Below are positions 1 through 64,000 of a stretch of DNA of 64,000 nt, in pieces. A model generated the notes under the pieces. The model made no database searches. It worked only from the letters and a program-made list of their open reading frames with translations, and was not told the origin of the DNA. Source of the DNA: Verrucomicrobiota bacterium (GTDB taxonomy: Bacteria > Verrucomicrobiota > Verrucomicrobiia > Limisphaerales > UBA1096); the NCBI GenBank assembly GCA_014382705.1, contig JACNJE010000090.1:17428-81427 (forward strand), in the 5' to 3' direction. Numbering within the stretch: position 1 is the stretch's first letter; each line of letters starts with the position of its first letter. A program made the translations under genes and the position numbers.

Positions 1-90
1 CTGAAGCTGTATGGACTCCGCTTCCCCGGCCCCCGTTCAAAATCGGTCGGCAATCCTTGGCCAGTTCCTTCCGCTTGGCCAAGCGGTGAG

Positions 91-1479
91 CTAGTGGCGG
101 GTGGCTTCCGCCTTGGCCATCGCCTCGGCCTTGAACTTGGCCAAGCGGCTGTGGATTTCGGGTTCGTTGGCCCAAAGCGCTTGGCCCCCTTCCGGCAGGC
201 GGTGGATGGGGTCGTAGTAGTAGAAGATCTCGCCCGGCTTGGCCGTGGGCGAGGTCCACGCGGACACGCCGATTTCGCGGTCGTAGAGTGTGTAGCTGGA
301 GATTTCCCGCTTGCCGCCGCCGCCGGGGGCATCGCAGACGACGCGGGGCGTGTTGAAGCCGGCGATTGATCCCTGCAACCGGCGCGACAACTGTTCCGCC
401 CTGTGCACCGTCGTGCGGAGGTGTTCGCAGCCCGGCACCATGTCGTGCAGGTAGACGTAGTACGGCTGGATGAGCAGACTGGAAAGTTTCTTGCTGGTGT
501 AGTGCAGACAGTCGAACCCGTCGTTCACCCCGCTGATGAGTACGGACTGGTTTCGGACACGAACACCGGTTTCGGACAGCGCCTTCATCGCGCGCGAGGT
601 CCACGCCGTGATCTCGCGGTCGGTGTTGAAGTGCGTGTGCAGCGCGACTTCCTTCATTCGCTCGCGGCCCAGTTGGCATACCTCGTCCAGCGCCGCCATC
701 CAGTCGGTGTCGCTGGTGAATTTCATCGGCATGATGGCCAGGCCCTTTGTCGCAAACCGGATCCGGCGCACGGTGGGAATCTCCAGCAGCGTAATCCCGA
801 TCTGGCGGATCTGGTTGGGTCGCAGCAGCAGGGCGTCCCCGCCGGAGATGACGATGTCCTCCAGGTCCGGATGGTTGCGGATGTAGTCAAACGTGGCATC
901 CCACTCGGTGGCATTCGCGCCGTAGGTGGATTTGCTTTTCACCGCCGTGCTGCCTCCGACAACCCGGCTGCGGGTGCAGAAGGAGCAGTAGACCGGGCAG
1001 AGCGTGATCGGCAAAAACAGCGCCTTGTCGGGATAACGATGCGTGAGGTACGGCGTCGCCTTGTTGCTGTCTTCGGCCAGCGAGTCGTCCATCGCGTGCG
1101 GGTGGTCGGGGACGAACTGCGAACCCAGCGGCAGGAACTGGCGGCGCACCGGGTCGTTCTCCACGTTGTCCCACAGGATGCGCGAGAAGATGTACGGCGT
1201 GAGGCGCACGTTCATCGGGGTCTTCAGCAGGCCGTCCTCGATGTCCGCAACCAGCGACGGCGTGGCCAACTCGCGCAGTGCCTCCTGAATGCCTTGGATG
1301 GAGGTCACCGAGTGGCGCTGCTGCCAGCGGAAATCCCCGAACGTCGCGGCGTCGACATCGCGCCAGGCGGGGATCGTCCGCCAAAACTCCGAGTGGTCGA
1401 ACGCATACGTCAGCGGCCCGCCGCCACCCGGCTGGGCGCAGGGCGATTCGCTTTGTACGGTTGTTGCCTCCTCGATCAT
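91..1479 (-). CDS. KamA-family radical SAM aminomutase-like protein
   Basis: Radical SAM/PLP enzyme of the lysine 2,3-aminomutase family, 462 aa. The 4Fe-4S/SAM motif is C161-PVY-C165-SF-C168, in the CxxxCxxC form. The SAM-binding SGGDALLL motif is at about 212-219. The PLP-lysine motif PGGGGK ends at K390, so both cofactor sites look intact. The family moves an amino group between the alpha and beta carbons of lysine or related amino acids. The substrate here cannot be read from sequence; the residues after the cluster (TRSRVVGG) differ from the classical TRRR of clostridial enzymes. The ATG start is at 1479. The downstream 3' flank (73-84) carries an exact copy of the window-wide palindrome. 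No companion lysine-degradation gene is nearby, and moaC lies 81 bp upstream on the same strand. Confidence 0.88.
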   Translation of the reverse strand: MIEEATTVQSESPCAQPGGGGPLTYAFDHSEFWRTIPAWRDVDAATFGDFRWQQRHSVTSIQGIQEALRELATPSLVADIEDGLLKTPMNVRLTPYIFSRILWDNVENDPVRRQFLPLGSQFVPDHPHAMDDSLAEDSNKATPYLTHRYPDKALFLPITLCPVYCSFCTRSRVVGGSTAVKSKSTYGANATEWDATFDYIRNHPDLEDIVISGGDALLLRPNQIRQIGITLLEIPTVRRIRFATKGLAIMPMKFTSDTDWMAALDEVCQLGRERMKEVALHTHFNTDREITAWTSRAMKALSETGVRVRNQSVLISGVNDGFDCLHYTSKKLSSLLIQPYYVYLHDMVPGCEHLRTTVHRAEQLSRRLQGSIAGFNTPRVVCDAPGGGGKREISSYTLYDREIGVSAWTSPTAKPGEIFYYYDPIHRLPEGGQALWANEPEIHSRLAKFKAEAMAKAEATRH

Positions 1480-1560
1480 CGGCGATGCCTGTGCGGCACG
1501 GTCAATCAGGACGCCCAGTATAACGGCATGGCTGCATTTTACGAGTCTATTCAGCCTGCC

Positions 1561-2013
1561 TCACCGCTTGGTTTTGGAGGTGACCTTGATCTCCGAGATG
1601 ACCATTTCCCTGTCGATCGCCTTGCACATGTCGTAGATCGTCAGCGCGGCGGTCGAGACCGCCGTGAGCGCCTCCATCTCGACGCCGGTCCTGGCCGAGA
1701 TGCGGGCCGAGGCGGTGATGATGATCCGGTCGCGGCTGGCCGGGATTTCAAAACAGACCTCCGCGTGGGAGATCGGCAGCGGGTGGCAGAGCGGGATCAA
1801 CTCGGCGGTTTTTTTCGCGGCCATGATGCCGGCCAGGCGGGCCGTCGCCAGCACGTTGCCCTTGGCCGTGTCGCCGCTCTCGACCGCGTTGAGCGTGGCT
1901 GCGGCCAGGCGGATCTCGCCGCGGGCCGTCGCCTCGCGCGCCTGCTCCGGCTTGGCCGAGACGTCGACCATGCGGGCCTCGCCGTCGGCGTCGATATGGG
2001 TCAGTTCACTCAT
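1561..2013 (-). CDS. moaC: Cyclic pyranopterin monophosphate synthase MoaC
   Basis: Molybdenum cofactor biosynthesis enzyme. With MoaA it converts GTP to cyclic pyranopterin monophosphate, and MoaC performs the ring rearrangement of the 3',8-cyclo-GTP intermediate. The protein is 150 aa, close to the usual length of about 160. Hallmarks include MVDVSAK near the N terminus, KGNVLATARLAGIMAAKKT, the LIPLCHPL block with the conserved Cys-His, and TIYDMCKAIDR with the conserved Asp and Lys. The ATG start at 2013 overlaps the panB stop in an ATGA junction, so the two are translationally coupled. No moaA, moaE or mog gene is in the window, so the pathway must be completed elsewhere. Confidence 0.96.
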   Translation of the reverse strand: MSELTHIDADGEARMVDVSAKPEQAREATARGEIRLAAATLNAVESGDTAKGNVLATARLAGIMAAKKTAELIPLCHPLPISHAEVCFEIPASRDRIIITASARISARTGVEMEALTAVSTAALTIYDMCKAIDREMVISEIKVTSKTKR

Positions 2014-2783
2014 GCGCTCGGCTTGGCCAAGCCATCCTTCCAGCCGCGAATCATGCCAACCATGCGTTCCCGGAGCAACTCATCCGGCTGAATGTGTCTG
2101 GGGATAAAGTCCGGCGAGGTGCCGAGCAGGTCGGTGGTCACCAAGATTTGTCCGTCGCAGCGTTTGCCGGAACCGATCCCAATGGTCGGAATGTCAACCA
2201 AGCGCGTAATCTCACCGGCGACGGCCGGTGTCACAAGCTCGAGCACGACGCCGAACGCGCCGGCTTGGCCAAGCGCTTGGGCATCGGCAAGCAGCGCCTC
2301 CCGCTGCGCCTCGTCGCGGCCCTTGACCCGGTAACCGCCCTCCTCGAGCACGTGCTGCGGCAGCATGCCCAAGTGGCCAAGAAACGGAATGCCGGCGGCG
2401 CGGATCGCCTCGACCTGCGGAAGGATCGCCCGGCCGCCCTCGGCCTTGACCGCCTCGGCACCGGCGTCGGCCAAGCGCTTGGCCGACTCGACGGCTTGCT
2501 CCGGCGTCTCGTAAGTCTCAAACGGAAGGTCGGCGACGACAAGGCCGCGTGGCTTGGCCCGGGCGACGGCGCGGATGTGGTGCTCCATCTCCTCGAGCGT
2601 GACATGCGTGGTGTCCGGGTAGCCGAGAACGACCATCCCGAGCGAGTCGCCGACAAGCAGCAACGGCACCCCAGCAGCGTCGAGCAACTTGGCCATGGGG
2701 AAGTCGTACGCGGTCAGCGCCGCGATCGGCTCGTGGCCCTTGCGTTGTCGAATCGTTTGCGGCGTCTCCCGTGTCTCGCTCAA
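2010..2783 (-). CDS. panB: 3-methyl-2-oxobutanoate hydroxymethyltransferase PanB
   Basis: First committed step of pantothenate and CoA synthesis: it adds a hydroxymethyl group from 5,10-methylene-THF to alpha-ketoisovalerate to give ketopantoate. The deduced protein is 257 aa, normal for the family. Seen are ALTAYDFPMAKLLDAAGV, the metal-binding LLVGDSLGMVVLGY, an EGG motif in the middle, and GAFGVVLELV with the catalytic Glu. The open frame continues upstream to about 3590, but that part is antisense to the prepilin gene. I chose the TTG at 2783 (giving SETRETPQ), which has GGGGAG about 11 nt upstream; an ATG is lacking. An exact palindrome copy (2273-2284) lies inside and encodes ALGQA; another at 2021-2032 encodes GLAKP near the C terminus. 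Confidence 0.93.
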   Translation of the reverse strand: MSETRETPQTIRQRKGHEPIAALTAYDFPMAKLLDAAGVPLLLVGDSLGMVVLGYPDTTHVTLEEMEHHIRAVARAKPRGLVVADLPFETYETPEQAVESAKRLADAGAEAVKAEGGRAILPQVEAIRAAGIPFLGHLGMLPQHVLEEGGYRVKGRDEAQREALLADAQALGQAGAFGVVLELVTPAVAGEITRLVDIPTIGIGSGKRCDGQILVTTDLLGTSPDFIPRHIQPDELLRERMVGMIRGWKDGLAKPSA

Positions 2784-2830
2784 GCGGCAAGGTTCTCCCC
2801 GGTTCGCCGCGCGCTCAAGCGCAAACTCGG

Positions 2831-3562
2831 TTACCCGCCGCGCTTCGGATCGAGCCACGGCGTGCCGGACCAGTACCACTTGAACGACGGCAGCGACTCG
2901 GCGTGGCCGTCGGTGAAGCTGACATTGCTCTTGGTGTTGTGGCGCAGGTGCGGGCCGCCCCAGTTCGGGTCGCCGGAGGTGACGCAGCCGCCACAGGGCG
3001 CGCTGTTGCCGGGATCGTGAACAATCCAGCAGCCGGCTTTTTCCGGCGACTGCGGGGTGACGCATTTCTTCGGGTTGGTGGTGTTGACCGGCCGGCTGCC
3101 GCCGTCGGTCTTGTAAACGAGCGTGGCGGGGCTGCGGACGGCGCTTTCCTTGAGCGGGGCATATTCCCAGACACCGGGCCAGTTGCAGCCGCCGAGCCGA
3201 AAGTTTGCGGCATAGTTGTTCGTGGTTCGGCCAAAGTCGTAAATCGTCTCCTTGGTCTTGAACGGCTTGCTGGGGCAACGAAGGGTCTTTTTGGTTTCCT
3301 GATACGGCAGCAGATAATTGAACCACGACGTGCGGTTTTGCTGGCTGCCCACCAGCGTGAAGGTCCAGGCGAAGCGGTCGCCGTTGTCGCCGGTGTACAT
3401 TTTCGAGGCGAGCGTCAACTGCTTGATGTTGTTGAGGCAGTAGATTTCCTGCCCCTTGGCCTTGGCCTTGGCCAAGGCTGGCAACAGCAGGGCGGCCAGG
3501 ATGGCAATGATCGCGATGACCACCAGCAGCTCGATCAGCGTGAATGCGCGGTGGCGTTTCAT
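2831..3562 (-). CDS. Prepilin-like protein with N-methylation site and H-X9-DG motif
   Basis: Pseudopilin-like secreted protein, 243 aa. It begins with a short basic leader (MKRHRA) followed by [20 protein letters not shown], a class III/type IV prepilin cleavage-methylation site. The C-terminal region contains [12 protein letters not shown], which is the H-X9-DG motif of the prepilin families greatly expanded in Verrucomicrobia, Planctomycetes and Lentisphaerae. The likely route is cleavage by a prepilin peptidase and assembly by a type II secretion-like machine; the role of these numerous paralogues is unknown. I used the ATG at 3562 because the leader must be N-terminal. Repeated Ala-Lys after the helix (ALAKAKAKG) comes from a CTTGGCCAAG palindrome near 3471. 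Confidence 0.9.
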
Positions 3563-3563
3563 G

Positions 3564-3575
3564 GCTTGGCCAAGC
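3564..3575. repeat. Palindrome GCTTGGCCAAGC, intergenic copy
   Basis: Exact 12-mer in the 14-bp gap between the HsdR-N-like gene stop (3577) and the prepilin-like gene start (3562). It fills nearly the whole gap. Confidence 0.95.
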
Positions 3576-3576
3576 G

Positions 3577-4590
3577 TTACGGCTTGGCACCCCAGTTGAG
3601 CAGGCGGCCCCTGCGGCTGGGCTTGTCCGGGGCGTTTTCGCTGCGCTGCAGCACGTTTTTGATGTCCACCTTTTTGGAGATGTGAAGCAAGGTCCGTTCC
3701 TTGGCCGCCCCGCTGAATTTTGACGAGGCCGCCTTGCTGCGCGCGGTCCCGCGCTTGGCCTTCCATTTGCCCGGCGCGGTCTTTGTATTGCCCGGTGCCT
3801 TGCGGCCGGAGAATTGGTTGGGATCGGCGGCCCGGCGCCGGGCTTCGAGGGCGTCCTGCTTGAGCTTGCGCAGAAACTCCAGCACGGCGGCGGTCTCGCG
3901 GCTGGCGGCGACGTCCGGGCGCAACACGCCGTTGGCCAGATTTTCGCGGACCTCGAGCGGCGTGATATCGAGATCGGGATTGAGCTTGCGTAACTCGCGC
4001 CGCACGGCGGACACGACCGGGTCGCTCAACATCATCGCGCCGAGGTAGTGGCGGTTGGTCACCTCCAGCCGGAGGCGGAAGTGATCCAGCCCCGCGCTCC
4101 GGTGCCCCTCGCGCGTCAGCAGGAACAGCGTCTCGAGGTGCGCGTCGCGGCTGGGCTGCATATGCGACAGGTCAAATGCCAGGACGACCGGTGTCTCCGG
4201 CCGGGTGTTGCCGGTGTCCTCGACATGATGCACCTGCCAGCCGATGCCGTTGGTCAGGACGATCCACTCGACGCCGTTGAGCAGCGCGTGCTGCGAGGTC
4301 GCCAGCAGGTAGCGGTCGTCTGGCGCGGCACCGACCGGGCTGACGCGCACCAGCATGGCGGCCGAGCCGCCGGAATGAATCGCGAAATCGTAAACCGCCT
4401 CGCGGTTGTCCAGCTCCGACGTCACCTCCGTGTAGCGGTCGAACCCGAACAGGTCCGACAACAGGTCGAGCGCCAGTGTGGCGGTGTCCGCGCGGCTGGC
4501 GTCGCGCTCCCGCGCCGCCTTGAGCAGCGGCTTAAACCGGCGCAACCCGGCGCGGAGACGTTCCCGGACTTTTTTCGTGATCTTGGCCAT
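3577..4590 (-). CDS. HsdR N-terminal-like protein with degenerate nuclease site
   Basis: A 337-aa protein whose first 125 or so residues resemble the N-terminal PD-(D/E)XK domain of type I restriction R subunits. It has a helical start, [12 protein letters not shown], then YDFAI with an acidic D68, and ends in the typical [16 protein letters not shown] block at about 108-123. The strand that normally carries E-x-K reads MLVRVSP (79-85), so the catalytic Glu and Lys appear lost. The remainder holds a predicted helical region (to about 250) and a basic Lys/Ala/Gly-rich tail. No helicase, methylase or specificity subunit is adjacent, so this is a stand-alone protein, not a working restriction system. 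It may bind DNA; the function is unknown. The ATG at 4590 sits in TTGGCCAT, half of the window palindrome. Confidence 0.6.
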
Positions 4591-4688
4591 TTGACCGGAC
4601 GGACGGGTGATTCAAAGCAAGCCACCTGCCAAAAGCAAGCCGACAATGCACTTGAAATGGCCCCGTTTGTCGCCCCTAATCGCCGCGC

Positions 4689-5762
4689 ATGAACAAGCGC
4701 TCACTCCAATTTCTACAGACGTTGGTCAACACTCCCAGCCCTTCCGGCCATGAATCTCGCGGCTTGCGCGTCTGGATGGACTACGTCAGCCAGTACGCCG
4801 ACGAGACCTATTCCGACGCCTACGGCAACTGTGTCGCCGTGCTCAACAAGGGCGGCGGCCCGAGGCTGATGCTCGCCGGTCACGCCGACGAGATCGGCAT
4901 GACGGTCAACTTCATCGACGCCGACGGCTACGTTTACGTGCGGCGACTCGGCGGCACCAACCCGGCGATCACCCGGGCACAGCGCGTCATCGTTCATTCC
5001 CGCAAAGGCCCGGTGACGGGCGTCGTCGGCAGTGTCGCGCCGCACCTCATGCGCACCGACACCGGCGCGCCGAAGGCGCCAAAAATTCACGAGGTGTTCA
5101 TCGACATCGGCGCCCGTTCCCGCAAGGCCGCTGAGAAACTCGTCCGCGTCGGAGACCCGATTACGCTCAATGACCAGTTCGAGATTCTGCGCGACGACCT
5201 CGTCGTGGCGCGGGCGTTCGACAACCGCGTCGGCACGTGGGCCGTGGCCGAGACACTGCGCCTGCTCAAGACCGGCAAAGCCAAGCTCAACGCCGAGGTG
5301 TGCGCCGTCGCCAACACGATGGAGGAGGTCGGCCTGTTCGGTGCGCGGCAGATCGCCTACTCGCTGCACCCCGACGTCGCGCTGGTGATGGACGTCACCC
5401 ACGCAACCGACTACCCGACCGTGGACAAGCGGCAGCACGGCGATATCAAGGTGGGGCAGGGGCCGACCGTCACCCACGGAAACTGCAACCACCCCGAAGT
5501 CATCAAGCGCGTCGAGCAAGTGGCCAAGCGGCTGAAGATCAAGTTGCAACACGAGGCGATCTCCGCGACGAGTGGCACCGACACCGACGCCGTGTTCTGG
5601 ACGCGCGGCGGCATCCCGAGCGGCCTCATCAGCCTGCCCAACCGCTATATGCACTCGCCGGTGGAAGTCGTCAGCTTGGCCGACCTCGAGCAGATCCCGC
5701 AGCTCATGGCTGGCTTCGCCAAGTCGCTGAAAAAAGGCGAGCAATTCAAAGTAAAGATTTAG
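4689..5762 (+). CDS. M42-family metallo-aminopeptidase
   Basis: Cytoplasmic zinc or cobalt aminopeptidase of MEROPS family M42 (glutamyl aminopeptidase/endoglucanase-M type, TET-like particles), 357 aa. Seen are NTPSPSGHE at the N terminus, LMLAGHADEIGM with the first metal-binding His, ARAFDNRVG with the bridging Asp, NTMEEVGLFGAR with the catalytic Glu pair, VMDVTHATDYP with a metal-binding Asp, and the C-terminal NRYMHSPVEVV His ligand. All ligands expected of an active enzyme are present. It likely trims peptides left by the proteasome or other proteases. The ATG at 4689 starts the family-conserved N terminus. It is transcribed alone, divergent from the HsdR-N-like gene across about 100 bp. 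Confidence 0.93.
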   Translation: MNKRSLQFLQTLVNTPSPSGHESRGLRVWMDYVSQYADETYSDAYGNCVAVLNKGGGPRLMLAGHADEIGMTVNFIDADGYVYVRRLGGTNPAITRAQRVIVHSRKGPVTGVVGSVAPHLMRTDTGAPKAPKIHEVFIDIGARSRKAAEKLVRVGDPITLNDQFEILRDDLVVARAFDNRVGTWAVAETLRLLKTGKAKLNAEVCAVANTMEEVGLFGARQIAYSLHPDVALVMDVTHATDYPTVDKRQHGDIKVGQGPTVTHGNCNHPEVIKRVEQVAKRLKIKLQHEAISATSGTDTDAVFWTRGGIPSGLISLPNRYMHSPVEVVSLADLEQIPQLMAGFAKSLKKGEQFKVKI

Positions 5763-5768
5763 CCAAGC

Positions 5769-5780
5769 GCTTGGCCAAGC
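5769..5780. repeat. Palindrome GCTTGGCCAAGC (16-mer extended), intergenic copy
   Basis: Lies 6 bp after the stop of the M42 peptidase gene. It extends to GCGCTTGGCCAAGCGC at 5767-5782 and is preceded by a further half site. It could fold as a loopless hairpin, but no T-run follows, so I do not call it a terminator. Confidence 0.95.
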
Positions 5781-5796
5781 GCCAATCAGCATCGGG

Positions 5797-5981
5797 CTGA
5801 AAGCCTGATTTTACGTAGCCGAGGGCAACGCCCTTGATATCGAACCGACAAATCCAACGTGCCCTGCAAGGGCATTTTAATCATAAAAAAATACGGTTGA
5901 ACACCCCTGCAGGGCTGTTTGTTATTGCGCTGATTCCAAGGGCGCAGCCCTCGGCTACGGAAAAGTCGCCTTACAGGCGAC
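5797..5981. repeat. REP-like inverted-repeat element
   Basis: A noncoding element filling most of the gap between the M42 and lpxA genes. Its outer arms are 5814-5835 (CGTAGCCGAGGGCAACGCCCTT) given here as start CGTAGCCGAGGGC and end GCCCTT, and 5938-5959. The reverse complement of the right arm matches the left arm at 20 of 22 positions. Inside lie smaller GC-rich dyads, CCCTGCAAGGGC at about 5862 and CCCCTGCAGGG at about 5914, separated by an A-rich stretch. The GC-dyad plus AT-spacer pattern resembles REP/BIME elements mobilised by RAYT (Y1) transposases, but no such transposase is in the window. Confidence 0.7.
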
Positions 5982-5985
5982 AACT

Positions 5986-6759
5986 TCAGCGCTTGGTGTG
6001 GGAGCAGGTGCCGCGCTGGCTGGCGGCGACGAAGTCGATGAGCTGTCCCGCCAGTACGCCGGTGAACTCGGCGCGGGCTTTTTCCAGCGCGTCTTTCAAC
6101 AGGTCGCCGCTGAGGAAAATCGCGTGATACGTTTTCTTGAGCTGCGACCGTTCCTCAGCGGAGAACCCGGCGCGCTTGAGGCCGACGCTGTTGAGGCCGC
6201 ACATGCCGTTGATGCCGCGCACGATCGTGAATGGCGGCAGGTCGAGGCTCACCCCGGCGCAGCCCTGCATCATGGCGAACGCGCCAACCCGGCAGAACTG
6301 GTGCACCACGGCGTTGCCGGAGAGGAACGCGCCGTCGCCAATCATCGCATGACCGCCAACCAGCGCGCCGTTGGCGAGAATGACTTTGTTGCCGATGATG
6401 GCGTTGTGGCCGACGTGGCTGTTGGCCATGAAAAAGTTTTCCGATCCGATCCGCGTGTCTTCGTCGGGCGTGTTGGAGCGATGGAGGGTGACGTTTTCGC
6501 GGAAGGTGTTTCGCTCGCCGATGATGAGCCGGGTCGGCTCGCCGCTGTACTTCAAATCTTGCGGCGCGGCGCCGATGACGCAGCCGGTGTGAAACCGGTT
6601 TTCCGCGCCGATTGCGGTGTGGCCGGTGAGGTGAACATGCGGGCCAAGCTCGCAGCCGGCGCCGAGCGTAACCTGTTCATCGATGATTGAGAACGGGCCG
6701 ACCCGGACGCTTTCGTGCAGCTGCGCGTTCGCGTGGATGATGGCGGCGGGGTGGATCAT
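5986..6759 (-). CDS. lpxA: UDP-N-acetylglucosamine O-acyltransferase LpxA
   Basis: First step of lipid A synthesis: it moves a 3-hydroxyacyl chain from ACP to UDP-GlcNAc. The 257-aa protein is made largely of hexapeptide left-handed beta-helix repeats, followed by a helical C-terminal domain. The SHVGH block at 114-118 corresponds to HIAH of E. coli LpxA, with catalytic His at H118. VTLHRSNT replaces the usual TIHRGT, a small divergence. The ATG at 6759 overlaps the radC stop in an ATGA junction. In many bacteria lpxA follows fabZ directly; here the LpxC-FabZ fusion is about 56 kb away on the other strand. Confidence 0.95.
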   Translation of the reverse strand: MIHPAAIIHANAQLHESVRVGPFSIIDEQVTLGAGCELGPHVHLTGHTAIGAENRFHTGCVIGAAPQDLKYSGEPTRLIIGERNTFRENVTLHRSNTPDEDTRIGSENFFMANSHVGHNAIIGNKVILANGALVGGHAMIGDGAFLSGNAVVHQFCRVGAFAMMQGCAGVSLDLPPFTIVRGINGMCGLNSVGLKRAGFSAEERSQLKKTYHAIFLSGDLLKDALEKARAEFTGVLAGQLIDFVAASQRGTCSHTKR

Positions 6760-7463
6760 GCGTAAAAATAACCAAGCTCGCGCAGCGACGCGTAATCCTT
6801 TTCGCGCTCCGCCGTGCGGCGGCCAAGGATGATGTGGTCCAGCACGTCGATTTTCAACAACTTGCCGGCACGGATAATGTCGCGCGTGAACTTGATGTCG
6901 GCCTCGGACGGGGTGGGGTCGCCGCTCGGGTGGTTGTGCGCGAGGAACAGCGCCGAGGCGTTGGCGGTGATCGCGGGGCGGAACACGTCGCGCGGATGTG
7001 TCGTCAGCGAGTCGAGCGTGCCGCGCGCGAGCGTCTCCACACGGATCAGCCGCCGCTTGGCGTTTACCAGCACGACGTGGAAATGCTCGACCTCCAGCAG
7101 CCGGTTGTCCTCGCGAAGCAGTTGGGCGAGTTTTTCCGGCGTGTCGAGCACCGGCAGCTCGTGGCGCAACTCGTCAGCCATGCGCTTGGCCAGGCTGAAG
7201 GCGCTCTTGAGTGTGACCGCCTTGTCGCGGCCGACGCCTTTCACGCACAACGCCTCGACCGGCGCCTTGGCCAGCGCGTCGAGCGTGCCAAACTTGTTGA
7301 GCAGCGACTGGGCGACATCGATCGCCGACAGGCCCTGCGTGCCGGTGCGCAGCAAAATGGCGATGAGTTCACTGTCCTTGAGCGCGTCGGCGCCCTTGGC
7401 CAATAGCCGTTCGCGCGGCTTCTCGCTGTCGGGCAAATCCTTGATGCGGGTGGCCTCCGGCAT
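6756..7463 (-). CDS. radC: RadC-family JAB/MPN domain protein
   Basis: A 235-aa protein of the RadC (YicR) family. It has an N-terminal UPF0758 helix-hairpin-helix region, with VEALCVKGVGRDKAVTLKSA at about 68-90, and a C-terminal JAMM metalloprotease-like domain with H-N-HPSGDPTPSEAD, which holds the two His and the Asp that bind zinc. The historical DNA-repair name is doubtful; the biochemical function of RadC is not settled. The ATG start is at 7463, 3 nt after the sulfatase stop. The stop overlaps the lpxA start, so sulfatase-radC-lpxA form a tight minus-strand run. Confidence 0.93.
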   Translation of the reverse strand: MPEATRIKDLPDSEKPRERLLAKGADALKDSELIAILLRTGTQGLSAIDVAQSLLNKFGTLDALAKAPVEALCVKGVGRDKAVTLKSAFSLAKRMADELRHELPVLDTPEKLAQLLREDNRLLEVEHFHVVLVNAKRRLIRVETLARGTLDSLTTHPRDVFRPAITANASALFLAHNHPSGDPTPSEADIKFTRDIIRAGKLLKIDVLDHIILGRRTAEREKDYASLRELGYFYA

Positions 7464-7466
7464 GGG

Positions 7467-8927
7467 TCATTTTTCGGCGGCCTTGCGTTGGCGTCGGCGT
7501 TCCCGCTTGGGCTTGGTCGTTTTGTTTTTTGACGGCTGCGCGTTGACGGTTTTGTCCCACGAATTTGCCTCGCGCGGGCGATAGAGCGGCCGGCCGTCCA
7601 CCTTTGGCTGGTTGTCGATGACGGCTTGAAATTTTTTCAGCGCGGCCAAGTGCTCCGGCTTCTCGCTGTCGAGCAGGTTTTTTTGCTCGAGAGGATCGGT
7701 TTTAAGGTCGTACAGCGCGGCGATTTTTGGCTCGTGCTCGAGCCAAACCTTGTAACGCTTGTCGCGAAATACCCGGTCGGCGAAGTCGCGCGTGCCGCGC
7801 ACGCCGTTTTTGTCGAGTCGGCCCGCGCCGTGGCCAAGCGCCATGATCCAGTCGCGCGGCGAGTCGTCCGCCTGGCCAAGCAGCAGGGGAGCGAACGACT
7901 TGCCGTCGAGCGGGACGCCGCTGGGCAGCTGCGCTTGGCCAAGCTCGGCGAAGGTCGGCAGCAGGTCGGCGAAGTCGGTGAGGGCGTCGGTCTCGCGGCC
8001 GCCCGGGACGAGGCCGGGGCAGTTGACGATGAACGGTTGGCAGACACCACCCTCGTACTTGGAGGCTTTGCCGCCGCTTGGCCGATTGCCATCGACCGTG
8101 CCGAGCAGGCCGCCGCTGGTGCCGTTGTCGGTGGTGAAAATCACGATCGTCCGCTCGCGGATTTTCAACTCATCCAGCGCGCCGACCAAGCGCCCGACGA
8201 GGGTGTCGGTGTAACGCACCATCCCCTTCAGTTTGTCCCTGCCCGTGGCGGCTTTCGGTTCGTCGGGTGTCGGCACGAGCGGGCCGTGGGTGAGGGCCAT
8301 CGGGAAGTAGAGCATCATCGGCTCGTCGCGATGCTGCTTCATGTAATCGATGAGGAAGTTGCAGTAAACGTCCGGCCCGAATGTGCCCTCGTAGGTTTTG
8401 CTGCCGGAGCGGGTATGAATGTAGGCGTCCCAGTAACGTTTGCCGCTCGGCGGGTTGCCGGTCTCGTAGCCGGTCCAGACCGCCCAGTCATCGAAGCCGT
8501 GTTTTTTTAAGGCGTTGGGTTCGATGCGAAAGTCGTTAATCTGCCACTTGCCGGCGATCGCGGTGGCGTACCCGGCGCGCTTCATCACGGTGGCGAAGGT
8601 GGTGTACTTGGCCCAGTCGAAGTAGCCGATCCCCCAGCGCGGGACGTCCCAGTGGTTGACCCAGCCGGTGCGCCACGGGTATTGGCCGGTGAGCAGCGTG
8701 GCGCGGGTGGGGGTGCATTGTGGCATCGACCAGGCGTTGTGAAACTTGAGGCCACCCTTGGCCAAGCGGTCGATGTGCGGTGTCTCTATGTCGTCCGCGC
8801 CGTAGCAGGAAATCCAATCCTTGCCGAGGTCGTCGACCATGATGAACAGGATGTTCGGCTTGGCTGCGGAAATGGTTTGCAGGCCGAACGCACAAAGGAT
8901 TGTCAGGGAAAAAAACAGGCGTTGCAC
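7467..8927 (-). CDS. Secreted formylglycine-dependent sulfatase
   Basis: Arylsulfatase-type enzyme, about 486 aa, probably exported. A hydrophobic signal segment (LFFSLTILCAFGLQTISA) precedes KPNILFIMVDDLG, whose paired Asp bind calcium. The sulfatase signature CTPTR gives Cys71, to be oxidised to formylglycine. Further family blocks are IAGKWQ, FFPMALTHGP-like LYFPMALTHGP, and IFTTDNGTSGG with the conserved Asp-Asn. Sulfatases of this kind are greatly expanded in marine Verrucomicrobia and Planctomycetes that feed on sulfated polysaccharides; the substrate is unknown. I chose the GTG at 8927, just before the signal peptide; a TTG at 8957 in the same frame is less convincing because it lies beside the palindrome. 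A Lys/Arg-rich tail ends the protein. Confidence 0.9.
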   Translation of the reverse strand: MQRLFFSLTILCAFGLQTISAAKPNILFIMVDDLGKDWISCYGADDIETPHIDRLAKGGLKFHNAWSMPQCTPTRATLLTGQYPWRTGWVNHWDVPRWGIGYFDWAKYTTFATVMKRAGYATAIAGKWQINDFRIEPNALKKHGFDDWAVWTGYETGNPPSGKRYWDAYIHTRSGSKTYEGTFGPDVYCNFLIDYMKQHRDEPMMLYFPMALTHGPLVPTPDEPKAATGRDKLKGMVRYTDTLVGRLVGALDELKIRERTIVIFTTDNGTSGGLLGTVDGNRPSGGKASKYEGGVCQPFIVNCPGLVPGGRETDALTDFADLLPTFAELGQAQLPSGVPLDGKSFAPLLLGQADDSPRDWIMALGHGAGRLDKNGVRGTRDFADRVFRDKRYKVWLEHEPKIAALYDLKTDPLEQKNLLDSEKPEHLAALKKFQAVIDNQPKVDGRPLYRPREANSWDKTVNAQPSKNKTTKPKRERRRQRKAAEK

Positions 8928-8964
8928 GGCGGAACCGTAGCCGCCCCGCCGCCCCAAGCCAAGC

Positions 8965-8976
8965 GCTTGGCCAAGC
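8965..8976. repeat. Palindrome GCTTGGCCAAGC, intergenic copy
   Basis: Exact copy in the gap between the RND pump stop (8984) and the sulfatase start, preceded by the half site CCAAGCGC. Confidence 0.95.
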
Positions 8977-8983
8977 GGGTTGG

Positions 8984-11900
8984 TTACAGCTTATCCTCCG
9001 GGCCGAAGAAAAAGGTGCGGAGGTCCTCGAGGATGAGGTACATCGCGGGGACGAGGATCAGGGTGATGACGGTGGCGAAGATGACGCCGAAGCCAAGCGA
9101 GATGCCCATCGGCACGAGGAACTTGGCCTGCAAACTTTTCTCGAGCAGCAGCGGCGTGAGGCCGGCGAAGGTGGTGAGCGATGTGAGCAGGATCGGCCGG
9201 AAACGGGCCATGCCGGCTTGGCGCGCCGACTCCATTTCGCTCAGGCCGATGCCGCGTTTGCGGTTGACGTAGTCGACCATCACGAGGCTGTCGTTGACCA
9301 CCACGCCGGTCAGCGCCACCACGCCGAAACCGGAGAGGATCGTGACCTCCATGCCCATCACGACGTGTCCCCACACCGCGCCGATGAGGCCAAACGGGAT
9401 CGCCGCCATGACGATCAGCGGCTGGATGTATGAGCTGAACGGGATCGCCAACAGCGCGTAAATAATGATCAGCGCGACAATGTAGAGGTACTGCAGGCTG
9501 GCGAGGGTCTCGGCCTGCTCGCTCTTCTCGCCCTCGAACGACCAGTAGATGCCGGGGAATTCCAGCTGCATTCGGGGGAGCAACTCGGTCTCGAGTTTGC
9601 CGTTGATCTCCTGCGAGTTGCCGATGGCGGCATCGACGTCGGCGGTGACGTTGACGGCGCGCCGCCGGTCGATGCGCCGGATCGATTCGTAGCCCCGACC
9701 GTATGTCACGCCGGCCGCCTCGGCGAACGGCACCTCGACACCGCCCGGCAGGCGGACGCGCATCTGCTCGAGGTTGGCGATGCTGCGGCGTTCGTCGCGA
9801 GGATAACGCAGCATGACCTTGACGTCGTCGCGACCGCGCTGGAGCCGCTGCACCTCGTCCCCGTAAAACGCCTGCCGCACCTGCCGCGCGAGGTCGGCCT
9901 GCGACAAGCCAAGCGCCTCGGCTTCCGGCTTGATTGTCAACTGCACCTCCTCCTTGCCCTGGCGGAACGAGTCGGCGATGTCGGTGACGCCCTTGAGCTT
10001 GGCCAATTCCTGCTTGAGCCAAGCGGCGGCGTTTTGCAGTTGGCCAAAGTCCGCGCCGGCAAGCACGACGTTGATCGCGTCGCCGGCCTGGAAGATGTCG
10101 GCGGTGAACTGCAGTTCCTCGGCCTCCGGCATGTCGCCGACGATCTCGCGCCACAGCCGTGCGACCTCGTAGCTGTTGAACATCCGTTCCTCCGCCGGTG
10201 AGGCTTCGATGTGCACCTCGCCGGTATGCGCGCCCTTGATGGAGGCGATCGTCCTGCCGCCGGCACGGCCCTGGTCGGTCATGAACGGCTGGCTGCCCAC
10301 CGAGCTGAGCATGTGGCGCACGATGCTGGGATGCCCCTCCGGCGTTTTGGCGTCGAGCCGTTTGCCCACCTCCACGGCGGCATTCTCAAGTTTCTTCACG
10401 GCGCGCTGGGTTTCCTCGGTGGTGGTGCCCAGCGGCATGGTGACCGAGGCGGCCACATTGTCGCCCTCCACCGGCGGGAAAAAGACGAAACGAATGTGTC
10501 CGCCCGCCACAAATCCCATCGTGATCGCGAACACCGCCACGGCGATGGCCATGGTCAGGTAACGCCACTCGAGGCACCACCGCAGGCTCGGCTTGTAAAT
10601 GCGCAGGATGAAGTGGTCCATCCGCACGACGAACCGGTGCTGAAACCGCCGCCATCCGCCGACGAACCCGGTGCCTTCGGCGATGTTGTCGACCTTCCGC
10701 AGGTTGCTGAGATGTTTTGGCAGGATGAACAGCGACTCGATCAGCGAGAAAAACAGCGTCGGGATCACGATCAACGGTATGAACTTCATGATCTTGCCGG
10801 TGTTGCCTGCGGTAAAAATCATCGGCGCGAAGGCGGCAATCGAGGTAGCCACGGCGAAGGTCACCGGCTTGGCCATCTCGACCGCGCCGGCGATCGCGCC
10901 CTTCAGCCCGGGCGTGCCGCGCTCGTGGTGTGCGTGGATGTTTTCGCCGATCAGGATGGCGTCATCCACCACGATCCCGAGCACCACGATGAAGGCGAAG
11001 AGCGAGATCATGCTGATCGACACATCCAGCGTCGGCATCAGCCAGAACGTCCCCAGAAACGAGATCGGGATGCCGAGGCTCACCCAGAAGGCGAGGCGGA
11101 AACGCAGGAACAACGCCAGCACGAGGAACACCAGGCAAAAGCCGGTGAGCCCGTTGCGGATCATCAGGTCGCGCCGCCCGCGCAGATAGGTTGAGTCATC
11201 CTGCCAGGTCGTCAGATCGATGCCTTCCGGATAACGGTGCCTCGAGCCGTCAATATATTCGTGGACTGTTTCAGAGATGGCGATGGCGCTCTCCTCGCCG
11301 ACGCGAAACACCTTCACGAGCGCGCACGGTTTCCCGTCGAAGAACGACTCTTGGTCGTCATCCTCGAAGTCGTCGCGGATCGTTGCCACTTGGCCAAGCC
11401 GCAGCCGCGTGCCGTCCGGGCGCGTTCGCAGCACGATTTGCTCGAATTCGACCACGCGCTTGGCCTGGCCCTTGGTTCGCAGCAGGATTTCGCCGCCGCG
11501 ATCGGCCTTGATCGTGCCGCCCGGCAGGTCGATGGAGGAACTCCGCACCGCCCGGGCCACCTCGTCGAACGTCAGGCCGTATTGCCTCAGCGAGTCCTCG
11601 GGAACCTCGATCGACACCTCGAGATCGCGCACGTTGGCCAGTTCCACCTGCGTGATACCGGGCAGCGCCATCAATTCGTCGCGCACCCGCGAGGCGTAAT
11701 GCCGCAGTGTCGCCTCGGAGACCCCGTCCGCCTTGCCGGACACGGCGACGTTGATCACCTGCTTGCGCATGATGATCTCCTCGATCACCGGCTTCTCGGC
11801 CTCCTCGGGGAAGGTGTCGATGGCATCGACGCGCGCCTTGATCTCGTCAAGCGCGCGGGAGGCGTCCGCGCCCGGCGTCAACTCGACCATGATTGCGGCG

Positions 11901-12166
11901 GCGTTTTCCGTGGAGGTCGAGTTGACCTGTTTCACATCCGTCAGGCCGTATACCGCCTCCTCGATTTTTTGGCAGACGCCCTCCTCGACCTCTTCCGGCG
12001 CCGCGCCGGGGTACGGCACGGCGATGTAAATCATGTCCGACGAAAACTCGGGGAACACCTCCTGCCGCAGCGTCCCGATCGACAGGAAACCGACAACGAC
12101 GATGAACATCGCCATGATGTTAGCGGCGACGCCGTTCTTCGCGAACCATTCGATCAGGCTGTTCAT
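8984..12166 (-). CDS. RND-family efflux transporter, inner-membrane pump (AcrB/MexF type)
   Basis: Proton-driven inner-membrane pump, 1060 aa, the usual size. It has an N-terminal membrane helix (NIMAMFIVVVGFLSI), two large periplasmic loops and two six-helix bundles. TM4 holds VVLGIVVDDAILIGENI, with the Asp-Asp proton relay. A similar GVVVNDSLVMVDY lies in the second half. The protein ends in a short cytoplasmic tail. The divergence from AcrB suggests the HAE-like group often found in environmental bacteria. The ATG at 12166 overlaps the MFP stop in an ATGA junction. It belongs to the operon tetR-OMF-MFP-RND, probably controlled by the TetR operator at 15478-15504. The substrate cannot be told from sequence. 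Confidence 0.95.
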   Translation of the reverse strand: MNSLIEWFAKNGVAANIMAMFIVVVGFLSIGTLRQEVFPEFSSDMIYIAVPYPGAAPEEVEEGVCQKIEEAVYGLTDVKQVNSTSTENAAAIMVELTPGADASRALDEIKARVDAIDTFPEEAEKPVIEEIIMRKQVINVAVSGKADGVSEATLRHYASRVRDELMALPGITQVELANVRDLEVSIEVPEDSLRQYGLTFDEVARAVRSSSIDLPGGTIKADRGGEILLRTKGQAKRVVEFEQIVLRTRPDGTRLRLGQVATIRDDFEDDDQESFFDGKPCALVKVFRVGEESAIAISETVHEYIDGSRHRYPEGIDLTTWQDDSTYLRGRRDLMIRNGLTGFCLVFLVLALFLRFRLAFWVSLGIPISFLGTFWLMPTLDVSISMISLFAFIVVLGIVVDDAILIGENIHAHHERGTPGLKGAIAGAVEMAKPVTFAVATSIAAFAPMIFTAGNTGKIMKFIPLIVIPTLFFSLIESLFILPKHLSNLRKVDNIAEGTGFVGGWRRFQHRFVVRMDHFILRIYKPSLRWCLEWRYLTMAIAVAVFAITMGFVAGGHIRFVFFPPVEGDNVAASVTMPLGTTTEETQRAVKKLENAAVEVGKRLDAKTPEGHPSIVRHMLSSVGSQPFMTDQGRAGGRTIASIKGAHTGEVHIEASPAEERMFNSYEVARLWREIVGDMPEAEELQFTADIFQAGDAINVVLAGADFGQLQNAAAWLKQELAKLKGVTDIADSFRQGKEEVQLTIKPEAEALGLSQADLARQVRQAFYGDEVQRLQRGRDDVKVMLRYPRDERRSIANLEQMRVRLPGGVEVPFAEAAGVTYGRGYESIRRIDRRRAVNVTADVDAAIGNSQEINGKLETELLPRMQLEFPGIYWSFEGEKSEQAETLASLQYLYIVALIIIYALLAIPFSSYIQPLIVMAAIPFGLIGAVWGHVVMGMEVTILSGFGVVALTGVVVNDSLVMVDYVNRKRGIGLSEMESARQAGMARFRPILLTSLTTFAGLTPLLLEKSLQAKFLVPMGISLGFGVIFATVITLILVPAMYLILEDLRTFFFGPEDKL

Positions 12167-13407
12167 TCGTCGAGTTCAGATCGGTTCGTCCCGCGCACCT
12201 CCACGGCCATGCCATTGATCGCCCCCGCGATCAGTGAGGTGATCACCTGCTCACCCGCCCGGATGCCATTTGTGACCACCACGTGCCGGGCGTCTGCGTA
12301 GGAGACCGCCACCGGCCTGAATGTAAGCCAGTGTTGGGGGTTGGGCTGCCGGTATCCGAGCCACTTTTGCGTGGTGCTTTCTTCGTTCACGATCCAGACG
12401 CGATCCCTCCTGCGAAGCGCCTCCCGCGGCAGCACGACGGCGTTCTCCTGCGTGCGGCCATCGATGCTGGCCTGCACGAACGTTCCGTTGCGCAGCGGCG
12501 CACCATTGCGCTTGGCCAAGCCGTACGGGTCGGCAACCTGAGCCACCACGTAGACCATCCGGTTCACCGGGTCGACCGTTTCCTCCGAGCGCACAAGTTG
12601 CCCCTGCCACTCTGTCCGTTTTCCGTTGGCAAGGGCGCTGAGCGTGACTCTGGGCGCTTGGCCAAGTGCGGAATCCGTGCCGGGGATGGGCAGATTGATG
12701 AAACCCAAGTCACTGGCAGTCAAAGGCAAACGCACTTCAGCAACATCGGTGGCGAACAACTCACCCAGCGGCGTGGCCAAGGCGACGATTTGCCCCGGGC
12801 GCACATTGGCCTTGGCCACCATGCCGTCGAATGGCGCGCGGATTTCGCACCGGTCGAGGTTGCGCCTGGCCGTCTCCTCAGTGGCGCGGGCGGCCTCAAG
12901 TGCGGCGCGGGCGCTGGCCAGCTGTGGCTCGCGCGCCTGCAGGCCAGTCGGCTCCTCTTGCTTGAGCAACTGCCATTCACGGCGGACGACGTCGGCCTCA
13001 TTGATTTCCGTCAGCAACCGCAGCTCGGCCTGGGCGACCTGGGCTTTGGCTTGCGTGAGTGCCAGCTCGTAATCCCTCGGGTCGATCGTGAGCAACACGT
13101 CGTCCTTCGCGAAAACCTGTCCGGCGTTGAACGACTCCGCGACCGAGACGACCCTGCCACTGACTTCGCTGACAAGCCGAACGCTCGTCCGGGGCAGGGC
13201 GGTTCCCTGTGATGGGATCCGGTACGTGTGCGGCGCTGTCACGGCGGTGTGCACCTCCACGCTTGGCGGCTTCGGCATGGCAACCTGCGATTCCGGCACT
13301 CGGCCGGACTGCACCAGCACGGCGGCGAGGCCGATGCCGACAACGGCCACGGCGAACGTGCTGATGATTTTCAGCCATCGGTTGGGGTTACTGCCTTGCG
13401 GTTCCAT
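12163..13407 (-). CDS. RND efflux periplasmic adaptor (MFP/HlyD family)
   Basis: Periplasmic adaptor linking the RND pump to the outer-membrane channel, 414 aa. One N-terminal membrane anchor (IISTFAVAVVGIGLAAVLV) is followed by a lipoyl half-motif (VSGRVVSVAES), an alpha-helical hairpin of about 80 residues rich in Ala/Glu/Arg, the second lipoyl half (IRAPFDGMVAKANVRPGQIV), then beta-barrel and membrane-proximal domains. The ATG at 13407 overlaps the end of the OMF gene by 20 bp, and its stop overlaps the RND start. An exact palindrome at 12510-12521 encodes GLAKR in this protein. Confidence 0.94.
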   Translation of the reverse strand: MEPQGSNPNRWLKIISTFAVAVVGIGLAAVLVQSGRVPESQVAMPKPPSVEVHTAVTAPHTYRIPSQGTALPRTSVRLVSEVSGRVVSVAESFNAGQVFAKDDVLLTIDPRDYELALTQAKAQVAQAELRLLTEINEADVVRREWQLLKQEEPTGLQAREPQLASARAALEAARATEETARRNLDRCEIRAPFDGMVAKANVRPGQIVALATPLGELFATDVAEVRLPLTASDLGFINLPIPGTDSALGQAPRVTLSALANGKRTEWQGQLVRSEETVDPVNRMVYVVAQVADPYGLAKRNGAPLRNGTFVQASIDGRTQENAVVLPREALRRRDRVWIVNEESTTQKWLGYRQPNPQHWLTFRPVAVSYADARHVVVTNGIRAGEQVITSLIAGAINGMAVEVRGTNRSELDE

Positions 13408-14812
13408 CGTTCTTCAATGTTTCAAATCCGCCGCCCAGGGCGAGGTGTAAATTGACCCGGTTCTCGAGTTGGCGCCGCCGTGCCGCCCACCACCGGCTCT
13501 CGGCGGTGACCGCGCGCCGGCGCGCCTCGAGCAGTGCGATCACGCTGCCAAGCCCGTGGTCGTATCGCTCCTGCGCGGTTTGCGCGGCGGCTTGCGACTG
13601 CTCGTACGCGGTGCCCAGCGCCGCGTCCATGGCGGCCAGTTGTTGTGCGGCGTCGAGCGCGTTTTCCACCTCGCCCATCGCGTTGAGCATCGTCGAGCGA
13701 AACGATTCCTCCGCGGCCTTCAGGTTGGCGCGTTGCAGGCGGACGTTGGCACGCAGCCGGCCGGCCTGGAACACCGGCTGGGTCAGGTTGGAGGCGACGT
13801 TCCAGACCACCGAGTCGCCGGAGAGCAGTCCGTCGAGTTCGCTTGTCGAGGTGCCGCCGCTGGCGGTCAGGCTGATCTGCGGGTAGAGCGTCGCCTTGGC
13901 CTGCGCGAGCGTCGCGCCGGTGGCGAACAGCCGCTGCTCGGCGGCGACGAGATCGGGTCGACGGGACAGAATCTCCGCCGGCACCCCGGCCGGGATCGCT
14001 GCGGGCAACAGGGGCAGTTCCTTTGGGATCGCCATCTTGTTGGCCGGGAATTGGCCAAGCAGGATTTCCAAACGCCGGATTGACTGGGTGGCAACCGACT
14101 CCAGTTCAGCAGCTTGCGCCTCCGATCCGGCGAGGTTGGCCTTGGCCAGGCGCAGATCCAGCGACGTTAAAATCCCCTGTTCGAACCGGGCTTCAACTTG
14201 CCCAACGGTCGTCTCGTGCGTGGAGACGGCAAACTTGGCCAAGCGCGCCTGTTGCCGCGACTCGATGGCCAGCAACCACGCCTTGGCCACTTGGCCGGCG
14301 AGTGAGTGGCGCGTCCCGGCGAACTCCGCCGCCCGGCCAAGCGCGTTCGCCCGTGCCAGGCGTTTGCCGGCGCGTACCCGGCCCCAGAGGTCGAGTTCCC
14401 ATTGGGCACCGAGCGTGAGGTGGTGACTTTGGCTGAGAAAGGAGTCGGGCATGTTGGGAATCTTCACGCCGAATTTCGCCAGGTTCATCTGGCTGGCCGA
14501 CAAGCCGCCGCTGAGCCCGATCTGCGGCCACTGATCCGCGCCGGCAATCCTCGCCTCCGCCCACGCGGCCTCGAGCCGGGCGGCGGCACTCCAGACATCC
14601 GGATTCGCGGCGAGGGCGTGCCCGATCGCCTCGCTCAGCCGGTCATCGCCAAACGTGTGCCACCAAAACGCCGGTGCCTGGCCGTCGCCTTCGCCGGGAT
14701 TCGTCCATCGTGCCGGGAGTTCAGCGGCAAAATCGCGGGCCGTCCGGTGGGAGTCGGTGGCGCAACCGGCGAGCAGCAAAACCGCCGCCGTGATGGAGAG
14801 TGTCCGGCGCAT
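13388..14812 (-). CDS. Outer-membrane efflux lipoprotein (NodT/TolC family)
   Basis: Outer-membrane channel of the tripartite pump, 474 aa. The start MRRTLSITAAVLLLAGC gives a signal peptide with lipobox LLAGC, so it is lipid-anchored as in NodT/OprM proteins. Two outer-membrane-efflux repeats follow, each with long Ala-rich helices; LSRRPDLVAAEQRL is the typical family block in the second. The open frame extends upstream, but the ATG at 14812 is right because of the lipobox and because it overlaps the tetR stop by one base (TAATG). The position between regulator and adaptor fits a single polycistronic unit. Confidence 0.94.
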   Translation of the reverse strand: MRRTLSITAAVLLLAGCATDSHRTARDFAAELPARWTNPGEGDGQAPAFWWHTFGDDRLSEAIGHALAANPDVWSAAARLEAAWAEARIAGADQWPQIGLSGGLSASQMNLAKFGVKIPNMPDSFLSQSHHLTLGAQWELDLWGRVRAGKRLARANALGRAAEFAGTRHSLAGQVAKAWLLAIESRQQARLAKFAVSTHETTVGQVEARFEQGILTSLDLRLAKANLAGSEAQAAELESVATQSIRRLEILLGQFPANKMAIPKELPLLPAAIPAGVPAEILSRRPDLVAAEQRLFATGATLAQAKATLYPQISLTASGGTSTSELDGLLSGDSVVWNVASNLTQPVFQAGRLRANVRLQRANLKAAEESFRSTMLNAMGEVENALDAAQQLAAMDAALGTAYEQSQAAAQTAQERYDHGLGSVIALLEARRRAVTAESRWWAARRRQLENRVNLHLALGGGFETLKNDGTARQ

Positions 14813-15471
14813 TACTTCTTTTTGTGTGGACGCGTGGGCGGGCTGACTTTTGCACGGAAGCCGGCAGCGGTGAAATCGATCAACCGCCGCACGGTGGACT
14901 CGTAGTCGGACGCGTTGGCATCGGTGCCGGTGAAACGGACGAGCAGGTCGGCGTTGCATAGCGTGTGCGCCATCGCGCCGGCCATGAAGTGCGAGCGCCA
15001 GTCGGTCTCCTCCTTGGTCAGTCCCGGCAACGCGGCCTCTAACGCGGCTCCGAACTGGATGATCACCTCGGCCAATTCCCCCATCATGAACTTGTGCAGC
15101 CCCTCGTTGCGCTCGCCCATCACGCGCCCGACGAGCCGCGCGAACGTGGGGCCGGCCTTGGGGTCGGCCTGCACGCGGAACAACGGGCGAAACAGGCAGT
15201 CGAGTACGCGCTCGAGTTTCAGCGGTCGCCGACCGGACTTGGCCCGGATCTCCGCAAGCTTGGCCAGACGCTCCCCGTTGATCGGGCGGAGCCGCCGGGC
15301 GATCACCGCGTGAACCAGCGCCTGCTTCGAGCCGAAATGGTAATGCACCGCCGCGAGGTTGACCTTGGCCGCCGCGATGATGTTGCGCAGCGACACGGCA
15401 TCAAATCCCTTTTGCGCAAAGAGCCGCTCCGCTGTGTTGAGAACCCGCGTTTTGGTATCTGTCTTTGCCAT
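14812..15471 (-). CDS. TetR-family transcriptional regulator (CerR-like C-terminal domain)
   Basis: A 219-aa repressor-like protein. The N-terminal TetR helix-turn-helix spans about residues 10-55 (TAERLFAQKGFDAVSLRNI then VNLAAVHYHFGSK), and the C-terminal part is helical and probably binds ligand. It is the first gene of an operon with OMF, MFP and RND pump genes, the usual arrangement for an autoregulated efflux repressor. I chose the ATG at 15471; an in-frame TTG three codons earlier exists. The 27-bp inverted repeat directly upstream (15478-15504) is the probable operator, and binding there would block its own transcription. Confidence 0.93.
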   Translation of the reverse strand: MAKTDTKTRVLNTAERLFAQKGFDAVSLRNIIAAAKVNLAAVHYHFGSKQALVHAVIARRLRPINGERLAKLAEIRAKSGRRPLKLERVLDCLFRPLFRVQADPKAGPTFARLVGRVMGERNEGLHKFMMGELAEVIIQFGAALEAALPGLTKEETDWRSHFMAGAMAHTLCNADLLVRFTGTDANASDYESTVRRLIDFTAAGFRAKVSPPTRPHKKK

Positions 15472-15477
15472 TTGATT

Positions 15478-15504
15478 CAAACGACTGTTTGAAACAGGCG
15501 TTTG
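15478..15504. promoter_or_regulatory. Probable TetR operator, 13-1-13 inverted repeat
   Basis: Left arm CAAACGACTGTTT (15478-15490), centre G, right arm AAACAGGCGTTTG (15492-15504). The arms are inverted repeats with a single mismatch. The site starts 7 bp upstream of the tetR ATG and lies between tetR and the divergent DUF1080 gene. Size and placement fit an autoregulatory TetR-type operator; the link is inferred from position. Confidence 0.8.
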
Positions 15505-15601
15505 TTTTAACTGCCGCCGCCCCGGCCGTCAATCCTGTTTTTTTTGGATTGCGCCGCCAAGGTTCACATTTGGCCGGTTGCCGCTTGGCCGGGGGGATTC
15601 C

Positions 15602-15613
15602 GCTTGGCCAAGC
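15602..15613. repeat. Palindrome GCTTGGCCAAGC, intergenic copy
   Basis: Exact copy about 30 bp upstream of the DUF1080 gene ATG, followed by the half site GCTTGGCC. It sits where a 5' untranslated region would be. Confidence 0.95.
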
Positions 15614-15641
15614 GCTTGGCCGGGGGCACTCTCCGCGCATC

Positions 15642-16796
15642 ATGTGTTTCCACAAAAAGAGGAGCGTTTGTCTTGTCGCCGCTGTTTTATTGTCGGCTGT
15701 GTCGGTTGCTGCCGCGGAGGAGGGGTTTCGGCCGCTGTTTAACGGGAAGGATCTTTCCGGCTGGGTGCCGGTGAACACGGCACCATCAACTTGGTTGGTG
15801 CGAGACGGGATGATCGTCTGTTCGGGAAAACCGATCGGCGAGTTGCGCACGGAGCGGATGTACCAGAATTTCATCATGGAGGTGGAGTGGCGGCACATGA
15901 AGCCGCGTGGCAACGCCGGGATTTTTGTCTGGGCGGATGACATCACGGCGCGCGGTCAGCCGTTTCATCGCAGCGTCGAGGTGCAGGTGTTGGAGAATGC
16001 CTACGGGAACTCCGGGGGGCACACGGTGCATGGCGACATTTTCCCGATCCACGGCGCGACGATGACCCCGGTCAACGGCCGGGGCGGCAGCCGGGCGTTC
16101 CCGACGGAGTTTCGGTCCAAGCCAAGCCCGGAGTGGAATCATTACCGGATCGTTTGTGACGACGGGGAAATCTCGCTCGCGGTCAACGGCAAGGTGGTGA
16201 CGCGCGGCAAAGAGGCCAGCCCGCGCAAGGGTTACATCTGCCTCGAGTCGGAGGGGGGCATTGTGCATTACCGCAACCTGCGAATTAAGGAACTGCCGGC
16301 GACACCGCTGGAGCCGGGGCAGGTGGCCATCGCCAATCGCGGCTATCGTTGCCTTTACAACGGCGTCGATTTTTCCGGTTGGCGCGTGTCGGAGGGGTGG
16401 CAGTCGCGGGATTGGGTGTTGCGGTACAACGGCCAGCCGGACGCGGTTGGCCAAGCGATCGAGACCACCGAGTCGTTCGGTGACTTTGGGTTTATCTTCG
16501 ACGTTCGCGTGTCGGGGGAGACCCAGCCGTGCGCGGTTCGGCTTCGTGGCTCGGCGGCGGCGGCCGTCACGATTACGCCTTCGTTGTACAAAGACGTTTT
16601 GGTTTTGAAGGGACGCAACTGGAACCGATTCGAGGGCGTTCTGCGCGGCGACCGGCTCAGTTTACGCCTCAACGGCAAGCCGGTTTACACCGGCAAAAAA
16701 CTAAATGATGTGCCGGCCAAGGGACCGTTGAAGATCGTGGCGACCGGCCCGATCGACTTTGCGAACGTGTACATCCGCAGCTTGGCCAAGCGCTGA
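15642..16796 (+). CDS. Secreted two-domain DUF1080 (3-keto-disaccharide hydrolase-like) protein
   Basis: A 384-aa protein with a signal peptide (CLVAAVLLSAVSVAAA) and two tandem DUF1080 laminin-G/concanavalin-like jelly-roll domains. The first begins FRPLFNGKDLSGW (about 28-40) and the second YRCLYNGVDFSGW (about 238-250), indicating internal duplication. DUF1080 is now called 3-keto-disaccharide hydrolase and is abundant in Verrucomicrobia and Planctomycetes. The first domain keeps GNAGIFVWAD and VEVQVLEN, typical of the family; the second is shorter and more divergent. It probably acts in the periplasm or outside on glycosides. I used the ATG at 15642 because the signal peptide begins there. 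The CDS ends with the palindrome (16780-16791), which encodes its C-terminal SLAKR. Confidence 0.87.
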   Translation: MCFHKKRSVCLVAAVLLSAVSVAAAEEGFRPLFNGKDLSGWVPVNTAPSTWLVRDGMIVCSGKPIGELRTERMYQNFIMEVEWRHMKPRGNAGIFVWADDITARGQPFHRSVEVQVLENAYGNSGGHTVHGDIFPIHGATMTPVNGRGGSRAFPTEFRSKPSPEWNHYRIVCDDGEISLAVNGKVVTRGKEASPRKGYICLESEGGIVHYRNLRIKELPATPLEPGQVAIANRGYRCLYNGVDFSGWRVSEGWQSRDWVLRYNGQPDAVGQAIETTESFGDFGFIFDVRVSGETQPCAVRLRGSAAAAVTITPSLYKDVLVLKGRNWNRFEGVLRGDRLSLRLNGKPVYTGKKLNDVPAKGPLKIVATGPIDFANVYIRSLAKR

Positions 16797-17021
16797 CCCC
16801 GTCCGGCGGGTCAGTCGCTCTCCCTGAACGCCATCCATTGCCCGGCATGGCCGCCCTAAAACAGCTTCAGTTTGTTGCCGTCCACCTCGAAGCCCAAGCG
16901 TCTGGCACGCCTGCCGCGACTCCTCGGGGGGGGCACTCGTGGCTTGCTCTCGGATGGGGGCTTCCCGACACTCGGCCGCTGGCGCGCTGCTTGATGGCGC
17001 GAACACCGGAACCCCGCAGAC
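16797..17021. other. Intergenic stretch, no gene recognised
   Basis: 225 bp between the DUF1080 gene and the pseudo-receiver gene. I see no convincing ORF, RNA or strong terminator. It holds a G-run (GGGGGGGGC at about 16927) and no complete copy of the window palindrome. Confidence 0.5.
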
Positions 17022-17462
17022 ATGGGAAAGACAATACTGGTTGTGGATGGTTCGCCGACCTGGCGGAAGTTGGTTCAGGTGACGCTGACTGCGGCCGGCC
17101 ACGAGGTGCTCGAGGCGGAGGACGGGGCGCAGGGACTGGAACTCGCAGAGACTGAACCGGTGGACATCATTTTCTCCGGCTGCCAATTGGCTGACATGGA
17201 TGGCCCGACCTTCACGCGAAAGATTCGCTCCCTGCCGGGTCACAAGGAAACGCCGTTGATCGCCATCTCGGACCGCCCGGACGACGAACGGAAAGAGGCC
17301 GCAAAATCGGCGGGGGGAACCGGCTGGATGGTGCAGCCGGTGATGCCCGAGAAATTGATCGTGGCGGCGGAGGGGTTCGCGGCGCGCATTGACCTGCTCG
17401 AGGCCAAGGCCAAAAAGAAAGCCGAGTTGAAGAAAAAAAGGGACGAGGCCGCCGCCGGTTAA
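17022..17462 (+). CDS. Stand-alone receiver-like protein with degenerate phosphorylation site
   Basis: A 146-aa protein with the CheY-like receiver fold (residues 3 to about 120) and a highly charged Lys/Glu/Ala tail (127-146). The active site is altered. The acidic pair reads D9-G10. The phosphoacceptor position reads G53 in IIFSGCQLADMDG. The conserved Lys in the K-P motif is Q105 (MVQPVMPEKL). S83 occupies the Thr/Ser position. It is therefore unlikely to be phosphorylated in the normal way and may be a constitutive or ligand-gated pseudo-receiver. No histidine kinase or output domain is adjacent. The ATG at 17022 is well placed. Confidence 0.85.
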   Translation: MGKTILVVDGSPTWRKLVQVTLTAAGHEVLEAEDGAQGLELAETEPVDIIFSGCQLADMDGPTFTRKIRSLPGHKETPLIAISDRPDDERKEAAKSAGGTGWMVQPVMPEKLIVAAEGFAARIDLLEAKAKKKAELKKKRDEAAAG

Positions 17463-17495
17463 AGTGCCCTCCGCCTGCATTCATCGGTTTGTAGT

Positions 17496-19934
17496 TCAGG
17501 GCAGGAACAGGAACTCGTTGGCGTTGAACAGGGCGCGGCAGAAGGCTTCGAGCGACTGTTCGGCAACGAGCCGCCCGGCGTCGGCCAGTTCCCCGGGGGT
17601 CGGCTCGCGGCCAAGCGCGAGTTGGCAGGCCCGCGCCACCTGCGCGCGGGGGTCGTCCCCCGTCTCGTGCCGAAGGCGGTTGGCCAAGCGGCCGGCCTGC
17701 TGCAGCACGAACGGGCTGTTAAGCAGGCTCAACGACTGCAGCGGCGTGGTCGAGCGGCTGCGGCTGGGCACGGTCTGGTTGAAGTCGGGGCAGTCGAACA
17801 CGCCGAACGTCGCTTCCCGCTCCTGCCGCACTTTTGTCATGTACAGCATCCGCCGCCAGTCGGCCGGGCCGTAGTTTTTTTTCGGGTGATAGTGGCGGAC
17901 GTTTTCCGCCTCGACTTCGAACCCGCTGAAGCCTGGGCCGCCCATTCGCGCATCCAGCGTGCCGGCGACTCGTAGGATGTTGTCGCGAATGGCCTCCGCC
18001 TCCAGCCGGCGCGGCGGGAAACGCCACAGCAACCGGCTGCCGCCATCGACGGCGAGCGCCTCGCGGCGCGGCTGGCTCGATTGCCGCCAGACGCGGGAGG
18101 TCAGGATCAGCCGGTGCATCCGCTTGAGCGACCAGCCGGAGGAGACCAGCTCCGCCGCCAGCCAATCGAGCAGTTCCGGGTGCGTGGGGCGCGACCCGTT
18201 CGCGCCGAGGTCGTTGAGCGTCGCAGCGAGGCCGGTGCCGAAGTGGTGCTTCCACAGCCGGTTGACAATCACCCGCGCCGTGAGCGGGTTGTCCGGTTCC
18301 GTGATCCATTCCGCCAACGCGATGCGCCGCTGCTGCTCGGGCGCGCTTGCCGGGAGGCCAAGCGCGCCGCCGAGCGCGCCGATGCTGTTCGGCCTGACGG
18401 CGTCCCGCTTGGCCAACGGGTCTCCGCGATACAGCACGTGGGTCGCCTCCGGCTGGCGAAAGGTGCCGGCGTAAACCGTGCGCCGCATCTCGGCATGGAT
18501 TTTGCCCAGGCGCTGTTCGTCCCCGGTCAAGCGCTTGGCCAAGGCCGCGGCCTGTTCCGCTTCCTCGCCCTTCAAACGGGTCAACAGGTACTCGAGCTTG
18601 GTTTGAGTCGTGTCGCCGGTCGGCGGCCGGTCGGCGGAGTCGGCAACGGGCCGCCATTGGCCAAGCTCCATCGCGACTTCAAATGTATACTCGACGGCCA
18701 GCCGGTCGCTGTAGCGGCCCTCGCGGTCACGCGCCCATTTGATGCGGGAGATGAGCGCCGGCTTGGCCAACTCGATCTGCACCCACGCATCGGTGCTGCT
18801 ATTTGCGATCCAGCTTCGCGGGTTGCCGTAACGGCCGTCGTGGACGAAGGCAAGTTGGTGGATCGGGTTGCCGCCATCGAGGTAGACGCCGGAGGCGGTG
18901 GCCGTGGCCCCGGCGCTGGCCAGCGCGACATTTTTGCCTTCGGAAAAAATCTCGAGTTCATCCACGCACGGCTCGGACTGGTTGGCCCGCGCGATGTTGA
19001 AGCGGATGAACCGCGCCCGCACTGGCTCGAACGTCTCCTCGTTGCCCCGCGCGTTCACCGGCGGCTTGAAACGGGGCACGAGCGCCTCGAGTCGCGTCAG
19101 TTTCTTTTTTGCGGCGTCGATCCGCCCGGCGAGCCTGGCCTGTTCCTGTGCCCGTGCGGGATCGGTAGTTTGTCGAACGGCGCGCTCCGCATGGTTCACC
19201 CCGGCGAAGACCGCCTGCAGTGAGTAGTAGTCGCGCATGGTCACCGGGTCGAATTTGTGGTCGTGGCAGCGCGCGCAACCCAGCGTCAGTCCGAGGAACG
19301 CCGTGCCGGTGGTGTTGATCATGCCGTCGAGTTCGTTCTGCCGCTGCATCAGCGTGAGGTTGATGTCCTGGCTCTTGACGAGGTCGTACGGCCCCGCGAC
19401 GAGGAAGCCGGTGCCTGTACCGTCGCCAACGGCGTCCCCGGCCAGTTGCGCCCGCACGAACCGGTCGTACGGCAGGTCTTGGTTGAAGGCGTCCACCACC
19501 CAGTCGCGGTACGGCCAGGCGTTGGGCCGCTCTCGGTTGGTTTCGTAGCCGTGCGTCTCGCCGTAGCGAATGACATCGAGCCAATGCTGCGCCCAACGTT
19601 CTCCGAGCCGGGGATCGTCCAGCATGCGGTCGACCAGCCGCCCCCATGCGTCCGGCCGGGAATCGTTCACGAACGCCGCCACCTCTGCGGGCGACGGCAG
19701 CATCCCCAGCATGACGAGATGGAGGCGGCGGATGAGCACCGGCCGCTTGGCCAAACGGGACGGGGCGAGGTTCGCCTCGGTGAGCTTGGCGAACACGAAC
19801 GAATCGACGGCGTTGGCCGGTCGCTGCGCTTGGCCAAGCGCCGGGAGCGCGGGCCGCTGCACCGGCTTGAGCGACCAATGCCCTGCCCATGCCGCAAGCG
19901 GGAAAACCAACACCCATGTTAACCAGCGTCTCAT
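17496..19934 (-). CDS. DUF1549/DUF1553 protein with discoidin-like domain
   Basis: An 812-aa exported protein (signal LTWVLVFPLAAWAG). The order is DUF1549 (about 45-245), with WAQHWLDVIRYGETHGYE and a C-ARC-H-type site in GCARCHDHKFDPV; an F5/8 type C (discoidin)-like region (about 300-430, RFIRFNIARANQSEP to WVQIELAKPALISRIKWAR); and DUF1553 (about 530-790), with NPLTARVIVNRLWKHHFG. The N-terminal planctomycete cytochrome c domain usual in long relatives is absent, although one CxxCH remains in DUF1549. It is paired with the DUF1501 gene 9 bp upstream, as throughout Planctomycetes and Verrucomicrobia, where the pair is linked to polysaccharide degradation; the molecular role is unproven. 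The palindrome at 19828-19839 encodes ALGQA here. Confidence 0.9.
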   Translation of the reverse strand: MRRWLTWVLVFPLAAWAGHWSLKPVQRPALPALGQAQRPANAVDSFVFAKLTEANLAPSRLAKRPVLIRRLHLVMLGMLPSPAEVAAFVNDSRPDAWGRLVDRMLDDPRLGERWAQHWLDVIRYGETHGYETNRERPNAWPYRDWVVDAFNQDLPYDRFVRAQLAGDAVGDGTGTGFLVAGPYDLVKSQDINLTLMQRQNELDGMINTTGTAFLGLTLGCARCHDHKFDPVTMRDYYSLQAVFAGVNHAERAVRQTTDPARAQEQARLAGRIDAAKKKLTRLEALVPRFKPPVNARGNEETFEPVRARFIRFNIARANQSEPCVDELEIFSEGKNVALASAGATATASGVYLDGGNPIHQLAFVHDGRYGNPRSWIANSSTDAWVQIELAKPALISRIKWARDREGRYSDRLAVEYTFEVAMELGQWRPVADSADRPPTGDTTQTKLEYLLTRLKGEEAEQAAALAKRLTGDEQRLGKIHAEMRRTVYAGTFRQPEATHVLYRGDPLAKRDAVRPNSIGALGGALGLPASAPEQQRRIALAEWITEPDNPLTARVIVNRLWKHHFGTGLAATLNDLGANGSRPTHPELLDWLAAELVSSGWSLKRMHRLILTSRVWRQSSQPRREALAVDGGSRLLWRFPPRRLEAEAIRDNILRVAGTLDARMGGPGFSGFEVEAENVRHYHPKKNYGPADWRRMLYMTKVRQEREATFGVFDCPDFNQTVPSRSRSTTPLQSLSLLNSPFVLQQAGRLANRLRHETGDDPRAQVARACQLALGREPTPGELADAGRLVAEQSLEAFCRALFNANEFLFLP

Positions 19935-19943
19935 CGCAAAAAA

Positions 19944-21407
19944 CTATGCCAGCACACCATGGATGACTTCGCCCTCCACGTCGGTCAAGCGGCGCTCGAG
20001 TCCGTCGTGGTAGAAGGTCAGCCGTTCATGTTCCAGCCCGAGCAGGTGCAGGATCGTGGCGTGAAAATCATGCACTGTGACGACGTCCTCTGCCGCTTTG
20101 TAGCTGAACGCGTCCGTCGCGCCGTGGGTATGGCCACGCTTCACCCCGGCTCCGGCCAGCCATGCGGTGAAGCCGTCCGGGTTGTGGTCGCGCCCGCTCG
20201 CCCCGGCCTGGAAGGTCGGCATCCGGCCGAACTCGGTGCACCAAACGACGAGGGTCTGCTCCAGCAGGCCGCGCTGTTTCATGTCAGTCAACAGGGCGGC
20301 GACCGGCTGGTCGAGCACCGGGCCGTGCTTGGCGTACTGCTCCGCGAGCGCCTTGTGGCCGTCCCAGTTGCTGACGCCCTCGCCGCCGGTCTGGTAGGCG
20401 CCGTTGAACAGTTGCACGAACCGCACGCCCTGCTCGACGAGCCGCCGCGCGAGGATGCAGTTCCGGGCGAAGGCGACCTTGAGCGGGTTGCGCGAATCGT
20501 CCGCGCCGTATGACCGCAGCACGTGCGCCGGCTCGGCGGAAAGGTCGCTGACCTCCGGCACGCTCAACTGCATGCGCGCCGCCAACTCGTGGCTGGCGAT
20601 GCGTGCCGCCAGTTCCGACTCGCCGGGGTAACGCTCGAGGTGCCGCTGATTCATCCGCCGGAGAAAGGCGCGCGTCGCCATGTCGGTTTCGGCGGAGATG
20701 CTTTCCGGCCGGGCGAGGTTTTGGATCGGCTTGGCCGCGTTGAACGCCGTTCCTTGGAACGCCGCCGGCAGAAAACCGGCACCCCAGCAGTTGACGCTCG
20801 ACTGCGGCGTGCCGCGCGGGTCGGGGATGGCGACGTACGCCGGCAGGTTGTCGTTCTCGCTGCCAAGCGCGTAACTTGTCCACGCGCCCATGCTCGGGAA
20901 GCCTTCCAGCGTGTTGCCGGTGCACATGAAATTTTCGCCCGGGCCGTGCGTGTTCGTCCGGCCGGTGAGCGAGTGGATGAAGCACAGCTCGTCCGCCATC
21001 TGCCCGATTTGCGGCACGAGATCGGAGATGAATTTGCCGCTTTGGCCGTACGGCTGGAACGCCCATGGGCTGCGGTTCAGGCTGCCTTGTTTGCCTTGGA
21101 AGGTGACGAGACCGTCGGCCCCCGGCAGCGCTTGGCCATGGCGCGCGATGAGTTCCGGCTTGTGGTCGAAGGTGTCAATCTGGCTGCACGCCCCGGAGCA
21201 GAAAATCACCAGCACCTGCCGCGCCTTGGGCGGTTGATGCGCATGCCGTGCGGCGTACGGCTTGGCCGGTGCGATGTCCGGCCGGATCGGCGGCTTGGCC
21301 GCCCGGGCGCCGAGCAGTTGGCCAAGCGCAATCCCGCCCAGCCCCATGCCGGAGTTCACCAAAAACTGGCGCCGGCCAAGCAGCGGATTGGATGCCTCAA
21401 GTTTCAA
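19944..21407 (-). CDS. DUF1501 protein with twin-arginine signal
   Basis: A sulfatase/alkaline-phosphatase-fold protein of the DUF1501 family, about 487 aa. The N terminus [20 protein letters not shown] is a Tat-type signal. Family blocks include [49 protein letters not shown] and [12 protein letters not shown]. It is usually encoded beside DUF1549/DUF1553 proteins, as here (9 bp spacing), although in this window DUF1501 comes first. The ORF opens further upstream at a TTG inside a palindrome copy (21449-21460), which is an unlikely start. I prefer the TTG at 21407, preceded by GGAAACA, giving a short N-region before the twin arginines. Confidence 0.88.
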
Positions 21408-21505
21408 TGTTTCCGGCGGAAATTTACACGATTCGCGCCGCTTGGCCAGCTTGGCCAAGCGCGATTGCGCTTCGGGGCGATTTCTGACATCGTTCCGCCC
21501 ACAAA

Positions 21506-23206
21506 ATGCGTTTCACTCTTCAATCCTCGGTTGGCCGCCGTTTGGCTTCGTGGCTCCTTTTGTCAATCATTTGCCTCGCCGGCGTGGCCGCATCGGCGCA
21601 GGAGACCTTGCCGCTCCTGCCGAAGTGGACCCGTTTCCAGGGCGAGTTGGTCAGCCTCAAGGCGTACGACAACCCGATACAGGAGGTGCAACTCAAGGCC
21701 GTGTTCACCTCGCCCGCCGGTGAGGAACATGAGGTCGACGGTTTCTGGGATGGTGGCAATGACTGGAAGGTTCGCTTCCTCCCCGATCTCGCCGGCAAGT
21801 GGACATTTCAAATCACCTGTTCCGACGAGGAAAACCGCGGACTGCACAACCTCTCCGGCGCGTTCCGCTGCACCGCACCGCTGGGCCGCAACGCCCTCAC
21901 CCGGAGTGGGCCGGTTCGCGTGTCGCGCGACCGCACGCACTTTGTGCACGAGGACGGCACGCCGTTTTTCTGGATGGCCGACACCGCGTGGAACGGCCCG
22001 CTCAAGTCAAACGAGTTCGACTGGAAACATTATTTGACCGAGCGCAAGCGGCAAGGTTTCACCGCTGTTCAGTGGGTCGCCACGAGCTGGCGCGGCGCGC
22101 CGGACGGCGACGCCGACGGCAACAAGGCGTTCCAGGGCAAAGAAAAAATCAGCATCAACCCGGGCTTTTTCCAGCGGCTCGACCGCCGCATAGACGCGAT
22201 TAACGACGCCGGTCTGCTCAGCGTGCCGGTGTTGCTGTGGGCGATTCGCGGCGACGAAAACCCGGTGAACACCTTGCCCGACGACCAGGCGATCCTGTTG
22301 GCCCGCTACATGATCGCGCGCTGGGGTGCAACGTACGGTGCCTGGTTTCTCGGCGGAGACGGCGACTACTCCGGCACACACGCCGCCCGCTGGCGCACGC
22401 TTGGCCAGGCGGTGTTCGGCGGCAAGCAGCACTTCCCCGTCTTCATGCACCCGAAGGGAAAGAGCTGGGTCTTCGATGAGTTCCGCGACGAAAAATGGAT
22501 GACCGCGCTGGGCTACCAGAGCGGCCACGACATCAACGACGCAACCAACAACTGGATCCACCATGGCCCGGCCTCGCGCGACTGGGCCAAGCTCCCGCAC
22601 CGGCCGGTGGTCAACATCGAGCCGGCTTACGAGGGCATTCCCAGCTACAGCAAAAAGCAGCCGATCACCGCGCACGAGGTTCGACGCGCCCTGTACTGGA
22701 GCCTGCTCAACGCGCCGACCGCCGGCGTGAGTTACGGCGCAGCCGGCGTCTGGGGCTGGGACGACGGCGACGCGCCGACCCCCGGCCATCCCAACGCCGG
22801 CACACCGCCCGCCTGGCGCGATGCGCTGCACTTCGAGGCCGGCGAACAGGTTGCGCACCTGTCGGCCCTGTTCCAGTCGATTCCCTTTCAGTCCCTCCGA
22901 CCGGACAGCGGCGTGCTGGCCGAGCAACCCGGCGACGAGGCCCTCCCCGAGTACGCCGCCGCCGCCAGTTCCGGCGACGGGCGCTTGGTGGTCGTTTACA
23001 CGCCGGTCGAGAAGCGTCTCAAAATCAACGTGGCCCGGCTGCCCACGCCGTTGATCGCCGCGTGGGTCAATCCGCGCACCGGCGAGCGCTCCACCGTGTT
23101 GGCGGTGCTGCGCGGCACGGCGCTCGAGTGCCCGGCCCCCGGCCCCGGCGACTGGCTGCTGCTGCTCCGCTCCAAGCCGGCCGAGCCGGAACTCACTGAA
23201 AACTGA
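21506..23206 (+). CDS. Secreted DUF5060/DUF4038 glycoside hydrolase-like protein
   Basis: A 566-aa exported protein with signal peptide [20 protein letters not shown]. Residues of about 35-125 form a beta-sandwich DUF5060 domain ([16 protein letters not shown] to WTFQITCSD). A (beta/alpha)8 DUF4038 apiosidase-like domain follows (about 145-470) with [22 protein letters not shown]-terminal beta domain with PGDWLLLL, resembling the putative collagen-binding domain of DUF4038 proteins, ends it. Members related to family GH140 apiosidases act on plant or algal polysaccharides; the substrate here is unknown. It is divergent from the DUF1501/DUF1553 pair, suggesting a small polysaccharide-use neighbourhood. 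The ATG at 21506 fits the signal peptide. Confidence 0.87.
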
Positions 23207-23209
23207 TTC

Positions 23210-24565
23210 ATGCATCCGCTCGCCGAGAGAGTGGGCGACATCATCCGGGTGCAAACCCTCTTCCCGGGCGGCGGCGGCATCGTCGTGGCCGTGTCCGGTG
23301 GCATCGACTCGATGGCGTTGCTGCACCTGCTTTCCACCCCCGCGCTTGGCCTGCGGGATCGCCTGGTTGCCGCCCACTTCGATCACCGACTCCGCGGCGC
23401 GGAGAGCGACGCCGACGCGGCGTTTGTCGCGCAGGCAGCCGGGCGGCTTGGGTTGCCATTTGAGTCCGATCGTGGCGACACGCGGCAACTCGCCGTCGAG
23501 ACCGGCGACGGCGTCGAGGCGGCCGCCCGCCAACTGCGCCACGGTTTTTTCGCCCGCTTGGCCAAGCGCCTGGGAGCCGTGGTCGCCCTGGCGCACCATG
23601 CCGATGATCAAATTGAGACGTTTTTCCTGCGGCTGCTGCGCGGTGCGGGCAACCGCGGCTTGGCCGGCATGCGGCCGGTCGCGCCATCGCCAGCTGATCC
23701 CGGCGTGACGCTGGTTCGCCCGTTGCTCGGCATCCGGCGCGATGAAATTGTCGAGTACGCAACGCGGGAGGGGATCGGGTTCCGCGAGGATGCGACGAAT
23801 GCCGGCACGCGCTTTCTCCGCAATCGCATTCGGCACGAACTGCTGCCGCAACTTGCCGGGAAGTTCGGCGCGTCGGTGAGCCGCCAAGTTCTCAAGGCGA
23901 TGCAGCTTGCCGGTGACGCGGCCGACTGCATTGACGGCCTTGCCGCCGAGTGGACGGGTGTACCGCCATTCAACCAGCTGTCAATCGCCGTGCAGCGGCA
24001 GGTTGTGCAGCGCCAACTGTTCGCGCTTGGCGACGAGCCGTCGTTTGACTTGGTGGAGTCGTTGCGGCTCGAGGTCGGCCGCGTCATCGAAGTGGCCCCC
24101 GGCCGGCGGCTGCGACGCAACGCCGATGGCCAAGTGGAGGCCACCGCCTCCACCGTCGAGCCGGAATTCTCGCTGGCCAAGCACGAAGTCAGCCTCGCTG
24201 GCCAAGCGGGCGAAGCCGAATTTGGCGGCCTGAAAATCGGCTGGGAACGCGTGGCCGGCGGCTTGGCCAAATGGCGGGAGGTTGGCCAGGCGGAGAATCG
24301 TGAAGTCTTTGATGCCGAGTCGCTTGGCCAAGCGATCACCCTGCGGCACTGGCGGCCCGGTGACCGCTACCAACCGATTGGCCATGCCGGCACCGCCAAG
24401 CTGCAGGATCTGTTCGTGAACCAAAAAATCCCCAAGGCCGAGCGCCGCCAACTGGTCGTCGCCGAAGCCGCCGATGGACGGTTGTTCTGGGTTCAAAAAC
24501 TCCGCATCGCCGATGGAGGCAAGGTCACCGACTCGACCCGCGAACTGATTCTGCTCCGTTGGTAA
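23210..24565 (+). CDS. tilS: tRNA(Ile)-lysidine synthase TilS
   Basis: Essential enzyme converting C34 of the CAU-anticodon tRNA(Ile) to lysidine so that it reads AUA. The protein is 451 aa. The N-terminal PP-loop ATPase motif AVSGGIDSMALLHLL lies at about 25-39. FDHRLRG and LAHHADDQIETFFLRLLRG are classic blocks, and the C-terminal domain ends with a TilS-type region (RHWRPGDRYQPIG to LQDLFVNQKIPK). The ATG at 23210 is 3 bp after the DUF4038 gene stop. The 3' end overlaps convergent thiH by 41 bp. Palindromes at 23556 and 24322 encode RLAKR and SLGQA, both at positions where the family is variable. Confidence 0.95.
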   Translation: MHPLAERVGDIIRVQTLFPGGGGIVVAVSGGIDSMALLHLLSTPALGLRDRLVAAHFDHRLRGAESDADAAFVAQAAGRLGLPFESDRGDTRQLAVETGDGVEAAARQLRHGFFARLAKRLGAVVALAHHADDQIETFFLRLLRGAGNRGLAGMRPVAPSPADPGVTLVRPLLGIRRDEIVEYATREGIGFREDATNAGTRFLRNRIRHELLPQLAGKFGASVSRQVLKAMQLAGDAADCIDGLAAEWTGVPPFNQLSIAVQRQVVQRQLFALGDEPSFDLVESLRLEVGRVIEVAPGRRLRRNADGQVEATASTVEPEFSLAKHEVSLAGQAGEAEFGGLKIGWERVAGGLAKWREVGQAENREVFDAESLGQAITLRHWRPGDRYQPIGHAGTAKLQDLFVNQKIPKAERRQLVVAEAADGRLFWVQKLRIADGGKVTDSTRELILLRW

Positions 24566-25736
24566 GGATGGCGGCGTCCCAGTCTTTCCAGACCGGCTCG
24601 TAGCCGAGGCGGGTGAGGGTCGAGGCGACGGCGCTGGGCTCGCGTTCGTCGGCGATGTCAAACTGGCCGGTGGCGGCCCACTCGCTGGAATCTTCCGCCA
24701 ACTCTTGGATTCGCCCGCGCTGGGTGTAGTGGAGGTTGTCCCGCCCGGCGCCGGTGTAGCCGCCCGGCTCGGTGTGACTCCCGGCGCTCATCATCGTGAC
24801 CCCCAGCGGAATCAGCCGGTCGCGCAGACGGGCCGGTTCGCGGGTGGAGAGGACGATGCCGGCGTCCGGCAAAAACAGCCGAAGCGCGCAGATGGCCTGG
24901 ACGAGGGCGCGGTCGTCGAATTCGGTCAACGGCTCGAACTCGCCGGCGCACGGGCGGAGCCGCGGCAGCGACAGGGTAAGTTGCGCCTTCCAGCAGTGCC
25001 GCAGCAGGTATTGCGCGTGGGCGGCGAGGCAGAGGGTCTCGCGCCGCCAGTCGCCCAGCCCGTACAGCGCCCCGATCCCGAGCCGCCGGAAGCCGGCTGC
25101 GTGGGCGCGCTCCGGCGTCTCGAGCCGCCAGTCGAAGTTGCGCTTGGGGCCGGAGGTGTGCATCTCCGCATAGATGTCACGGTCGTAAGTTTCCTGATAA
25201 ACGACGAGTCCCTCCGCGCCGGCTTGGGCGAGGGGCCGGTATTCGTCGGTTTCCATCGGGCCAACCTCAAGTGAGATCGATGGCACGGCGTCGCGCAGTG
25301 CCTTGACGCAGTCGGCGAGGTAGCCGCTGGAGACGAACTTGGGATGCTCGCCGGCGACGAGCAGGATGTTGCGAAAACCGTGCCCGGCGAGCGCCCTGGC
25401 CTCGCGCACGACCTCGTCGACCGAGAGGGTCACGCGCAGGATCGGGTTGTCGCGCGAGAAGCCGCAGTATTGGCAGTTGTTGATGCACTCATTGGAGAGG
25501 TAAAGCGGCGCGAAGAGCCGGATGACCCTGCCGAATCGCTGCTGGGTCAGCTGGTGGGCGCGCCTGGCCAACGGCTCAAGTTGGCCGGCGGCGGCGGGGG
25601 AGAGCAGGGCGGCGAGGTCGGCCAGCCCGAGGTCGCGCTTGGCCAAGGCGTCCGACGCCTCGGCAGCGGAGGCATCGCGGGCTTGGCCCCAAAGTGCATC
25701 GATGGGCAACCGGTCAAATTGGCCGACAAAACTCAC
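24525..25736 (-). CDS. thiH: 2-iminoacetate synthase ThiH
   Basis: Radical SAM tyrosine lyase that makes dehydroglycine for the thiazole of thiamine, releasing p-cresol. The 403-aa protein has the cluster motif C84-INN-C88-QY-C91 after LFAPLYLSNE, ILLVAGEHP in the position of the family LLVTGE block, and a C-terminal BATS-type domain with SAGSHTEPGGYTG. The ThiH identity over BioB or CofH is supported by QYCGFSRDN and by VVYQETYD. The start is GTG at 25736. The partner genes thiG, thiS and thiF are not in the window. It is convergent with tilS, overlapping by 41 bp. Confidence 0.93.
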   Translation of the reverse strand: MSFVGQFDRLPIDALWGQARDASAAEASDALAKRDLGLADLAALLSPAAAGQLEPLARRAHQLTQQRFGRVIRLFAPLYLSNECINNCQYCGFSRDNPILRVTLSVDEVVREARALAGHGFRNILLVAGEHPKFVSSGYLADCVKALRDAVPSISLEVGPMETDEYRPLAQAGAEGLVVYQETYDRDIYAEMHTSGPKRNFDWRLETPERAHAAGFRRLGIGALYGLGDWRRETLCLAAHAQYLLRHCWKAQLTLSLPRLRPCAGEFEPLTEFDDRALVQAICALRLFLPDAGIVLSTREPARLRDRLIPLGVTMMSAGSHTEPGGYTGAGRDNLHYTQRGRIQELAEDSSEWAATGQFDIADEREPSAVASTLTRLGYEPVWKDWDAAILTNGAESVRGSSR

Positions 25737-25761
25737 AGAGCCACGTTACCGGAGCGCCCGC

Positions 25762-25773
25762 GCTTGGCCAAGC
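25762..25773. repeat. Palindrome GCTTGGCCAAGC, intergenic copy
   Basis: Exact copy in the divergent gap between thiH (start 25736) and the small membrane protein gene (start 25838), within likely promoter DNA. Confidence 0.95.
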
Positions 25774-25837
25774 GTGGTTGTCATTTGGCGTCGGGATGAA
25801 TACGGTTTCCGCGTTGCTCGTGATGGAGGAGCGCCGG

Positions 25838-26017
25838 ATGTTTGGATTGAGGAAAAAAAAGCCGAAGGACGGGGATGAGGAGCATCGCTATTATCTGCTC
25901 CCCGGCATGGGGCGCTCCAACCGGCGATATCGGAATAAAATCCAACTGTGGAGCATTATCGCCGGGATTGTCGGCTCCGCGTTGATCGGCACCGCCCTCT
26001 GGCTGCTCAATCGCTGA
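25838..26017 (+). CDS. Small single-span membrane protein of unknown function
   Basis: A 59-aa protein with a basic cytoplasmic N-part (FGLRKKKPKDGDEEHRYY, then MGRSNRRYRNK) and one C-terminal membrane helix (LWSIIAGIVGSALIGTALWLL). I place the start at the ATG at 25838 because GGAGGAG lies 6 nt upstream, the best Shine-Dalgarno sequence I noticed here. Two in-frame upstream ATGs (25796, 25823) lack this. I do not recognise the family. It is tail-anchored in topology (N-in) and could be a small accessory subunit. It is convergent with the M3 peptidase gene, and its stop marks the start of the 34-bp tandem duplication. Confidence 0.65.
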   Translation: MFGLRKKKPKDGDEEHRYYLLPGMGRSNRRYRNKIQLWSIIAGIVGSALIGTALWLLNR

Positions 26018-26084
26018 GCCGGGTTAAGCTTTCAACTCGGCCAATTCCTCAGCCGGGTTAAGCTTTCAACTCGGCCAATTCCTC
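26017..26084. repeat. Perfect 34-bp tandem duplication at a convergent gene end
   Basis: Two adjacent identical 34-bp units, 26017-26050 and 26051-26084, each beginning AGCCGGGTTAAGC and ending CCAATTCCTC. Each unit carries the TTA that reads as the stop codon of the M3 peptidase on the minus strand, so that stop was copied. The first copy starts at the last base of the small membrane protein stop codon. Confidence 0.95.
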
Positions 26085-27779
26085 TCGTAGCAGCTTGGCC
26101 ATGGGGGCGACGGTTTCGCGGCTGAAATCGAGCCGCGTGTTGCACCGCTCGAACAGTTCCGGCAACGGCCTTGAACCGCCCAGTGCGAGCGCGGCCTTGT
26201 AGTCGGCCAGCGCTTGGGCGTGATCCTGTTTGCTGTTGGCCCAGACCTGCAGCGCCCCGAGTTGGGCGATGCCGTACTCGATGTAGTAAAACGGGTGCAG
26301 GAAAATGTGCAGTTGACGATGCCACAGCTTGGCCCGGGCGCGCTCGTGGCCGCTCCAGTCGACACCGCCGCCGAAGCGCTCCATCAAGCCGTCCCACGCC
26401 GCGTCGCGCTCGGCGACCGAGTGGCCGGGGTTCAGGTAGAGCCAATGCTGGAAGGCATCGACCGTGGCGATCCACGGGAACACGAACAGGATGCCCTCGA
26501 GGTGGGTGATCCGCGCGCGGCGCACTTCCTCCGCGTCGTAAAACTCGCCGAGGTGTTCGCCGCCGAGCAGCTCCATCGCCATCGAGGCGACTTCGCAAAA
26601 CTCGATTGGCGCGTGGCGGTACGAGTGCAGCGGTTCCTCCTGGCAGGCCATGGTGTGAAAGGCGTGCCCGGCCTCGTGCAACAGCGTCTCGACATCGCGC
26701 TGCACGCCGATCGCGTTCATGAAAATGAACGGCAGCCGCGCCTCGGCCAATGAATCCTGATAGCCGCCGGGCGCCTTGCCCTTGCGGTTGGCCAGGTCGA
26801 GCAGGTCAAGTTCCTGCATGGTGCGAAACCAGCCGGCGAGGTCGCCGTCGAGCCGGTCGAAGATCGCCTGCGTGCGGCCGATCAACTGCGGCACCTCGTC
26901 GAACGGCTTGAGCGGCGGACGGCCGTGCGGGTCGGTTGCGGTGTCCCACGGCTTCACCGAATCGATGCCGAGTGCGGCCCGGCGCTCGTCATGCAACTCC
27001 TTGAGCAGCGGCACCATTTCCTGCTCGATGGCGTCGTGAAACGCGAGGCAGTCGTCCGGTGTGTAGTCGAACCGGCCTTTGCGCCGGTGCGCGTAGTCGC
27101 GGTAGTTCGGGAATCCGGCGTTGGCGCTCATCTGGTTGCGCCGCTTGGCCAAGTCGTCGAGTTGGGCGTCGATGGTTTCGGCCTCCTCGAGCCGCCGGTT
27201 GGCGGTCAGTTTCCACGCCTCCTGCCGCCGGGCGCGGTCGGTCTCCTCGAGGTAGCGGCCCATCTGCACGACGGTTTGTTCCTTGCCGTCGAACTGCACG
27301 GCGAGGCCGCCGATGAGTTTTTGGTACTGTTGGCCAAGCTTGGCCGTCTCGGTCTCGATCGGGACGTTCTCGGGCCGGAACAGCTCGACCTCGAGTGCGG
27401 CGTCGCGGGTGAACACCTCGTAGCGCTTGGCCTGGAGACCGTCTCGGTGCGGGTGCTCGGCGAGCGCCTTGGCCAAGCGGAAGCTGCGTTTTTTTTCTTC
27501 CGGATCAATTTTTTCGATGAAATCGAGGTGGGCCTGCTCGGCGGTTTTGTCGTCCGTTTGGCAGGTCATGGCGATGTAGCGCTTGGAGCTTTCCTCGGCG
27601 ATGGCGGCGGAGATTTCCTCCCAGTTGAGAATGGCCAGCTCGAGTTGGGCGGCATCGTCGGCGGCGTTGAGCTGCCGCTCGAGTTGGTCGAAGAGCGGCG
27701 CGAGCGCGGCCCAGTCGCCGGGGTTCAAGTCGGCCGGCACAAACGTGTGCGGTGTATGGAGAGCGATATTTTCAAACAT
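26058..27779 (-). CDS. M3-family oligoendopeptidase
   Basis: Cytoplasmic zinc metallopeptidase of the PepF/oligoendopeptidase type, 573 aa, probably cutting short peptides. It has a long helical N-terminal domain, then H368-EAG-H372 (HExxH) in ETLLHEAGHAFH, and a downstream Glu in IEFCEVASMAMEL (about 396) as third ligand. FLHPFYYIEYGIAQLGA, typical of family M3, follows. I chose the ATG at 27779; the frame extends upstream to 27863 but overlaps the FkbM gene too far. The 3' end lies in a 34-bp tandem duplication. Confidence 0.93.
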   Translation of the reverse strand: MFENIALHTPHTFVPADLNPGDWAALAPLFDQLERQLNAADDAAQLELAILNWEEISAAIAEESSKRYIAMTCQTDDKTAEQAHLDFIEKIDPEEKKRSFRLAKALAEHPHRDGLQAKRYEVFTRDAALEVELFRPENVPIETETAKLGQQYQKLIGGLAVQFDGKEQTVVQMGRYLEETDRARRQEAWKLTANRRLEEAETIDAQLDDLAKRRNQMSANAGFPNYRDYAHRRKGRFDYTPDDCLAFHDAIEQEMVPLLKELHDERRAALGIDSVKPWDTATDPHGRPPLKPFDEVPQLIGRTQAIFDRLDGDLAGWFRTMQELDLLDLANRKGKAPGGYQDSLAEARLPFIFMNAIGVQRDVETLLHEAGHAFHTMACQEEPLHSYRHAPIEFCEVASMAMELLGGEHLGEFYDAEEVRRARITHLEGILFVFPWIATVDAFQHWLYLNPGHSVAERDAAWDGLMERFGGGVDWSGHERARAKLWHRQLHIFLHPFYYIEYGIAQLGALQVWANSKQDHAQALADYKAALALGGSRPLPELFERCNTRLDFSRETVAPMAKLLREELAELKA

Positions 27780-28485
27780 GAGTTTTTTGAAGAGTCTGGT
27801 TTTTGAGGACGAACAGGAGGGTTCCCTGCCGGTCCGTGGAGACGCCGCAAAGGTGGACGTCATACTTTAGGCGGAGCTCCTCGGTAAAGTATTTGCGGGC
27901 GGCAATGGCGTGGTACTCGACGAAGATGTTGCGGATGGGCACGTCCGGCGCGCCGGTGAGCACCTCGTGGAGAATCTCCGGCTCAGCGGTCTCGGCGTCC
28001 ACCTTGAGCAGATCCACCGAGGTGAGTTGCAGTCGCCCGAGTTCGTTGCTGAGTTTTTTCGTGACGATTTCCTCGCCGCCGAGGTCGTCCGGCCATCCGT
28101 CGCCGGGCTGCAGGGTGGACGCCCCGGAATGCCCCCCCGGGGCGTGGTGCAGCCGGAAGGTGCCTTCCCGGTTCCAGATGCCGCATGGGTGGGTCTCGAT
28201 GCCGTCGATCGCGCCGACGTTGGCCGACAGCAACTCGTACGTGGGCGCGCTGGGCTCGTAGCAAATGACGCGCGCGCCGGGATAGTGGGACTTGAAATAG
28301 AGCGCCGCCGCGCCGCAGTTGCTGCCGATGTCGATGATCACCGGCGTGTCGCCGCTGAGGCGCGCCTTGGCCAAGGGAAAGTCCCGGCCCTCGAGCACGG
28401 AGAGGATCATTCCCCGCTCGGCTTGGGGATAGGCAAACGCGTGCTCGCGGTCGCCGAGCCGGATTTGATGGGTGTCGAGCGCCAT
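27772..28485 (-). CDS. FkbM-family methyltransferase
   Basis: SAM-dependent methyltransferase, 237 aa. VIIDIGSNCGAAALYF is the glycine-rich SAM motif I, VICYEPSAPTYELL follows with the acidic residue that binds ribose, and DLLKVDAETAEPEIL matches the FkbM signature (K-x-D-x-E-x-x-E). The family methylates sugars, macrolides or other small acceptors; the substrate is unknown. The ATG at 28485 lies in CCATTGGCCAAGC, a partial palindrome; an upstream TTG frame exists to 28557. Its last bases overlap the M3 peptidase start by 8 bp, so the two may be co-transcribed. Confidence 0.88.
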   Translation of the reverse strand: MALDTHQIRLGDREHAFAYPQAERGMILSVLEGRDFPLAKARLSGDTPVIIDIGSNCGAAALYFKSHYPGARVICYEPSAPTYELLSANVGAIDGIETHPCGIWNREGTFRLHHAPGGHSGASTLQPGDGWPDDLGGEEIVTKKLSNELGRLQLTSVDLLKVDAETAEPEILHEVLTGAPDVPIRNIFVEYHAIAARKYFTEELRLKYDVHLCGVSTDRQGTLLFVLKNQTLQKTHV

Positions 28486-28637
28486 TGGCCAAGCGGAGTC
28501 GGCTGTCCATCCGCTGCCGGGGAGTAAATGAAAGAGAACCCCACACGGTCGAGACAATTTAACCGGCGCAATTTCCGGGGCGTTTTATTTCTCGAAACAC
28601 CGGAGGGCTGGCGCTAGACTCCCGCCTCTCGCGCAAG
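28486..28637. other. Divergent promoter region, no gene
   Basis: 152 bp between the FkbM gene (minus) and the Rieske gene (plus), presumably holding promoters for both. I see no confident -35/-10 pair or operator. Confidence 0.4.
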
Positions 28638-29273
28638 GTGGAAAACCCAGAGGAAAACCAGGTTGAACCGTCCGACTCATCCGTCGGCGAATCCGTTGGC
28701 CAAGCGGAGGGACCGAGGGATCCATCGGAACCCGGCACGCCGGAGCCGGCCGGGGAACGGCGCGGCTTCATCAAGTTTCTCTGCGCATTTATCGGCACGC
28801 TTATCAGCGCGGTGCCGTTTGGCGCGGGTGTGTGGTCGTATCTCGATCCGTTGGCCAAGCGCAACAAGGGCGGCGGCGGGGGTGACGGTTTCGTCAGGGT
28901 CGCCTCGCTTGACGCGATTCCCGCTGACGGCACGCCGGCCAAGTTCTCCATCGTGGCTGACAAGGTGGATGCGTGGAACCGGTTCTCGAATGTCAGCATC
29001 GGCGCGGTGTATCTGCGGCTTGTCGATGGCATGCCAAGCGCGCTGCACACGGTCTGCCCGCACCTGGGCTGCTTCGTCGATTATCGGCCGGGTAAAAAAG
29101 ATTTTTTCTGCCCGTGCCACAACAGCAATTTCAAGCTGGACGGCAGCATTGTCGAGGGTGTGAGCCCTCGTGCGATGGATGGACTCAGGATTGAGGTTCG
29201 CAACAAGACGGAGGTGTGGGTGAAATTCCAGAATTTTCAGCCCGGCCACAGCCACAAAGTCCCGGTGTCATGA
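28638..29273 (+). CDS. Rieske 2Fe-2S protein of a cytochrome bc-type complex
   Basis: A 211-aa Rieske subunit. After an acidic N-terminal tail comes a membrane anchor (FIKFLCAFIGTLISAVPFGAGV, about 49-70). The cluster domain has C140-P-H142-LG-C145 and C158-P-C160-H161; C140, H142, C158 and H161 bind the cluster and C145-C160 form the usual disulfide. It passes electrons from quinol to cytochrome c. The start is GTG at 28638. The stop overlaps the cytochrome b start in an ATGA junction, so subunits are made together. Both the anchor and the cluster residues look intact. Confidence 0.94.
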   Translation: MENPEENQVEPSDSSVGESVGQAEGPRDPSEPGTPEPAGERRGFIKFLCAFIGTLISAVPFGAGVWSYLDPLAKRNKGGGGGDGFVRVASLDAIPADGTPAKFSIVADKVDAWNRFSNVSIGAVYLRLVDGMPSALHTVCPHLGCFVDYRPGKKDFFCPCHNSNFKLDGSIVEGVSPRAMDGLRIEVRNKTEVWVKFQNFQPGHSHKVPVS

Positions 29274-31249
29274 GGTCGCTGCTGGACTGGATCGACCACC
29301 GCACCGGCATCCGCAGCCTGACGCGCGAGGCGTTGTTCGAGAACATCCCCGGCGGCTCCCGCTGGCGCTACGTCTGGGGCAGCACGCTGACGTTCACGAT
29401 CTTCGTGCAATTCATCACCGGCATTTTTTTGTGGATGGGGTACAGCGCCAGCTCCGGTGACGCGTGGGAGTCGGTCAATTACATCCAAAACGAGATGGCC
29501 GGCGGCTGGCTGCTGCGAGGCATCCACCACTGGATGGCGCAGCTCATGCCGGTGCTGTTGCTGCTGCACCTGATGCAGGTCGTCGTGGACGGCGCGTACA
29601 AGGCGCCGCGCGAGGTGAATTACTGGTTCGGGGTCCTGTTGCTGCTGCTGGTGTTGGCCCTGTCGTTGACCGGCTACCTGCTGCCGTGGGATCAAAAGGG
29701 ATTTTGGGCCACGAAGGTTGCCACCAACCTGATCACCCTCGTGCCGTTTGTCGGGCCGGAGCTGCAGCAGCTTGTGATCGGCGGCACCGAGTACGGGCAC
29801 CACACGTTGACGCGTTTCTTCGCACTGCACGCCGGCGTGTTGCCGGGCCTGCTGGTGCTGCTGATCGTCGGGCATATCTACCTGTTCCGCCGCCACGGCA
29901 TCACGCCGGCCGAGCCGGTCACCAAGCGCGACGCCTATTTCTGGCCGGATCAGGTGTTCAAGGATGTTGTCGCCTGCCTCGCGGTCACGGTGGCGGTGCT
30001 GGCGGTGGTGCTCTGGTCTCACGGCGCGCATCTGGGTTCGCCGGCCGACCCGTCCGAGCCGTATTCCGCCGCGCGGCCGGACTGGTATTTCCTGTTCCTG
30101 TTCCAGTTCCTCAAGCTGCCGTTTTTTGCCGGGGAGAAAGAGGTGTGGGGCGCGATTTACATCCCCGGCATGGCCGTCGCCCTGATTTGCCTGATGCCGT
30201 TCATCGGCCGCTGGAAGCTGGGGCATGTGTTCAACGTCGGCGTCATCTTTGTGTTTCTCGGCGGCGCGGGCGCGCTGACGTACCTGGCCAAGCAGGAGGA
30301 TGTCGACGGGCCGAACAGTGCCACGTATCTCAAGGGCGTGCTTGCTGACACCCGCGACGCCCAGCGCGTGACCGCCTTGGCCAGGGGCAGGGGCATCGAG
30401 TCCACCGCGTTGTCGCTGCTCAAGGATGACCCGAAAACGCAGGGCGCGCGTCTGTTCGCGCAGCACTGCGCGAGCTGCCACCGCTACGACGGCCACGACG
30501 GCCTGGCCGTGGAGTTGGCCAAGGCCGAATCACACGATGACTTGGCCAAGCGCACGGGAGTGTCGAGCCGCTTTCTCTCCGGCGACGCCGTTCATCCCGA
30601 CTGGCTGGCACGAAAAACCGGCACGCAGGACGAATGGCAGCCGGTGAAGTCGGTTTTGAAGGCCAAGGCCGAAGGCCCATTCGACGTGATCGCCAGCGTG
30701 TCTCCACCGGAAAAACCGAGCGCTCCGGATTTGAACGGTTTCGCCACCCGCCAATGGATTCGTGACCTGCTCGATCCCGATCAATACCTCAGCGCCCGCT
30801 ACTTCGGAGGCACTGCGCATGGGGAGGGCGCGATGTACAAAAAATTTCTCAACCGCAAGGTTCGCAAGTACGATGCCGAGGAAAAGGCGATGCTCGAGCT
30901 CGTCGTGTTCGCGCTTTCCGCAGAGGCCAAGCTCCTTTCACAGGCAGAGGACGACAAGGCCGATGCTGATAAAATCAAGCAGGGCATCGACCACCTGATC
31001 GACGACATCGGCTGCGTGGACTGCCACGCGTTTGGCGAGCCGGATCCCGACGCCGACGGCCCCGACCTCACCGGCTACGGCTCGCGCCAATGGATCATCG
31101 ACTTTGTGAAAAATCCGGAGCACGAAAAGTTTTATCCCGACAACAACGACCGCATGCCGGCGTTCGGCGTGAAAAAGATTTTGACCGACAAAGAGGTCGG
31201 CCTGATCGCCGACTGGCTGCGAGGCGACTACTTCGAGCCGGTTCGCTGA
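29270..31249 (+). CDS. Cytochrome b fused to a C-terminal diheme cytochrome c
   Basis: Quinol oxidase core, 659 aa. Residues 1 to about 360 form a full-length cytochrome b with about eight membrane helices. Heme-b His lie in RGIHHWMAQLMPVLLLLHLMQ-type helices (His in GIHHW and LLHLM) and in ALHAGVLPGLLVLLIVGHIY. The Qo loop has PDWY, as in b6f/menaquinol types rather than PEWY. The C-terminal half is a cytochrome c region with CASCH (400-404) and CVDCH (582-586). One chain could thus carry electrons from the Qo site through two c hemes, and no separate cytochrome c1 gene is adjacent. The ATG at 29270 overlaps the Rieske stop. No frameshift or stop separates the two parts. Confidence 0.93.
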   Translation: MRSLLDWIDHRTGIRSLTREALFENIPGGSRWRYVWGSTLTFTIFVQFITGIFLWMGYSASSGDAWESVNYIQNEMAGGWLLRGIHHWMAQLMPVLLLLHLMQVVVDGAYKAPREVNYWFGVLLLLLVLALSLTGYLLPWDQKGFWATKVATNLITLVPFVGPELQQLVIGGTEYGHHTLTRFFALHAGVLPGLLVLLIVGHIYLFRRHGITPAEPVTKRDAYFWPDQVFKDVVACLAVTVAVLAVVLWSHGAHLGSPADPSEPYSAARPDWYFLFLFQFLKLPFFAGEKEVWGAIYIPGMAVALICLMPFIGRWKLGHVFNVGVIFVFLGGAGALTYLAKQEDVDGPNSATYLKGVLADTRDAQRVTALARGRGIESTALSLLKDDPKTQGARLFAQHCASCHRYDGHDGLAVELAKAESHDDLAKRTGVSSRFLSGDAVHPDWLARKTGTQDEWQPVKSVLKAKAEGPFDVIASVSPPEKPSAPDLNGFATRQWIRDLLDPDQYLSARYFGGTAHGEGAMYKKFLNRKVRKYDAEEKAMLELVVFALSAEAKLLSQAEDDKADADKIKQGIDHLIDDIGCVDCHAFGEPDPDADGPDLTGYGSRQWIIDFVKNPEHEKFYPDNNDRMPAFGVKKILTDKEVGLIADWLRGDYFEPVR

Positions 31250-31264
31250 ACCCCGCGCTTGGCC

Positions 31265-31885
31265 ATGGACACCGCCAAAGCCATTCGCCACCTTAAAAAA
31301 GTCGATCCCGACTTGGACAGGGTCATCCGGCACATTGGCCCGAGCGATCTCAAGCCGGACAAGAGCCGCACGATATACGCCTCACTCGTCCGCTCGATCG
31401 TGTACCAGCAACTCACCGGCAAAGTGGCGGCGATCATCTTCGGCCGGTTTCTTGAGCTGTTCCCTGGCCGGAAATTCCCCGAACCGGAGAGGGTGTTGCG
31501 AAAGCCGTTCGAGCAATTGCGCGGCGTCGGGCTTTCCAACCAAAAAGCCAGCTACATTCGCAACATCGCCCAAGCGGCGAATGACGGCATTGTGCCGGAC
31601 TCGCGCCGGGCCAACCGCATGAGCGACGACGAGTTGATCGAGCAACTGACCTCCATCAAGGGTGTTGGCCGATGGACAGTCGAGATGCTGCTCATCTTCC
31701 GGCTGGGCCGGCCCGACGTGCTGCCGGCGACTGATTACGGTGTCCAGAAAGGCTTCGCCTTGGCCAAGCGCTTGGCCGAACTCCCCAAGCCGAAAGAACT
31801 GCTCGCTGCCGGCGAACGGTGGGCACCGTACCGCACCACCGCCGCTTGGTACCTCTGGCGCACCACTGACACCGCTACGCCTTAA
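31265..31885 (+). CDS. DNA-3-methyladenine glycosylase II, AlkA-like
   Basis: A 206-aa base-excision repair glycosylase of the HhH-GPD superfamily. The helix-hairpin-helix is LTSIKGVGRWTVEMLL (about 130-145), and the catalytic Asp is D157 in LPATDYG. SIVYQQLTGKVAAIIFGRF is typical of this family. Lacking an iron-sulfur cluster and a long N-terminal domain, it resembles short AlkA/MpgII proteins that remove alkylated purines. The ATG at 31265 is chosen; it lies in CTTGGCCATGG, a partial palindrome. Near the C terminus, FALAKRLAEL comes from another copy. It follows the cytochrome gene by 15 bp. Confidence 0.9.
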   Translation: MDTAKAIRHLKKVDPDLDRVIRHIGPSDLKPDKSRTIYASLVRSIVYQQLTGKVAAIIFGRFLELFPGRKFPEPERVLRKPFEQLRGVGLSNQKASYIRNIAQAANDGIVPDSRRANRMSDDELIEQLTSIKGVGRWTVEMLLIFRLGRPDVLPATDYGVQKGFALAKRLAELPKPKELLAAGERWAPYRTTAAWYLWRTTDTATP

Positions 31886-31899
31886 AGCCAAGCGCTTGG

Positions 31900-33156
31900 C
31901 TACTCGCTGATCTCCTCGGTCACGGCTTGGGTGGGGTGATTTTCCCGGGTCTGTTTGATGGTCGGGATCAGCAGGAGGGCGGAGAGGAGGATCAACCCGC
32001 CGCTGATCTGGCTCAGGCTGCTAACGGCTAGGCCGGAGGCCAGAACGCTGAAGCCGATCACCGGAGCGAGCACGCCCCGGACGCCGGTGAAAAAGGTGTG
32101 TACTGACATATAGTCGGCCACGCGGTTGGGCGGCGCGAGCTTGGTCACCCACAGGCCCCACGCGATGTCGCCGCCGGCGTGCGCGATGCCGAAGCAGATT
32201 TGCCCGGCCACCATGCCGGCCATCGTGTCGCTGTTGAAGAAGATGAGGATCCCCGCCGCGAAAAACAAGTTCAGCACGGCGCGAAGCAGGAAGATGTTGA
32301 TCCGGTCGAACATCCATCCCCAGAACGGGTTGAGCAGGAGCCGGAACACATTCGGGATGACCAGCGTAAGCGCGGCGATGACGAACTCGCTTTTTTCCAG
32401 GCCGTAAACCGGGTTGGCCAGGTAGTCGACCCGGATCGGGATCATCATCAGGTTCCCGAAGCCCATCATCATCCAGCAGATCAGCGCGTGCCGGAAGAGC
32501 CGGTCGCTCCGCGCGAAGCGCAGCGCCCGGAACGGATGCCCGCCGGCGTCGCCCTCGAGCGGCCGGGACGGCAGTTGTCTCAAGCAATGCCACGACCCCA
32601 GGAACGCGAGGCCGAAGATCACCAGCAGCCAGCGGTAGCTGCCCAGGCTGGCCTGCCCGTCGGCGCCGGTTTGGGTGAGCACCCACCCGGCGAGAAAGCT
32701 GAACACCCCGGCGGCGAGCACCCGGAACGACACCGCCCGCGCAAAATAATGCCCGCGCCTGGCGTCGGGATAATTGTCGCGGAACACCTGCGTGAGCAGC
32801 GGGATCGCGCCGGTCGAGCACGACATCGCCACGATGCTCCCGACGGCGAACAACGGCAGCCACGGCACGGCGGCCATCAGGAAAAACAACGCCGCGCCGA
32901 GCAGCGCCATGCGGGCGGCCGCGGTGGCGGCGGGAAGTCCGCGCGACTGGACCACGGTGACGACCACCGGCGTGAGCAGCAGGCCCACACTGGCGGCGGT
33001 TGCGACCAGCGCCTTGCCCACCAGCCCCGTCTCCCCAAACCCCTTGACCACGGTCAGCAGGAGGAACGTGGTGCCGGCGGTCTCGAGAATGCCGTTGCTG
33101 ATGGCCCGGCGCTGCTCGAGTTTGAAGGTGGCTTGGGTCCGCTCGGCAAGATTCAT
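31900..33156 (-). CDS. MFS transporter
   Basis: A 418-aa major facilitator superfamily membrane protein with about 12 predicted helices (for example TAASVGLLLTPVVVTVV, LLVIFGLAFLGSWHCL, GLILLSALLLIPTI). A cytoplasmic loop between the halves includes LPSRPLEGDAGGHPFRALRFAR. FGIAHAGGDIAWGLWVTKLAP in the second half resembles MFS motifs. The substrate is unknown. The ATG is at 33156. It is convergent with the alkA-like gene and divergent from der across about 95 bp. Confidence 0.85.
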   Translation of the reverse strand: MNLAERTQATFKLEQRRAISNGILETAGTTFLLLTVVKGFGETGLVGKALVATAASVGLLLTPVVVTVVQSRGLPAATAAARMALLGAALFFLMAAVPWLPLFAVGSIVAMSCSTGAIPLLTQVFRDNYPDARRGHYFARAVSFRVLAAGVFSFLAGWVLTQTGADGQASLGSYRWLLVIFGLAFLGSWHCLRQLPSRPLEGDAGGHPFRALRFARSDRLFRHALICWMMMGFGNLMMIPIRVDYLANPVYGLEKSEFVIAALTLVIPNVFRLLLNPFWGWMFDRINIFLLRAVLNLFFAAGILIFFNSDTMAGMVAGQICFGIAHAGGDIAWGLWVTKLAPPNRVADYMSVHTFFTGVRGVLAPVIGFSVLASGLAVSSLSQISGGLILLSALLLIPTIKQTRENHPTQAVTEEISE

Positions 33157-33250
33157 CCGGGATGCGCATTGTCCACGAATCGGGCCGGTTGGCGATGCAT
33201 AAAAAAAGCGCCGCCTCGCCCTTGCCGCGCGAACCGGCTACAACAGCGCC

Positions 33251-34882
33251 GTGCCGGGAGTGGTAGCCATCGTCGGTCGGCCCAATGTCGGGAAGTCGGC
33301 CCTGTTCAATTGTATTGCGCGCAGGCGCGTTGCGATCGTGCATGACCGTCCCGGCGTCACGCGCGACCGGCTCAGTGCCGAGGTCGAGTGGCTGGGGCAC
33401 CCGTTCACGCTGGTGGACACGGGCGGCATCGGCTTGCTCAAGGGCGAGCGGGGCGGGGACGACTTTGCGCGGGAGATCGTCACCCAGGTCGAGGTCGCGC
33501 TCGAGGACGTGGACGTGATTTTACTCGTCGTCAGCGTGCAGGAGGGTGTCGCACCGATGGATTTCGAGGTGGCGGCCATGCTCCGCGAGGCCGGCAAGCC
33601 GGTGTTCGTGATGGTCAACAAGGTGGACACCGCCGCGCACGAGCCGGGCGTCGACGAGTTCGCCGAGCTGGGCTTCGAGCGGCTGTTCCCGGTCAGCGCG
33701 CTGCACGCGCGGGGCATCGACCTGCCGCTTGGCCAGGCGGTCGGCCTGTTGCCAGAGCGCTTGGCCAAGCCGGAGGAGCCGGCCGATGCCGAGCCGCCGC
33801 TCAACATCGCCATCGTCGGCCGCCCGAATGTCGGCAAGTCGTCGATCATCAACGCCCTCACTCGTTCGGAGCGGGTCATCGTCAGCGAGATTTCCGGCAC
33901 CACGCGCGACGCCATCGACGTGCCGTTCGAGGTCGAGACCGACGGCGTCCGGCAGCGCTACAACCTCATCGACACCGCCGGCATCCGCAAGCGGCGGCGT
34001 ATCAAGGATGCGGTGGAGTTTTTCAGCGTCAACCGTTCCGACAAGGCCATCGAGCGGTGCGACCTCGCCGTGCTGGTGATGGACGCCGCCGAGGGCGTCA
34101 CCGAGCAGGACAAAAAAATCTGCGACCGCATCACCGAGACCGGCTGCGCCTGCGTCATCGTCGTCAACAAGTGGGATCTGTTCCGGGCCGGACTGGAGAA
34201 GGCCCGAAAGCAGGAGGCCAAAAAGAGCGCCGCGCAGGGCGGCCGAAAGGTCAGCCGCAAGAAACAGGAACAGCTCATGTACGACGAGTTCGGCAAATGG
34301 GTGAAGTCGAACCTGTTTTTCATCGACTATGCGCCGGTGATTTTCACGTCCGCGATCGAGGGGTTCCAGCTCGACCGCCTGCTTGAGGCGATCCGCTACG
34401 TCAGTTCGCAGCTCCAGAAAACCACGCCGACGAGCCTGCTCAACCGCACGCTGCAGTCTGCGCTGGAGCGCAACCCCGCGCCCAGCTCAAAGGGCCACCG
34501 GCTCAAGCTCTTTTACGCCACACAGGTTCAGTCGAAGCCGCCGACGTTTCTGCTTTTTGTCAACCGCAAGGAGCTGCTGAGCGACAACTATTCGCGCTAC
34601 CTCATCGGCGTGCTGCGCAAGGCGTTCGGCTTCGAGGGCTGCCATATCCGGCTCGTGGCCAAGCCGCGCCCGAAAAGCATCGAGCCGGTCCGCCGCAAAA
34701 CGACGGTCAAAAGCCGGACGAGCAAAAAAGTCACCAAGCGCGAAATCCAAAAAATCCGCGACGAGACCAAGCGCAAGAAGGATGCGAAGAAAAAAGCCAT
34801 CCGAAAAGGCGCCAAGCCACCCGGAGCCAAGCGCCCCAAAAAACGCCCTGCCAAAAAAGACCGCCCCCGAAAGTCACCCTAA
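33251..34882 (+). CDS. der: Ribosome-assembly GTPase Der (EngA)
   Basis: A double-GTPase needed for 50S ribosome maturation, 543 aa. G domain 1 has GRPNVGKSALFN (G1), DTGGIG (G3) and NKVD (G4). G domain 2 has GRPNVGKSSIINA, DTAGIR and NKWD. A C-terminal KH-like domain follows (to about 470). Two oddities stand out. A Lys/Arg-rich insertion follows the second G4 (QEAKKSAAQGGRKVSRKKQE). The protein also ends in a tail of about 65 residues that is nearly half Lys/Arg with many Pro, absent from typical Der of about 440-490 aa. The start is GTG at 33251; the following PGVVAIVGRPN fits the family N terminus. Confidence 0.95.
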   Translation: MPGVVAIVGRPNVGKSALFNCIARRRVAIVHDRPGVTRDRLSAEVEWLGHPFTLVDTGGIGLLKGERGGDDFAREIVTQVEVALEDVDVILLVVSVQEGVAPMDFEVAAMLREAGKPVFVMVNKVDTAAHEPGVDEFAELGFERLFPVSALHARGIDLPLGQAVGLLPERLAKPEEPADAEPPLNIAIVGRPNVGKSSIINALTRSERVIVSEISGTTRDAIDVPFEVETDGVRQRYNLIDTAGIRKRRRIKDAVEFFSVNRSDKAIERCDLAVLVMDAAEGVTEQDKKICDRITETGCACVIVVNKWDLFRAGLEKARKQEAKKSAAQGGRKVSRKKQEQLMYDEFGKWVKSNLFFIDYAPVIFTSAIEGFQLDRLLEAIRYVSSQLQKTTPTSLLNRTLQSALERNPAPSSKGHRLKLFYATQVQSKPPTFLLFVNRKELLSDNYSRYLIGVLRKAFGFEGCHIRLVAKPRPKSIEPVRRKTTVKSRTSKKVTKREIQKIRDETKRKKDAKKKAIRKGAKPPGAKRPKKRPAKKDRPRKSP

Positions 34883-34883
34883 C

Positions 34884-34895
34884 GCTTGGCCAAGC
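34884..34895. repeat. Palindrome GCTTGGCCAAGC, intergenic copy
   Basis: Exact copy that starts 2 bp after the stop codon of der (34882). Confidence 0.95.
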
Positions 34896-34910
34896 GCGAG
34901 CGAGATCCAC

Positions 34911-35044
34911 GGGAGGGGCGAGTTCCACCTCGCCCCAAATCCCCTGTCAAACAAACATGGATGAACAGGGTGGACGGGAATGGTTTTGTGCTGCCTGTGC
35001 AGCAACTTTGGTTATTTTGGGGCAAGGTGGAACTTGCCCCTCCC
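34911..35044. repeat. Long inverted repeat between der and the TPR/GT9 gene
   Basis: Arms 34911-34939 (starting GGGAGGGGCGAGTTCCACC) and 35016-35044. The reverse complement of the right arm matches the left at 27 of 29 positions. The loop is about 76 bp. Located between convergent genes, it might act as a transcript end in both directions or be a REP-type mobile repeat. No T-run of terminator quality follows. Confidence 0.75.
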
Positions 35045-35052
35045 AGCCGGGG

Positions 35053-38000
35053 CTACGGCTGGGCCAAGCGGTGGAGTTCGTTGGCGACCTGGCCGATCAC
35101 TTCGGGCCAAGCGCCGGCGGTTTGCTGCCGGAACAGTCTTGTGTTCGGGTACCACGGCGTGTCGCCGCGACCGAGCAGCCAGCGCCAGTCGGCGGCGAAC
35201 GGCAGCAGCACCCACGTCGGTTTGCCCAGCGCGCCGGCCAAGTGCGCCATGGCGGTGTCCACCGTCACGACCAAATCCATCGACCCGATCAACCTCGCGG
35301 TCGAGGCGAAGTCGCTGATGTGCGGCGAAAGGTCGGTGACGCAGTCGGTGGCATCGATGATTCGGCGGGCCTCGTCGCTGGGCTCCAGTTGCAGGTTGAA
35401 CCAAGCGAAATCGCCGCACGCGCCGAGCAACTCAGCAAGCAGCCCGGCCGGCAGCGAGCGGTTGTCGGCCCACGAGCGGCTGCGGCCGGCCCAGACCACG
35501 CCGATTTTTAGCGTGCCGACATCGGGCGCGACTCCCGCCGGTTCTGCGAAAAGGTAGCGGCCGTTTTCGCCGTTGGGCACAGTCTCCGGCGTGGTGCCAA
35601 ACGCCAGCGGCGCGCTCAGCATCGGCAGCGCGAAGTCGGCACTTGGCACCGGTTCGCCCGGTTCGAAAACCTGCGACACGCCGGGGAGCGTTTGCAGGAG
35701 GGCGCTCAATCCCGGCTGGCACTCAATCACGACGCTCGCACCGGCGTTGGCTAAGTGAGGTGCGTAGCGGCAAAACTGCAGCGTGTCGCCAAATCCCTGC
35801 TCGGCGAACAGCAGCAGCGTTTTGCCGGCAAGTGGCTCGCCGTTCCAGCGGGGGATGCCGGGGTGCCTGGGCGCGAAGAGCGAATTGTCGGTCTGCCAAC
35901 GCGCCTCGTAATGTTTCCAACCGTCGTTCCAGCGGCCGGCGGCCAACTCGGCGATCGCGAGGTTGAATGGCCCGTCCGGGTTGCGCGGCTCGGCGGCAAT
36001 GAAATCGTTGAAAGCGGCGATGGCTTCCTCCACGCAGTTTTGCGCCTGCAACGCGACACCGAGGTTGAGCAGCGTATCGGGATGCCCGGGATGATGCCGG
36101 AGCACCGAGCGGCAGGTGGCTTCGGCGGCGGCGGGGTCGTCGCGCTCGAGTTGCAGCTTGGCCATGTTGACGCCGGCCATCGGCTGCCCCGGCTGCCCCT
36201 GCAGGATGTGCCAGAAACATTCCTCGGCGAGCGCGGATTCCCCAAGGTCGCGGAGCGTGAGGCCGAGGTTGACCATGGCGTCGGTGTAGTCGCCGTCGAG
36301 ATCGACGGCCCGCTTGTAGGCTTGGGCGGCGGTGAGGTAGTCGCCCCCGTCCTGCGCGACTTGGCCAAGGTTGAACTGCGCTGCGGCGAGGGCGGGGTTA
36401 AGCCGGGTCGCCCGCCGGTAGTCGCGCCGGGCCTCGGCCGCGTGGCCAAGCGCGTAGTGGGCATTGCCGCGGTTGAAATGAAAGTCGGCGCAGCCGGACT
36501 GCAACCCGATGGCACGGTCGTACGGGCCAAGCGCCTGCTCCGCTTGGCCAAGGCCGGAGAGCAGCAGGCCAAGCTCGTGGTGGTTCTCGGCGTCGTCCGG
36601 CTGCAACTCGATGGCGCGCTCGAGGCTTGTCCGCGCCGGGTCAGCCTGACCGTTTTCGCGGAGCACCCCGGCGAGCAACCGGAGGAGGGTCGTGTTTTCG
36701 GGGTCGGCCTCGGCGGCGAGTTGGTACTGCTCGATCGCTTGGCCAAGCCGGCCCTGCTGCTGGCAGTCGATCGCCTTGGCCAAGAGGCGGGAGGCGGCCG
36801 GGGAGGGCTGTTGCCGCAGCGCGGCAGCCACGTCGGCGATGACGCTGTCCCAGTCTCCGGGCCGGGGTTGGCGGAAAATGCGCATCGTCGGATACCACGG
36901 GCTGTCGCTGCGGTTCTCCAGCCAGCGCCATTCACCGGCATACGGCAGCAGCAGCCAGACTGACCGGCCCAGCGCGCCGGCCAAATGCGCCACGGCGGTG
37001 TCGATGGTGATGACAAGATCGAGTTGTCGCAGCAACAACGCAGTGGCCGCGAAATCGGTCATCCGGGAGTCCAAATTGGTGACATCGCCAAGCTGCGCCG
37101 AGTCGGCGGGATTAGGTTTTTTTTGGAGGCTGTAAAATTGGGCGGTGTTTGATCTGGTCAGCTTGGCCAGCGCAACGATTGGCACTTCGCGCGACTCGGG
37201 CCGGTTCGCCCGCCGTGAGCCGCGCCAGACGATCCCGACCGCCAGTTTATCCTGTTGGCGGCCCGGCAACGGAATGCCCGGGCCGGCCTTGAGCGGATTC
37301 ATGAACTCGTTGCCGGGAATGGAACCGGCGTCACAGCCGAACACGCGCGGGAGACTGAGCAGCGGACATTGCAGGTCGTGGGCCGGGGGGTGTTCACCGC
37401 GGGGGATGACCTTGTCGATCCCGTCGATGCACCGCATCAGCGGGGCCAGCTCGGGCTGGCACTCGAACAGGATGCGCCCGCCCCGTTGTTCGATCATCGG
37501 GAGGAACCGCGCAAACTGGATCGTGTCGCCGAAGCCCTGCTCCGCCCAGACGAGGAGGGTTTGCCCATCGAGCGACCCGCCGTTCCAACAGGGCTTGTCG
37601 AGGCGCGACTGGAGACTGTTGTAATGGGGCATCAGCAGCCGGTTCTCGTAGGCGGCCCAGCCGTTGGCGAAGTCGCCGGTTCGCAACAGCGCCAGTGACA
37701 GGTTGAACGCGATGCCGGGGGAGTCCGGGGCGAGTTGCCGCGCCTGTTCGTGCCGCTTCAGCGCCTCTGCCGGCTGGCCCAGCGCCATCAAGATGTTTCC
37801 GAGATTGGAAAACGATTCCGCGTGGTCCGGGAACTGGCTGACGAGTTTCTCAAAGACCAGTCGGGCTTTCTCGAATCGACCGTCACGCTTGAGTTGCAGT
37901 CCCTCCTCCGACAGAACGGGCAGCGTTTTGTCCGTGGACTCAAGGCGCAGTGCGAACCGCACCGTGTCAATGACACTCCGCCAGTCGCCGGGCGTGGGTT

Positions 38001-39627
38001 GGCGGAAAATGCGCATGGTGGGATACCACGGGCTGTCGTCCCGGCCGTGGAGCCAGCGCCATTCGCCGGCGAACGGCAGCAGCAGCCAGACCGGTTTGCC
38101 GAGCGCCCCCGCCAGGTGCGCCGTGGCGGTGTCAACCGTGATGACGAGATCGAGCTGCTCCATGATCGACGCCGTGGCCGCCAGGTCGGTGCAATGCGCC
38201 GCGGCATCGGTGGCGCTGGCCGCTTGGCCAAGCGTTGCCGCAGCCTCGTCACCGGGATTCAGCTGGAGGCTGACAAAATGGGCGCGGTCGGACTCGAGCA
38301 ATGTCTGGCAGTCGGTCCACTGCATCGAGCGGAAGGCGTCATTTCGGTGCCGGGGATTGCCGGCCCAAGCCAGGCCGATCTTCAATTTCTCCGCCGGCAA
38401 ACCAAGCGGGAGTGGCCACTCCCCGGTTGGGCGCAGATAGGGCACTTGGCTGGGGATGGAATCGAGTGTGATTCCGAATACACGAGGCAAACCCAGCAGG
38501 GGAATCTGGATGTCGTATTCCGGAGGCGCGTCGTTTGGTGTCACCACCTTGGCCAAGCCGGGGATGCTTTCAAACAAGCGACTCGTCTCGGGAGGGCACT
38601 CGAGGATGACAGAGCCCACGTGCCCGGCAACCGACGGGAGGCAGCGGACAAACTGGATGGAATCCCCCAGCCCCTGCTCGCAGTGGATGAGCAAGGTTTG
38701 GCCCGGGGCCGGCTTCCCGTCCCATTCCGGTTTGTCCTGATGTCGCCGCCAGCTTTGCTGTGAGGAGCGCCAGCGCCATTCGTAGTTTTCCCAGCCGTCG
38801 GCGAAATCCCCCTCCAGCAGTTGAAGCATGCCAAGCCCGTAATGGGCGTCCGGCAGCTCGGCATCCAGATCGATCGCCCGGTGGAACCGTTCATGGGCTT
38901 CATCGAGTCGCCGGGCATCGACGAGTGCCCCGGCGAGGTTAGCAAGATAAACCGCATTGCCGGGGGTGGCATCGACCGCTTTGTGGAAACAATCGATTGC
39001 CTTGTCAATCTGCTGGGTGGCCTTGTAAACAGCGCCAAGCGTGTTGTGGGTTTCCGGTTCGTCAGGCTCGAACTGCTTGGCCTTGAGCGCAAACTGCAGT
39101 GCTTCAACATGGCGGTTTTGCCAAAGCAATAGGGAGGAGAGATTGCGATGGGCAGTGGCCAGGGCCGGTTCGTTGGCCACGGCTTGGCGGAAGGAGTGCT
39201 CCGCCTCATCAGGACGACCCATCTGGTGGAGAAGGGTGCCGAGGTTAAGATGCGCCACGGCCAAGGCGGGATCGGCGGCGATGGCGCGGCGGTAGCATTC
39301 TTCCGCTTGGCCAAGCGCATTCGCCTGCTTGTGAAGCAGGCCAAGGTTGACATGAGCCCGGGCGTGGCACGGATCAAGCTGCATAGCCCGCTCGTAATGC
39401 CTCTGTGCAGAGTGGGGATCGCCGGATTCTTCCTCAAACAGGCCAAGCGCAAAGTGCACATCCGGAGCGTCCGGGTTCTGCAAACAGGTCTGTTTTAGGC
39501 ATGTTTCAGCCTCATCCAAACGGCCGTTCTGGATGAGATCAACGGCACGGAGCACGGAGTCTGCTACGGGATCGGGTGATTCGGCAGACTTCAGGTCGGA
39601 CCTGGTTGGACAAATCGCGTTCGCCAA
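35053..39627 (-). CDS. Giant TPR protein with three GT9-like (heptosyltransferase-type) domains
   Basis: About 1524 aa, built of three repeated modules of TPR helices followed by an ADP-heptose:LPS heptosyltransferase-like (GT9) domain. The modules end near residues 570, 945 and 1520. Each GT part opens with an NGW/DGW-x2-YE-x-R block and a TLL-x3-EQG-GD-QF-R block, and closes with HLAGALG-PVWLLLPF-type text followed by EWRWL and SPWYPTMRIFRQ. The TPR arrays differ in length: long in module 1 (about 20-280), short in module 2 (about 575-650), long in module 3 (about 950-1230). Such proteins may glycosylate proteins or build surface glycans; neighbouring glycosyltransferases support a glycan role. 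The start is uncertain: no ATG; TTG at 39627 is chosen because the TTG at 39702 overlaps the divergent GT4 gene. Confidence 0.8.
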   Translation of the reverse strand: MANAICPTRSDLKSAESPDPVADSVLRAVDLIQNGRLDEAETCLKQTCLQNPDAPDVHFALGLFEEESGDPHSAQRHYERAMQLDPCHARAHVNLGLLHKQANALGQAEECYRRAIAADPALAVAHLNLGTLLHQMGRPDEAEHSFRQAVANEPALATAHRNLSSLLLWQNRHVEALQFALKAKQFEPDEPETHNTLGAVYKATQQIDKAIDCFHKAVDATPGNAVYLANLAGALVDARRLDEAHERFHRAIDLDAELPDAHYGLGMLQLLEGDFADGWENYEWRWRSSQQSWRRHQDKPEWDGKPAPGQTLLIHCEQGLGDSIQFVRCLPSVAGHVGSVILECPPETSRLFESIPGLAKVVTPNDAPPEYDIQIPLLGLPRVFGITLDSIPSQVPYLRPTGEWPLPLGLPAEKLKIGLAWAGNPRHRNDAFRSMQWTDCQTLLESDRAHFVSLQLNPGDEAAATLGQAASATDAAAHCTDLAATASIMEQLDLVITVDTATAHLAGALGKPVWLLLPFAGEWRWLHGRDDSPWYPTMRIFRQPTPGDWRSVIDTVRFALRLESTDKTLPVLSEEGLQLKRDGRFEKARLVFEKLVSQFPDHAESFSNLGNILMALGQPAEALKRHEQARQLAPDSPGIAFNLSLALLRTGDFANGWAAYENRLLMPHYNSLQSRLDKPCWNGGSLDGQTLLVWAEQGFGDTIQFARFLPMIEQRGGRILFECQPELAPLMRCIDGIDKVIPRGEHPPAHDLQCPLLSLPRVFGCDAGSIPGNEFMNPLKAGPGIPLPGRQQDKLAVGIVWRGSRRANRPESREVPIVALAKLTRSNTAQFYSLQKKPNPADSAQLGDVTNLDSRMTDFAATALLLRQLDLVITIDTAVAHLAGALGRSVWLLLPYAGEWRWLENRSDSPWYPTMRIFRQPRPGDWDSVIADVAAALRQQPSPAASRLLAKAIDCQQQGRLGQAIEQYQLAAEADPENTTLLRLLAGVLRENGQADPARTSLERAIELQPDDAENHHELGLLLSGLGQAEQALGPYDRAIGLQSGCADFHFNRGNAHYALGHAAEARRDYRRATRLNPALAAAQFNLGQVAQDGGDYLTAAQAYKRAVDLDGDYTDAMVNLGLTLRDLGESALAEECFWHILQGQPGQPMAGVNMAKLQLERDDPAAAEATCRSVLRHHPGHPDTLLNLGVALQAQNCVEEAIAAFNDFIAAEPRNPDGPFNLAIAELAAGRWNDGWKHYEARWQTDNSLFAPRHPGIPRWNGEPLAGKTLLLFAEQGFGDTLQFCRYAPHLANAGASVVIECQPGLSALLQTLPGVSQVFEPGEPVPSADFALPMLSAPLAFGTTPETVPNGENGRYLFAEPAGVAPDVGTLKIGVVWAGRSRSWADNRSLPAGLLAELLGACGDFAWFNLQLEPSDEARRIIDATDCVTDLSPHISDFASTARLIGSMDLVVTVDTAMAHLAGALGKPTWVLLPFAADWRWLLGRGDTPWYPNTRLFRQQTAGAWPEVIGQVANELHRLAQP

Positions 39628-39678
39628 GAGCCGCAGATAAAGCAAAAAACAAGCCAAAAACGATTTAGTTTGGACAAG

Positions 39679-40902
39679 TTGAACGGATACGGAAACAGTC
39701 AAAAGAACAGGGAGAATTGGCTCGGCCTAAACTGGCAGCTCGGGCTGTCGACGGGCTGGGGAATCCTGGGGTTGAACGTTGCTTCAGCCATGGAAACGGA
39801 CCGTCGATTCAGGCCGGTTCCGTTCGCGGAGTTTGGCACAATTCAACCCGGTATAAACGGCTCCGCCCGGTTCATCGCCCAACTGAATCAGCGGAGTGAG
39901 CAGACGCGCCAACACGTCGGAGCCAGGACGTCCGGCGTGTCACCGTGCGGGTTTCCCGTGGTTCACTCGTTGGGCAACAATATTCATTTTGAAGGAATAC
40001 CAAAGCTGAGGGATTTCAACTTCGACGGCTCGATGAACTTTGGCATTTGTGTTTTCGAGTTCGATTTGTCAAACGAGATCACGCTTCAAAACGCAGCCAG
40101 ATTCGAGGTGGTGTTCGCGGGATGTAAATGGAATCAAGCAGTGTTAAAAAAACACGGTGTGCCGAACACAGACCTGTTCCTGCACGGGATCGACCCTTCT
40201 TTATTTTATCCGAGACCCAAAAAAGAACAGCATCGGTTTGTCGTTTTTTCAGGTGGCAAGCTCGAATACCGAAAAGGACAGGACATCGTCGTGGCGGCAT
40301 TCAGGCAGTTTGCCAAGCGACATTCGGACGCCGTCTTGGCGACCGTATGGCAAAATCCATGGGGTGCCTCGGCAAACGGTTTGGGAACCACGGGATACGT
40401 TGATGAGGATATTGATGTTGATGAAAATGGTTGCCAGAAGATTGAGGAATGGGCTGTTCGGAACGGGATTTCGCCTTCGCAAATCGTCGACTTCGGGGAG
40501 ATTCCAAACGCGTTGATGCCGGATATATACAATCAAGCTTCAGTCGCGGTATTTGCCAGTCGATGTGAGGGAGGAACCAACATGATGGCGATGGAAGCCA
40601 TGGCCAGCGGTGTCCCCTGTATCCTTTCAGCCAACACGGGGCATCTGGATCTGATTGATGATGACAATTGCTATCCGCTTCTCAAACAGACATCGCTGAC
40701 GACTCAGGATCTCGAGGGAAGAGGGGAGTGGGGTGAAAGCGACGTCGATGAATTGGTGGAGGCGTTGGAAAGAGTTTACCACGATCACAACGACGCAAAC
40801 ATGCGAGGGGCGAACGGGGCCAGGTTCATGGGGGATTGGACATGGCAAAAAAGAACTCAGCCGTTAATTGAGCGGATACATCAGGCGACTCAGAACCGAT
40901 GA
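39679..40902 (+). CDS. GT4-type glycosyltransferase (first of tandem pair)
   Basis: A retaining GT-B glycosyltransferase, about 407 aa. The C-terminal half has FVVFSGGKLEYRKGQDIVV and the donor-binding block CEGGTNMMAMEAMASGVP, then NTGHLDLIDDDNCYPL. The N-terminal block WLGLNWQLGLSTGWGILGLN is shared with the next gene. I place the start at TTG 39679 so that MNGYGN aligns with MNGAIE of the paralogue; TTG 39670 is also possible. Its stop overlaps the next ATG (ATGA), so both are co-translated. The donor and acceptor sugars are unknown. It has no exact window palindrome and seems less GC-rich than the core genes. Confidence 0.82.
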   Translation: MNGYGNSQKNRENWLGLNWQLGLSTGWGILGLNVASAMETDRRFRPVPFAEFGTIQPGINGSARFIAQLNQRSEQTRQHVGARTSGVSPCGFPVVHSLGNNIHFEGIPKLRDFNFDGSMNFGICVFEFDLSNEITLQNAARFEVVFAGCKWNQAVLKKHGVPNTDLFLHGIDPSLFYPRPKKEQHRFVVFSGGKLEYRKGQDIVVAAFRQFAKRHSDAVLATVWQNPWGASANGLGTTGYVDEDIDVDENGCQKIEEWAVRNGISPSQIVDFGEIPNALMPDIYNQASVAVFASRCEGGTNMMAMEAMASGVPCILSANTGHLDLIDDDNCYPLLKQTSLTTQDLEGRGEWGESDVDELVEALERVYHDHNDANMRGANGARFMGDWTWQKRTQPLIERIHQATQNR

Positions 40903-42092
40903 ACGGCGCGATCGAACGGGATGGCCCGGGTTGGCTGGGGCTAAACTGGCAACTCAGCCTCTCATCAGGTTGGGGGATTGCAGGTGTGAACATGGCCCGT
41001 GTCATCGATATGGATGGCCGGTTCAAGGCAGTCCCATTGCTCCCTTCAGCACAACTGGAGCATTCCAGTGGGGCGTTTGAACCGCTTGTGGCCAAGCTCC
41101 AGCGCAGGGAGCACGAGGTCGCGAAAGCGCTTGGCCAAGCGCAGAAAGGCCGCTTGGTTTGTGACTTTCCGGTGATCCATTCAGTTGGGAACGAGATCCA
41201 CGGGGAGGATATGCCGTACCCCGGCATGCCGGAGCGTGTCGGTTCCCGAAATTTCGCGGTTGTATTCTTTGAGTTCAACTCTCCCAGTGGCTTTACAACG
41301 AACAACGCCAAGAAATTTGATGTCCTATTCGGAGGTTCGACCTGGAACTCGACTGTGTTGAAGCAACACGGCTTGGCCAACGTGGATACTTTTCTGCAGG
41401 GGGTTGATCTGGAAATGTTTCATCCACGCGCAAAAACTCCCCAGGAAAGATTTGTGGTTTTCTCGGGTGGAAAGCTGGAATTCAGAAAGGGGCAGGATAT
41501 TGTTATTGCCGCATTCCGTGAATTTGTAAAAACACACCGTGATGCAGTGTTGGCAACGACTTGGCACAATCCATGGCCAAAAGCGATGAATGGAATCGTT
41601 GAAGCTGGAATGGTGGAGGGTGTTCCCCAAAAGAATTCGGACGGAGAATGGGGGATCACCGAGTGGGCCGGTGATAATGGTGTCCCGGCCGATAACTTTC
41701 ACGACCACGGATTGGTGGCGAATCACCTGATGCCCGAAGTATTTGCACAAGCCGATGTTGCCCTTTTCCCGAACCGTTGTGAAGGCGGCACCAATCTGGT
41801 TGCGATGGAGGCGATGGCCAGCGGTGTCCCCTGTATCCTGTCAGCGAACACCGGTCACATGGATCTGATCAACGATGACAACTGCTACCCCTTGCTCAAG
41901 CAGTCGGAAGTGACGAGTTTTACGAACACGAACGATTGGGGCGAGTCGGACGTAGCCGAAGTCGTTGAGATTCTCGAGCGAATCTATACGGATCGCCAGG
42001 AAGCCAAGCGCCGGGGTAAGCAGGCGGCAATGTTTATGCGAGATTGGTCTTGGGAGAAACGAACAGCATATTTGTTGAACCGGATAATTTAA
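40899..42092 (+). CDS. GT4-type glycosyltransferase (second of tandem pair)
   Basis: A 397-aa paralogue of the preceding gene, colinear along its whole length: WLGLNWQLSLSSGWGIAGVN, FVVFSGGKLEFRKGQDIVIAAF, CEGGTNLVAMEAMASGVPCI and NTGHMDLINDDNCYPL. The two probably add successive or alternative sugars to the same glycan. The start is ATG 40899, overlapping the previous stop. Unlike its partner it carries an exact 16-mer palindrome (41127-41142, encoding ALGQA) and a near copy at about 41371, so it has been in this genome long enough to gain the motif, or gained it by recombination. Confidence 0.86.
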   Translation: MNGAIERDGPGWLGLNWQLSLSSGWGIAGVNMARVIDMDGRFKAVPLLPSAQLEHSSGAFEPLVAKLQRREHEVAKALGQAQKGRLVCDFPVIHSVGNEIHGEDMPYPGMPERVGSRNFAVVFFEFNSPSGFTTNNAKKFDVLFGGSTWNSTVLKQHGLANVDTFLQGVDLEMFHPRAKTPQERFVVFSGGKLEFRKGQDIVIAAFREFVKTHRDAVLATTWHNPWPKAMNGIVEAGMVEGVPQKNSDGEWGITEWAGDNGVPADNFHDHGLVANHLMPEVFAQADVALFPNRCEGGTNLVAMEAMASGVPCILSANTGHMDLINDDNCYPLLKQSEVTSFTNTNDWGESDVAEVVEILERIYTDRQEAKRRGKQAAMFMRDWSWEKRTAYLLNRII

Positions 42093-42187
42093 TTCCATGC
42101 CAGCCCCAAAAGATAGAGTTAATAACCGGTGAACATGAAAACGATGCATAACAGTTCGGTGTCGGTGAAGTTTGGCTTGATGGGTCA

Positions 42188-43321
42188 ATGAAGATAGCGG
42201 TTGCCATCCCGACCTTTAACCGGGTTGAGTATTTGAGAAAGGCGGTTCAGTCCGTGCTGGATCAGGTGCATGACCATGGTGTGGAACTGTACACCGTGAT
42301 CTCCAATATCGCCTCGACGGATGGGACAGGCGACTACCTTGATCAGCTAAACAAAGACCATGAAAATGTGATTGTCTATAATCAGCCGGAGGACAATCGA
42401 AAGTTTCCGAACCCGTACTTTTTGGCCAGTGTGATTCCCGACGATATCGACTGGGTATGGTTGATGGGGGACGATGACTATCTGATGCAGAAGAACACGG
42501 TACAGGATGTGTCGCGGCTAATCCGGAACCATCAGCAGAATGAGTTGTGCCTGATTCACGCTTGCCAAGGTGGCAGATCGCGATCAACGAGACAGGTGAG
42601 GGTCGGGGAGATTTTTGATTTATGCAACGAGTTTGGATATCATGAGATGTTGGGGTGGTTTTCGAGCATCGTGCTTCGCAGAAGTGAATTTGTTGATTCG
42701 ATGAATGAACTCAAGGAAACACATCACTATATGCGTTCAGACACGTTGGAAGGGAGATCAAACTATTCTGCATTTGCCCATTCCGCAGCGATCTACAAAC
42801 AATGTGTGGGCAAGAAGAGTTTGTTTGTCGACTGGCCGCTTGTGGATCCACAGGATCGAAAACAAACCGAAAAAACGGCCAAGCGGTGGGCTGTTGAGAA
42901 CACCCCTGAACGCTACCTGTTTGTGGCGGATGACCTGCAAAGGCTAAAGGATCTGGGATTGATCAAAAATAAATGTTCCAGGCTTTTTTTTAGGTATCTC
43001 ACGGTCAATTTTTGGGATTTGTGGCTTAGTTATTTGATGTCACTGCTGATTGATAAAGAAAAAACAGAAGCAGAATTAACTTCAGAAAAGTTTTTGACCG
43101 AATGGAACATCAATCTTGATAGGATCATGAAAGTCACTGAACTGCTTGATGATCCAAATGATATCAAGCAACTGTCCTATATGCATTTGAACGTAAAATA
43201 TATGGCAGGGTGTCTTTCTAACGGCAAGTTTTTCGACCGAGCCGCTTTGGATGCCATTTCCGAACAGATTCAGACATTGATCGTACCCTCCTATAATTTT
43301 AGTTTTTTTGCATTCGAATGA
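42188..43321 (+). CDS. GT2-type glycosyltransferase (first of tandem pair)
   Basis: A GT-A family 2 glycosyltransferase, 377 aa. AVAIPTFNRVEYLRKAVQSVL opens the fold, NIASTDGT follows, and the metal/nucleotide-binding acidic cluster D95-D96-D97 lies in WLMGDDDYL. The C-terminal 150 residues are helical, aromatic-rich and unlike common GT2 tails. The sequence is clearly more AT-rich than most of the window and has no TTGGCCAA. The next gene is a near-duplicate. This suggests recent acquisition of a surface-glycan cassette. The 95-bp gap to the preceding GT4 gene has no recognised feature. The start is ATG 42188. Confidence 0.86.
   Translation: MKIAVAIPTFNRVEYLRKAVQSVLDQVHDHGVELYTVISNIASTDGTGDYLDQLNKDHENVIVYNQPEDNRKFPNPYFLASVIPDDIDWVWLMGDDDYLMQKNTVQDVSRLIRNHQQNELCLIHACQGGRSRSTRQVRVGEIFDLCNEFGYHEMLGWFSSIVLRRSEFVDSMNELKETHHYMRSDTLEGRSNYSAFAHSAAIYKQCVGKKSLFVDWPLVDPQDRKQTEKTAKRWAVENTPERYLFVADDLQRLKDLGLIKNKCSRLFFRYLTVNFWDLWLSYLMSLLIDKEKTEAELTSEKFLTEWNINLDRIMKVTELLDDPNDIKQLSYMHLNVKYMAGCLSNGKFFDRAALDAISEQIQTLIVPSYNFSFFAFE
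42715..42798 (+). repeat. 84-bp segment identical in both GT2 paralogues (copy 1)
   Basis: These 84 bases match 43856-43939 without a mismatch although flanking parts of the two genes differ. It codes for the middle of the protein (region around SDTLEGRSNYSAFAHSAA). Recent duplication or gene conversion is the likely cause. Confidence 0.92.
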
Positions 43322-43328
43322 ATTATAA

Positions 43329-44537
43329 ATGAAGATAGCGATTGCCATCCCGACCTTTAACCGGGTTGAGTATTTGAAGAACGCGGTTCAGTCAGTACTG
43401 GATCAATCACAAGAGGAAGACATAGATCTTTACATCGTGATCTCCAACATCGCCTCGACGGATGGGACGACTGCTTACCTCGAGCAACTGAACAAAGACC
43501 ATGAAACGGTGATTATTTACAATCAACCGGAGGACAATCGTATTTATCCGAACCCGTACTTTTTGGCCAGTGTAATTCCCGAGGATATCGACTGGGTGTG
43601 GTTGATGGGGGATGATGATTATCTGACTCAAAAAAACTCAGTGCAGATTGTGTCCGAGCACATCAAGAAATACCAGGGGAAAGACTTATGCTTTTTGCAT
43701 GCTTGCCAGGGGCGCAGATCGCGTTCAACGGGACAGGTGAGAGTCGCGGAGATATTCGATTTGTGTAACGAGCTCGGATACCATGAGATGTTGGGATGGT
43801 TTTCGAGCATTGTGCTTCGCAGAAATGAGTTTGTCGCCTCGATGAATACCCTCAGGGAAACACATCACTATATGCGTTCAGACACGTTGGAAGGGAGATC
43901 AAACTATTCTGCATTTGCCCATTCCGCAGCGATCTACAAGCAATGTGTGGGCAAGATGAGTTTGTTTGTCGACTTACCGCTTGCGGAGTCGCAGGACCAG
44001 AAACCAACTGAAGAAACGGCCAAGCGGTGGGCTGTCGAGAACACCTCAGAGCGCTATCTGTTTGTGGCGGATGATCTGCAAAGGCTAAGGGAAATGGGAT
44101 TGATTAAGCATAATTATTCCCGTGCATTCTTTAAGTATCTTAATTGGAATTTCTGGGATATTTGGCTGCTTCATTTGACATCAGAGCTCATTAACAAGAA
44201 AAAGGCAGAACAAAAATTCGGGTTTCATTTTTCGATGAATCCGTTTGATGAAGATAAGACTTCAGCAACATATGACTCAGAAAAGTTTTTGACAGACTGG
44301 AACAAAAAACTTGATAGGATTATGAAGGTAGCTGATTTCATGGAAAATAAAACAGACAGCAAGAATTTGTCTATACTGTATGTATCTCTGAAATATGCCG
44401 TCAACAAACTCGTTCAAAGTAATTTTTCAGATGAGTTTGTCATGTCTATGCTTGCCGATCAGATCAAGATGCTCACGGTTCCATGCCACGATTTTGAGAT
44501 TCTGAACCTCGACAAGGACACTTCTGGGAGCCTGTGA
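43329..44537 (+). CDS. GT2-type glycosyltransferase (second of tandem pair)
   Basis: A 402-aa paralogue of the preceding GT2. The first 260 residues are near-identical in pattern (AIAIPTFNRVEYLKNAVQSVL, WLMGDDDYL, TLEGRSNYSAFAHSAAIYKQC) and the C-terminal region diverges, with an insertion of about 20 residues (QKFGFHFSMNPFDEDKTS). Divergence limited to the tail suggests a change of acceptor or partner, while the donor site is kept. The DNA is AT-rich and palindrome-free like its partner. The start is ATG 43329, 7 bp after the first gene. It ends the glycosyltransferase cluster. Confidence 0.86.
   Translation: MKIAIAIPTFNRVEYLKNAVQSVLDQSQEEDIDLYIVISNIASTDGTTAYLEQLNKDHETVIIYNQPEDNRIYPNPYFLASVIPEDIDWVWLMGDDDYLTQKNSVQIVSEHIKKYQGKDLCFLHACQGRRSRSTGQVRVAEIFDLCNELGYHEMLGWFSSIVLRRNEFVASMNTLRETHHYMRSDTLEGRSNYSAFAHSAAIYKQCVGKMSLFVDLPLAESQDQKPTEETAKRWAVENTSERYLFVADDLQRLREMGLIKHNYSRAFFKYLNWNFWDIWLLHLTSELINKKKAEQKFGFHFSMNPFDEDKTSATYDSEKFLTDWNKKLDRIMKVADFMENKTDSKNLSILYVSLKYAVNKLVQSNFSDEFVMSMLADQIKMLTVPCHDFEILNLDKDTSGSL
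43856..43939 (+). repeat. 84-bp segment identical in both GT2 paralogues (copy 2)
   Basis: Second member of the identical pair described at 42715-42798. Confidence 0.92.
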
Positions 44538-44651
44538 AGCACGGAATAAGGTCGCTGGTTCTTTCGTTGTTTGATTTTTATCATTCCTTCCCCTTGGCCT
44601 TGCCATTTTGCCTGCTGCCGGTGAGCATCCGGCCCGGTTGGTACCGAGGTC

Positions 44652-45545
44652 ATGGCGGCGTTGATTTCCCCTGATTTGCTGAAACGGCTCGAGCAGTTGC
44701 AACTGCTCGCGCGCCGTCGTTCCAAGAGCACCACTCGGGGTGAGCGCCGCAGCGGCGCGCGTGGCCAGTCGGTTGAGTTCGCCGACTACCGCAACTACGT
44801 CCCTGGCGACGACCTGCGCCGGATCGACTGGAACATCTACGGCCGGCTCGACCGCCTCTTCCTCAAACTATACGAGGAGGAGCGCGAGCTTCCTGTCACC
44901 ATTTTTCTCGATGCCAGCGAGTCGATGTCGTTTGGCCAAGCGCCCAAGTTCGATTTCGCTCGCCAAGTTGCCGCCGCCGTCGGCTATGTGGCGTTGTGCG
45001 GGTTCGACCGCGTCACCGTCGAGCCGTTCCCGCTGGGCGACGGCCAAGCGGGCCTCGTTGGTGAACTGCGGCAGGTGCGCGGTCGCAGGTCGTCGTTTCG
45101 TTTTTTTGGAAATCTGGCCAAGCTCAAGGCTGGCGGCACGGCGGACTTCAACCAAGCGTTGCGGCGTGGCGCGATGAAACATCGTACACCCGGCGTGTCG
45201 GTCATCCTCAGCGATTTTCTCGATCCGGCCGGGTACGAGGAAGGACTCAAGTCGCTGGCCCATCGCGGCTCGGAGATTCACGCCGTGCAAATCCTCTCGC
45301 CGGAGGAACTCGAGCCGACGGCGTACGGCGACCTGAAGGTGATCGACTCCGAGACCGGCGTCGAGCAGGAGGTCACTTTCGGCAAATACCGCCTCAAGGC
45401 GTATCAGTCAACGGTGCAAAACTATTGCCAGCGGCTGCAGGAGTTTTGCCGTGCGCGAGGCGTGCGTTACCAATTGGCGCGCTCCGACACGCCGCTCGAC
45501 GATCTGCTGCTCAAGGCCATGCGAACCGGGGGCATGTGGCGATGA
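44652..45545 (+). CDS. DUF58 domain protein
   Basis: A 297-aa DUF58 protein with a VWA-like C-terminal domain. Signature text is RRSGARGQSVEFADYRNYVPGDDLRRIDWNIYGR, summarised here by EFADYRNYVPGDD and RRIDWN, then TIFLDASESMSFG, a MIDAS-like DxSxS variant (D-A-S-E-S). DUF58 proteins normally act with a MoxR AAA+ ATPase and membrane VWA proteins in envelope or enzyme maturation. No MoxR gene is in the window. The ATG is at 44652, and the stop overlaps the next gene start (ATGA). The 114 bp upstream hold no recognised gene. Confidence 0.9.
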   Translation: MAALISPDLLKRLEQLQLLARRRSKSTTRGERRSGARGQSVEFADYRNYVPGDDLRRIDWNIYGRLDRLFLKLYEEERELPVTIFLDASESMSFGQAPKFDFARQVAAAVGYVALCGFDRVTVEPFPLGDGQAGLVGELRQVRGRRSSFRFFGNLAKLKAGGTADFNQALRRGAMKHRTPGVSVILSDFLDPAGYEEGLKSLAHRGSEIHAVQILSPEELEPTAYGDLKVIDSETGVEQEVTFGKYRLKAYQSTVQNYCQRLQEFCRARGVRYQLARSDTPLDDLLLKAMRTGGMWR

Positions 45546-47362
45546 ATTTTCTCACACCCGAGGCGCTCGCATTCGCGGCCGCGCTGCCGGTCGTCGTGGT
45601 TTTTTACCTGCTCAAGCGCCGTCGCGTGGCGCGTCTCGTCCCGAGCACCGTCCTGTGGCAGCGCTTCCTTAATGAGACGCAGGCCAGTTCGCCGTTCCAA
45701 AAACTGCGGCACAACTGGCTGCTCATTATCCAGCTCATCCTGCTCGCGCTGGCCGTGTTCGCGCTGACCCGTCCTTACTTCGCCGGCAAGCTCGAGAGCG
45801 GCCGGTTCATCGTCGCGATTCTCGACGTGTCGGCGTCGATGCAGGCGACCGACGTGGCGCCGAGCCGGCTTGGCCAGGCGAAGACCGCCCTGACCAGGCT
45901 GATCGACTCGATGTACGACAACGACCGCATGGTGCTGCTGCTCGCCGGCGCGGTGACGGAGGTGCGCCAGTCGCCGACCAGCGCCAAGCCGGCGTTGCGC
46001 TCCGCGCTTGGCCAAGCGCGGGCAACCGACTCGCCGACCCGGCTGCTCGACGCGATCAAGCTCGCCCAAAACCTGACGCGCAACCGCGCCAAGACCGAGG
46101 TGCATCTGTTCAGCGACGGTGTCTCGCCGGACTTGGACGATTTCGAGTTGCAGGACTTGAATCTGGCTTACCACCGAGTGGGCGGCAGCGGCGACAACCT
46201 TGGCATCGTGTCGCTCGAGGTTCGGCCGCACCCGGAGCAGACTGGGCAACAGGCGTTATTCGCGACGGTTGCCAACGCTTCGACCAATGCGCTTGCGAGC
46301 GACGTGTCGCTGTTTTTTGGCGACCGGCTTGTGGGCAACCGGCGCGTGAGCGTCGGCGCAACCAACTCAGCGTCGCTTGTCTTCGTCGCTGGCCAAGGCA
46401 CCAACGGTGTCTTTCGGTTGCAGTTGAAAAACGCCGACGCGCTCGCCGTGGACAACACCGCTTCGGTGCTCAGTCTCGCCCGGCGCAACACGCGCGCGTT
46501 GCTCGTCACCAAGGGCAACCAATTCCTCGAGCGGGCGCTGCGCAGCGTGCCCAAGCTCGACCTCGCCGTGGCGGCGAACCTCACCGGCTCCGAGCCGCCG
46601 GTCGATTTTGTCGTGCTCGACAACGTCGCGCCGAGCGCTTGGCCAAGCGGCAATGTGTTGGCGATCCACACGCAGTCGACCAATTGGTTCCGGCCAAGCG
46701 GCTCGATCGACGGCCCGCCGATTGTCGATTGGAAAAGCAGCCACCCGCTGCTGCGCTTCGTTAATTTCGACAACGTGCAGGTGGCCAAGTCGCTCGCTGC
46801 CGAGCCGCCGCCTTGGCTCGCACCGCTCGTCGAGTCGCCGTCTGCACCGCTTGTTGCCGCCGGCGAAAACAACGGTCAACGCGTTGTGTGGGTTGGCTTT
46901 AATCCGCTCGACAGCACATGGCCGCTGCGCGTCTCGTTTCCGATTTTCATCGCCAACGCCGCCGACTGGCTCAACCCCGCCGCGCGCACCGGCATTCGAG
47001 TTGGCGAGCCGTTTCACGTGCGCTTGGCCAGCGGGGAACAGCCGGTGACCGTCGAGCTGCCGGACGGTTCGACGAGGGAAGTCAAGACGACGGCCAGCGG
47101 CGAGTTGATCTTCGGCGACACGTTTCAGCAGGGCGTTTACACGGCGCGCGTCGAGACGAATGCGCTGCCGTTTTGTGCAAATCTGCTCGACAGAAACGAG
47201 AGTGATATTCGCTCGCGCGAGTCGCTGCAAATGGGCGAGTACGGCAAGGTCGAGGCGACGATGCCGGTCAGCGCCGACAAGGAGGCGTGGCGCTGGATCA
47301 CGATGCTGTGCCTCGGTTTCATCCTGTTCGAATGGTGGTTTTACCACCGCCGCACCGCATGA
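45542..47362 (+). CDS. BatA-type membrane VWA protein
   Basis: A 606-aa membrane protein. The N-terminal BatA domain contains two helices (ALAFAAALPVVVVFYLLKRRR and LLIIQLILLALAVFALTRPYF), followed by a von Willebrand A domain with a complete MIDAS start, D-V-S-A-S in VAILDVSASMQATD. Beta-rich periplasmic regions and a C-terminal helix (MLCLGFILFEWWFYH) follow. It is translationally coupled to both neighbours (ATGA junctions at 45542 and 47359). Palindromes at 46002-46021 (20 bp) and 46637 encode ALGQA and AWPSG. It probably forms a MoxR/DUF58/VWA-type complex at the membrane. Confidence 0.9.
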   Translation: MNFLTPEALAFAAALPVVVVFYLLKRRRVARLVPSTVLWQRFLNETQASSPFQKLRHNWLLIIQLILLALAVFALTRPYFAGKLESGRFIVAILDVSASMQATDVAPSRLGQAKTALTRLIDSMYDNDRMVLLLAGAVTEVRQSPTSAKPALRSALGQARATDSPTRLLDAIKLAQNLTRNRAKTEVHLFSDGVSPDLDDFELQDLNLAYHRVGGSGDNLGIVSLEVRPHPEQTGQQALFATVANASTNALASDVSLFFGDRLVGNRRVSVGATNSASLVFVAGQGTNGVFRLQLKNADALAVDNTASVLSLARRNTRALLVTKGNQFLERALRSVPKLDLAVAANLTGSEPPVDFVVLDNVAPSAWPSGNVLAIHTQSTNWFRPSGSIDGPPIVDWKSSHPLLRFVNFDNVQVAKSLAAEPPPWLAPLVESPSAPLVAAGENNGQRVVWVGFNPLDSTWPLRVSFPIFIANAADWLNPAARTGIRVGEPFHVRLASGEQPVTVELPDGSTREVKTTASGELIFGDTFQQGVYTARVETNALPFCANLLDRNESDIRSRESLQMGEYGKVEATMPVSADKEAWRWITMLCLGFILFEWWFYHRRTA

Positions 47363-48264
47363 CCGACCGGCTGCAAACAATTTGGGTAATCGGCGCAGTG
47401 CTGCTCGCTGGTTGTTCGCCCGGGGGCGAGTCGGTCACGGTTTACACCTCGCAGGATCAGGTTTATGCGGAGCCGATTTTGCAGCGGTTTGAGCGGGAGA
47501 GCGGCGTTCGCGTGCGGGCCGTTTACGACAGTGAAGCCGTCAAGACGGTCGGCTTGGTCAATCGCCTGATCGCCGAAAAACGTTATCCGCGCTGTGATCT
47601 GTTTTGGAACAACGAGGCATTCCGCACGCACCAACTCGCGGCTCGCGGGGTGCTCGCGTCGGATGTGCCAATTGAGGCGTTCGGTGCGCGGACGCGGCAG
47701 TGGGTCTGGAACACAAACCAACTCAGTGTCGCGGAGTTGCCGCCAAGCCTGGCCGCGCTAACCAACGCGCAGTGGCGGGGCAAAGTGGCGATCGCCCTGC
47801 CGTTGTTTGGCTCGACGGCGACGCATTTTCAGGTGCTGCGCCAGAGCTGGGGCGCGGCGCGGTGGCAGGCGTGGTGTCGCGCGCTGTTGGCCAACAACGT
47901 GATGACGGTCGACGGCAACTCGGTGGTCGTGCAACTCGTCGGCCGCGGCGAGGTCGCGCTTGGCTTGACCGATTCCGACGACGTCCGCGCCGGGCTTCGA
48001 AACGGCCTGCCGATCGCCGGACAACCGCTTGGCCAAGACGGCATGGCCATTCGCAACACACTGGGCCATGTTCGCGGTGCGCCGAGGCCCGACTTGGCCA
48101 AGCGCTTGGCCAAGTTTCTGCAATCGTCGGCGGTGCGGGCTGCACTCGTTGAGGCCGGCGCCATTGATCCCGGCGACTCAGCCGCCACCGCGATCGCTTG
48201 GCCAGGCGTGGTCGAGGCCAACGCGCAGGCGGTGACTGAGCTTCAATCCATCTTCCTCGAGTGA
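47359..48264 (+). CDS. ABC-type (iron/Fbp-like) substrate-binding lipoprotein
   Basis: A 301-aa periplasmic binding protein with signal and lipobox AVLLAGC. It begins SVTVYTSQDQVYAEPILQRFE and continues VRVRAVYDSEAVKTVGLVNRL, features of the FbpA/AfuA ferric-ion and putative polyamine-binding class. AIALPLFGSTATHF and EVALGLTDSDDVRAG are family-type blocks. Whether the iron ligands are complete cannot be judged by eye. It is coupled to the VWA gene by an ATGA overlap and followed 1 bp later by the permease gene. PDLAKRLAKFL near the C terminus results from two adjacent palindrome copies. Confidence 0.87.
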   Translation: MTDRLQTIWVIGAVLLAGCSPGGESVTVYTSQDQVYAEPILQRFERESGVRVRAVYDSEAVKTVGLVNRLIAEKRYPRCDLFWNNEAFRTHQLAARGVLASDVPIEAFGARTRQWVWNTNQLSVAELPPSLAALTNAQWRGKVAIALPLFGSTATHFQVLRQSWGAARWQAWCRALLANNVMTVDGNSVVVQLVGRGEVALGLTDSDDVRAGLRNGLPIAGQPLGQDGMAIRNTLGHVRGAPRPDLAKRLAKFLQSSAVRAALVEAGAIDPGDSAATAIAWPGVVEANAQAVTELQSIFLE

Positions 48265-48265
48265 C

Positions 48266-49654
48266 ATGAGTTGGGGGTTGCTGCTCAACAGTCTGGCGTT
48301 GGCTGTGCCGGTGGCGTTGGCGGCGGTCACGGTGGGGTGGCTGGCGGCGTTGTTCATCGCCTCGTCTCGTGGGTGGGTGCGCATGGGTGCGTTGATCGGG
48401 GCGATTGTGGCGTTGGCGCTGCCGCCGTTTTTGGTCGTCAACGCGTGGCTTGGGCTACTGGGAAACGTCGGCGTGCTGAAGCCGTGGCTGCCGCTCGACA
48501 TCTATTCGCACGGCGGCGCGGTGTGGGTGTTGACGCTGATGCTCTGGCCGTTGCCGTGCCTGATGTGCCTCGGCGCGCTCAAGCGGCTGACTGCGGAATT
48601 GCTCGACGCCGAGCCGGGGCTGGGCGGCGGGCCGCTCGTGCGTTCGCTGCTGCTGCCGATGACGCTGCCGGCGGCGGTTCAGTCTGGGTTGATCGTGTTC
48701 GCGTTGGCGTTCAATAACATCGCGGTGCCGGCGATTTTTCAGGTAAAGGTTTTTCCGGCGCAGTTCTGGGTGCAGTTCAGCACGAGCTACAATTTTTCGT
48801 TGGCGTGGCAATACGGCTGGGTGCTGGCGGCGCTGCCGCTGGGGTTGCTGCTGCTGCTGCGCGGCCGGCCGGTCGCCTGGCCGTGGGAAAGTTCGGGCGT
48901 GCCGGGGGAGGTGTTGCGCAACCGGCTTGGCCAAGCGCTTCTCGGTTTGGCGACTGTTGTCGCTGGGCTGCTCGTCGGCGTGTCGGTATTGCTGCCGCTT
49001 GGGCATTTGATTTTCGATGCGCGAACGTGGATGGGTTTGTTGGACACGATCCAGGCTGGGAAGCAGGCGATTTGGAATTCGTTTTGGTATCCGGCGGCGA
49101 CGGCGACGCTGGTCTCAGTTCTAGGCTTGGCGGCGTGCCGGAGGACGGGACTGCGGTTGGCCTGGCTGCTTTTCTTTTTGCCGGGCGTGCTGCTTGGGGT
49201 GGTGCTGGTTTTTCTGTTGAACCGGCCCGGCTTGGGCTGGCTTTACGGCGGGCCGGGCATCGTGCTGCTGGCGTTTGGCCTGCGGTATTTCGCGCTGGGC
49301 TGGGAGGGGATGCGCTTGGCCAAGGCGTCGATGGATGCTGACCTGCAAACCGTCACAGACCTCGCCGGGCTGCCGTGGTGGCAGCGTTGGCGGCATTTGT
49401 TTTTGCCGCAGGCCGGCCCGGCGCTGGCGGCGGCGTGGTACGTGGTTTATCTGCTGTGCCTATGGGACACGGAGACGCTGGTGCTCGTCGTGCCAGCGGG
49501 CGGCGAGACGCTGGCGTTGCGGGTGTTCAACCTGCTGCATTACGGCCATCACGCCCAGGTGAACGCCCTCTGCCTGATCCTGCTGTTGCTGGCCGTACTA
49601 CCGTTGGTCGCCTGGGCTCTGTTTCGTTTGTTAAAAAAACCGGCCCACGTTTGA
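48266..49654 (+). CDS. ABC transporter permease (FbpB type)
   Basis: A 462-aa inner-membrane permease with about 12 helices, consistent with two fused permease halves as in FbpB. EAA-like loop text appears in LLLPMTLPAAVQSGLIVFALAFNN and in DLAGLPWWQRWRHLFLPQAGPALAAAW, the docking sites for the ATPase. No ATPase gene follows; the next gene is convergent. The only ABC ATPase in the window is at 61184 and is not obviously its partner. The start is ATG 48266. The last codons form part of a terminator hairpin used by the opposite strand. Confidence 0.87.
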   Translation: MSWGLLLNSLALAVPVALAAVTVGWLAALFIASSRGWVRMGALIGAIVALALPPFLVVNAWLGLLGNVGVLKPWLPLDIYSHGGAVWVLTLMLWPLPCLMCLGALKRLTAELLDAEPGLGGGPLVRSLLLPMTLPAAVQSGLIVFALAFNNIAVPAIFQVKVFPAQFWVQFSTSYNFSLAWQYGWVLAALPLGLLLLLRGRPVAWPWESSGVPGEVLRNRLGQALLGLATVVAGLLVGVSVLLPLGHLIFDARTWMGLLDTIQAGKQAIWNSFWYPAATATLVSVLGLAACRRTGLRLAWLLFFLPGVLLGVVLVFLLNRPGLGWLYGGPGIVLLAFGLRYFALGWEGMRLAKASMDADLQTVTDLAGLPWWQRWRHLFLPQAGPALAAAWYVVYLLCLWDTETLVLVVPAGGETLALRVFNLLHYGHHAQVNALCLILLLLAVLPLVAWALFRLLKKPAHV

Positions 49655-49665
49655 GCGGGCCGGTT
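49633..49665 (-). terminator. Intrinsic terminator of the PQQ-propeller gene
   Basis: Perfect 9-bp stem AACCGGCCC (49638-49646) and GGGCCGGTT (49657-49665) around a 10-nt loop. Read on the minus strand it is followed by seven T (49639-49633). It lies 22 bp past the stop of the minus-strand gene and overlaps the stop codon of the convergent permease gene. Confidence 0.88.
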
Positions 49666-49686
49666 GCAGAAAGTTGATAGCTCAGT

Positions 49687-51306
49687 TTATTTGGTGGCAA
49701 TGCAATAGAGGTATTCCTTGCCACGGAGGAACAGCTGGTTGCCGACGACAGCCGGTGAACAGTCGAACTTGTCGTCCAGTTCGTTGGTCGCCACTAGCTC
49801 CAGCTTGGCGCTGTCATTGAGCACGGAGACGCTGCCGTTTCGTCCTGCGATGTAGACCCTCCCACCGGCGCTCACCGGCGAGGCATACACCCCGCTGATG
49901 CCGTCGAGCCGTTCGCTCTCTATGAGCAGTTTGCCGGTTTGGGTGTCGCGCACCGAGAGGATGCCGTTGTTGCCGGCGAGGTACCAGATGCGGCCGTTGC
50001 TCAGGAGCGGCGACGGGACGTATGGCGTGCCACGGTTGCCGGTCCAGGCAACGGCTTTGCTGTCGGTCAGGTCGCCGCTGCCGCCCAGTTTGATTGCTGC
50101 CACGTGCGCGCCCCGAAAACCGCTCATCGCGTAGGCGGTTTGTTTATCGACGACGATCGACGGGATGCAATTGGCGGTTTGCCCGCTGCATTGCCAAAGT
50201 ATCTTGCCGTCACTGAGCCGGTAACTGCGGACGGCGCGGGAGCCGTTGACAATCACCTGCGTGACCCCGTCGTGCGTGGTGACGACCGGGGTGCACCAGC
50301 CGCTGGCCTCGTTTCGATCCTGTTTCCACTTCAATTTACCGGTTTTTTTGTCGAGCGCGTAGATGGCCGAGTCGCCCTCGTGATCCCACAGCAGCACGAC
50401 TGTGTCGCCGTGCAGGGCGGGGGAGGTGCCTTCGCCGAAACTGTTGCGGGTGCGCATGTCGCCGAAATCCTTTTTCCATTGCAGCTTGCCTTTCATGTCG
50501 TAGCAGAACAAGCCGCGTGAGCCGAAGTTGGCGATGATGTGTTCGCCATCGGTCACTGGCGATCCGGAGGCATAGCCGTGGTCGCGGTGGTGCCCCTCGT
50601 GCGGCACGGCGGTCGTGGCGACGGAGCGCCAGTTTTCCTTGCCGGTATTGCGGTCGAGGGAGAGAAGGACGAAACGATACTCCTCGGTCGGCTTGCCGCC
50701 GCCTCCGAATCCGCCGCGTCCCCGGCTCGAGCGCCCGCTGCGCCCGTTCCGCTCGCCGCCGCGCCCCCGGCTGAATTGCCGACGCATCTCCTCACGGAGT
50801 GCATCGCGCTCGGCATCATTCAACTCACCGTCACCGTCCTTGTCGAAGCGCTTGATGAATTCCTCGCGGTTGAACCCGCCATTGCCGAAGCCGGATCGGC
50901 TGCCGCTTTCACGGCTGCGTTCGCCCCCGCGCTCGCCGCGCTCGCTGCGACCGCGACCCTCGGGCCGTTCGCCGCTTGGCCGCCGCCGTTCGCCGGGTTG
51001 ACCGCGTTCACGCGAATCACTCCCTGCCGTTGCCGCCACTTTTTTGCCGGTTTTCTCAGCCGTGAGGACGAAAAGCTGATCCCCCCAGATCACGGGCGTT
51101 GAGTTGCCGGAGCCGGGAACCTTGATTTTCCAAAGGACATTTTTTTTCTCGGAAAACTCCTTCGGCGGGTTGGCGCCGGGGGCCACGCCGTTGGCAGTGG
51201 GGCCGCGCCAAGCCGGCCAATTGTCCGCGGTGACCGTGCCGGCCAGCGCCCATGCCAGGCCGGCCAAGCCGCCCAGCCCAAGTTTGGTTAGTCGAATCGA
51301 GTTCAT
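49687..51306 (-). CDS. Secreted PQQ-like beta-propeller protein with EF-hand and Arg/Gly-rich insertion
   Basis: A 539-aa protein with signal LGGLAGLAWALAGTVTA and the start NWPAWRGPTANG, typical of the outer-membrane-assembly/PQQ-like WD propeller family in Planctomycetes and Verrucomicrobia. Later blades show VLLWDHEGDSAIYALDKKTGKLKW and similar repeats. The first blade is split by an insertion of about 115 residues (about 92-206). It contains a run rich in Arg, Gly, Glu and Ser, a canonical EF-hand loop D155-KDGDGELNDA-E166, and a second Arg/Gly tract. No PQQ-dehydrogenase catalytic motif was seen, so binding rather than oxidation is likely. I used ATG 51306 because of the signal peptide. 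Confidence 0.87.
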   Translation of the reverse strand: MNSIRLTKLGLGGLAGLAWALAGTVTADNWPAWRGPTANGVAPGANPPKEFSEKKNVLWKIKVPGSGNSTPVIWGDQLFVLTAEKTGKKVAATAGSDSRERGQPGERRRPSGERPEGRGRSERGERGGERSRESGSRSGFGNGGFNREEFIKRFDKDGDGELNDAERDALREEMRRQFSRGRGGERNGRSGRSSRGRGGFGGGGKPTEEYRFVLLSLDRNTGKENWRSVATTAVPHEGHHRDHGYASGSPVTDGEHIIANFGSRGLFCYDMKGKLQWKKDFGDMRTRNSFGEGTSPALHGDTVVLLWDHEGDSAIYALDKKTGKLKWKQDRNEASGWCTPVVTTHDGVTQVIVNGSRAVRSYRLSDGKILWQCSGQTANCIPSIVVDKQTAYAMSGFRGAHVAAIKLGGSGDLTDSKAVAWTGNRGTPYVPSPLLSNGRIWYLAGNNGILSVRDTQTGKLLIESERLDGISGVYASPVSAGGRVYIAGRNGSVSVLNDSAKLELVATNELDDKFDCSPAVVGNQLFLRGKEYLYCIATK

Positions 51307-51434
51307 GATTTTACGTCGAACTGGCGTTAGACTTGGCCAAGCGGTGAAAGGTTTCAAATTATTTTTTGGCCACCGCTTTTTGGCCAAGCGGGGTATGGCT
51401 TGTGCGGTCCGGGCCCTGCACCCACACTGCCGCC
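51307..51434. other. Divergent region with degenerate palindrome copies
   Basis: 128 bp between the PQQ-propeller gene (minus) and the symporter gene (plus). It holds two degenerate palindromes, ACTTGGCCAAGCG at about 51330 and TTTGGCCAAGCG at about 51378. I see no clear promoter boxes. Confidence 0.5.
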
Positions 51435-52880
51435 GTGAACATTCACTGGATCGACGCGACGCTGCTCTGCGCCTACCTGCTGGGCATGGTGGTGTTCGGG
51501 ATGTGGATGGGGCGTGGCACGCGGAGTTCCGCAGAATTCATGGTTGGCGGGCGCAGCCTGCCGTGGTGGGCGGTACTCTGCTCGATCGTCGCGACGGAGA
51601 CCAGCACGATCACTTTCCTGAGCGTGCCCGGCCTGGCTTACACCGGCGACTTGGCTTTTCTGCAACTGCCGCTTGGCTACATCCTCGGCCGGTGGATCGT
51701 GTCTTCAATTTTACTGCCGCGCTACTTTTCTGGCGAGTTGTTCACGGCGTACGAGGTTCTCGACCGGCATTTCGGCAGTATTGTGAAACGGGTCGCAAGT
51801 TTGTTGTTCATCATCACGCGGACGCTCGGCGACGGCTTCCGTTTGTTTCTCGGCGCGATCGTTTTGCAGCATGTCGCCGATATCGACATGAACACGGCGA
51901 TCATCGCCCTCGGTATCGCGACGATCATTTACACGTTCGCCGGCGGCATCCGCGCGGTGATCTGGACCGACTTCATTCAGTTCGTGGTGTACATGGTGGG
52001 CGCGGCGATCGCGTTTGGGATTTTGATCAACTCGATCGAGGGTGGCTGGGGCGCTGTTACCGAGTTGGCCCATGCGGCGGACGGCGACAAACTGCGGATT
52101 TTTCATTTCGATTTCGACCTGACGGGCACGTACCTGTTTTGGGCCGGATTGATCGGTGGCGGTGTGCTCGCGATCGGAACCCACGGTGTCGATCAGTTGA
52201 TGGTGCAGCGTTATTTGAGCGCGCGCAGCCAAGGTGAAGCGGCGCTGGCGTTGCGACTGAGCGGATTTGTGGTGCTGCTGCAGTTCGCGTTTTTCCTGTT
52301 GATCGGCACGGCCCTCTACGCCTATTACATCCAAAGCCCGCCGCCGGAACCGTTTGCCAAAAGCGACCGCGTTTTCGCCACGTTCATCGTTGCCAAGATG
52401 CCGGTCGGCGTGCTTGGCATCGTGCTCGGAGCCTTGTTTTCAGCGGCGATGTCGACCCTGTCGAGTTCGCTCAATTCCAGCGCCACGGTGCTGGTCAATG
52501 ACATCCTAAAAACGGACGGTGACCGCAGCCGGTTGCGCTTGGCCAAGTGGTTGACGATCGCGTTCGGCGTGGCCCAGATCGTCGTTGGCATCTCCGGGCA
52601 ATGGCTCGAATCGTCGGTGATCGGCAGCGTGCTGGCCATTCAAAGTTTCACGACGGGTATCATCCTCGGCGTCTTCGCTCTCGGCTTGGCCAAGGGCAAG
52701 GTTGGCACCGACTCGGCGTTGGCCGGCTTGGTCGTTGGCCTGATTGTCATGAGTGCGATCAAGTTCGGCACGCCGCTGGCTTGGCCTTGGTTCGCCTTGG
52801 TCGGCTCGTCTGTGACCTTTTGTGCGGGCTGGATGCACAACAAACTTTTTAACGAGGAATCGTTTCTGATTTATGACTGA
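51435..52880 (+). CDS. Sodium:solute symporter (SSS family)
   Basis: A 481-aa membrane transporter with about 13 helices. Family text includes SAEFMVGGRSLPWWAVLCSIVATETSTITFL (key part FMVGGRSLPWW and VATETST), GGIRAVIWTDFIQFVVYM, and LGALFSAAMSTLSSSLNS with the conserved Ser/Thr sodium site. It is related to sialic acid, sugar and proline SSS carriers; the substrate is unknown. The coupled downstream gene NamZ acts on peptidoglycan amino sugars, so an amino-sugar substrate is plausible. I chose GTG 51435 (then NIHWIDATLL); the frame extends upstream. The stop overlaps the NamZ start by 8 bp. Confidence 0.92.
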   Translation: MNIHWIDATLLCAYLLGMVVFGMWMGRGTRSSAEFMVGGRSLPWWAVLCSIVATETSTITFLSVPGLAYTGDLAFLQLPLGYILGRWIVSSILLPRYFSGELFTAYEVLDRHFGSIVKRVASLLFIITRTLGDGFRLFLGAIVLQHVADIDMNTAIIALGIATIIYTFAGGIRAVIWTDFIQFVVYMVGAAIAFGILINSIEGGWGAVTELAHAADGDKLRIFHFDFDLTGTYLFWAGLIGGGVLAIGTHGVDQLMVQRYLSARSQGEAALALRLSGFVVLLQFAFFLLIGTALYAYYIQSPPPEPFAKSDRVFATFIVAKMPVGVLGIVLGALFSAAMSTLSSSLNSSATVLVNDILKTDGDRSRLRLAKWLTIAFGVAQIVVGISGQWLESSVIGSVLAIQSFTTGIILGVFALGLAKGKVGTDSALAGLVVGLIVMSAIKFGTPLAWPWFALVGSSVTFCAGWMHNKLFNEESFLIYD

Positions 52881-54048
52881 GTTTCGCCTCGGGCTCGAGG
52901 TTTGCGCCGCCAATCCCCCGGAAATTTTGCGCGATGCCAGAATTGGTTTGGTGATGAATCAGGCGTCGATTGACGCAAACTTCCGTCCCGCCGATGAACT
53001 CCTCGGCGAAAGGTTGCCGGGACAGTTGGCGGCGTTGTTCGGGCCGCAGCACGGCCTGTGGGCCGAGCAGCAGGACAACATGATCGAGACGCCGCACAGG
53101 CTCGATCCGCTGCGGAAGCTCCCGGTGCACAGCCTCTACGCCGATGCGCGAAAACCGACTCCGGCGATGCTCGAGGGGCTTGATGTTCTGCTCATCGACC
53201 TGCAGGACGTCGGCACGCGTGTTTACACCTACCTTTGGACGTTGAGCTTTTGCCTGGAGGCTGCTGCCGAAAAGGGCATCGCCGTTGTCGTGCTCGACCG
53301 GCCCAACCCTCTCGGTGGCGACATCATCGAGGGGCCGATCCTGAATCCGGAATACGCCAGTTTCGTCGGTCGTGTGCCGATGCCGATGCGGCATGGGCTC
53401 ACGCTGGCCGAAGCCGCGAGGCACCTGAATCGCGAATGCGGCATCGGCACCGATCTCCACTGGGTGGCGATGGAGGGCTATCGCCGTGGCGCGCTCTGGC
53501 CCGAGCATGGCCGTCCGTGGATTCCGCCATCACCGAACTTGCCGCGCTACGAAGGGGCCTTGGTTTATCCCGGGCAAGTCCTGCTCGAGGGCACGGAGCT
53601 GTCCGAGGGCCGGGGCACAACCACGCCGTTCGAACTGTGCGGCGCGCCGTACATCGATCCTGCGGCGCTGCTGAATGCGCTTGGTGAATTCGAGTTCGAC
53701 GGGCTGACCGCGCGGCCGTACCGCTTCGAGCCGACGTTCCAAAAGTTCGCGCAACTGTCGTGTGGCGGCCTGTTTCTGCACCCGACCAATGCCTCGGCGC
53801 TGCGTTCCTATCGATTCACCGTCGCGACGATTGGCTGCGTTGCCCGGCTTTGGCCGGAGCATTTCGCCTGGCGGCAGCCGCCGTACGAATACGAGACCGA
53901 GAAGTTGCCGGTCGACATCCTCTCCGGCGGCACGGAACTGCGCGAGGCGATCGATGCGGGCCTGACGCCGGAGTCGTTCGAGCGGGTCACCGCCATCGAC
54001 GACTCGCAGTGGGAACGCGCGACCCGGCCCGACCGGCTTTATGAGTAA
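52873..54048 (+). CDS. DUF1343 protein, NamZ-like exo-beta-N-acetylmuramidase
   Basis: A 391-aa protein of family DUF1343 (GH171), whose characterised member NamZ of Bacillus releases terminal N-acetylmuramic acid from glycan strands. Visible are LVMNQASID, LFGPQHGLWAE, LIDLQDVGTRVYTYLWTL, VVLDRPNPLGG, and GTELSEGRGTTTPFE, all strongly conserved in the family. No signal peptide is evident at the ATG (52873), which suggests cytoplasmic action on imported muropeptides, unless an upstream start exists; the overlap with the symporter gene argues against it. Co-translation with a sodium symporter fits uptake and breakdown of cell-wall sugars. Confidence 0.92.
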   Translation: MTEFRLGLEVCAANPPEILRDARIGLVMNQASIDANFRPADELLGERLPGQLAALFGPQHGLWAEQQDNMIETPHRLDPLRKLPVHSLYADARKPTPAMLEGLDVLLIDLQDVGTRVYTYLWTLSFCLEAAAEKGIAVVVLDRPNPLGGDIIEGPILNPEYASFVGRVPMPMRHGLTLAEAARHLNRECGIGTDLHWVAMEGYRRGALWPEHGRPWIPPSPNLPRYEGALVYPGQVLLEGTELSEGRGTTTPFELCGAPYIDPAALLNALGEFEFDGLTARPYRFEPTFQKFAQLSCGGLFLHPTNASALRSYRFTVATIGCVARLWPEHFAWRQPPYEYETEKLPVDILSGGTELREAIDAGLTPESFERVTAIDDSQWERATRPDRLYE

Positions 54049-54114
54049 GCGCCCGCCGCGGGCCAACCGCTCACTTCTTTTCAACCGGCTCGTTGGCGGG
54101 TAGCCTGTCGGCGC

Positions 54115-55041
54115 ATGACCGTTGAGGAGCAGTTGGCCAACGGGGAGGTTCGTTACATCGATCGCCGCGACGGCGGGGTGAAGGCCGAGGCCATCTACGG
54201 CGAGTGGCCGCTGCGCTGGGTGTACGGCAATCCGCTTGGCCGGCTGGCCCAGTGGCTGCTCATTCGCCGGTGGATCGTCTCCGCATGGTACGGCCGCCGG
54301 ATGGACACGGTCAAAAGTTCACTCCGCATTCGGCCGTTCATCGAGCGGTACGGGCTGGACGAGGGCGAGTTCGCCGAGCCGGTGGACGAATACAACACAT
54401 TCAACCAGTTTTTTTACCGCAAGCTCAAGCCAAGCGCGCGGCCGGTCGATGCCGCCGATGACTCGGTGGTGTTCCCGGCGGACGGGCGGCATCTGGCGAT
54501 TGCCGACATCACCGGTGAGACCGATTTTTTCGTCAAGGGCCGGTCGTTCGACCTCGCGCGGTTCCTCGGCGATGCCGGCTTGGCCAAGCGCTACGAGGGA
54601 GGCTCGATGCTACTTTCGCGGCTCTGCCCGGTGGACTATCATCGATTTCATTTCCCGTGCGCGGGCGAGGCCGGCATCCCGCGCTTCATCAACGGCTGGC
54701 TCTACTCGGTGAACCCCATCGCGCTCGTCACGCGCCCGTCGATTTTTTGGGAGAACAAACGGGTCGTCACTCCGGTCGAGTCGCCCGCACTGGGCCAAGT
54801 GCAGTTCATCGAGATTGGCGCGACGATGGTCGGCAGCATCCGGCAAACCTATATGCCCGGCGAGGCGGTGGCCAAAGGCGCGGAGAAGGGCTACTTTGCC
54901 TTCGGCGGCTCCAGCGTCGCACTGCTGTTCGAGAAGGGCCGGGTTGAATTCGACGCCGACCTGCTGGAAAACACCGCCAACGGCCTCGAGACCTACGCCT
55001 GCGTCGGCGAACGCATGGGCCAAGCGCTTGGCCAAGCCTGA
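54115..55041 (+). CDS. psd: Phosphatidylserine decarboxylase proenzyme
   Basis: Makes phosphatidylethanolamine from phosphatidylserine. The 308-aa proenzyme has YNTFNQFFYRKLKP and FPADGRH early, VDYHRFHFPCAGE with the conserved His, GATMVGSI, and the self-cleavage motif GGSS at about 264-267, where one Ser becomes the pyruvoyl group. EFDADLLENTANGLETY then follows, as in family members. The C-terminal MGQALGQA comes from the palindrome copy 55026-55037, which ends 1 bp before the stop. The ATG is at 54115. It is followed after 6 bp by fxsA. Confidence 0.94.
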   Translation: MTVEEQLANGEVRYIDRRDGGVKAEAIYGEWPLRWVYGNPLGRLAQWLLIRRWIVSAWYGRRMDTVKSSLRIRPFIERYGLDEGEFAEPVDEYNTFNQFFYRKLKPSARPVDAADDSVVFPADGRHLAIADITGETDFFVKGRSFDLARFLGDAGLAKRYEGGSMLLSRLCPVDYHRFHFPCAGEAGIPRFINGWLYSVNPIALVTRPSIFWENKRVVTPVESPALGQVQFIEIGATMVGSIRQTYMPGEAVAKGAEKGYFAFGGSSVALLFEKGRVEFDADLLENTANGLETYACVGERMGQALGQA

Positions 55042-55047
55042 GACAAA

Positions 55048-55500
55048 ATGTTCGGCAGACTCCTCATCCTGTTCATCACCCTCCCGCTGGTGGAGCTTTA
55101 TCTCCTGATTTGGGTGAGTACCCGGATCCATTGGACAAACACGCTAATGCTTGTGATTCTCACCGGCGCTTGGGGGGCGTATCTCGCGAAAAGCCAGGGC
55201 TACTCGATCCTCGCGCGGATACAGGCCGAGACGGCCGCCGGGCGCGTGCCGGCTGCGGAGTTGATTGACGGGCTGCTGGTGTTGATCGGCGGCATCGTGC
55301 TGCTGACGCCTGGGCTGCTGACCGACCTGGCCGGCTTCGCCCTGATGATGCCCAGCTTCCGCGCCCTCATCCGCGAGCGGGTGAAAAAGAAATTTGCCGC
55401 GCAGGTGGGGCACTTTCAAATGCCCACCCCCGGCGGCATGGGCGCTCGCCCGCAAGCTCCCCCAACCCGCCCCAAAGACGACGACGTCATCGACGTTTAG
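55048..55500 (+). CDS. fxsA: FxsA-family membrane protein
   Basis: A 150-aa protein with FxsA architecture: N-terminal helices LILFITLPLVELYLLIWV and TLMLVILTGAWGAYLAK, then DGLLVLIGGIVLLTPGLLTDLAGFALMMP, ending in a hydrophilic Pro-rich tail (PTPGGMGARPQAPPTRPKDDD). In E. coli, FxsA overproduction eases phage T7 exclusion by F plasmid; its normal role is unknown. The ATG is at 55048. The stop codon overlaps that of the convergent TPR-peroxiredoxin gene (bases 55498-55499 are shared). Confidence 0.9.
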   Translation: MFGRLLILFITLPLVELYLLIWVSTRIHWTNTLMLVILTGAWGAYLAKSQGYSILARIQAETAAGRVPAAELIDGLLVLIGGIVLLTPGLLTDLAGFALMMPSFRALIRERVKKKFAAQVGHFQMPTPGGMGARPQAPPTRPKDDDVIDV

Positions 55501-57833
55501 CGGCGGGTGACTTGGGGTGGGTCTTGGGCGAGGAGGCGCTTGGATTCGCGCAGGAGGAAGCCGACCTCGGTGAACGGCTCGTAGCTGATGTCCTGCCAGC
55601 GGACGAGGCCCTGCCGGTCGATGAGGAAGGTGCCGTGCAGTGGTTGCTGTTCGAAGTCGTCGTAGGCGCGGTACTGCCTGAAAACAGTCAACGACACATC
55701 GGAGACCAGCGGGAAGGGGAATGGCGCGCCGGTCTTGTTTTGCTGAACGGTCTCGCGCAAACCGGCAACGGCGTCGGTACTGATGGCGATGAGATCGATG
55801 CCAGCCTGTTTGAACTCGTCGGTCTTGGGCGCGAACACACCAAGCTGCTCGATGCAGTGCGCGCAACCTTTGCCGAGGTAGAATATGACGATCACCGGCC
55901 GGCCGGCGTAGTCGGCGAGGGTGTGTTGTTTGCCCTGGCCATCGGTCAGCGCCCACTGGGTCGCGGGCGAGGGACTCCAGCGGAACGGGCCAAGCGTGTC
56001 GAGTGACGGCCGGTCGCCGACATTGCCGGCCGGCTGAAACTCCGCGCGCCAGTCTTCCGGCAGCCCGAGAGTTTTAGCGACGGGTGCGAGGCGCTGGAAG
56101 ACGGCACGATCGGTGTCGATGTGCGCGGAAAGTTCGCGCAGTTTTTGGAACTGCTTGACGGCTTCCTTTTCCCTGCCGCTGCGCCAGAGGATGTCGGCGT
56201 GGTTGGCCAGCGGCTGCACTTGGGCCTCGGCTTTGGCGGCCTGGGCGGCGAGTTTTTCGGCCTCTTTTTTGTCGCCGATCTGCAGGTGGAGTTGCGATTT
56301 GCGCTCGGGCGACAGTTTGCCGGCCAGGGCGATCTGTTTTTTGAATTCATCGTCGTCCATGTCCGCCACGGCTTGGCAGGCGAGGAGTTCGGCCCGGTAT
56401 TGGTCGACGGTCTTGATGCGGCCGTCGAACGGTTTCGTTGCGTCAGCCTTGGCCTTTTTGATTTCCTTCTCCTTTTTTTCATCGGCTTGAGCCTTCTTTT
56501 CGGCCTTGGCCCCGGCCTCCTGTTTCCGTTCCTCCAGCCGCTGCCTGAGTGCGTCGAGCTTGGCCAAGGCCCCGGCGGCACGCTCCGCTTGGCCAAGCGC
56601 GTGATGAGCCGCGCCGACGGCGGCCAGGCGCTTGGCCTGTTCCTCCGGGATGCCGGTCGGCTCGAGGTAGACGGTCTGTGAGGCATCGATGATTTCCTCC
56701 CACATTTCGTAACGCAGCAGGGTGTCGAGCAGGCGCGTGCGGCCGTAGCGGGCGCTGCCGCGCTTGCCGTACTCGGTGGGGTCGTCCGGCTTGGCCAAGG
56801 TGTTGTATGTTGGATGGCGCGGCAGCTCGATCATGTTGCGCGCCAGGGCGACGGCGTCACTGGCCCGGCCAAGGTGGTTGAGGTTGCGGATGAGCCATTC
56901 GTTGTTGTGGGCGAAGTTGTGGATCTGATCCGGCATCACGCGGTCGCGCTTCATGTGGGCGTGATCAACGCGGGCGCTGGCCTCCTGCTGCCAGGCGGAG
57001 TCGTGGTACCGTTTGAGCTTCGAATAAATGTGGCCGGGCATGTGCCACATATGGGCGATGCCGGGGGAGCCTTGCCCGCACCGGGCGGCGGAGGTCAGGG
57101 CGCGCACCGGTTTTTCACTGTCCCACAGGTGGATGCGGAAGTGATGGCACGGGTGCATCGGCTCAACGTCGAGCACGTCCTCGATCAGGGCGGTGACGGC
57201 GCCGTGGCTGTGAATGGGCAGCCCGTTTCGGCTGCTCTCCCACATGCAGACGGCGAGGAACGCCTTGGCCTCGATGTCGTCGGGATACTCAAAAATAATC
57301 GTCTCGAGATCGCGGATCATTTTGCGGCGGCGATCCTTCTTGGACTTCTTGGTGTCGGCCCAGTAATTGACCTCGCTGTCGATCCAGAGTTGTTCCCGCC
57401 TAGTCGTGCCGCCCCGGCGTTTTTTGGCTTCATCGATGAAGCCCTTTGCGCGCTCGGCGTTGCCGCGGTTGGCCACAGCCATGCCCCAGTAGGCCATCGC
57501 GCAGTCGGGATCGAGCATTGCCGCCTGCCGGAAACTGCGCTCGGCTTCGAAGTGCCAAAAGCCATGCAGCTGCGCGACGCCCTGCGTGAAGAACAACTGC
57601 GCCTCCTGCACCGAGGTCGTGACCGGGAAGCGCACGCGCCCCATGCCTTTCATGAGATAGGCGCTCGAGCGCGGCCCCTCGTTGAAGGCTTCGCCGTGGT
57701 ACGAGTGGCCCTCGAGCACCTTCTTTTTGCCGTCGCCCACCGGCTCTTCGGCGGTCACCGGCTTGGTCAGGCCGATGGTGAAAATCGCCGCAATCGTCCC
57801 CAAAACACGATAATTCAGTCGTCCAAATTTCAT
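55497..57833 (-). CDS. Secreted TPR protein with C-terminal peroxiredoxin-like domain
   Basis: A 778-aa exported protein (signal VLGTIAAIFTIGLTKPVTA). Residues of about 70-460 are helical with TPR-like repeats (FWHFEAERSFRQAAMLDPDCAMAYWGMAVAN). About 430-500 is a charged coiled coil rich in Lys/Glu/Ala. The end (about 615-760) is an AhpC/TSA-type thioredoxin fold with VIVIFYLGKGCAHCIEQLG, so the active site is C-AH-C rather than the single peroxidatic Cys of Prx. It may act as a periplasmic redox or assembly factor. I used ATG 57833. It is divergent from pheT and convergent with fxsA. Confidence 0.85.
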   Translation of the reverse strand: MKFGRLNYRVLGTIAAIFTIGLTKPVTAEEPVGDGKKKVLEGHSYHGEAFNEGPRSSAYLMKGMGRVRFPVTTSVQEAQLFFTQGVAQLHGFWHFEAERSFRQAAMLDPDCAMAYWGMAVANRGNAERAKGFIDEAKKRRGGTTRREQLWIDSEVNYWADTKKSKKDRRRKMIRDLETIIFEYPDDIEAKAFLAVCMWESSRNGLPIHSHGAVTALIEDVLDVEPMHPCHHFRIHLWDSEKPVRALTSAARCGQGSPGIAHMWHMPGHIYSKLKRYHDSAWQQEASARVDHAHMKRDRVMPDQIHNFAHNNEWLIRNLNHLGRASDAVALARNMIELPRHPTYNTLAKPDDPTEYGKRGSARYGRTRLLDTLLRYEMWEEIIDASQTVYLEPTGIPEEQAKRLAAVGAAHHALGQAERAAGALAKLDALRQRLEERKQEAGAKAEKKAQADEKKEKEIKKAKADATKPFDGRIKTVDQYRAELLACQAVADMDDDEFKKQIALAGKLSPERKSQLHLQIGDKKEAEKLAAQAAKAEAQVQPLANHADILWRSGREKEAVKQFQKLRELSAHIDTDRAVFQRLAPVAKTLGLPEDWRAEFQPAGNVGDRPSLDTLGPFRWSPSPATQWALTDGQGKQHTLADYAGRPVIVIFYLGKGCAHCIEQLGVFAPKTDEFKQAGIDLIAISTDAVAGLRETVQQNKTGAPFPFPLVSDVSLTVFRQYRAYDDFEQQPLHGTFLIDRQGLVRWQDISYEPFTEVGFLLRESKRLLAQDPPQVTRR

Positions 57834-57969
57834 AAAGACGGGGAGTTTTCCACCATCTCCCAGCGATGGCAATGGATTTGTGACGCGGCTTCCCGTCAAA
57901 AATTCAATCGCATTTTGGCGCGAGTTGCTTACCGTGCGGCGTCCCGGTTTTCGCCGGTTTCCCTGCGGA
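57834..57969. other. Divergent promoter region, no gene
   Basis: 136 bp between the TPR-peroxiredoxin gene and pheT. I see nothing beyond presumed promoters; the stretch is AT-richer around 57895-57925. No palindrome copy is present. Confidence 0.4.
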
Positions 57970-60399
57970 ATGAAAGTAACCTACAACTGGCTCAAGCAGT
58001 ATGTTGACTTTGACTGGTCGCCCGAGGAACTCGCCGAGCGGCTGACGATGATCGGCCTCGAGGTCGAGAGCATCGAGAATGTGTCGGGCGGTTTTGGCGG
58101 TATCGTGGTCGCCGAGGTGCTGGCCATGGAGCCGCACCCGGACGCCGACCGACTCTCTCTCTGCAAGGTGAACGACGGCGCGGGCGAGCGGCAGATCGTC
58201 TGCGGCGCGACGAACTTTGACGTCGGCAGCAAGGTGCCATTGGCGACGCCCGGCTGCGTGATGCCGGCTGAACCGGGCGAGAAGCCGTTCAAGATCAAGG
58301 TCGGCAACATTCGCGGCGTCGAATCGCACGGCATGATGTGTTCGTCGAAGGAGCTTGGCCTCGCCGACGACGCCGAAGGGCTGATGCTCCTGCCGGCGGA
58401 CGCGCAGGTTGGCCAAGCGTTCGCCGAACATCTGGGCCGCAGCGGCGACGATGTGGTTTACGACTTGGAAGTGACGCCGAACCGGCCGGACTGGAACAGC
58501 CTCATCGGCATCGCCCGCGAAGTCAGCGCGCTCACCGGCAACCCGCATGAGCTGCCGGAGATTCCCGACCTGCCGCCGGGCGACGACGACGCCTCGGCGC
58601 TCGTCGATGTACGGCTCGACAACGCCGAGCACGGTCCGCGTTACAACGCGCGCATCGTTCGCGGCGTGACGGTCGGCCCCAGCCCAGGCTGGCTGCGCGA
58701 CACGCTCGAGCGGGTCGGCGTTCGCAGTATCAACAACGTCGTCGATGTGACGAACTACGTGATGCTCGAGACCGGCCAGCCGCTGCACGCGTTCGACTAC
58801 CATTTGCTCGCCAATGCGGACGGCGCGGCCAAGCCGGTGATCGTCGTGCGCGACGCGGCCGAAGGCGAGAAATTCACCACGCTCGACGGGAAGGAGCACG
58901 AGTTGACGAGCGACGCGCTGTTGATCGCCGACGAGAGCAAGGGCATTGCCCTCGCCGGAATCATGGGCGGGCTCAACAGCGAGATCGCCGCCGGCACCGA
59001 GGATGTGCTGATCGAGTGCGCCTATTTTCAGCCGCAAAATATCCGTGCCACGGCCAAGCGCTTGGGCATCAGCACCGACGCGTCATACCGGTTCGAGCGC
59101 GGGTGCGACCCGAACGGCTGCGACTGGGTCAGCCAACGCGCCGCTCAACTCATCATCGAGACCGCCGGAGGCCGCTTAGCCAAGGGCTGTGTCGACGCCT
59201 ATCCGTCGCCCGCCGTTTCGGAGGAGATTTCGCTGCGCTTTGCCCGGACCGACGCACTGCTCGGCCTCGCGGTTGCGCCGGACGAACAGGTGGCCGCGCT
59301 CACCGGGCTTGGCCTCGAGTCGGTGTCCCGCGACGGCGACACGGCGGCGACGTTTCGCATCCCGACGGCTCGGGTGGACTTGAAGCGCGAAGTCGATTTG
59401 ATCGAGGAGGTCGTTCGCATTTATGGCGTCGACAAAGTGCCGTCCACGCCGCCGCGCGGTTGTGTCGGAAGCGATCCGTTCGACGCCACGCACGATGCGT
59501 TCGCGCAGATTCGCACGATCCTGACCGGGCTTGGCCTGTATGAGGCGCAGACACAGACGCTGGTTTCCGGCGAGGCGGCGTCGCTGCTCGGCATCGCGCC
59601 GGTCGCGCTCGAATACCCGCTGAGCAGCGAGCAGGACAAGCTGCGGACGAGCCTGCTGCCCGGCTTGGCCAACGTGCTGCAGCACAACGCCAACCACGAC
59701 ACCGCCGACGCGGCGCTGTTCGAGATCGGGCGCGTGTTCCGCGACGACGACGGCCAACCGGCAGAAGGGTGGCGGTTGGCCATCGCGCTGACCGGCCGAC
59801 GGTTCGCGCCGTTTTACGAAGGGGCAGAGCGCGAGGCGGTGAACGAGTTCGCCGACCTCAAGGGGATCATTGAGGAGTTCGCCGGCCAGTTCGGCATGCG
59901 CGGCGTCAGCTACGAGCGGCACGACGAACCGGGCGGGTTTTTCGTCGAGTCCGGCAGTGTGAAACTCGGCAACACGCCAGTCGGAACGCTTGGCCAATTT
60001 TCGCCGCTGCTCGCCCGGCGGCACGACTTGAAGCACCCGGTTTTTTTCGCCGAGTTCGACCTTGGCCAAGCGCTGCAACGCCGCACGACCAAGCGCAGCT
60101 TCAAGGCGCTGCCGGCGTTCCCCGGCACGCGGCGCGACATCGCGATGCTCGTGGCCGACGACACGACTCACGACGCCGTGCTGCAAAGCGTCCGCAAGGC
60201 CAAGCCGAAGGACCTCGAGTCGGTCGAGTTGTTCGACGTCTACCGCGGCGAAGGCGTCGAGGCCGGGCAAAAGAGCGTGGCGTACGCGTTTCACTACCGC
60301 TCCGCCGAGGGCACGCTGAAAGACAAGCAGGTGGACGCCGTGCACGGGAAGGTGATCGAGCGGTTGCGTGACGATCTCAACGCGACGATCCGTGGTTGA
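57970..60399 (+). CDS. pheT: Phenylalanine-tRNA ligase beta subunit
   Basis: Beta chain of the PheRS heterotetramer, 809 aa, of normal length. Order: N-terminal tRNA-binding OB domain (about 40-155; GIVVAEVLAMEPHPDADRLSLCKV), B3/B4 editing domain (about 215-390), B5 domain (about 405-480), synthetase-like core, and C-terminal FDX-ACB domain (about 715-809; LPAFPGTRRDIAMLV). I took ATG 57970 (MKVTYNWLKQYVDF), as this is the family N terminus; GCGGA lies just upstream. pheS is not in the window, so alpha and beta genes are unlinked or separated here. It overlaps no neighbour; the DUF3050 gene starts 7 bp later. Confidence 0.96.
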   Translation: MKVTYNWLKQYVDFDWSPEELAERLTMIGLEVESIENVSGGFGGIVVAEVLAMEPHPDADRLSLCKVNDGAGERQIVCGATNFDVGSKVPLATPGCVMPAEPGEKPFKIKVGNIRGVESHGMMCSSKELGLADDAEGLMLLPADAQVGQAFAEHLGRSGDDVVYDLEVTPNRPDWNSLIGIAREVSALTGNPHELPEIPDLPPGDDDASALVDVRLDNAEHGPRYNARIVRGVTVGPSPGWLRDTLERVGVRSINNVVDVTNYVMLETGQPLHAFDYHLLANADGAAKPVIVVRDAAEGEKFTTLDGKEHELTSDALLIADESKGIALAGIMGGLNSEIAAGTEDVLIECAYFQPQNIRATAKRLGISTDASYRFERGCDPNGCDWVSQRAAQLIIETAGGRLAKGCVDAYPSPAVSEEISLRFARTDALLGLAVAPDEQVAALTGLGLESVSRDGDTAATFRIPTARVDLKREVDLIEEVVRIYGVDKVPSTPPRGCVGSDPFDATHDAFAQIRTILTGLGLYEAQTQTLVSGEAASLLGIAPVALEYPLSSEQDKLRTSLLPGLANVLQHNANHDTADAALFEIGRVFRDDDGQPAEGWRLAIALTGRRFAPFYEGAEREAVNEFADLKGIIEEFAGQFGMRGVSYERHDEPGGFFVESGSVKLGNTPVGTLGQFSPLLARRHDLKHPVFFAEFDLGQALQRRTTKRSFKALPAFPGTRRDIAMLVADDTTHDAVLQSVRKAKPKDLESVELFDVYRGEGVEAGQKSVAYAFHYRSAEGTLKDKQVDAVHGKVIERLRDDLNATIRG

Positions 60400-60406
60400 C
60401 CCGTTA

Positions 60407-61177
60407 ATGAGCGACACGTTCGATTCATCTTCGCTCAACCCGTTGCGCGCGGAGCTGGTCGAGCATCCGGTGTTTCATTCCGTCACCACGTTGCCGCGCC
60501 TCCGGGTTTTTATGGAGCATCACGTGTTTCCAGTGTGGGATTTCATGTCGCTGCTCAAGTGGCTGCAGCAGGCCTTCGCGCCCCACGGGGCGCCGTGGCT
60601 GCCGGACGGCGATGGGGACATTCGCCGATTTGTCAACGAAATCGTTACCGAGGAGGAGTCGGACCAGGCGTTGGCCGGCAGCGCCCGGGGATTTATCAGT
60701 CACTTCGACATGTACCGCCAGTCGATGAATGAGATCGGCGCGGACAGTAGCGGGATCAACGGCTTTCTCGACTGCGTTGCAGCGGACGGCTTGGCCAAGG
60801 GCTTGGCCAGGCGGGAGGTGCTGGAGACGGCGCGGCAATTCATGCGGTCGACGTTCGACGTGATGGACACCGGCCAGCCGCATCGTGTTGCGGGGGCTTT
60901 TGCGCTGGGCCGGGAGGACATCGTACCGGGAATGTTCAAGGCCCTGCTGGCCGAGATGAAAATCAGGAAGGCGGATGCACCGACGTTCCACTACTACCTC
61001 ACGCGCCATACGCATCTCGACGAGGAATCACACGGGCCGATGGCGATTCGGATGCTGGCTCGCCTCTGCGACCGTGACCCCCGGCGCGAACAGGAGACTC
61101 TGGACACGGCTCGATCGGCATTGCAGGCGCGTCTCGTTTTTTGGGATGGCGTCCACCGTGCGATTGAGCAGGTTTGA
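60407..61177 (+). CDS. DUF3050 (heme-oxygenase-like fold) protein
   Basis: A 256-aa cytoplasmic protein of family DUF3050. Text such as LRVFMEHHVFPVWDFMSLLKWLQ and HTHLDEESHGPMAIRML shows the conserved His/Glu/Asp pattern of a heme-oxygenase-like helical fold that may bind a metal pair. The function of the family is uncharacterised. The ATG at 60407 lies 7 bp after the pheT stop, so read-through from pheT is likely. The downstream ABC ATPase starts 6 bp later. Confidence 0.88.
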   Translation: MSDTFDSSSLNPLRAELVEHPVFHSVTTLPRLRVFMEHHVFPVWDFMSLLKWLQQAFAPHGAPWLPDGDGDIRRFVNEIVTEEESDQALAGSARGFISHFDMYRQSMNEIGADSSGINGFLDCVAADGLAKGLARREVLETARQFMRSTFDVMDTGQPHRVAGAFALGREDIVPGMFKALLAEMKIRKADAPTFHYYLTRHTHLDEESHGPMAIRMLARLCDRDPRREQETLDTARSALQARLVFWDGVHRAIEQV

Positions 61178-61183
61178 TCGATC

Positions 61184-61999
61184 ATGTCGAAGTCGGACAC
61201 ACCCGTCATTGAATTGTCGAATCTTACGATTCGCCGCGACGGGACTACGATTCTGCGAGGAGTCAACTGGCGGGTCAACCGTGGCGAACACTGGGTGGTC
61301 CTGGGCGGTAACGGATCCGGAAAGACCACGCTTCTCAGCGCCTTGAGTGGCTATTTCATGCCATCAAACGGGGAGATTGATCTGCTGGGTAAGCGCTTTG
61401 GCCATGCCCATTGGCCGACTTTGCGGCAGCGGATCGGCATTGTCAGTTCAAGTGTCCGGCAGATGATGGCCCGGGAGGAGCCTGCTCTGAGTACGGTGGT
61501 CACTGGCAAATACGGGATGATCGACTTGTGGGGGCATCCGACACCTGCAGACCGTGCAGAGGCCGGGAAACTATTGCAGCGCATCGGGTGCGCGCATCTG
61601 GCAGCCCGACCGTGGGCGGTGCTATCTCAAGGCGAGCAGCAGCGGATCCTCATCGGGCGCGCCCTCATGGCCCGTCCGGGGGTGTTGCTGCTCGACGAAC
61701 CGTGTGCGGGGCTGGATCCGGCGGCGCGCGAAGCCTTCCTTCAGTCGGTCGACAAGTTGGCCCGCCGCCGCGCCTCGCCCGCGATGGTGCTGGTGACCCA
61801 TCATGTTGAGGAGATCACGCCTGTGTTCAGCCACGTTCTGCTATTGCGTGACGGCGGGGTGGTGGCCGGTGGGGCGAAGCTCAATGTCATGAAAACGGAA
61901 TTGATGGCTGAAACGTTCGGCCAGAAAGTGAGTCTCAAAAAAAATCGGGGCCGATACCGGCTTGAGATGCAGGGTGGGGATTGCTGGACCGGGCGTTGA
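61184..61999 (+). CDS. ABC transporter ATP-binding protein (ModF-like)
   Basis: A single-domain ABC ATPase, 271 aa. Walker A is GGNGSGKT at 41-48, the signature LSQGEQQ at 147-153, Walker B VLLLDEP with D171-E172, and the H-loop His lies in VTHHVEEI. SGYFMPSNGEIDLLGKRFG and the overall layout resemble ModF/YlmA-like ATPases. No permease or binding protein is adjacent. It is in a run with pheT and the DUF3050 gene (6 bp gap) and is followed 29 bp later by lpxC-fabZ, so its partner cannot be inferred. Confidence 0.9.
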   Translation: MSKSDTPVIELSNLTIRRDGTTILRGVNWRVNRGEHWVVLGGNGSGKTTLLSALSGYFMPSNGEIDLLGKRFGHAHWPTLRQRIGIVSSSVRQMMAREEPALSTVVTGKYGMIDLWGHPTPADRAEAGKLLQRIGCAHLAARPWAVLSQGEQQRILIGRALMARPGVLLLDEPCAGLDPAAREAFLQSVDKLARRRASPAMVLVTHHVEEITPVFSHVLLLRDGGVVAGGAKLNVMKTELMAETFGQKVSLKKNRGRYRLEMQGGDCWTGR

Positions 62000-62028
62000 C
62001 CTTGCCAACGACCGCGTCCGCCTGTTAA

Positions 62029-63396
62029 ATGCGTGCCGTGCAGCAGCAGCAGACAGTGGCCAAGCCGGCGAGCTTTTCCGGCATCGGGCTGCATAGCGGC
62101 AACAAGGTCGCGATGACCCTGTTGCCCGCGCCGCCGAATTCCGGCATCACCTTTCGCCGCGTGGATCTCGACAGCCACGCGGAGATCCCGGCGCTGGTCG
62201 GGAATGTCGCCGAGACCGACCGCTCGACCACGCTTTCCAAAGGCAACGCCAAGGTGCAAACGGTGGAGCACGTGTTGGCGGCCCTGTACGGGTTTGGGGT
62301 GACCAACGCCGTGGTCGAGCTCGACTCGAGCGAACCGCCCGTGGGGGACGGCAGCGCGCGGCAGTTCTGCAAACTGATCCGCGAGGCCGGCGTCGAGACG
62401 CAGGCAGAACGCATTGAGCCGATCAAAATCGCCGCGCCGATCGAGTACACGCATGACGGCACCGTGATGTCGATCAGCCCGCACGACGGCTTCAAGATCA
62501 CATGCACCAGCTCTGACAAGGGCGGTCGGTTCACCCAGTTTTTCAGCGTCGAGCTGACGTCCGAAACGTGGGAGAGCGAGATCGCCCAAGCGCGAACCTT
62601 TTGTTTTTACGAGGAGATCGAGTACCTCATCAAGAACGGCCTCATCCGTGGCGGCAGCCTCGAGAACGCGATTGTCATCCGCGACGATGCCGTGCTGACG
62701 ACCGAGCCGATGCGCTACCGCGAGGAGTTTGTGCGGCACAAGATTTTGGACATCATTGGCGACTTGAGCCTCGTCGGCGCGCCGTTGCGCGGGCACGTTG
62801 TCGCGGTCAAGCCGGGGCACGCTGCCAACTGCGGCTTGGCCAGGCGCATCCTGCAACAGGCACGCCGCCCGCTGGTGGCCGCGCAAAGTTTTTCCCCGCC
62901 GGGCGACAAGCCGGTGAAGCAACCCACCCAACCCAAGCAATCCCAAGTGAGCGAAGAAGCAACAGCCCCACTCGACGCCGAGCAGATCATGCAGATTCTG
63001 CCGCACCGCTACCCGTTCCTGATGGTGGACCGGGTGACGCAGATCGACGGCAACCAGATCACCGCGGAGAAAAATGTCACGATCAACGAGCCGTATTTCC
63101 AGGGCCACTTCCCCGGCCATCCGATCATGCCGGGTGTACTGCAACTCGAGGCGATGGCGCAGGTGGCCGGCATCCTCACGCTCAAGCAGGCCGACAACGC
63201 CGGCAAAATCGCCTATTTCATGGCCGCCGACAAAGTGAAGTGGCGCAAGCCGGTCAAGCCGGGCGACGTCCTGCAGATCGACATCGAGCTGCTCCGGGCA
63301 CGAGGCAAGGTGGCCAAGGCCAGGGGTGTCTGCACCGTGCGCGGCGACGTGGTCAGCGAAGCCGAGATCACCTTCTCCCTCGCGGGGAAATCATAA
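62029..63396 (+). CDS. lpxC/fabZ: Bifunctional LpxC-FabZ fusion
   Basis: One 455-aa chain joins UDP-3-O-acyl-GlcNAc deacetylase (LpxC, residues 1 to about 288) to 3-hydroxyacyl-ACP dehydratase (FabZ, about 312-455) through a Pro/Lys/Gln-rich linker (about 289-310). LpxC metal ligands are H81 ([11 protein letters not shown]), H237 and D241 ([10 protein letters not shown]), with catalytic H264. FabZ has [11 protein letters not shown], catalytic H360 in [11 protein letters not shown] and E374 in QLEAMAQ. The fusion couples the committed step of lipid A synthesis with fatty-acid elongation and is known in Bacteroidetes and some other phyla. LpxA is encoded at 5986. The ATG is at 62029. Confidence 0.96.
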
Positions 63397-63437
63397 CCGG
63401 CAATAAAGTTGTGGCCTTCATAAAACAGCCGAGGGTT

Positions 63438-63481
63438 CACCCTCATCCGGCCTGCGGCCACCTTCTCCCGGAGGGAGAAGG
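63438..63481. repeat. REP-like hairpin element
   Basis: The dyad CCTTCTCCC (63461-63469), loop GGA, GGGAGAAGG (63473-63481) is a perfect 9-bp stem, preceded by CCGGCCTGCGGCC. Closely similar text is a common dispersed intergenic repeat in many GC-rich bacteria (from memory). It lies 42 bp beyond lpxC-fabZ. Confidence 0.7.
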
Positions 63482-63496
63482 AATCAAACCGAACGC

Positions 63497-63508
63497 GCTT
63501 GGCCAAGC
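63497..63508. repeat. Palindrome GCTTGGCCAAGC, intergenic copy
   Basis: Exact copy downstream of lpxC-fabZ; the last copy before the AT-rich end of the window. Confidence 0.95.
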
Positions 63509-63654
63509 GGAGTGGCTGCGAAACTCGATCAAAGAAAATGTTATTTTCTAGTTGACGTAAGTTGTTTTTTTGATCTAGGTCGTTTCTGTCACAGCAATAG
63601 AGCGGATCTATTCAATTGAGTGACTCAACATAAATACATTGAAAGATAATCAAA

Positions 63655-63945
63655 ATGAGTAAATTGATAAAAAAATGTATGGTGCTCGTCTGCGGATTGT
63701 TCCTTTTGGGAGTTGGCAAACAGACTACAAATGCGGAAACAGACATTGCCATTTTATTATATGCCGATGCAAGTTATGCGTTTACGATGGTGAGCGTATG
63801 GGATCCACCGCAGGGCTTAGAAATACCAAACGAGCCTGTTGTGGTTGATTCAGGTGATGTTTTGTATGTCGGATGGTATTTTGAAAGTGTTACAATTATC
63901 GAGACATCAGATCAACCTGGTGCTGGTGTACTAAGGAGTGCGTAG
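63655..63945 (+). CDS. Small secreted protein of unknown function
   Basis: A 96-aa ORF with a convincing signal peptide (basic KLIKK, then MVLVCGLFLLGVG, cleavage near TNA-ET). The mature part of about 70 residues has alternating hydrophobic beta-like stretches and no Cys, and I recognise no family. The region is distinctly AT-rich compared with the rest of the window, suggesting acquired DNA. The ATG at 63655 lacks a clear Shine-Dalgarno sequence. The frame closes at TAG 63943-63945, so it may be complete or be a broken remnant of a longer protein. Confidence 0.5.
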   Translation: MSKLIKKCMVLVCGLFLLGVGKQTTNAETDIAILLYADASYAFTMVSVWDPPQGLEIPNEPVVVDSGDVLYVGWYFESVTIIETSDQPGAGVLRSA

Positions 63946-64000
63946 GTAAGTAGACATTAGATTTATACCTTGATATGATTTGCGGCGTGAAAGAGCACGA

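Follow-up and report, generated by a model that had tools for sequence, protein, structure and literature searches.

FlmG of Caulobacter crescentus binds flagellin through its TPR domain and modifies it in the cytoplasm through its GT domain (PMC7591256). The locus described here encodes a giant protein that resembles FlmG by architecture, with N-terminal TPRs followed by a C-terminal GT-B glycosyltransferase; like FlmG it is predicted to be soluble, it shows a link to flagellin and it comes without a lipid carrier. In contrast to FlmG, which has 596 residues, a single module and uses pseudaminic acid, the giant protein here has three modules and is accompanied by a GT4 enzyme, and the genome shows no convincing NeuB. 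OGT and SPINDLY (GT41) also consist of a TPR superhelix followed by a GT-B domain, and they are the best whole-length structural matches, but the catalytic domain here matches GT9 (PF01075; 3tov). HMW1C-type systems (PMC3012730) glycosylate a secreted protein in the cytoplasm, and a TPR-GT9 relative is found beside a two-partner secretion locus; HMW1C is a GT41 enzyme making N-linked glycans, as opposed to the GT9 domains with long TPR arrays found here. Maf proteins are flagellin-linked too, and their genes cluster with GT4 and TPR-GT9 genes in Rhodospirillales, although Maf is a protein family unrelated to TPR-GT9. Finally, proteins of Azospirillum and Paroceanicella that NCBI names 'Tetratricopeptide repeat-containing glycosyltransferase family protein' carry the same TPR-GT9 module (~35-53% identical over the 144 residues tested); they usually have one module, with no GT4 partner in the stretches viewed. 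Our literature searches turned up no description of such a system from Verrucomicrobiota.

The locus lies within a 64,000-nucleotide stretch of DNA (hereafter the window) from the draft genome of a marine verrucomicrobial bacterium, 4.0 Mb in size and 91% complete (G000). The first-pass annotation had described five glycan-building genes with duplication at three levels. This description is correct: the five ORFs are found at 35053-44537, and the identities between paralogues are far above chance. The features of the locus are the following:

33251..34882, + strand: der (EngA GTPase), the left flank genus-wide, outside the system
35053..39702, - strand: giant TPR-GT9 gene, 1549 aa in three modules, recognised by TPR families, three PF01075 stretches and genus orthologues
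38803..39555, - strand: module 1 TPR array (aa 50-300), from Pfam TPRs; a superhelix in the model
37933..38802, - strand: module 1 GT9 domain (aa 301-590), from Pfam and motifs; OGT/GT9-like in the model of aa 40-600
36799..37722, - strand: module 2 GT9 domain (aa 661-968), from paralogue alignment and module tree; lost in genomes G016 and G020
35938..36798, - strand: module 3 TPR array (aa 969-1255), from Pfam TPRs
35056..35937, - strand: module 3 GT9 domain (aa 1256-1549), from Pfam, motifs and module tree
39670..40902, + strand: GT4a, 410 aa (PF00534, 50.6 bits, cut-off 26.4), in its own clade with the copies of genome G016 and contig L107
40899..42092, + strand: GT4b, 397 aa (PF00534, 47.2 bits, cut-off 26.4), the genus-conserved copy
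42188..43321, + strand: GT2a, 377 aa (PF00535, 42.5 bits, cut-off 23.3), in a variable slot
43329..44537, + strand: GT2b, 402 aa (PF00535, 40.4 bits, cut-off 23.3), in the same variable slot
44652..45545, + strand: DUF58 gene (PF01882), the right flank genus-wide, outside the system

Where the giant gene starts is uncertain, its TTG at 39702 overlapping the start of GT4a (39670) on the opposite strand. The flanks have a GC content of ~64%, which drops to 52-54% for GT4a and GT4b and further to 44-45% for GT2a and GT2b. Models of defence systems gave generic TPR-type matches and nothing else. The window also contains a highly iterated palindrome, TTGGCCAA, with 81 copies against 1.25 expected; GCTTGGCCAAGC, allowing at most one mismatch, occurs 67 times against 0.37 expected. 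Several other genomes of the genus are also rich in this palindrome (8-10 per 10 kb), which in relatives is found at the der end and beside deletion junctions; it resembles HIP1 of Cyanobacteria.

We compared the locus across 21 genomes of the genus, including this one, which are 61-93% complete, so that the absence of any single gene is weak evidence. The conserved unit is the giant gene plus GT4, between der and the DUF58 gene. Orthologues of the giant gene adjoin der and/or GT4 in nine other genomes (G015, G011, G009, G003, G016, G020, G004, G006 and G012; several of these loci are contig fragments), and G018 has kept GT4 and a methyltransferase gene with the giant gene missing. In relatives the giant and GT4 genes are thus together at one locus, and not single and scattered, which is what would have spoken against the five-gene unit proposed by the first-pass annotation. 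That unit stands for the giant and GT4 genes, but the GT2 pair lies outside it. Their shared position within the genus and their fusion in Cyanobacteria (see below) lead us to consider that the giant and GT4 genes belong together.

Altogether, 11 of the 21 genomes keep the giant gene and/or GT4, and the site is empty or scarred in the other 10. Two identical deletion breakpoints are found in G010, G014 and G017, where roughly the first 50 codons of GT4 remain beside der, fused to a methyltransferase remnant; G013 has the first of these breakpoints in common with them. The relic in G007 consists of 78 codons from the end of module 3, that in G002 and G008 of the methyltransferase tail alone, and no island relic was seen at the site in G001, G005 and G019. 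On a tree of Der, DUF58 and BatA, parsimony requires at least four changes of island state, three of which are forced by well-supported branches. One genome sits oddly on this tree: G006 retains the giant gene beside der (G006:C65, L060), yet its core genes nest among those of deletion-scarred genomes, which suggests recombination through the flanks or tree error.

The same comparison bears on how the locus evolves. A tree built from 53 GT9 modules places modules 1, 2 and 3 of the genus in three separate clades, each with 100% support, with modules 1 and 2 as sisters (98/96) and module 3 apart. The two-module giant proteins of G016 and G020 have modules 1 and 3; module 2 is present on both deep branches of the genus and so was most likely lost in these two genomes. 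GT4a and GT4b share 50% identity over 397 aligned residues. GT4b orthologues in the genus are 62-67% identical, and GT4a, present only in this genome, G016 and L107, forms its own clade beside all GT4b genes. As modules and GT4 copies form separate clades across the genus, their duplications must be old and the visible process is loss. Present-day variation consists in the loss of module 2, of GT4a, of the giant gene or of the whole island. The first-pass annotation had read the locus as a system that evolves by stepwise tandem copying. Tandem paralogy does exist at three levels, and the five modules of the cyanobacterial protein L121 cluster together (100/99), so lineage-specific expansion occurs elsewhere in the family. 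With one clade per module and per GT4 copy genus-wide, and changes that are losses leaving scars, we nevertheless regard this proposal as very improbable; it is contradicted for the giant and GT4 genes, and only the GT2 pair looks recent. As a separate observation on the GT4 genes, the conserved glutamates of GT4b (residues 295-304) are spaced E-x8-E, E295 and E304 being invariant in an alignment of nine rows; the usual spacing of the GT4 motif is E-x7-E. A PDB sequence search found no relatives of GT4b.

The giant protein itself matches Glyco_transf_9 (PF01075) at 56.4 bits (cut-off 22) in three stretches. Its three GT9 modules are 43-50% identical in pairs, and every one of them keeps an EQGxGD loop and the motif D-T-A-x-A-H-L-A-G-A-L-G. 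We modelled module 1 (aa 40-600) with an alignment of 13 relatives and obtained a confident model (pLDDT 89.7, pTM 0.86) in which a TPR superhelix leads into a GT-B domain; modules 2 and 3 share the above identity and the main motifs with this modelled module. The top Foldseek matches were SPINDLY and human OGT. Alignment of the model to OGT with VIA-align gave a Z score of ~22-23, to which the TPRs contribute much, and residues 291-556 aligned to the GT9 structure 3tov with a Z score of 19.0 over 248 residues. PF13844 (Glyco_transf_41) was not among the best 25 of the 28 families matching the giant protein, and the catalytic domain matches GT9. As modelled, then, module 1 resembles OGT in architecture with a catalytic domain that matches GT9.

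Presence of the island largely follows presence of flagellin genes in the genus. Flagellin matches were found in all 11 genomes with the giant gene and/or GT4 and in 2 of the 10 without (Fisher p = 2.2e-4); for FlhA the counts are 6/11 and 0/10 (p = 0.012). G018 is among the flagellin-positive genomes although it lacks the giant gene. TPR-GT9 genes of any kind (E <= 1e-40) are confined to those 11 of the 21 genomes. Phylogeny leaves three independent pairs, two or three of them concordant and none discordant, and with only two or three independent contrasts a sign test cannot reach significance. There is no flagellin gene in or beside the island itself. A single-module TPR-GT9 paralogue in this genome (contig C91) has a flagellin gene 170 bp downstream, and in G018, G012, G016 and G006 a TPR-GT9 match lies within ~0.25 kb of a flagellin match. 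Flagellin matches were also seen in two genomes that hold only relics of the island, with no working copy and no FlhA match (G007:C223:258-671 and G017:C417:3545-3949); they may be residual genes or contamination.

We propose, with a probability of roughly 0.6, that the products of the giant and GT4 genes O-glycosylate protein in the cytoplasm, in the manner of FlmG and OGT, and that flagellin is their most likely substrate. Decoration of flagellin is the most likely function because the island is usually missing where flagellin genes are missing and because its relatives often lie beside flagellin. Protein glycosylation had already been suggested in the first-pass annotation, and it is now backed by the resemblance of the model to OGT, by the flagellin genes near relatives and by the co-absence with flagellin genes. 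In such a system the giant protein would use its TPR superhelices to bind a protein that has not yet been exported, much as FlmG does with flagellin through its TPR domain, and its GT9 domains would attach the first sugar or the first few. Lengthening of the glycan would fall to GT4a and GT4b, and its modification or completion to an exchangeable downstream tailoring enzyme, which in most relatives is a methyltransferase and here is the GT2 pair; the modified protein would be exported afterwards. Since glycosylation would take place before export, a lipid carrier, a flippase and a polymerase would be unnecessary. We infer here the catalytic activity, flagellin as substrate, the order of sugar addition and the donor. 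As to the donor, a nonulosonic acid was considered and is unsupported: the NeuB search of this 91%-complete genome gave no convincing match, only a partial one of 20.8 bits (22.8 with neighbours; cut-off 22.1), and the only full NeuB match in the genus is in G020. A heptose-kinase-like gene of this genome scores 341.7 bits against a cut-off of 345, and similar genes are present in flagellin-negative members as well.

An improbable alternative is that the island genes build a surface polysaccharide or a part of the LPS and decorate no protein. Enzymes of the GT9, GT4 and GT2 families often occur in pathways for LPS and exopolysaccharides, NCBIfam gave weak matches to EPS enzymes, and LpxC (62029-63396) is encoded ~17 kb from the island. 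This reading sits poorly with long TPR arrays joined to GT9 domains and with the OGT-like model of module 1. It sits poorly, too, with the lack of any flippase, polymerase or nucleotide-sugar gene in the island or the neighbouring genes scanned, an absence that the first-pass annotation had noted and that we confirm, and with the absence of the island from many flagellin-lacking relatives whose der and DUF58 genes stay intact.

The downstream slot has a different history from the conserved unit. GT2a and GT2b are 68% identical over 377 residues, and no match to the pair was found in the other 20 genomes of the genus or in the other 386 genomes sampled from the phylum. A third copy exists in the same genome (G000:C103:11008-12141; L062 11011-12231), 68% identical to GT2b, on a contig with no flagellar genes in view. 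The iterated palindrome is absent from positions 41381-44931, where ~4.5 copies would be expected from 81 per 64 kb. GT2b had no relatives in a PDB sequence search, no match in phages and only weak partial matches in plasmids. AT-rich, palindrome-free and absent from the sampled relatives, the GT2 pair looks newly acquired and lies outside the conserved unit in a variable slot. In G018, G020, G004 and G009 the slot between GT4 and the DUF58 gene is occupied by a Methyltransf_24 gene of ~200 aa, and in G003 the start of such a gene is seen; this methyltransferase has no match in the present genome, whose slot holds the GT2 pair. In L107, the region downstream of the GT4 pair (2417-4695) encodes a cytidylyltransferase-PEP mutase (Pfam) and a second protein that appears LicD-like by eye and has no Pfam match. 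A phosphonate or phosphocholine-type decoration in place of the GT2 pair is possible there. The GT4b of L107 shows 87-88% identity; the true host of L107 is uncertain, since it is a 5.2-kb contig of 42% GC in a MAG labelled Rhodospirillales. Taken together, the slot probably holds exchangeable tailoring enzymes.

Beyond the genus, we surveyed named genomes with a GT4-alignment scan and searched their flanks with profiles. Among named records, the nearest are for the most part Verrucomicrobiota MAGs, several of them marine. In filamentous Cyanobacteria, GT4 usually forms the C-terminus of a giant multi-GT9 protein of up to nine modules; those of Microcoleus, Tychonema, Okeania and Trichodesmium have ~3,100-3,300 aa, typically with five GT9 modules and a C-terminal GT4, and a Gemmatimonadete also has this GT4 fused to a multi-GT9 protein. 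The scan gave about 40 cyanobacterial loci besides L121 (1196-11173), and L138 has the nine GT9 modules. Leaving out the genus, L107 and Cyanobacteria, flagellin or Maf is encoded within 10 kb at 8 of 27 loci (in Rhodospirillales, a Gemmatimonadete and other Verrucomicrobiota), and at L115 the genes for TPR-GT9, flagellin and GT4 lie side by side in that order. Cyanobacteria have no flagella. Since they carry the fused form, the family must have other substrates besides flagellin.

Plasmids carry TPR-GT9 genes in several settings: one beside flagellar hook genes, one adjoining a two-partner secretion system, one adjoining a large calcium-binding protein and type I secretion genes and one, in Synechocystis, divergent from a giant choice-of-anchor protein gene. 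In all three kinds of setting, cyanobacterial, flagellin- or Maf-linked and plasmid-borne, a protein could be decorated before it is exported. The secretion and anchor settings, together with the fused GT9-GT4 form of Cyanobacteria, favour a second alternative, in which the island serves to glycosylate secreted surface proteins other than flagellin, large adhesins for example, and the link to flagella is indirect, motile and surface-attached traits being lost together. We hold this to be rather unlikely: no adhesin gene was found beside the island in the neighbouring genes scanned, flagellin or Maf is a recurrent neighbour in three phyla, and the paralogue in this genome abuts flagellin.

If the giant and GT4 genes do glycosylate flagellin, it is conceivable, though doubtful, that they work as an assembly line, in which three GT9 sites, each paired with a separate TPR reader, would act in a fixed order on one bound flagellin before extension by GT4, the number of modules setting the length of the glycan or the number of sites. 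Were this true, the cyanobacterial fusions of five GT9 modules and GT4 would be its single-chain version. The FlmG logic would here take the form of a GT9 protein with several modules, served by a dedicated GT4 enzyme and traced through Verrucomicrobiota, Rhodospirillales, Gemmatimonadota and Cyanobacteria, and many uncharacterised 'tetratricopeptide repeat protein' genes of the TPR-GT9 type would gain a testable function. The natural series of module numbers (1, 2, 3, 5 and up to 9) could furthermore reveal whether modules count sites or sugars.
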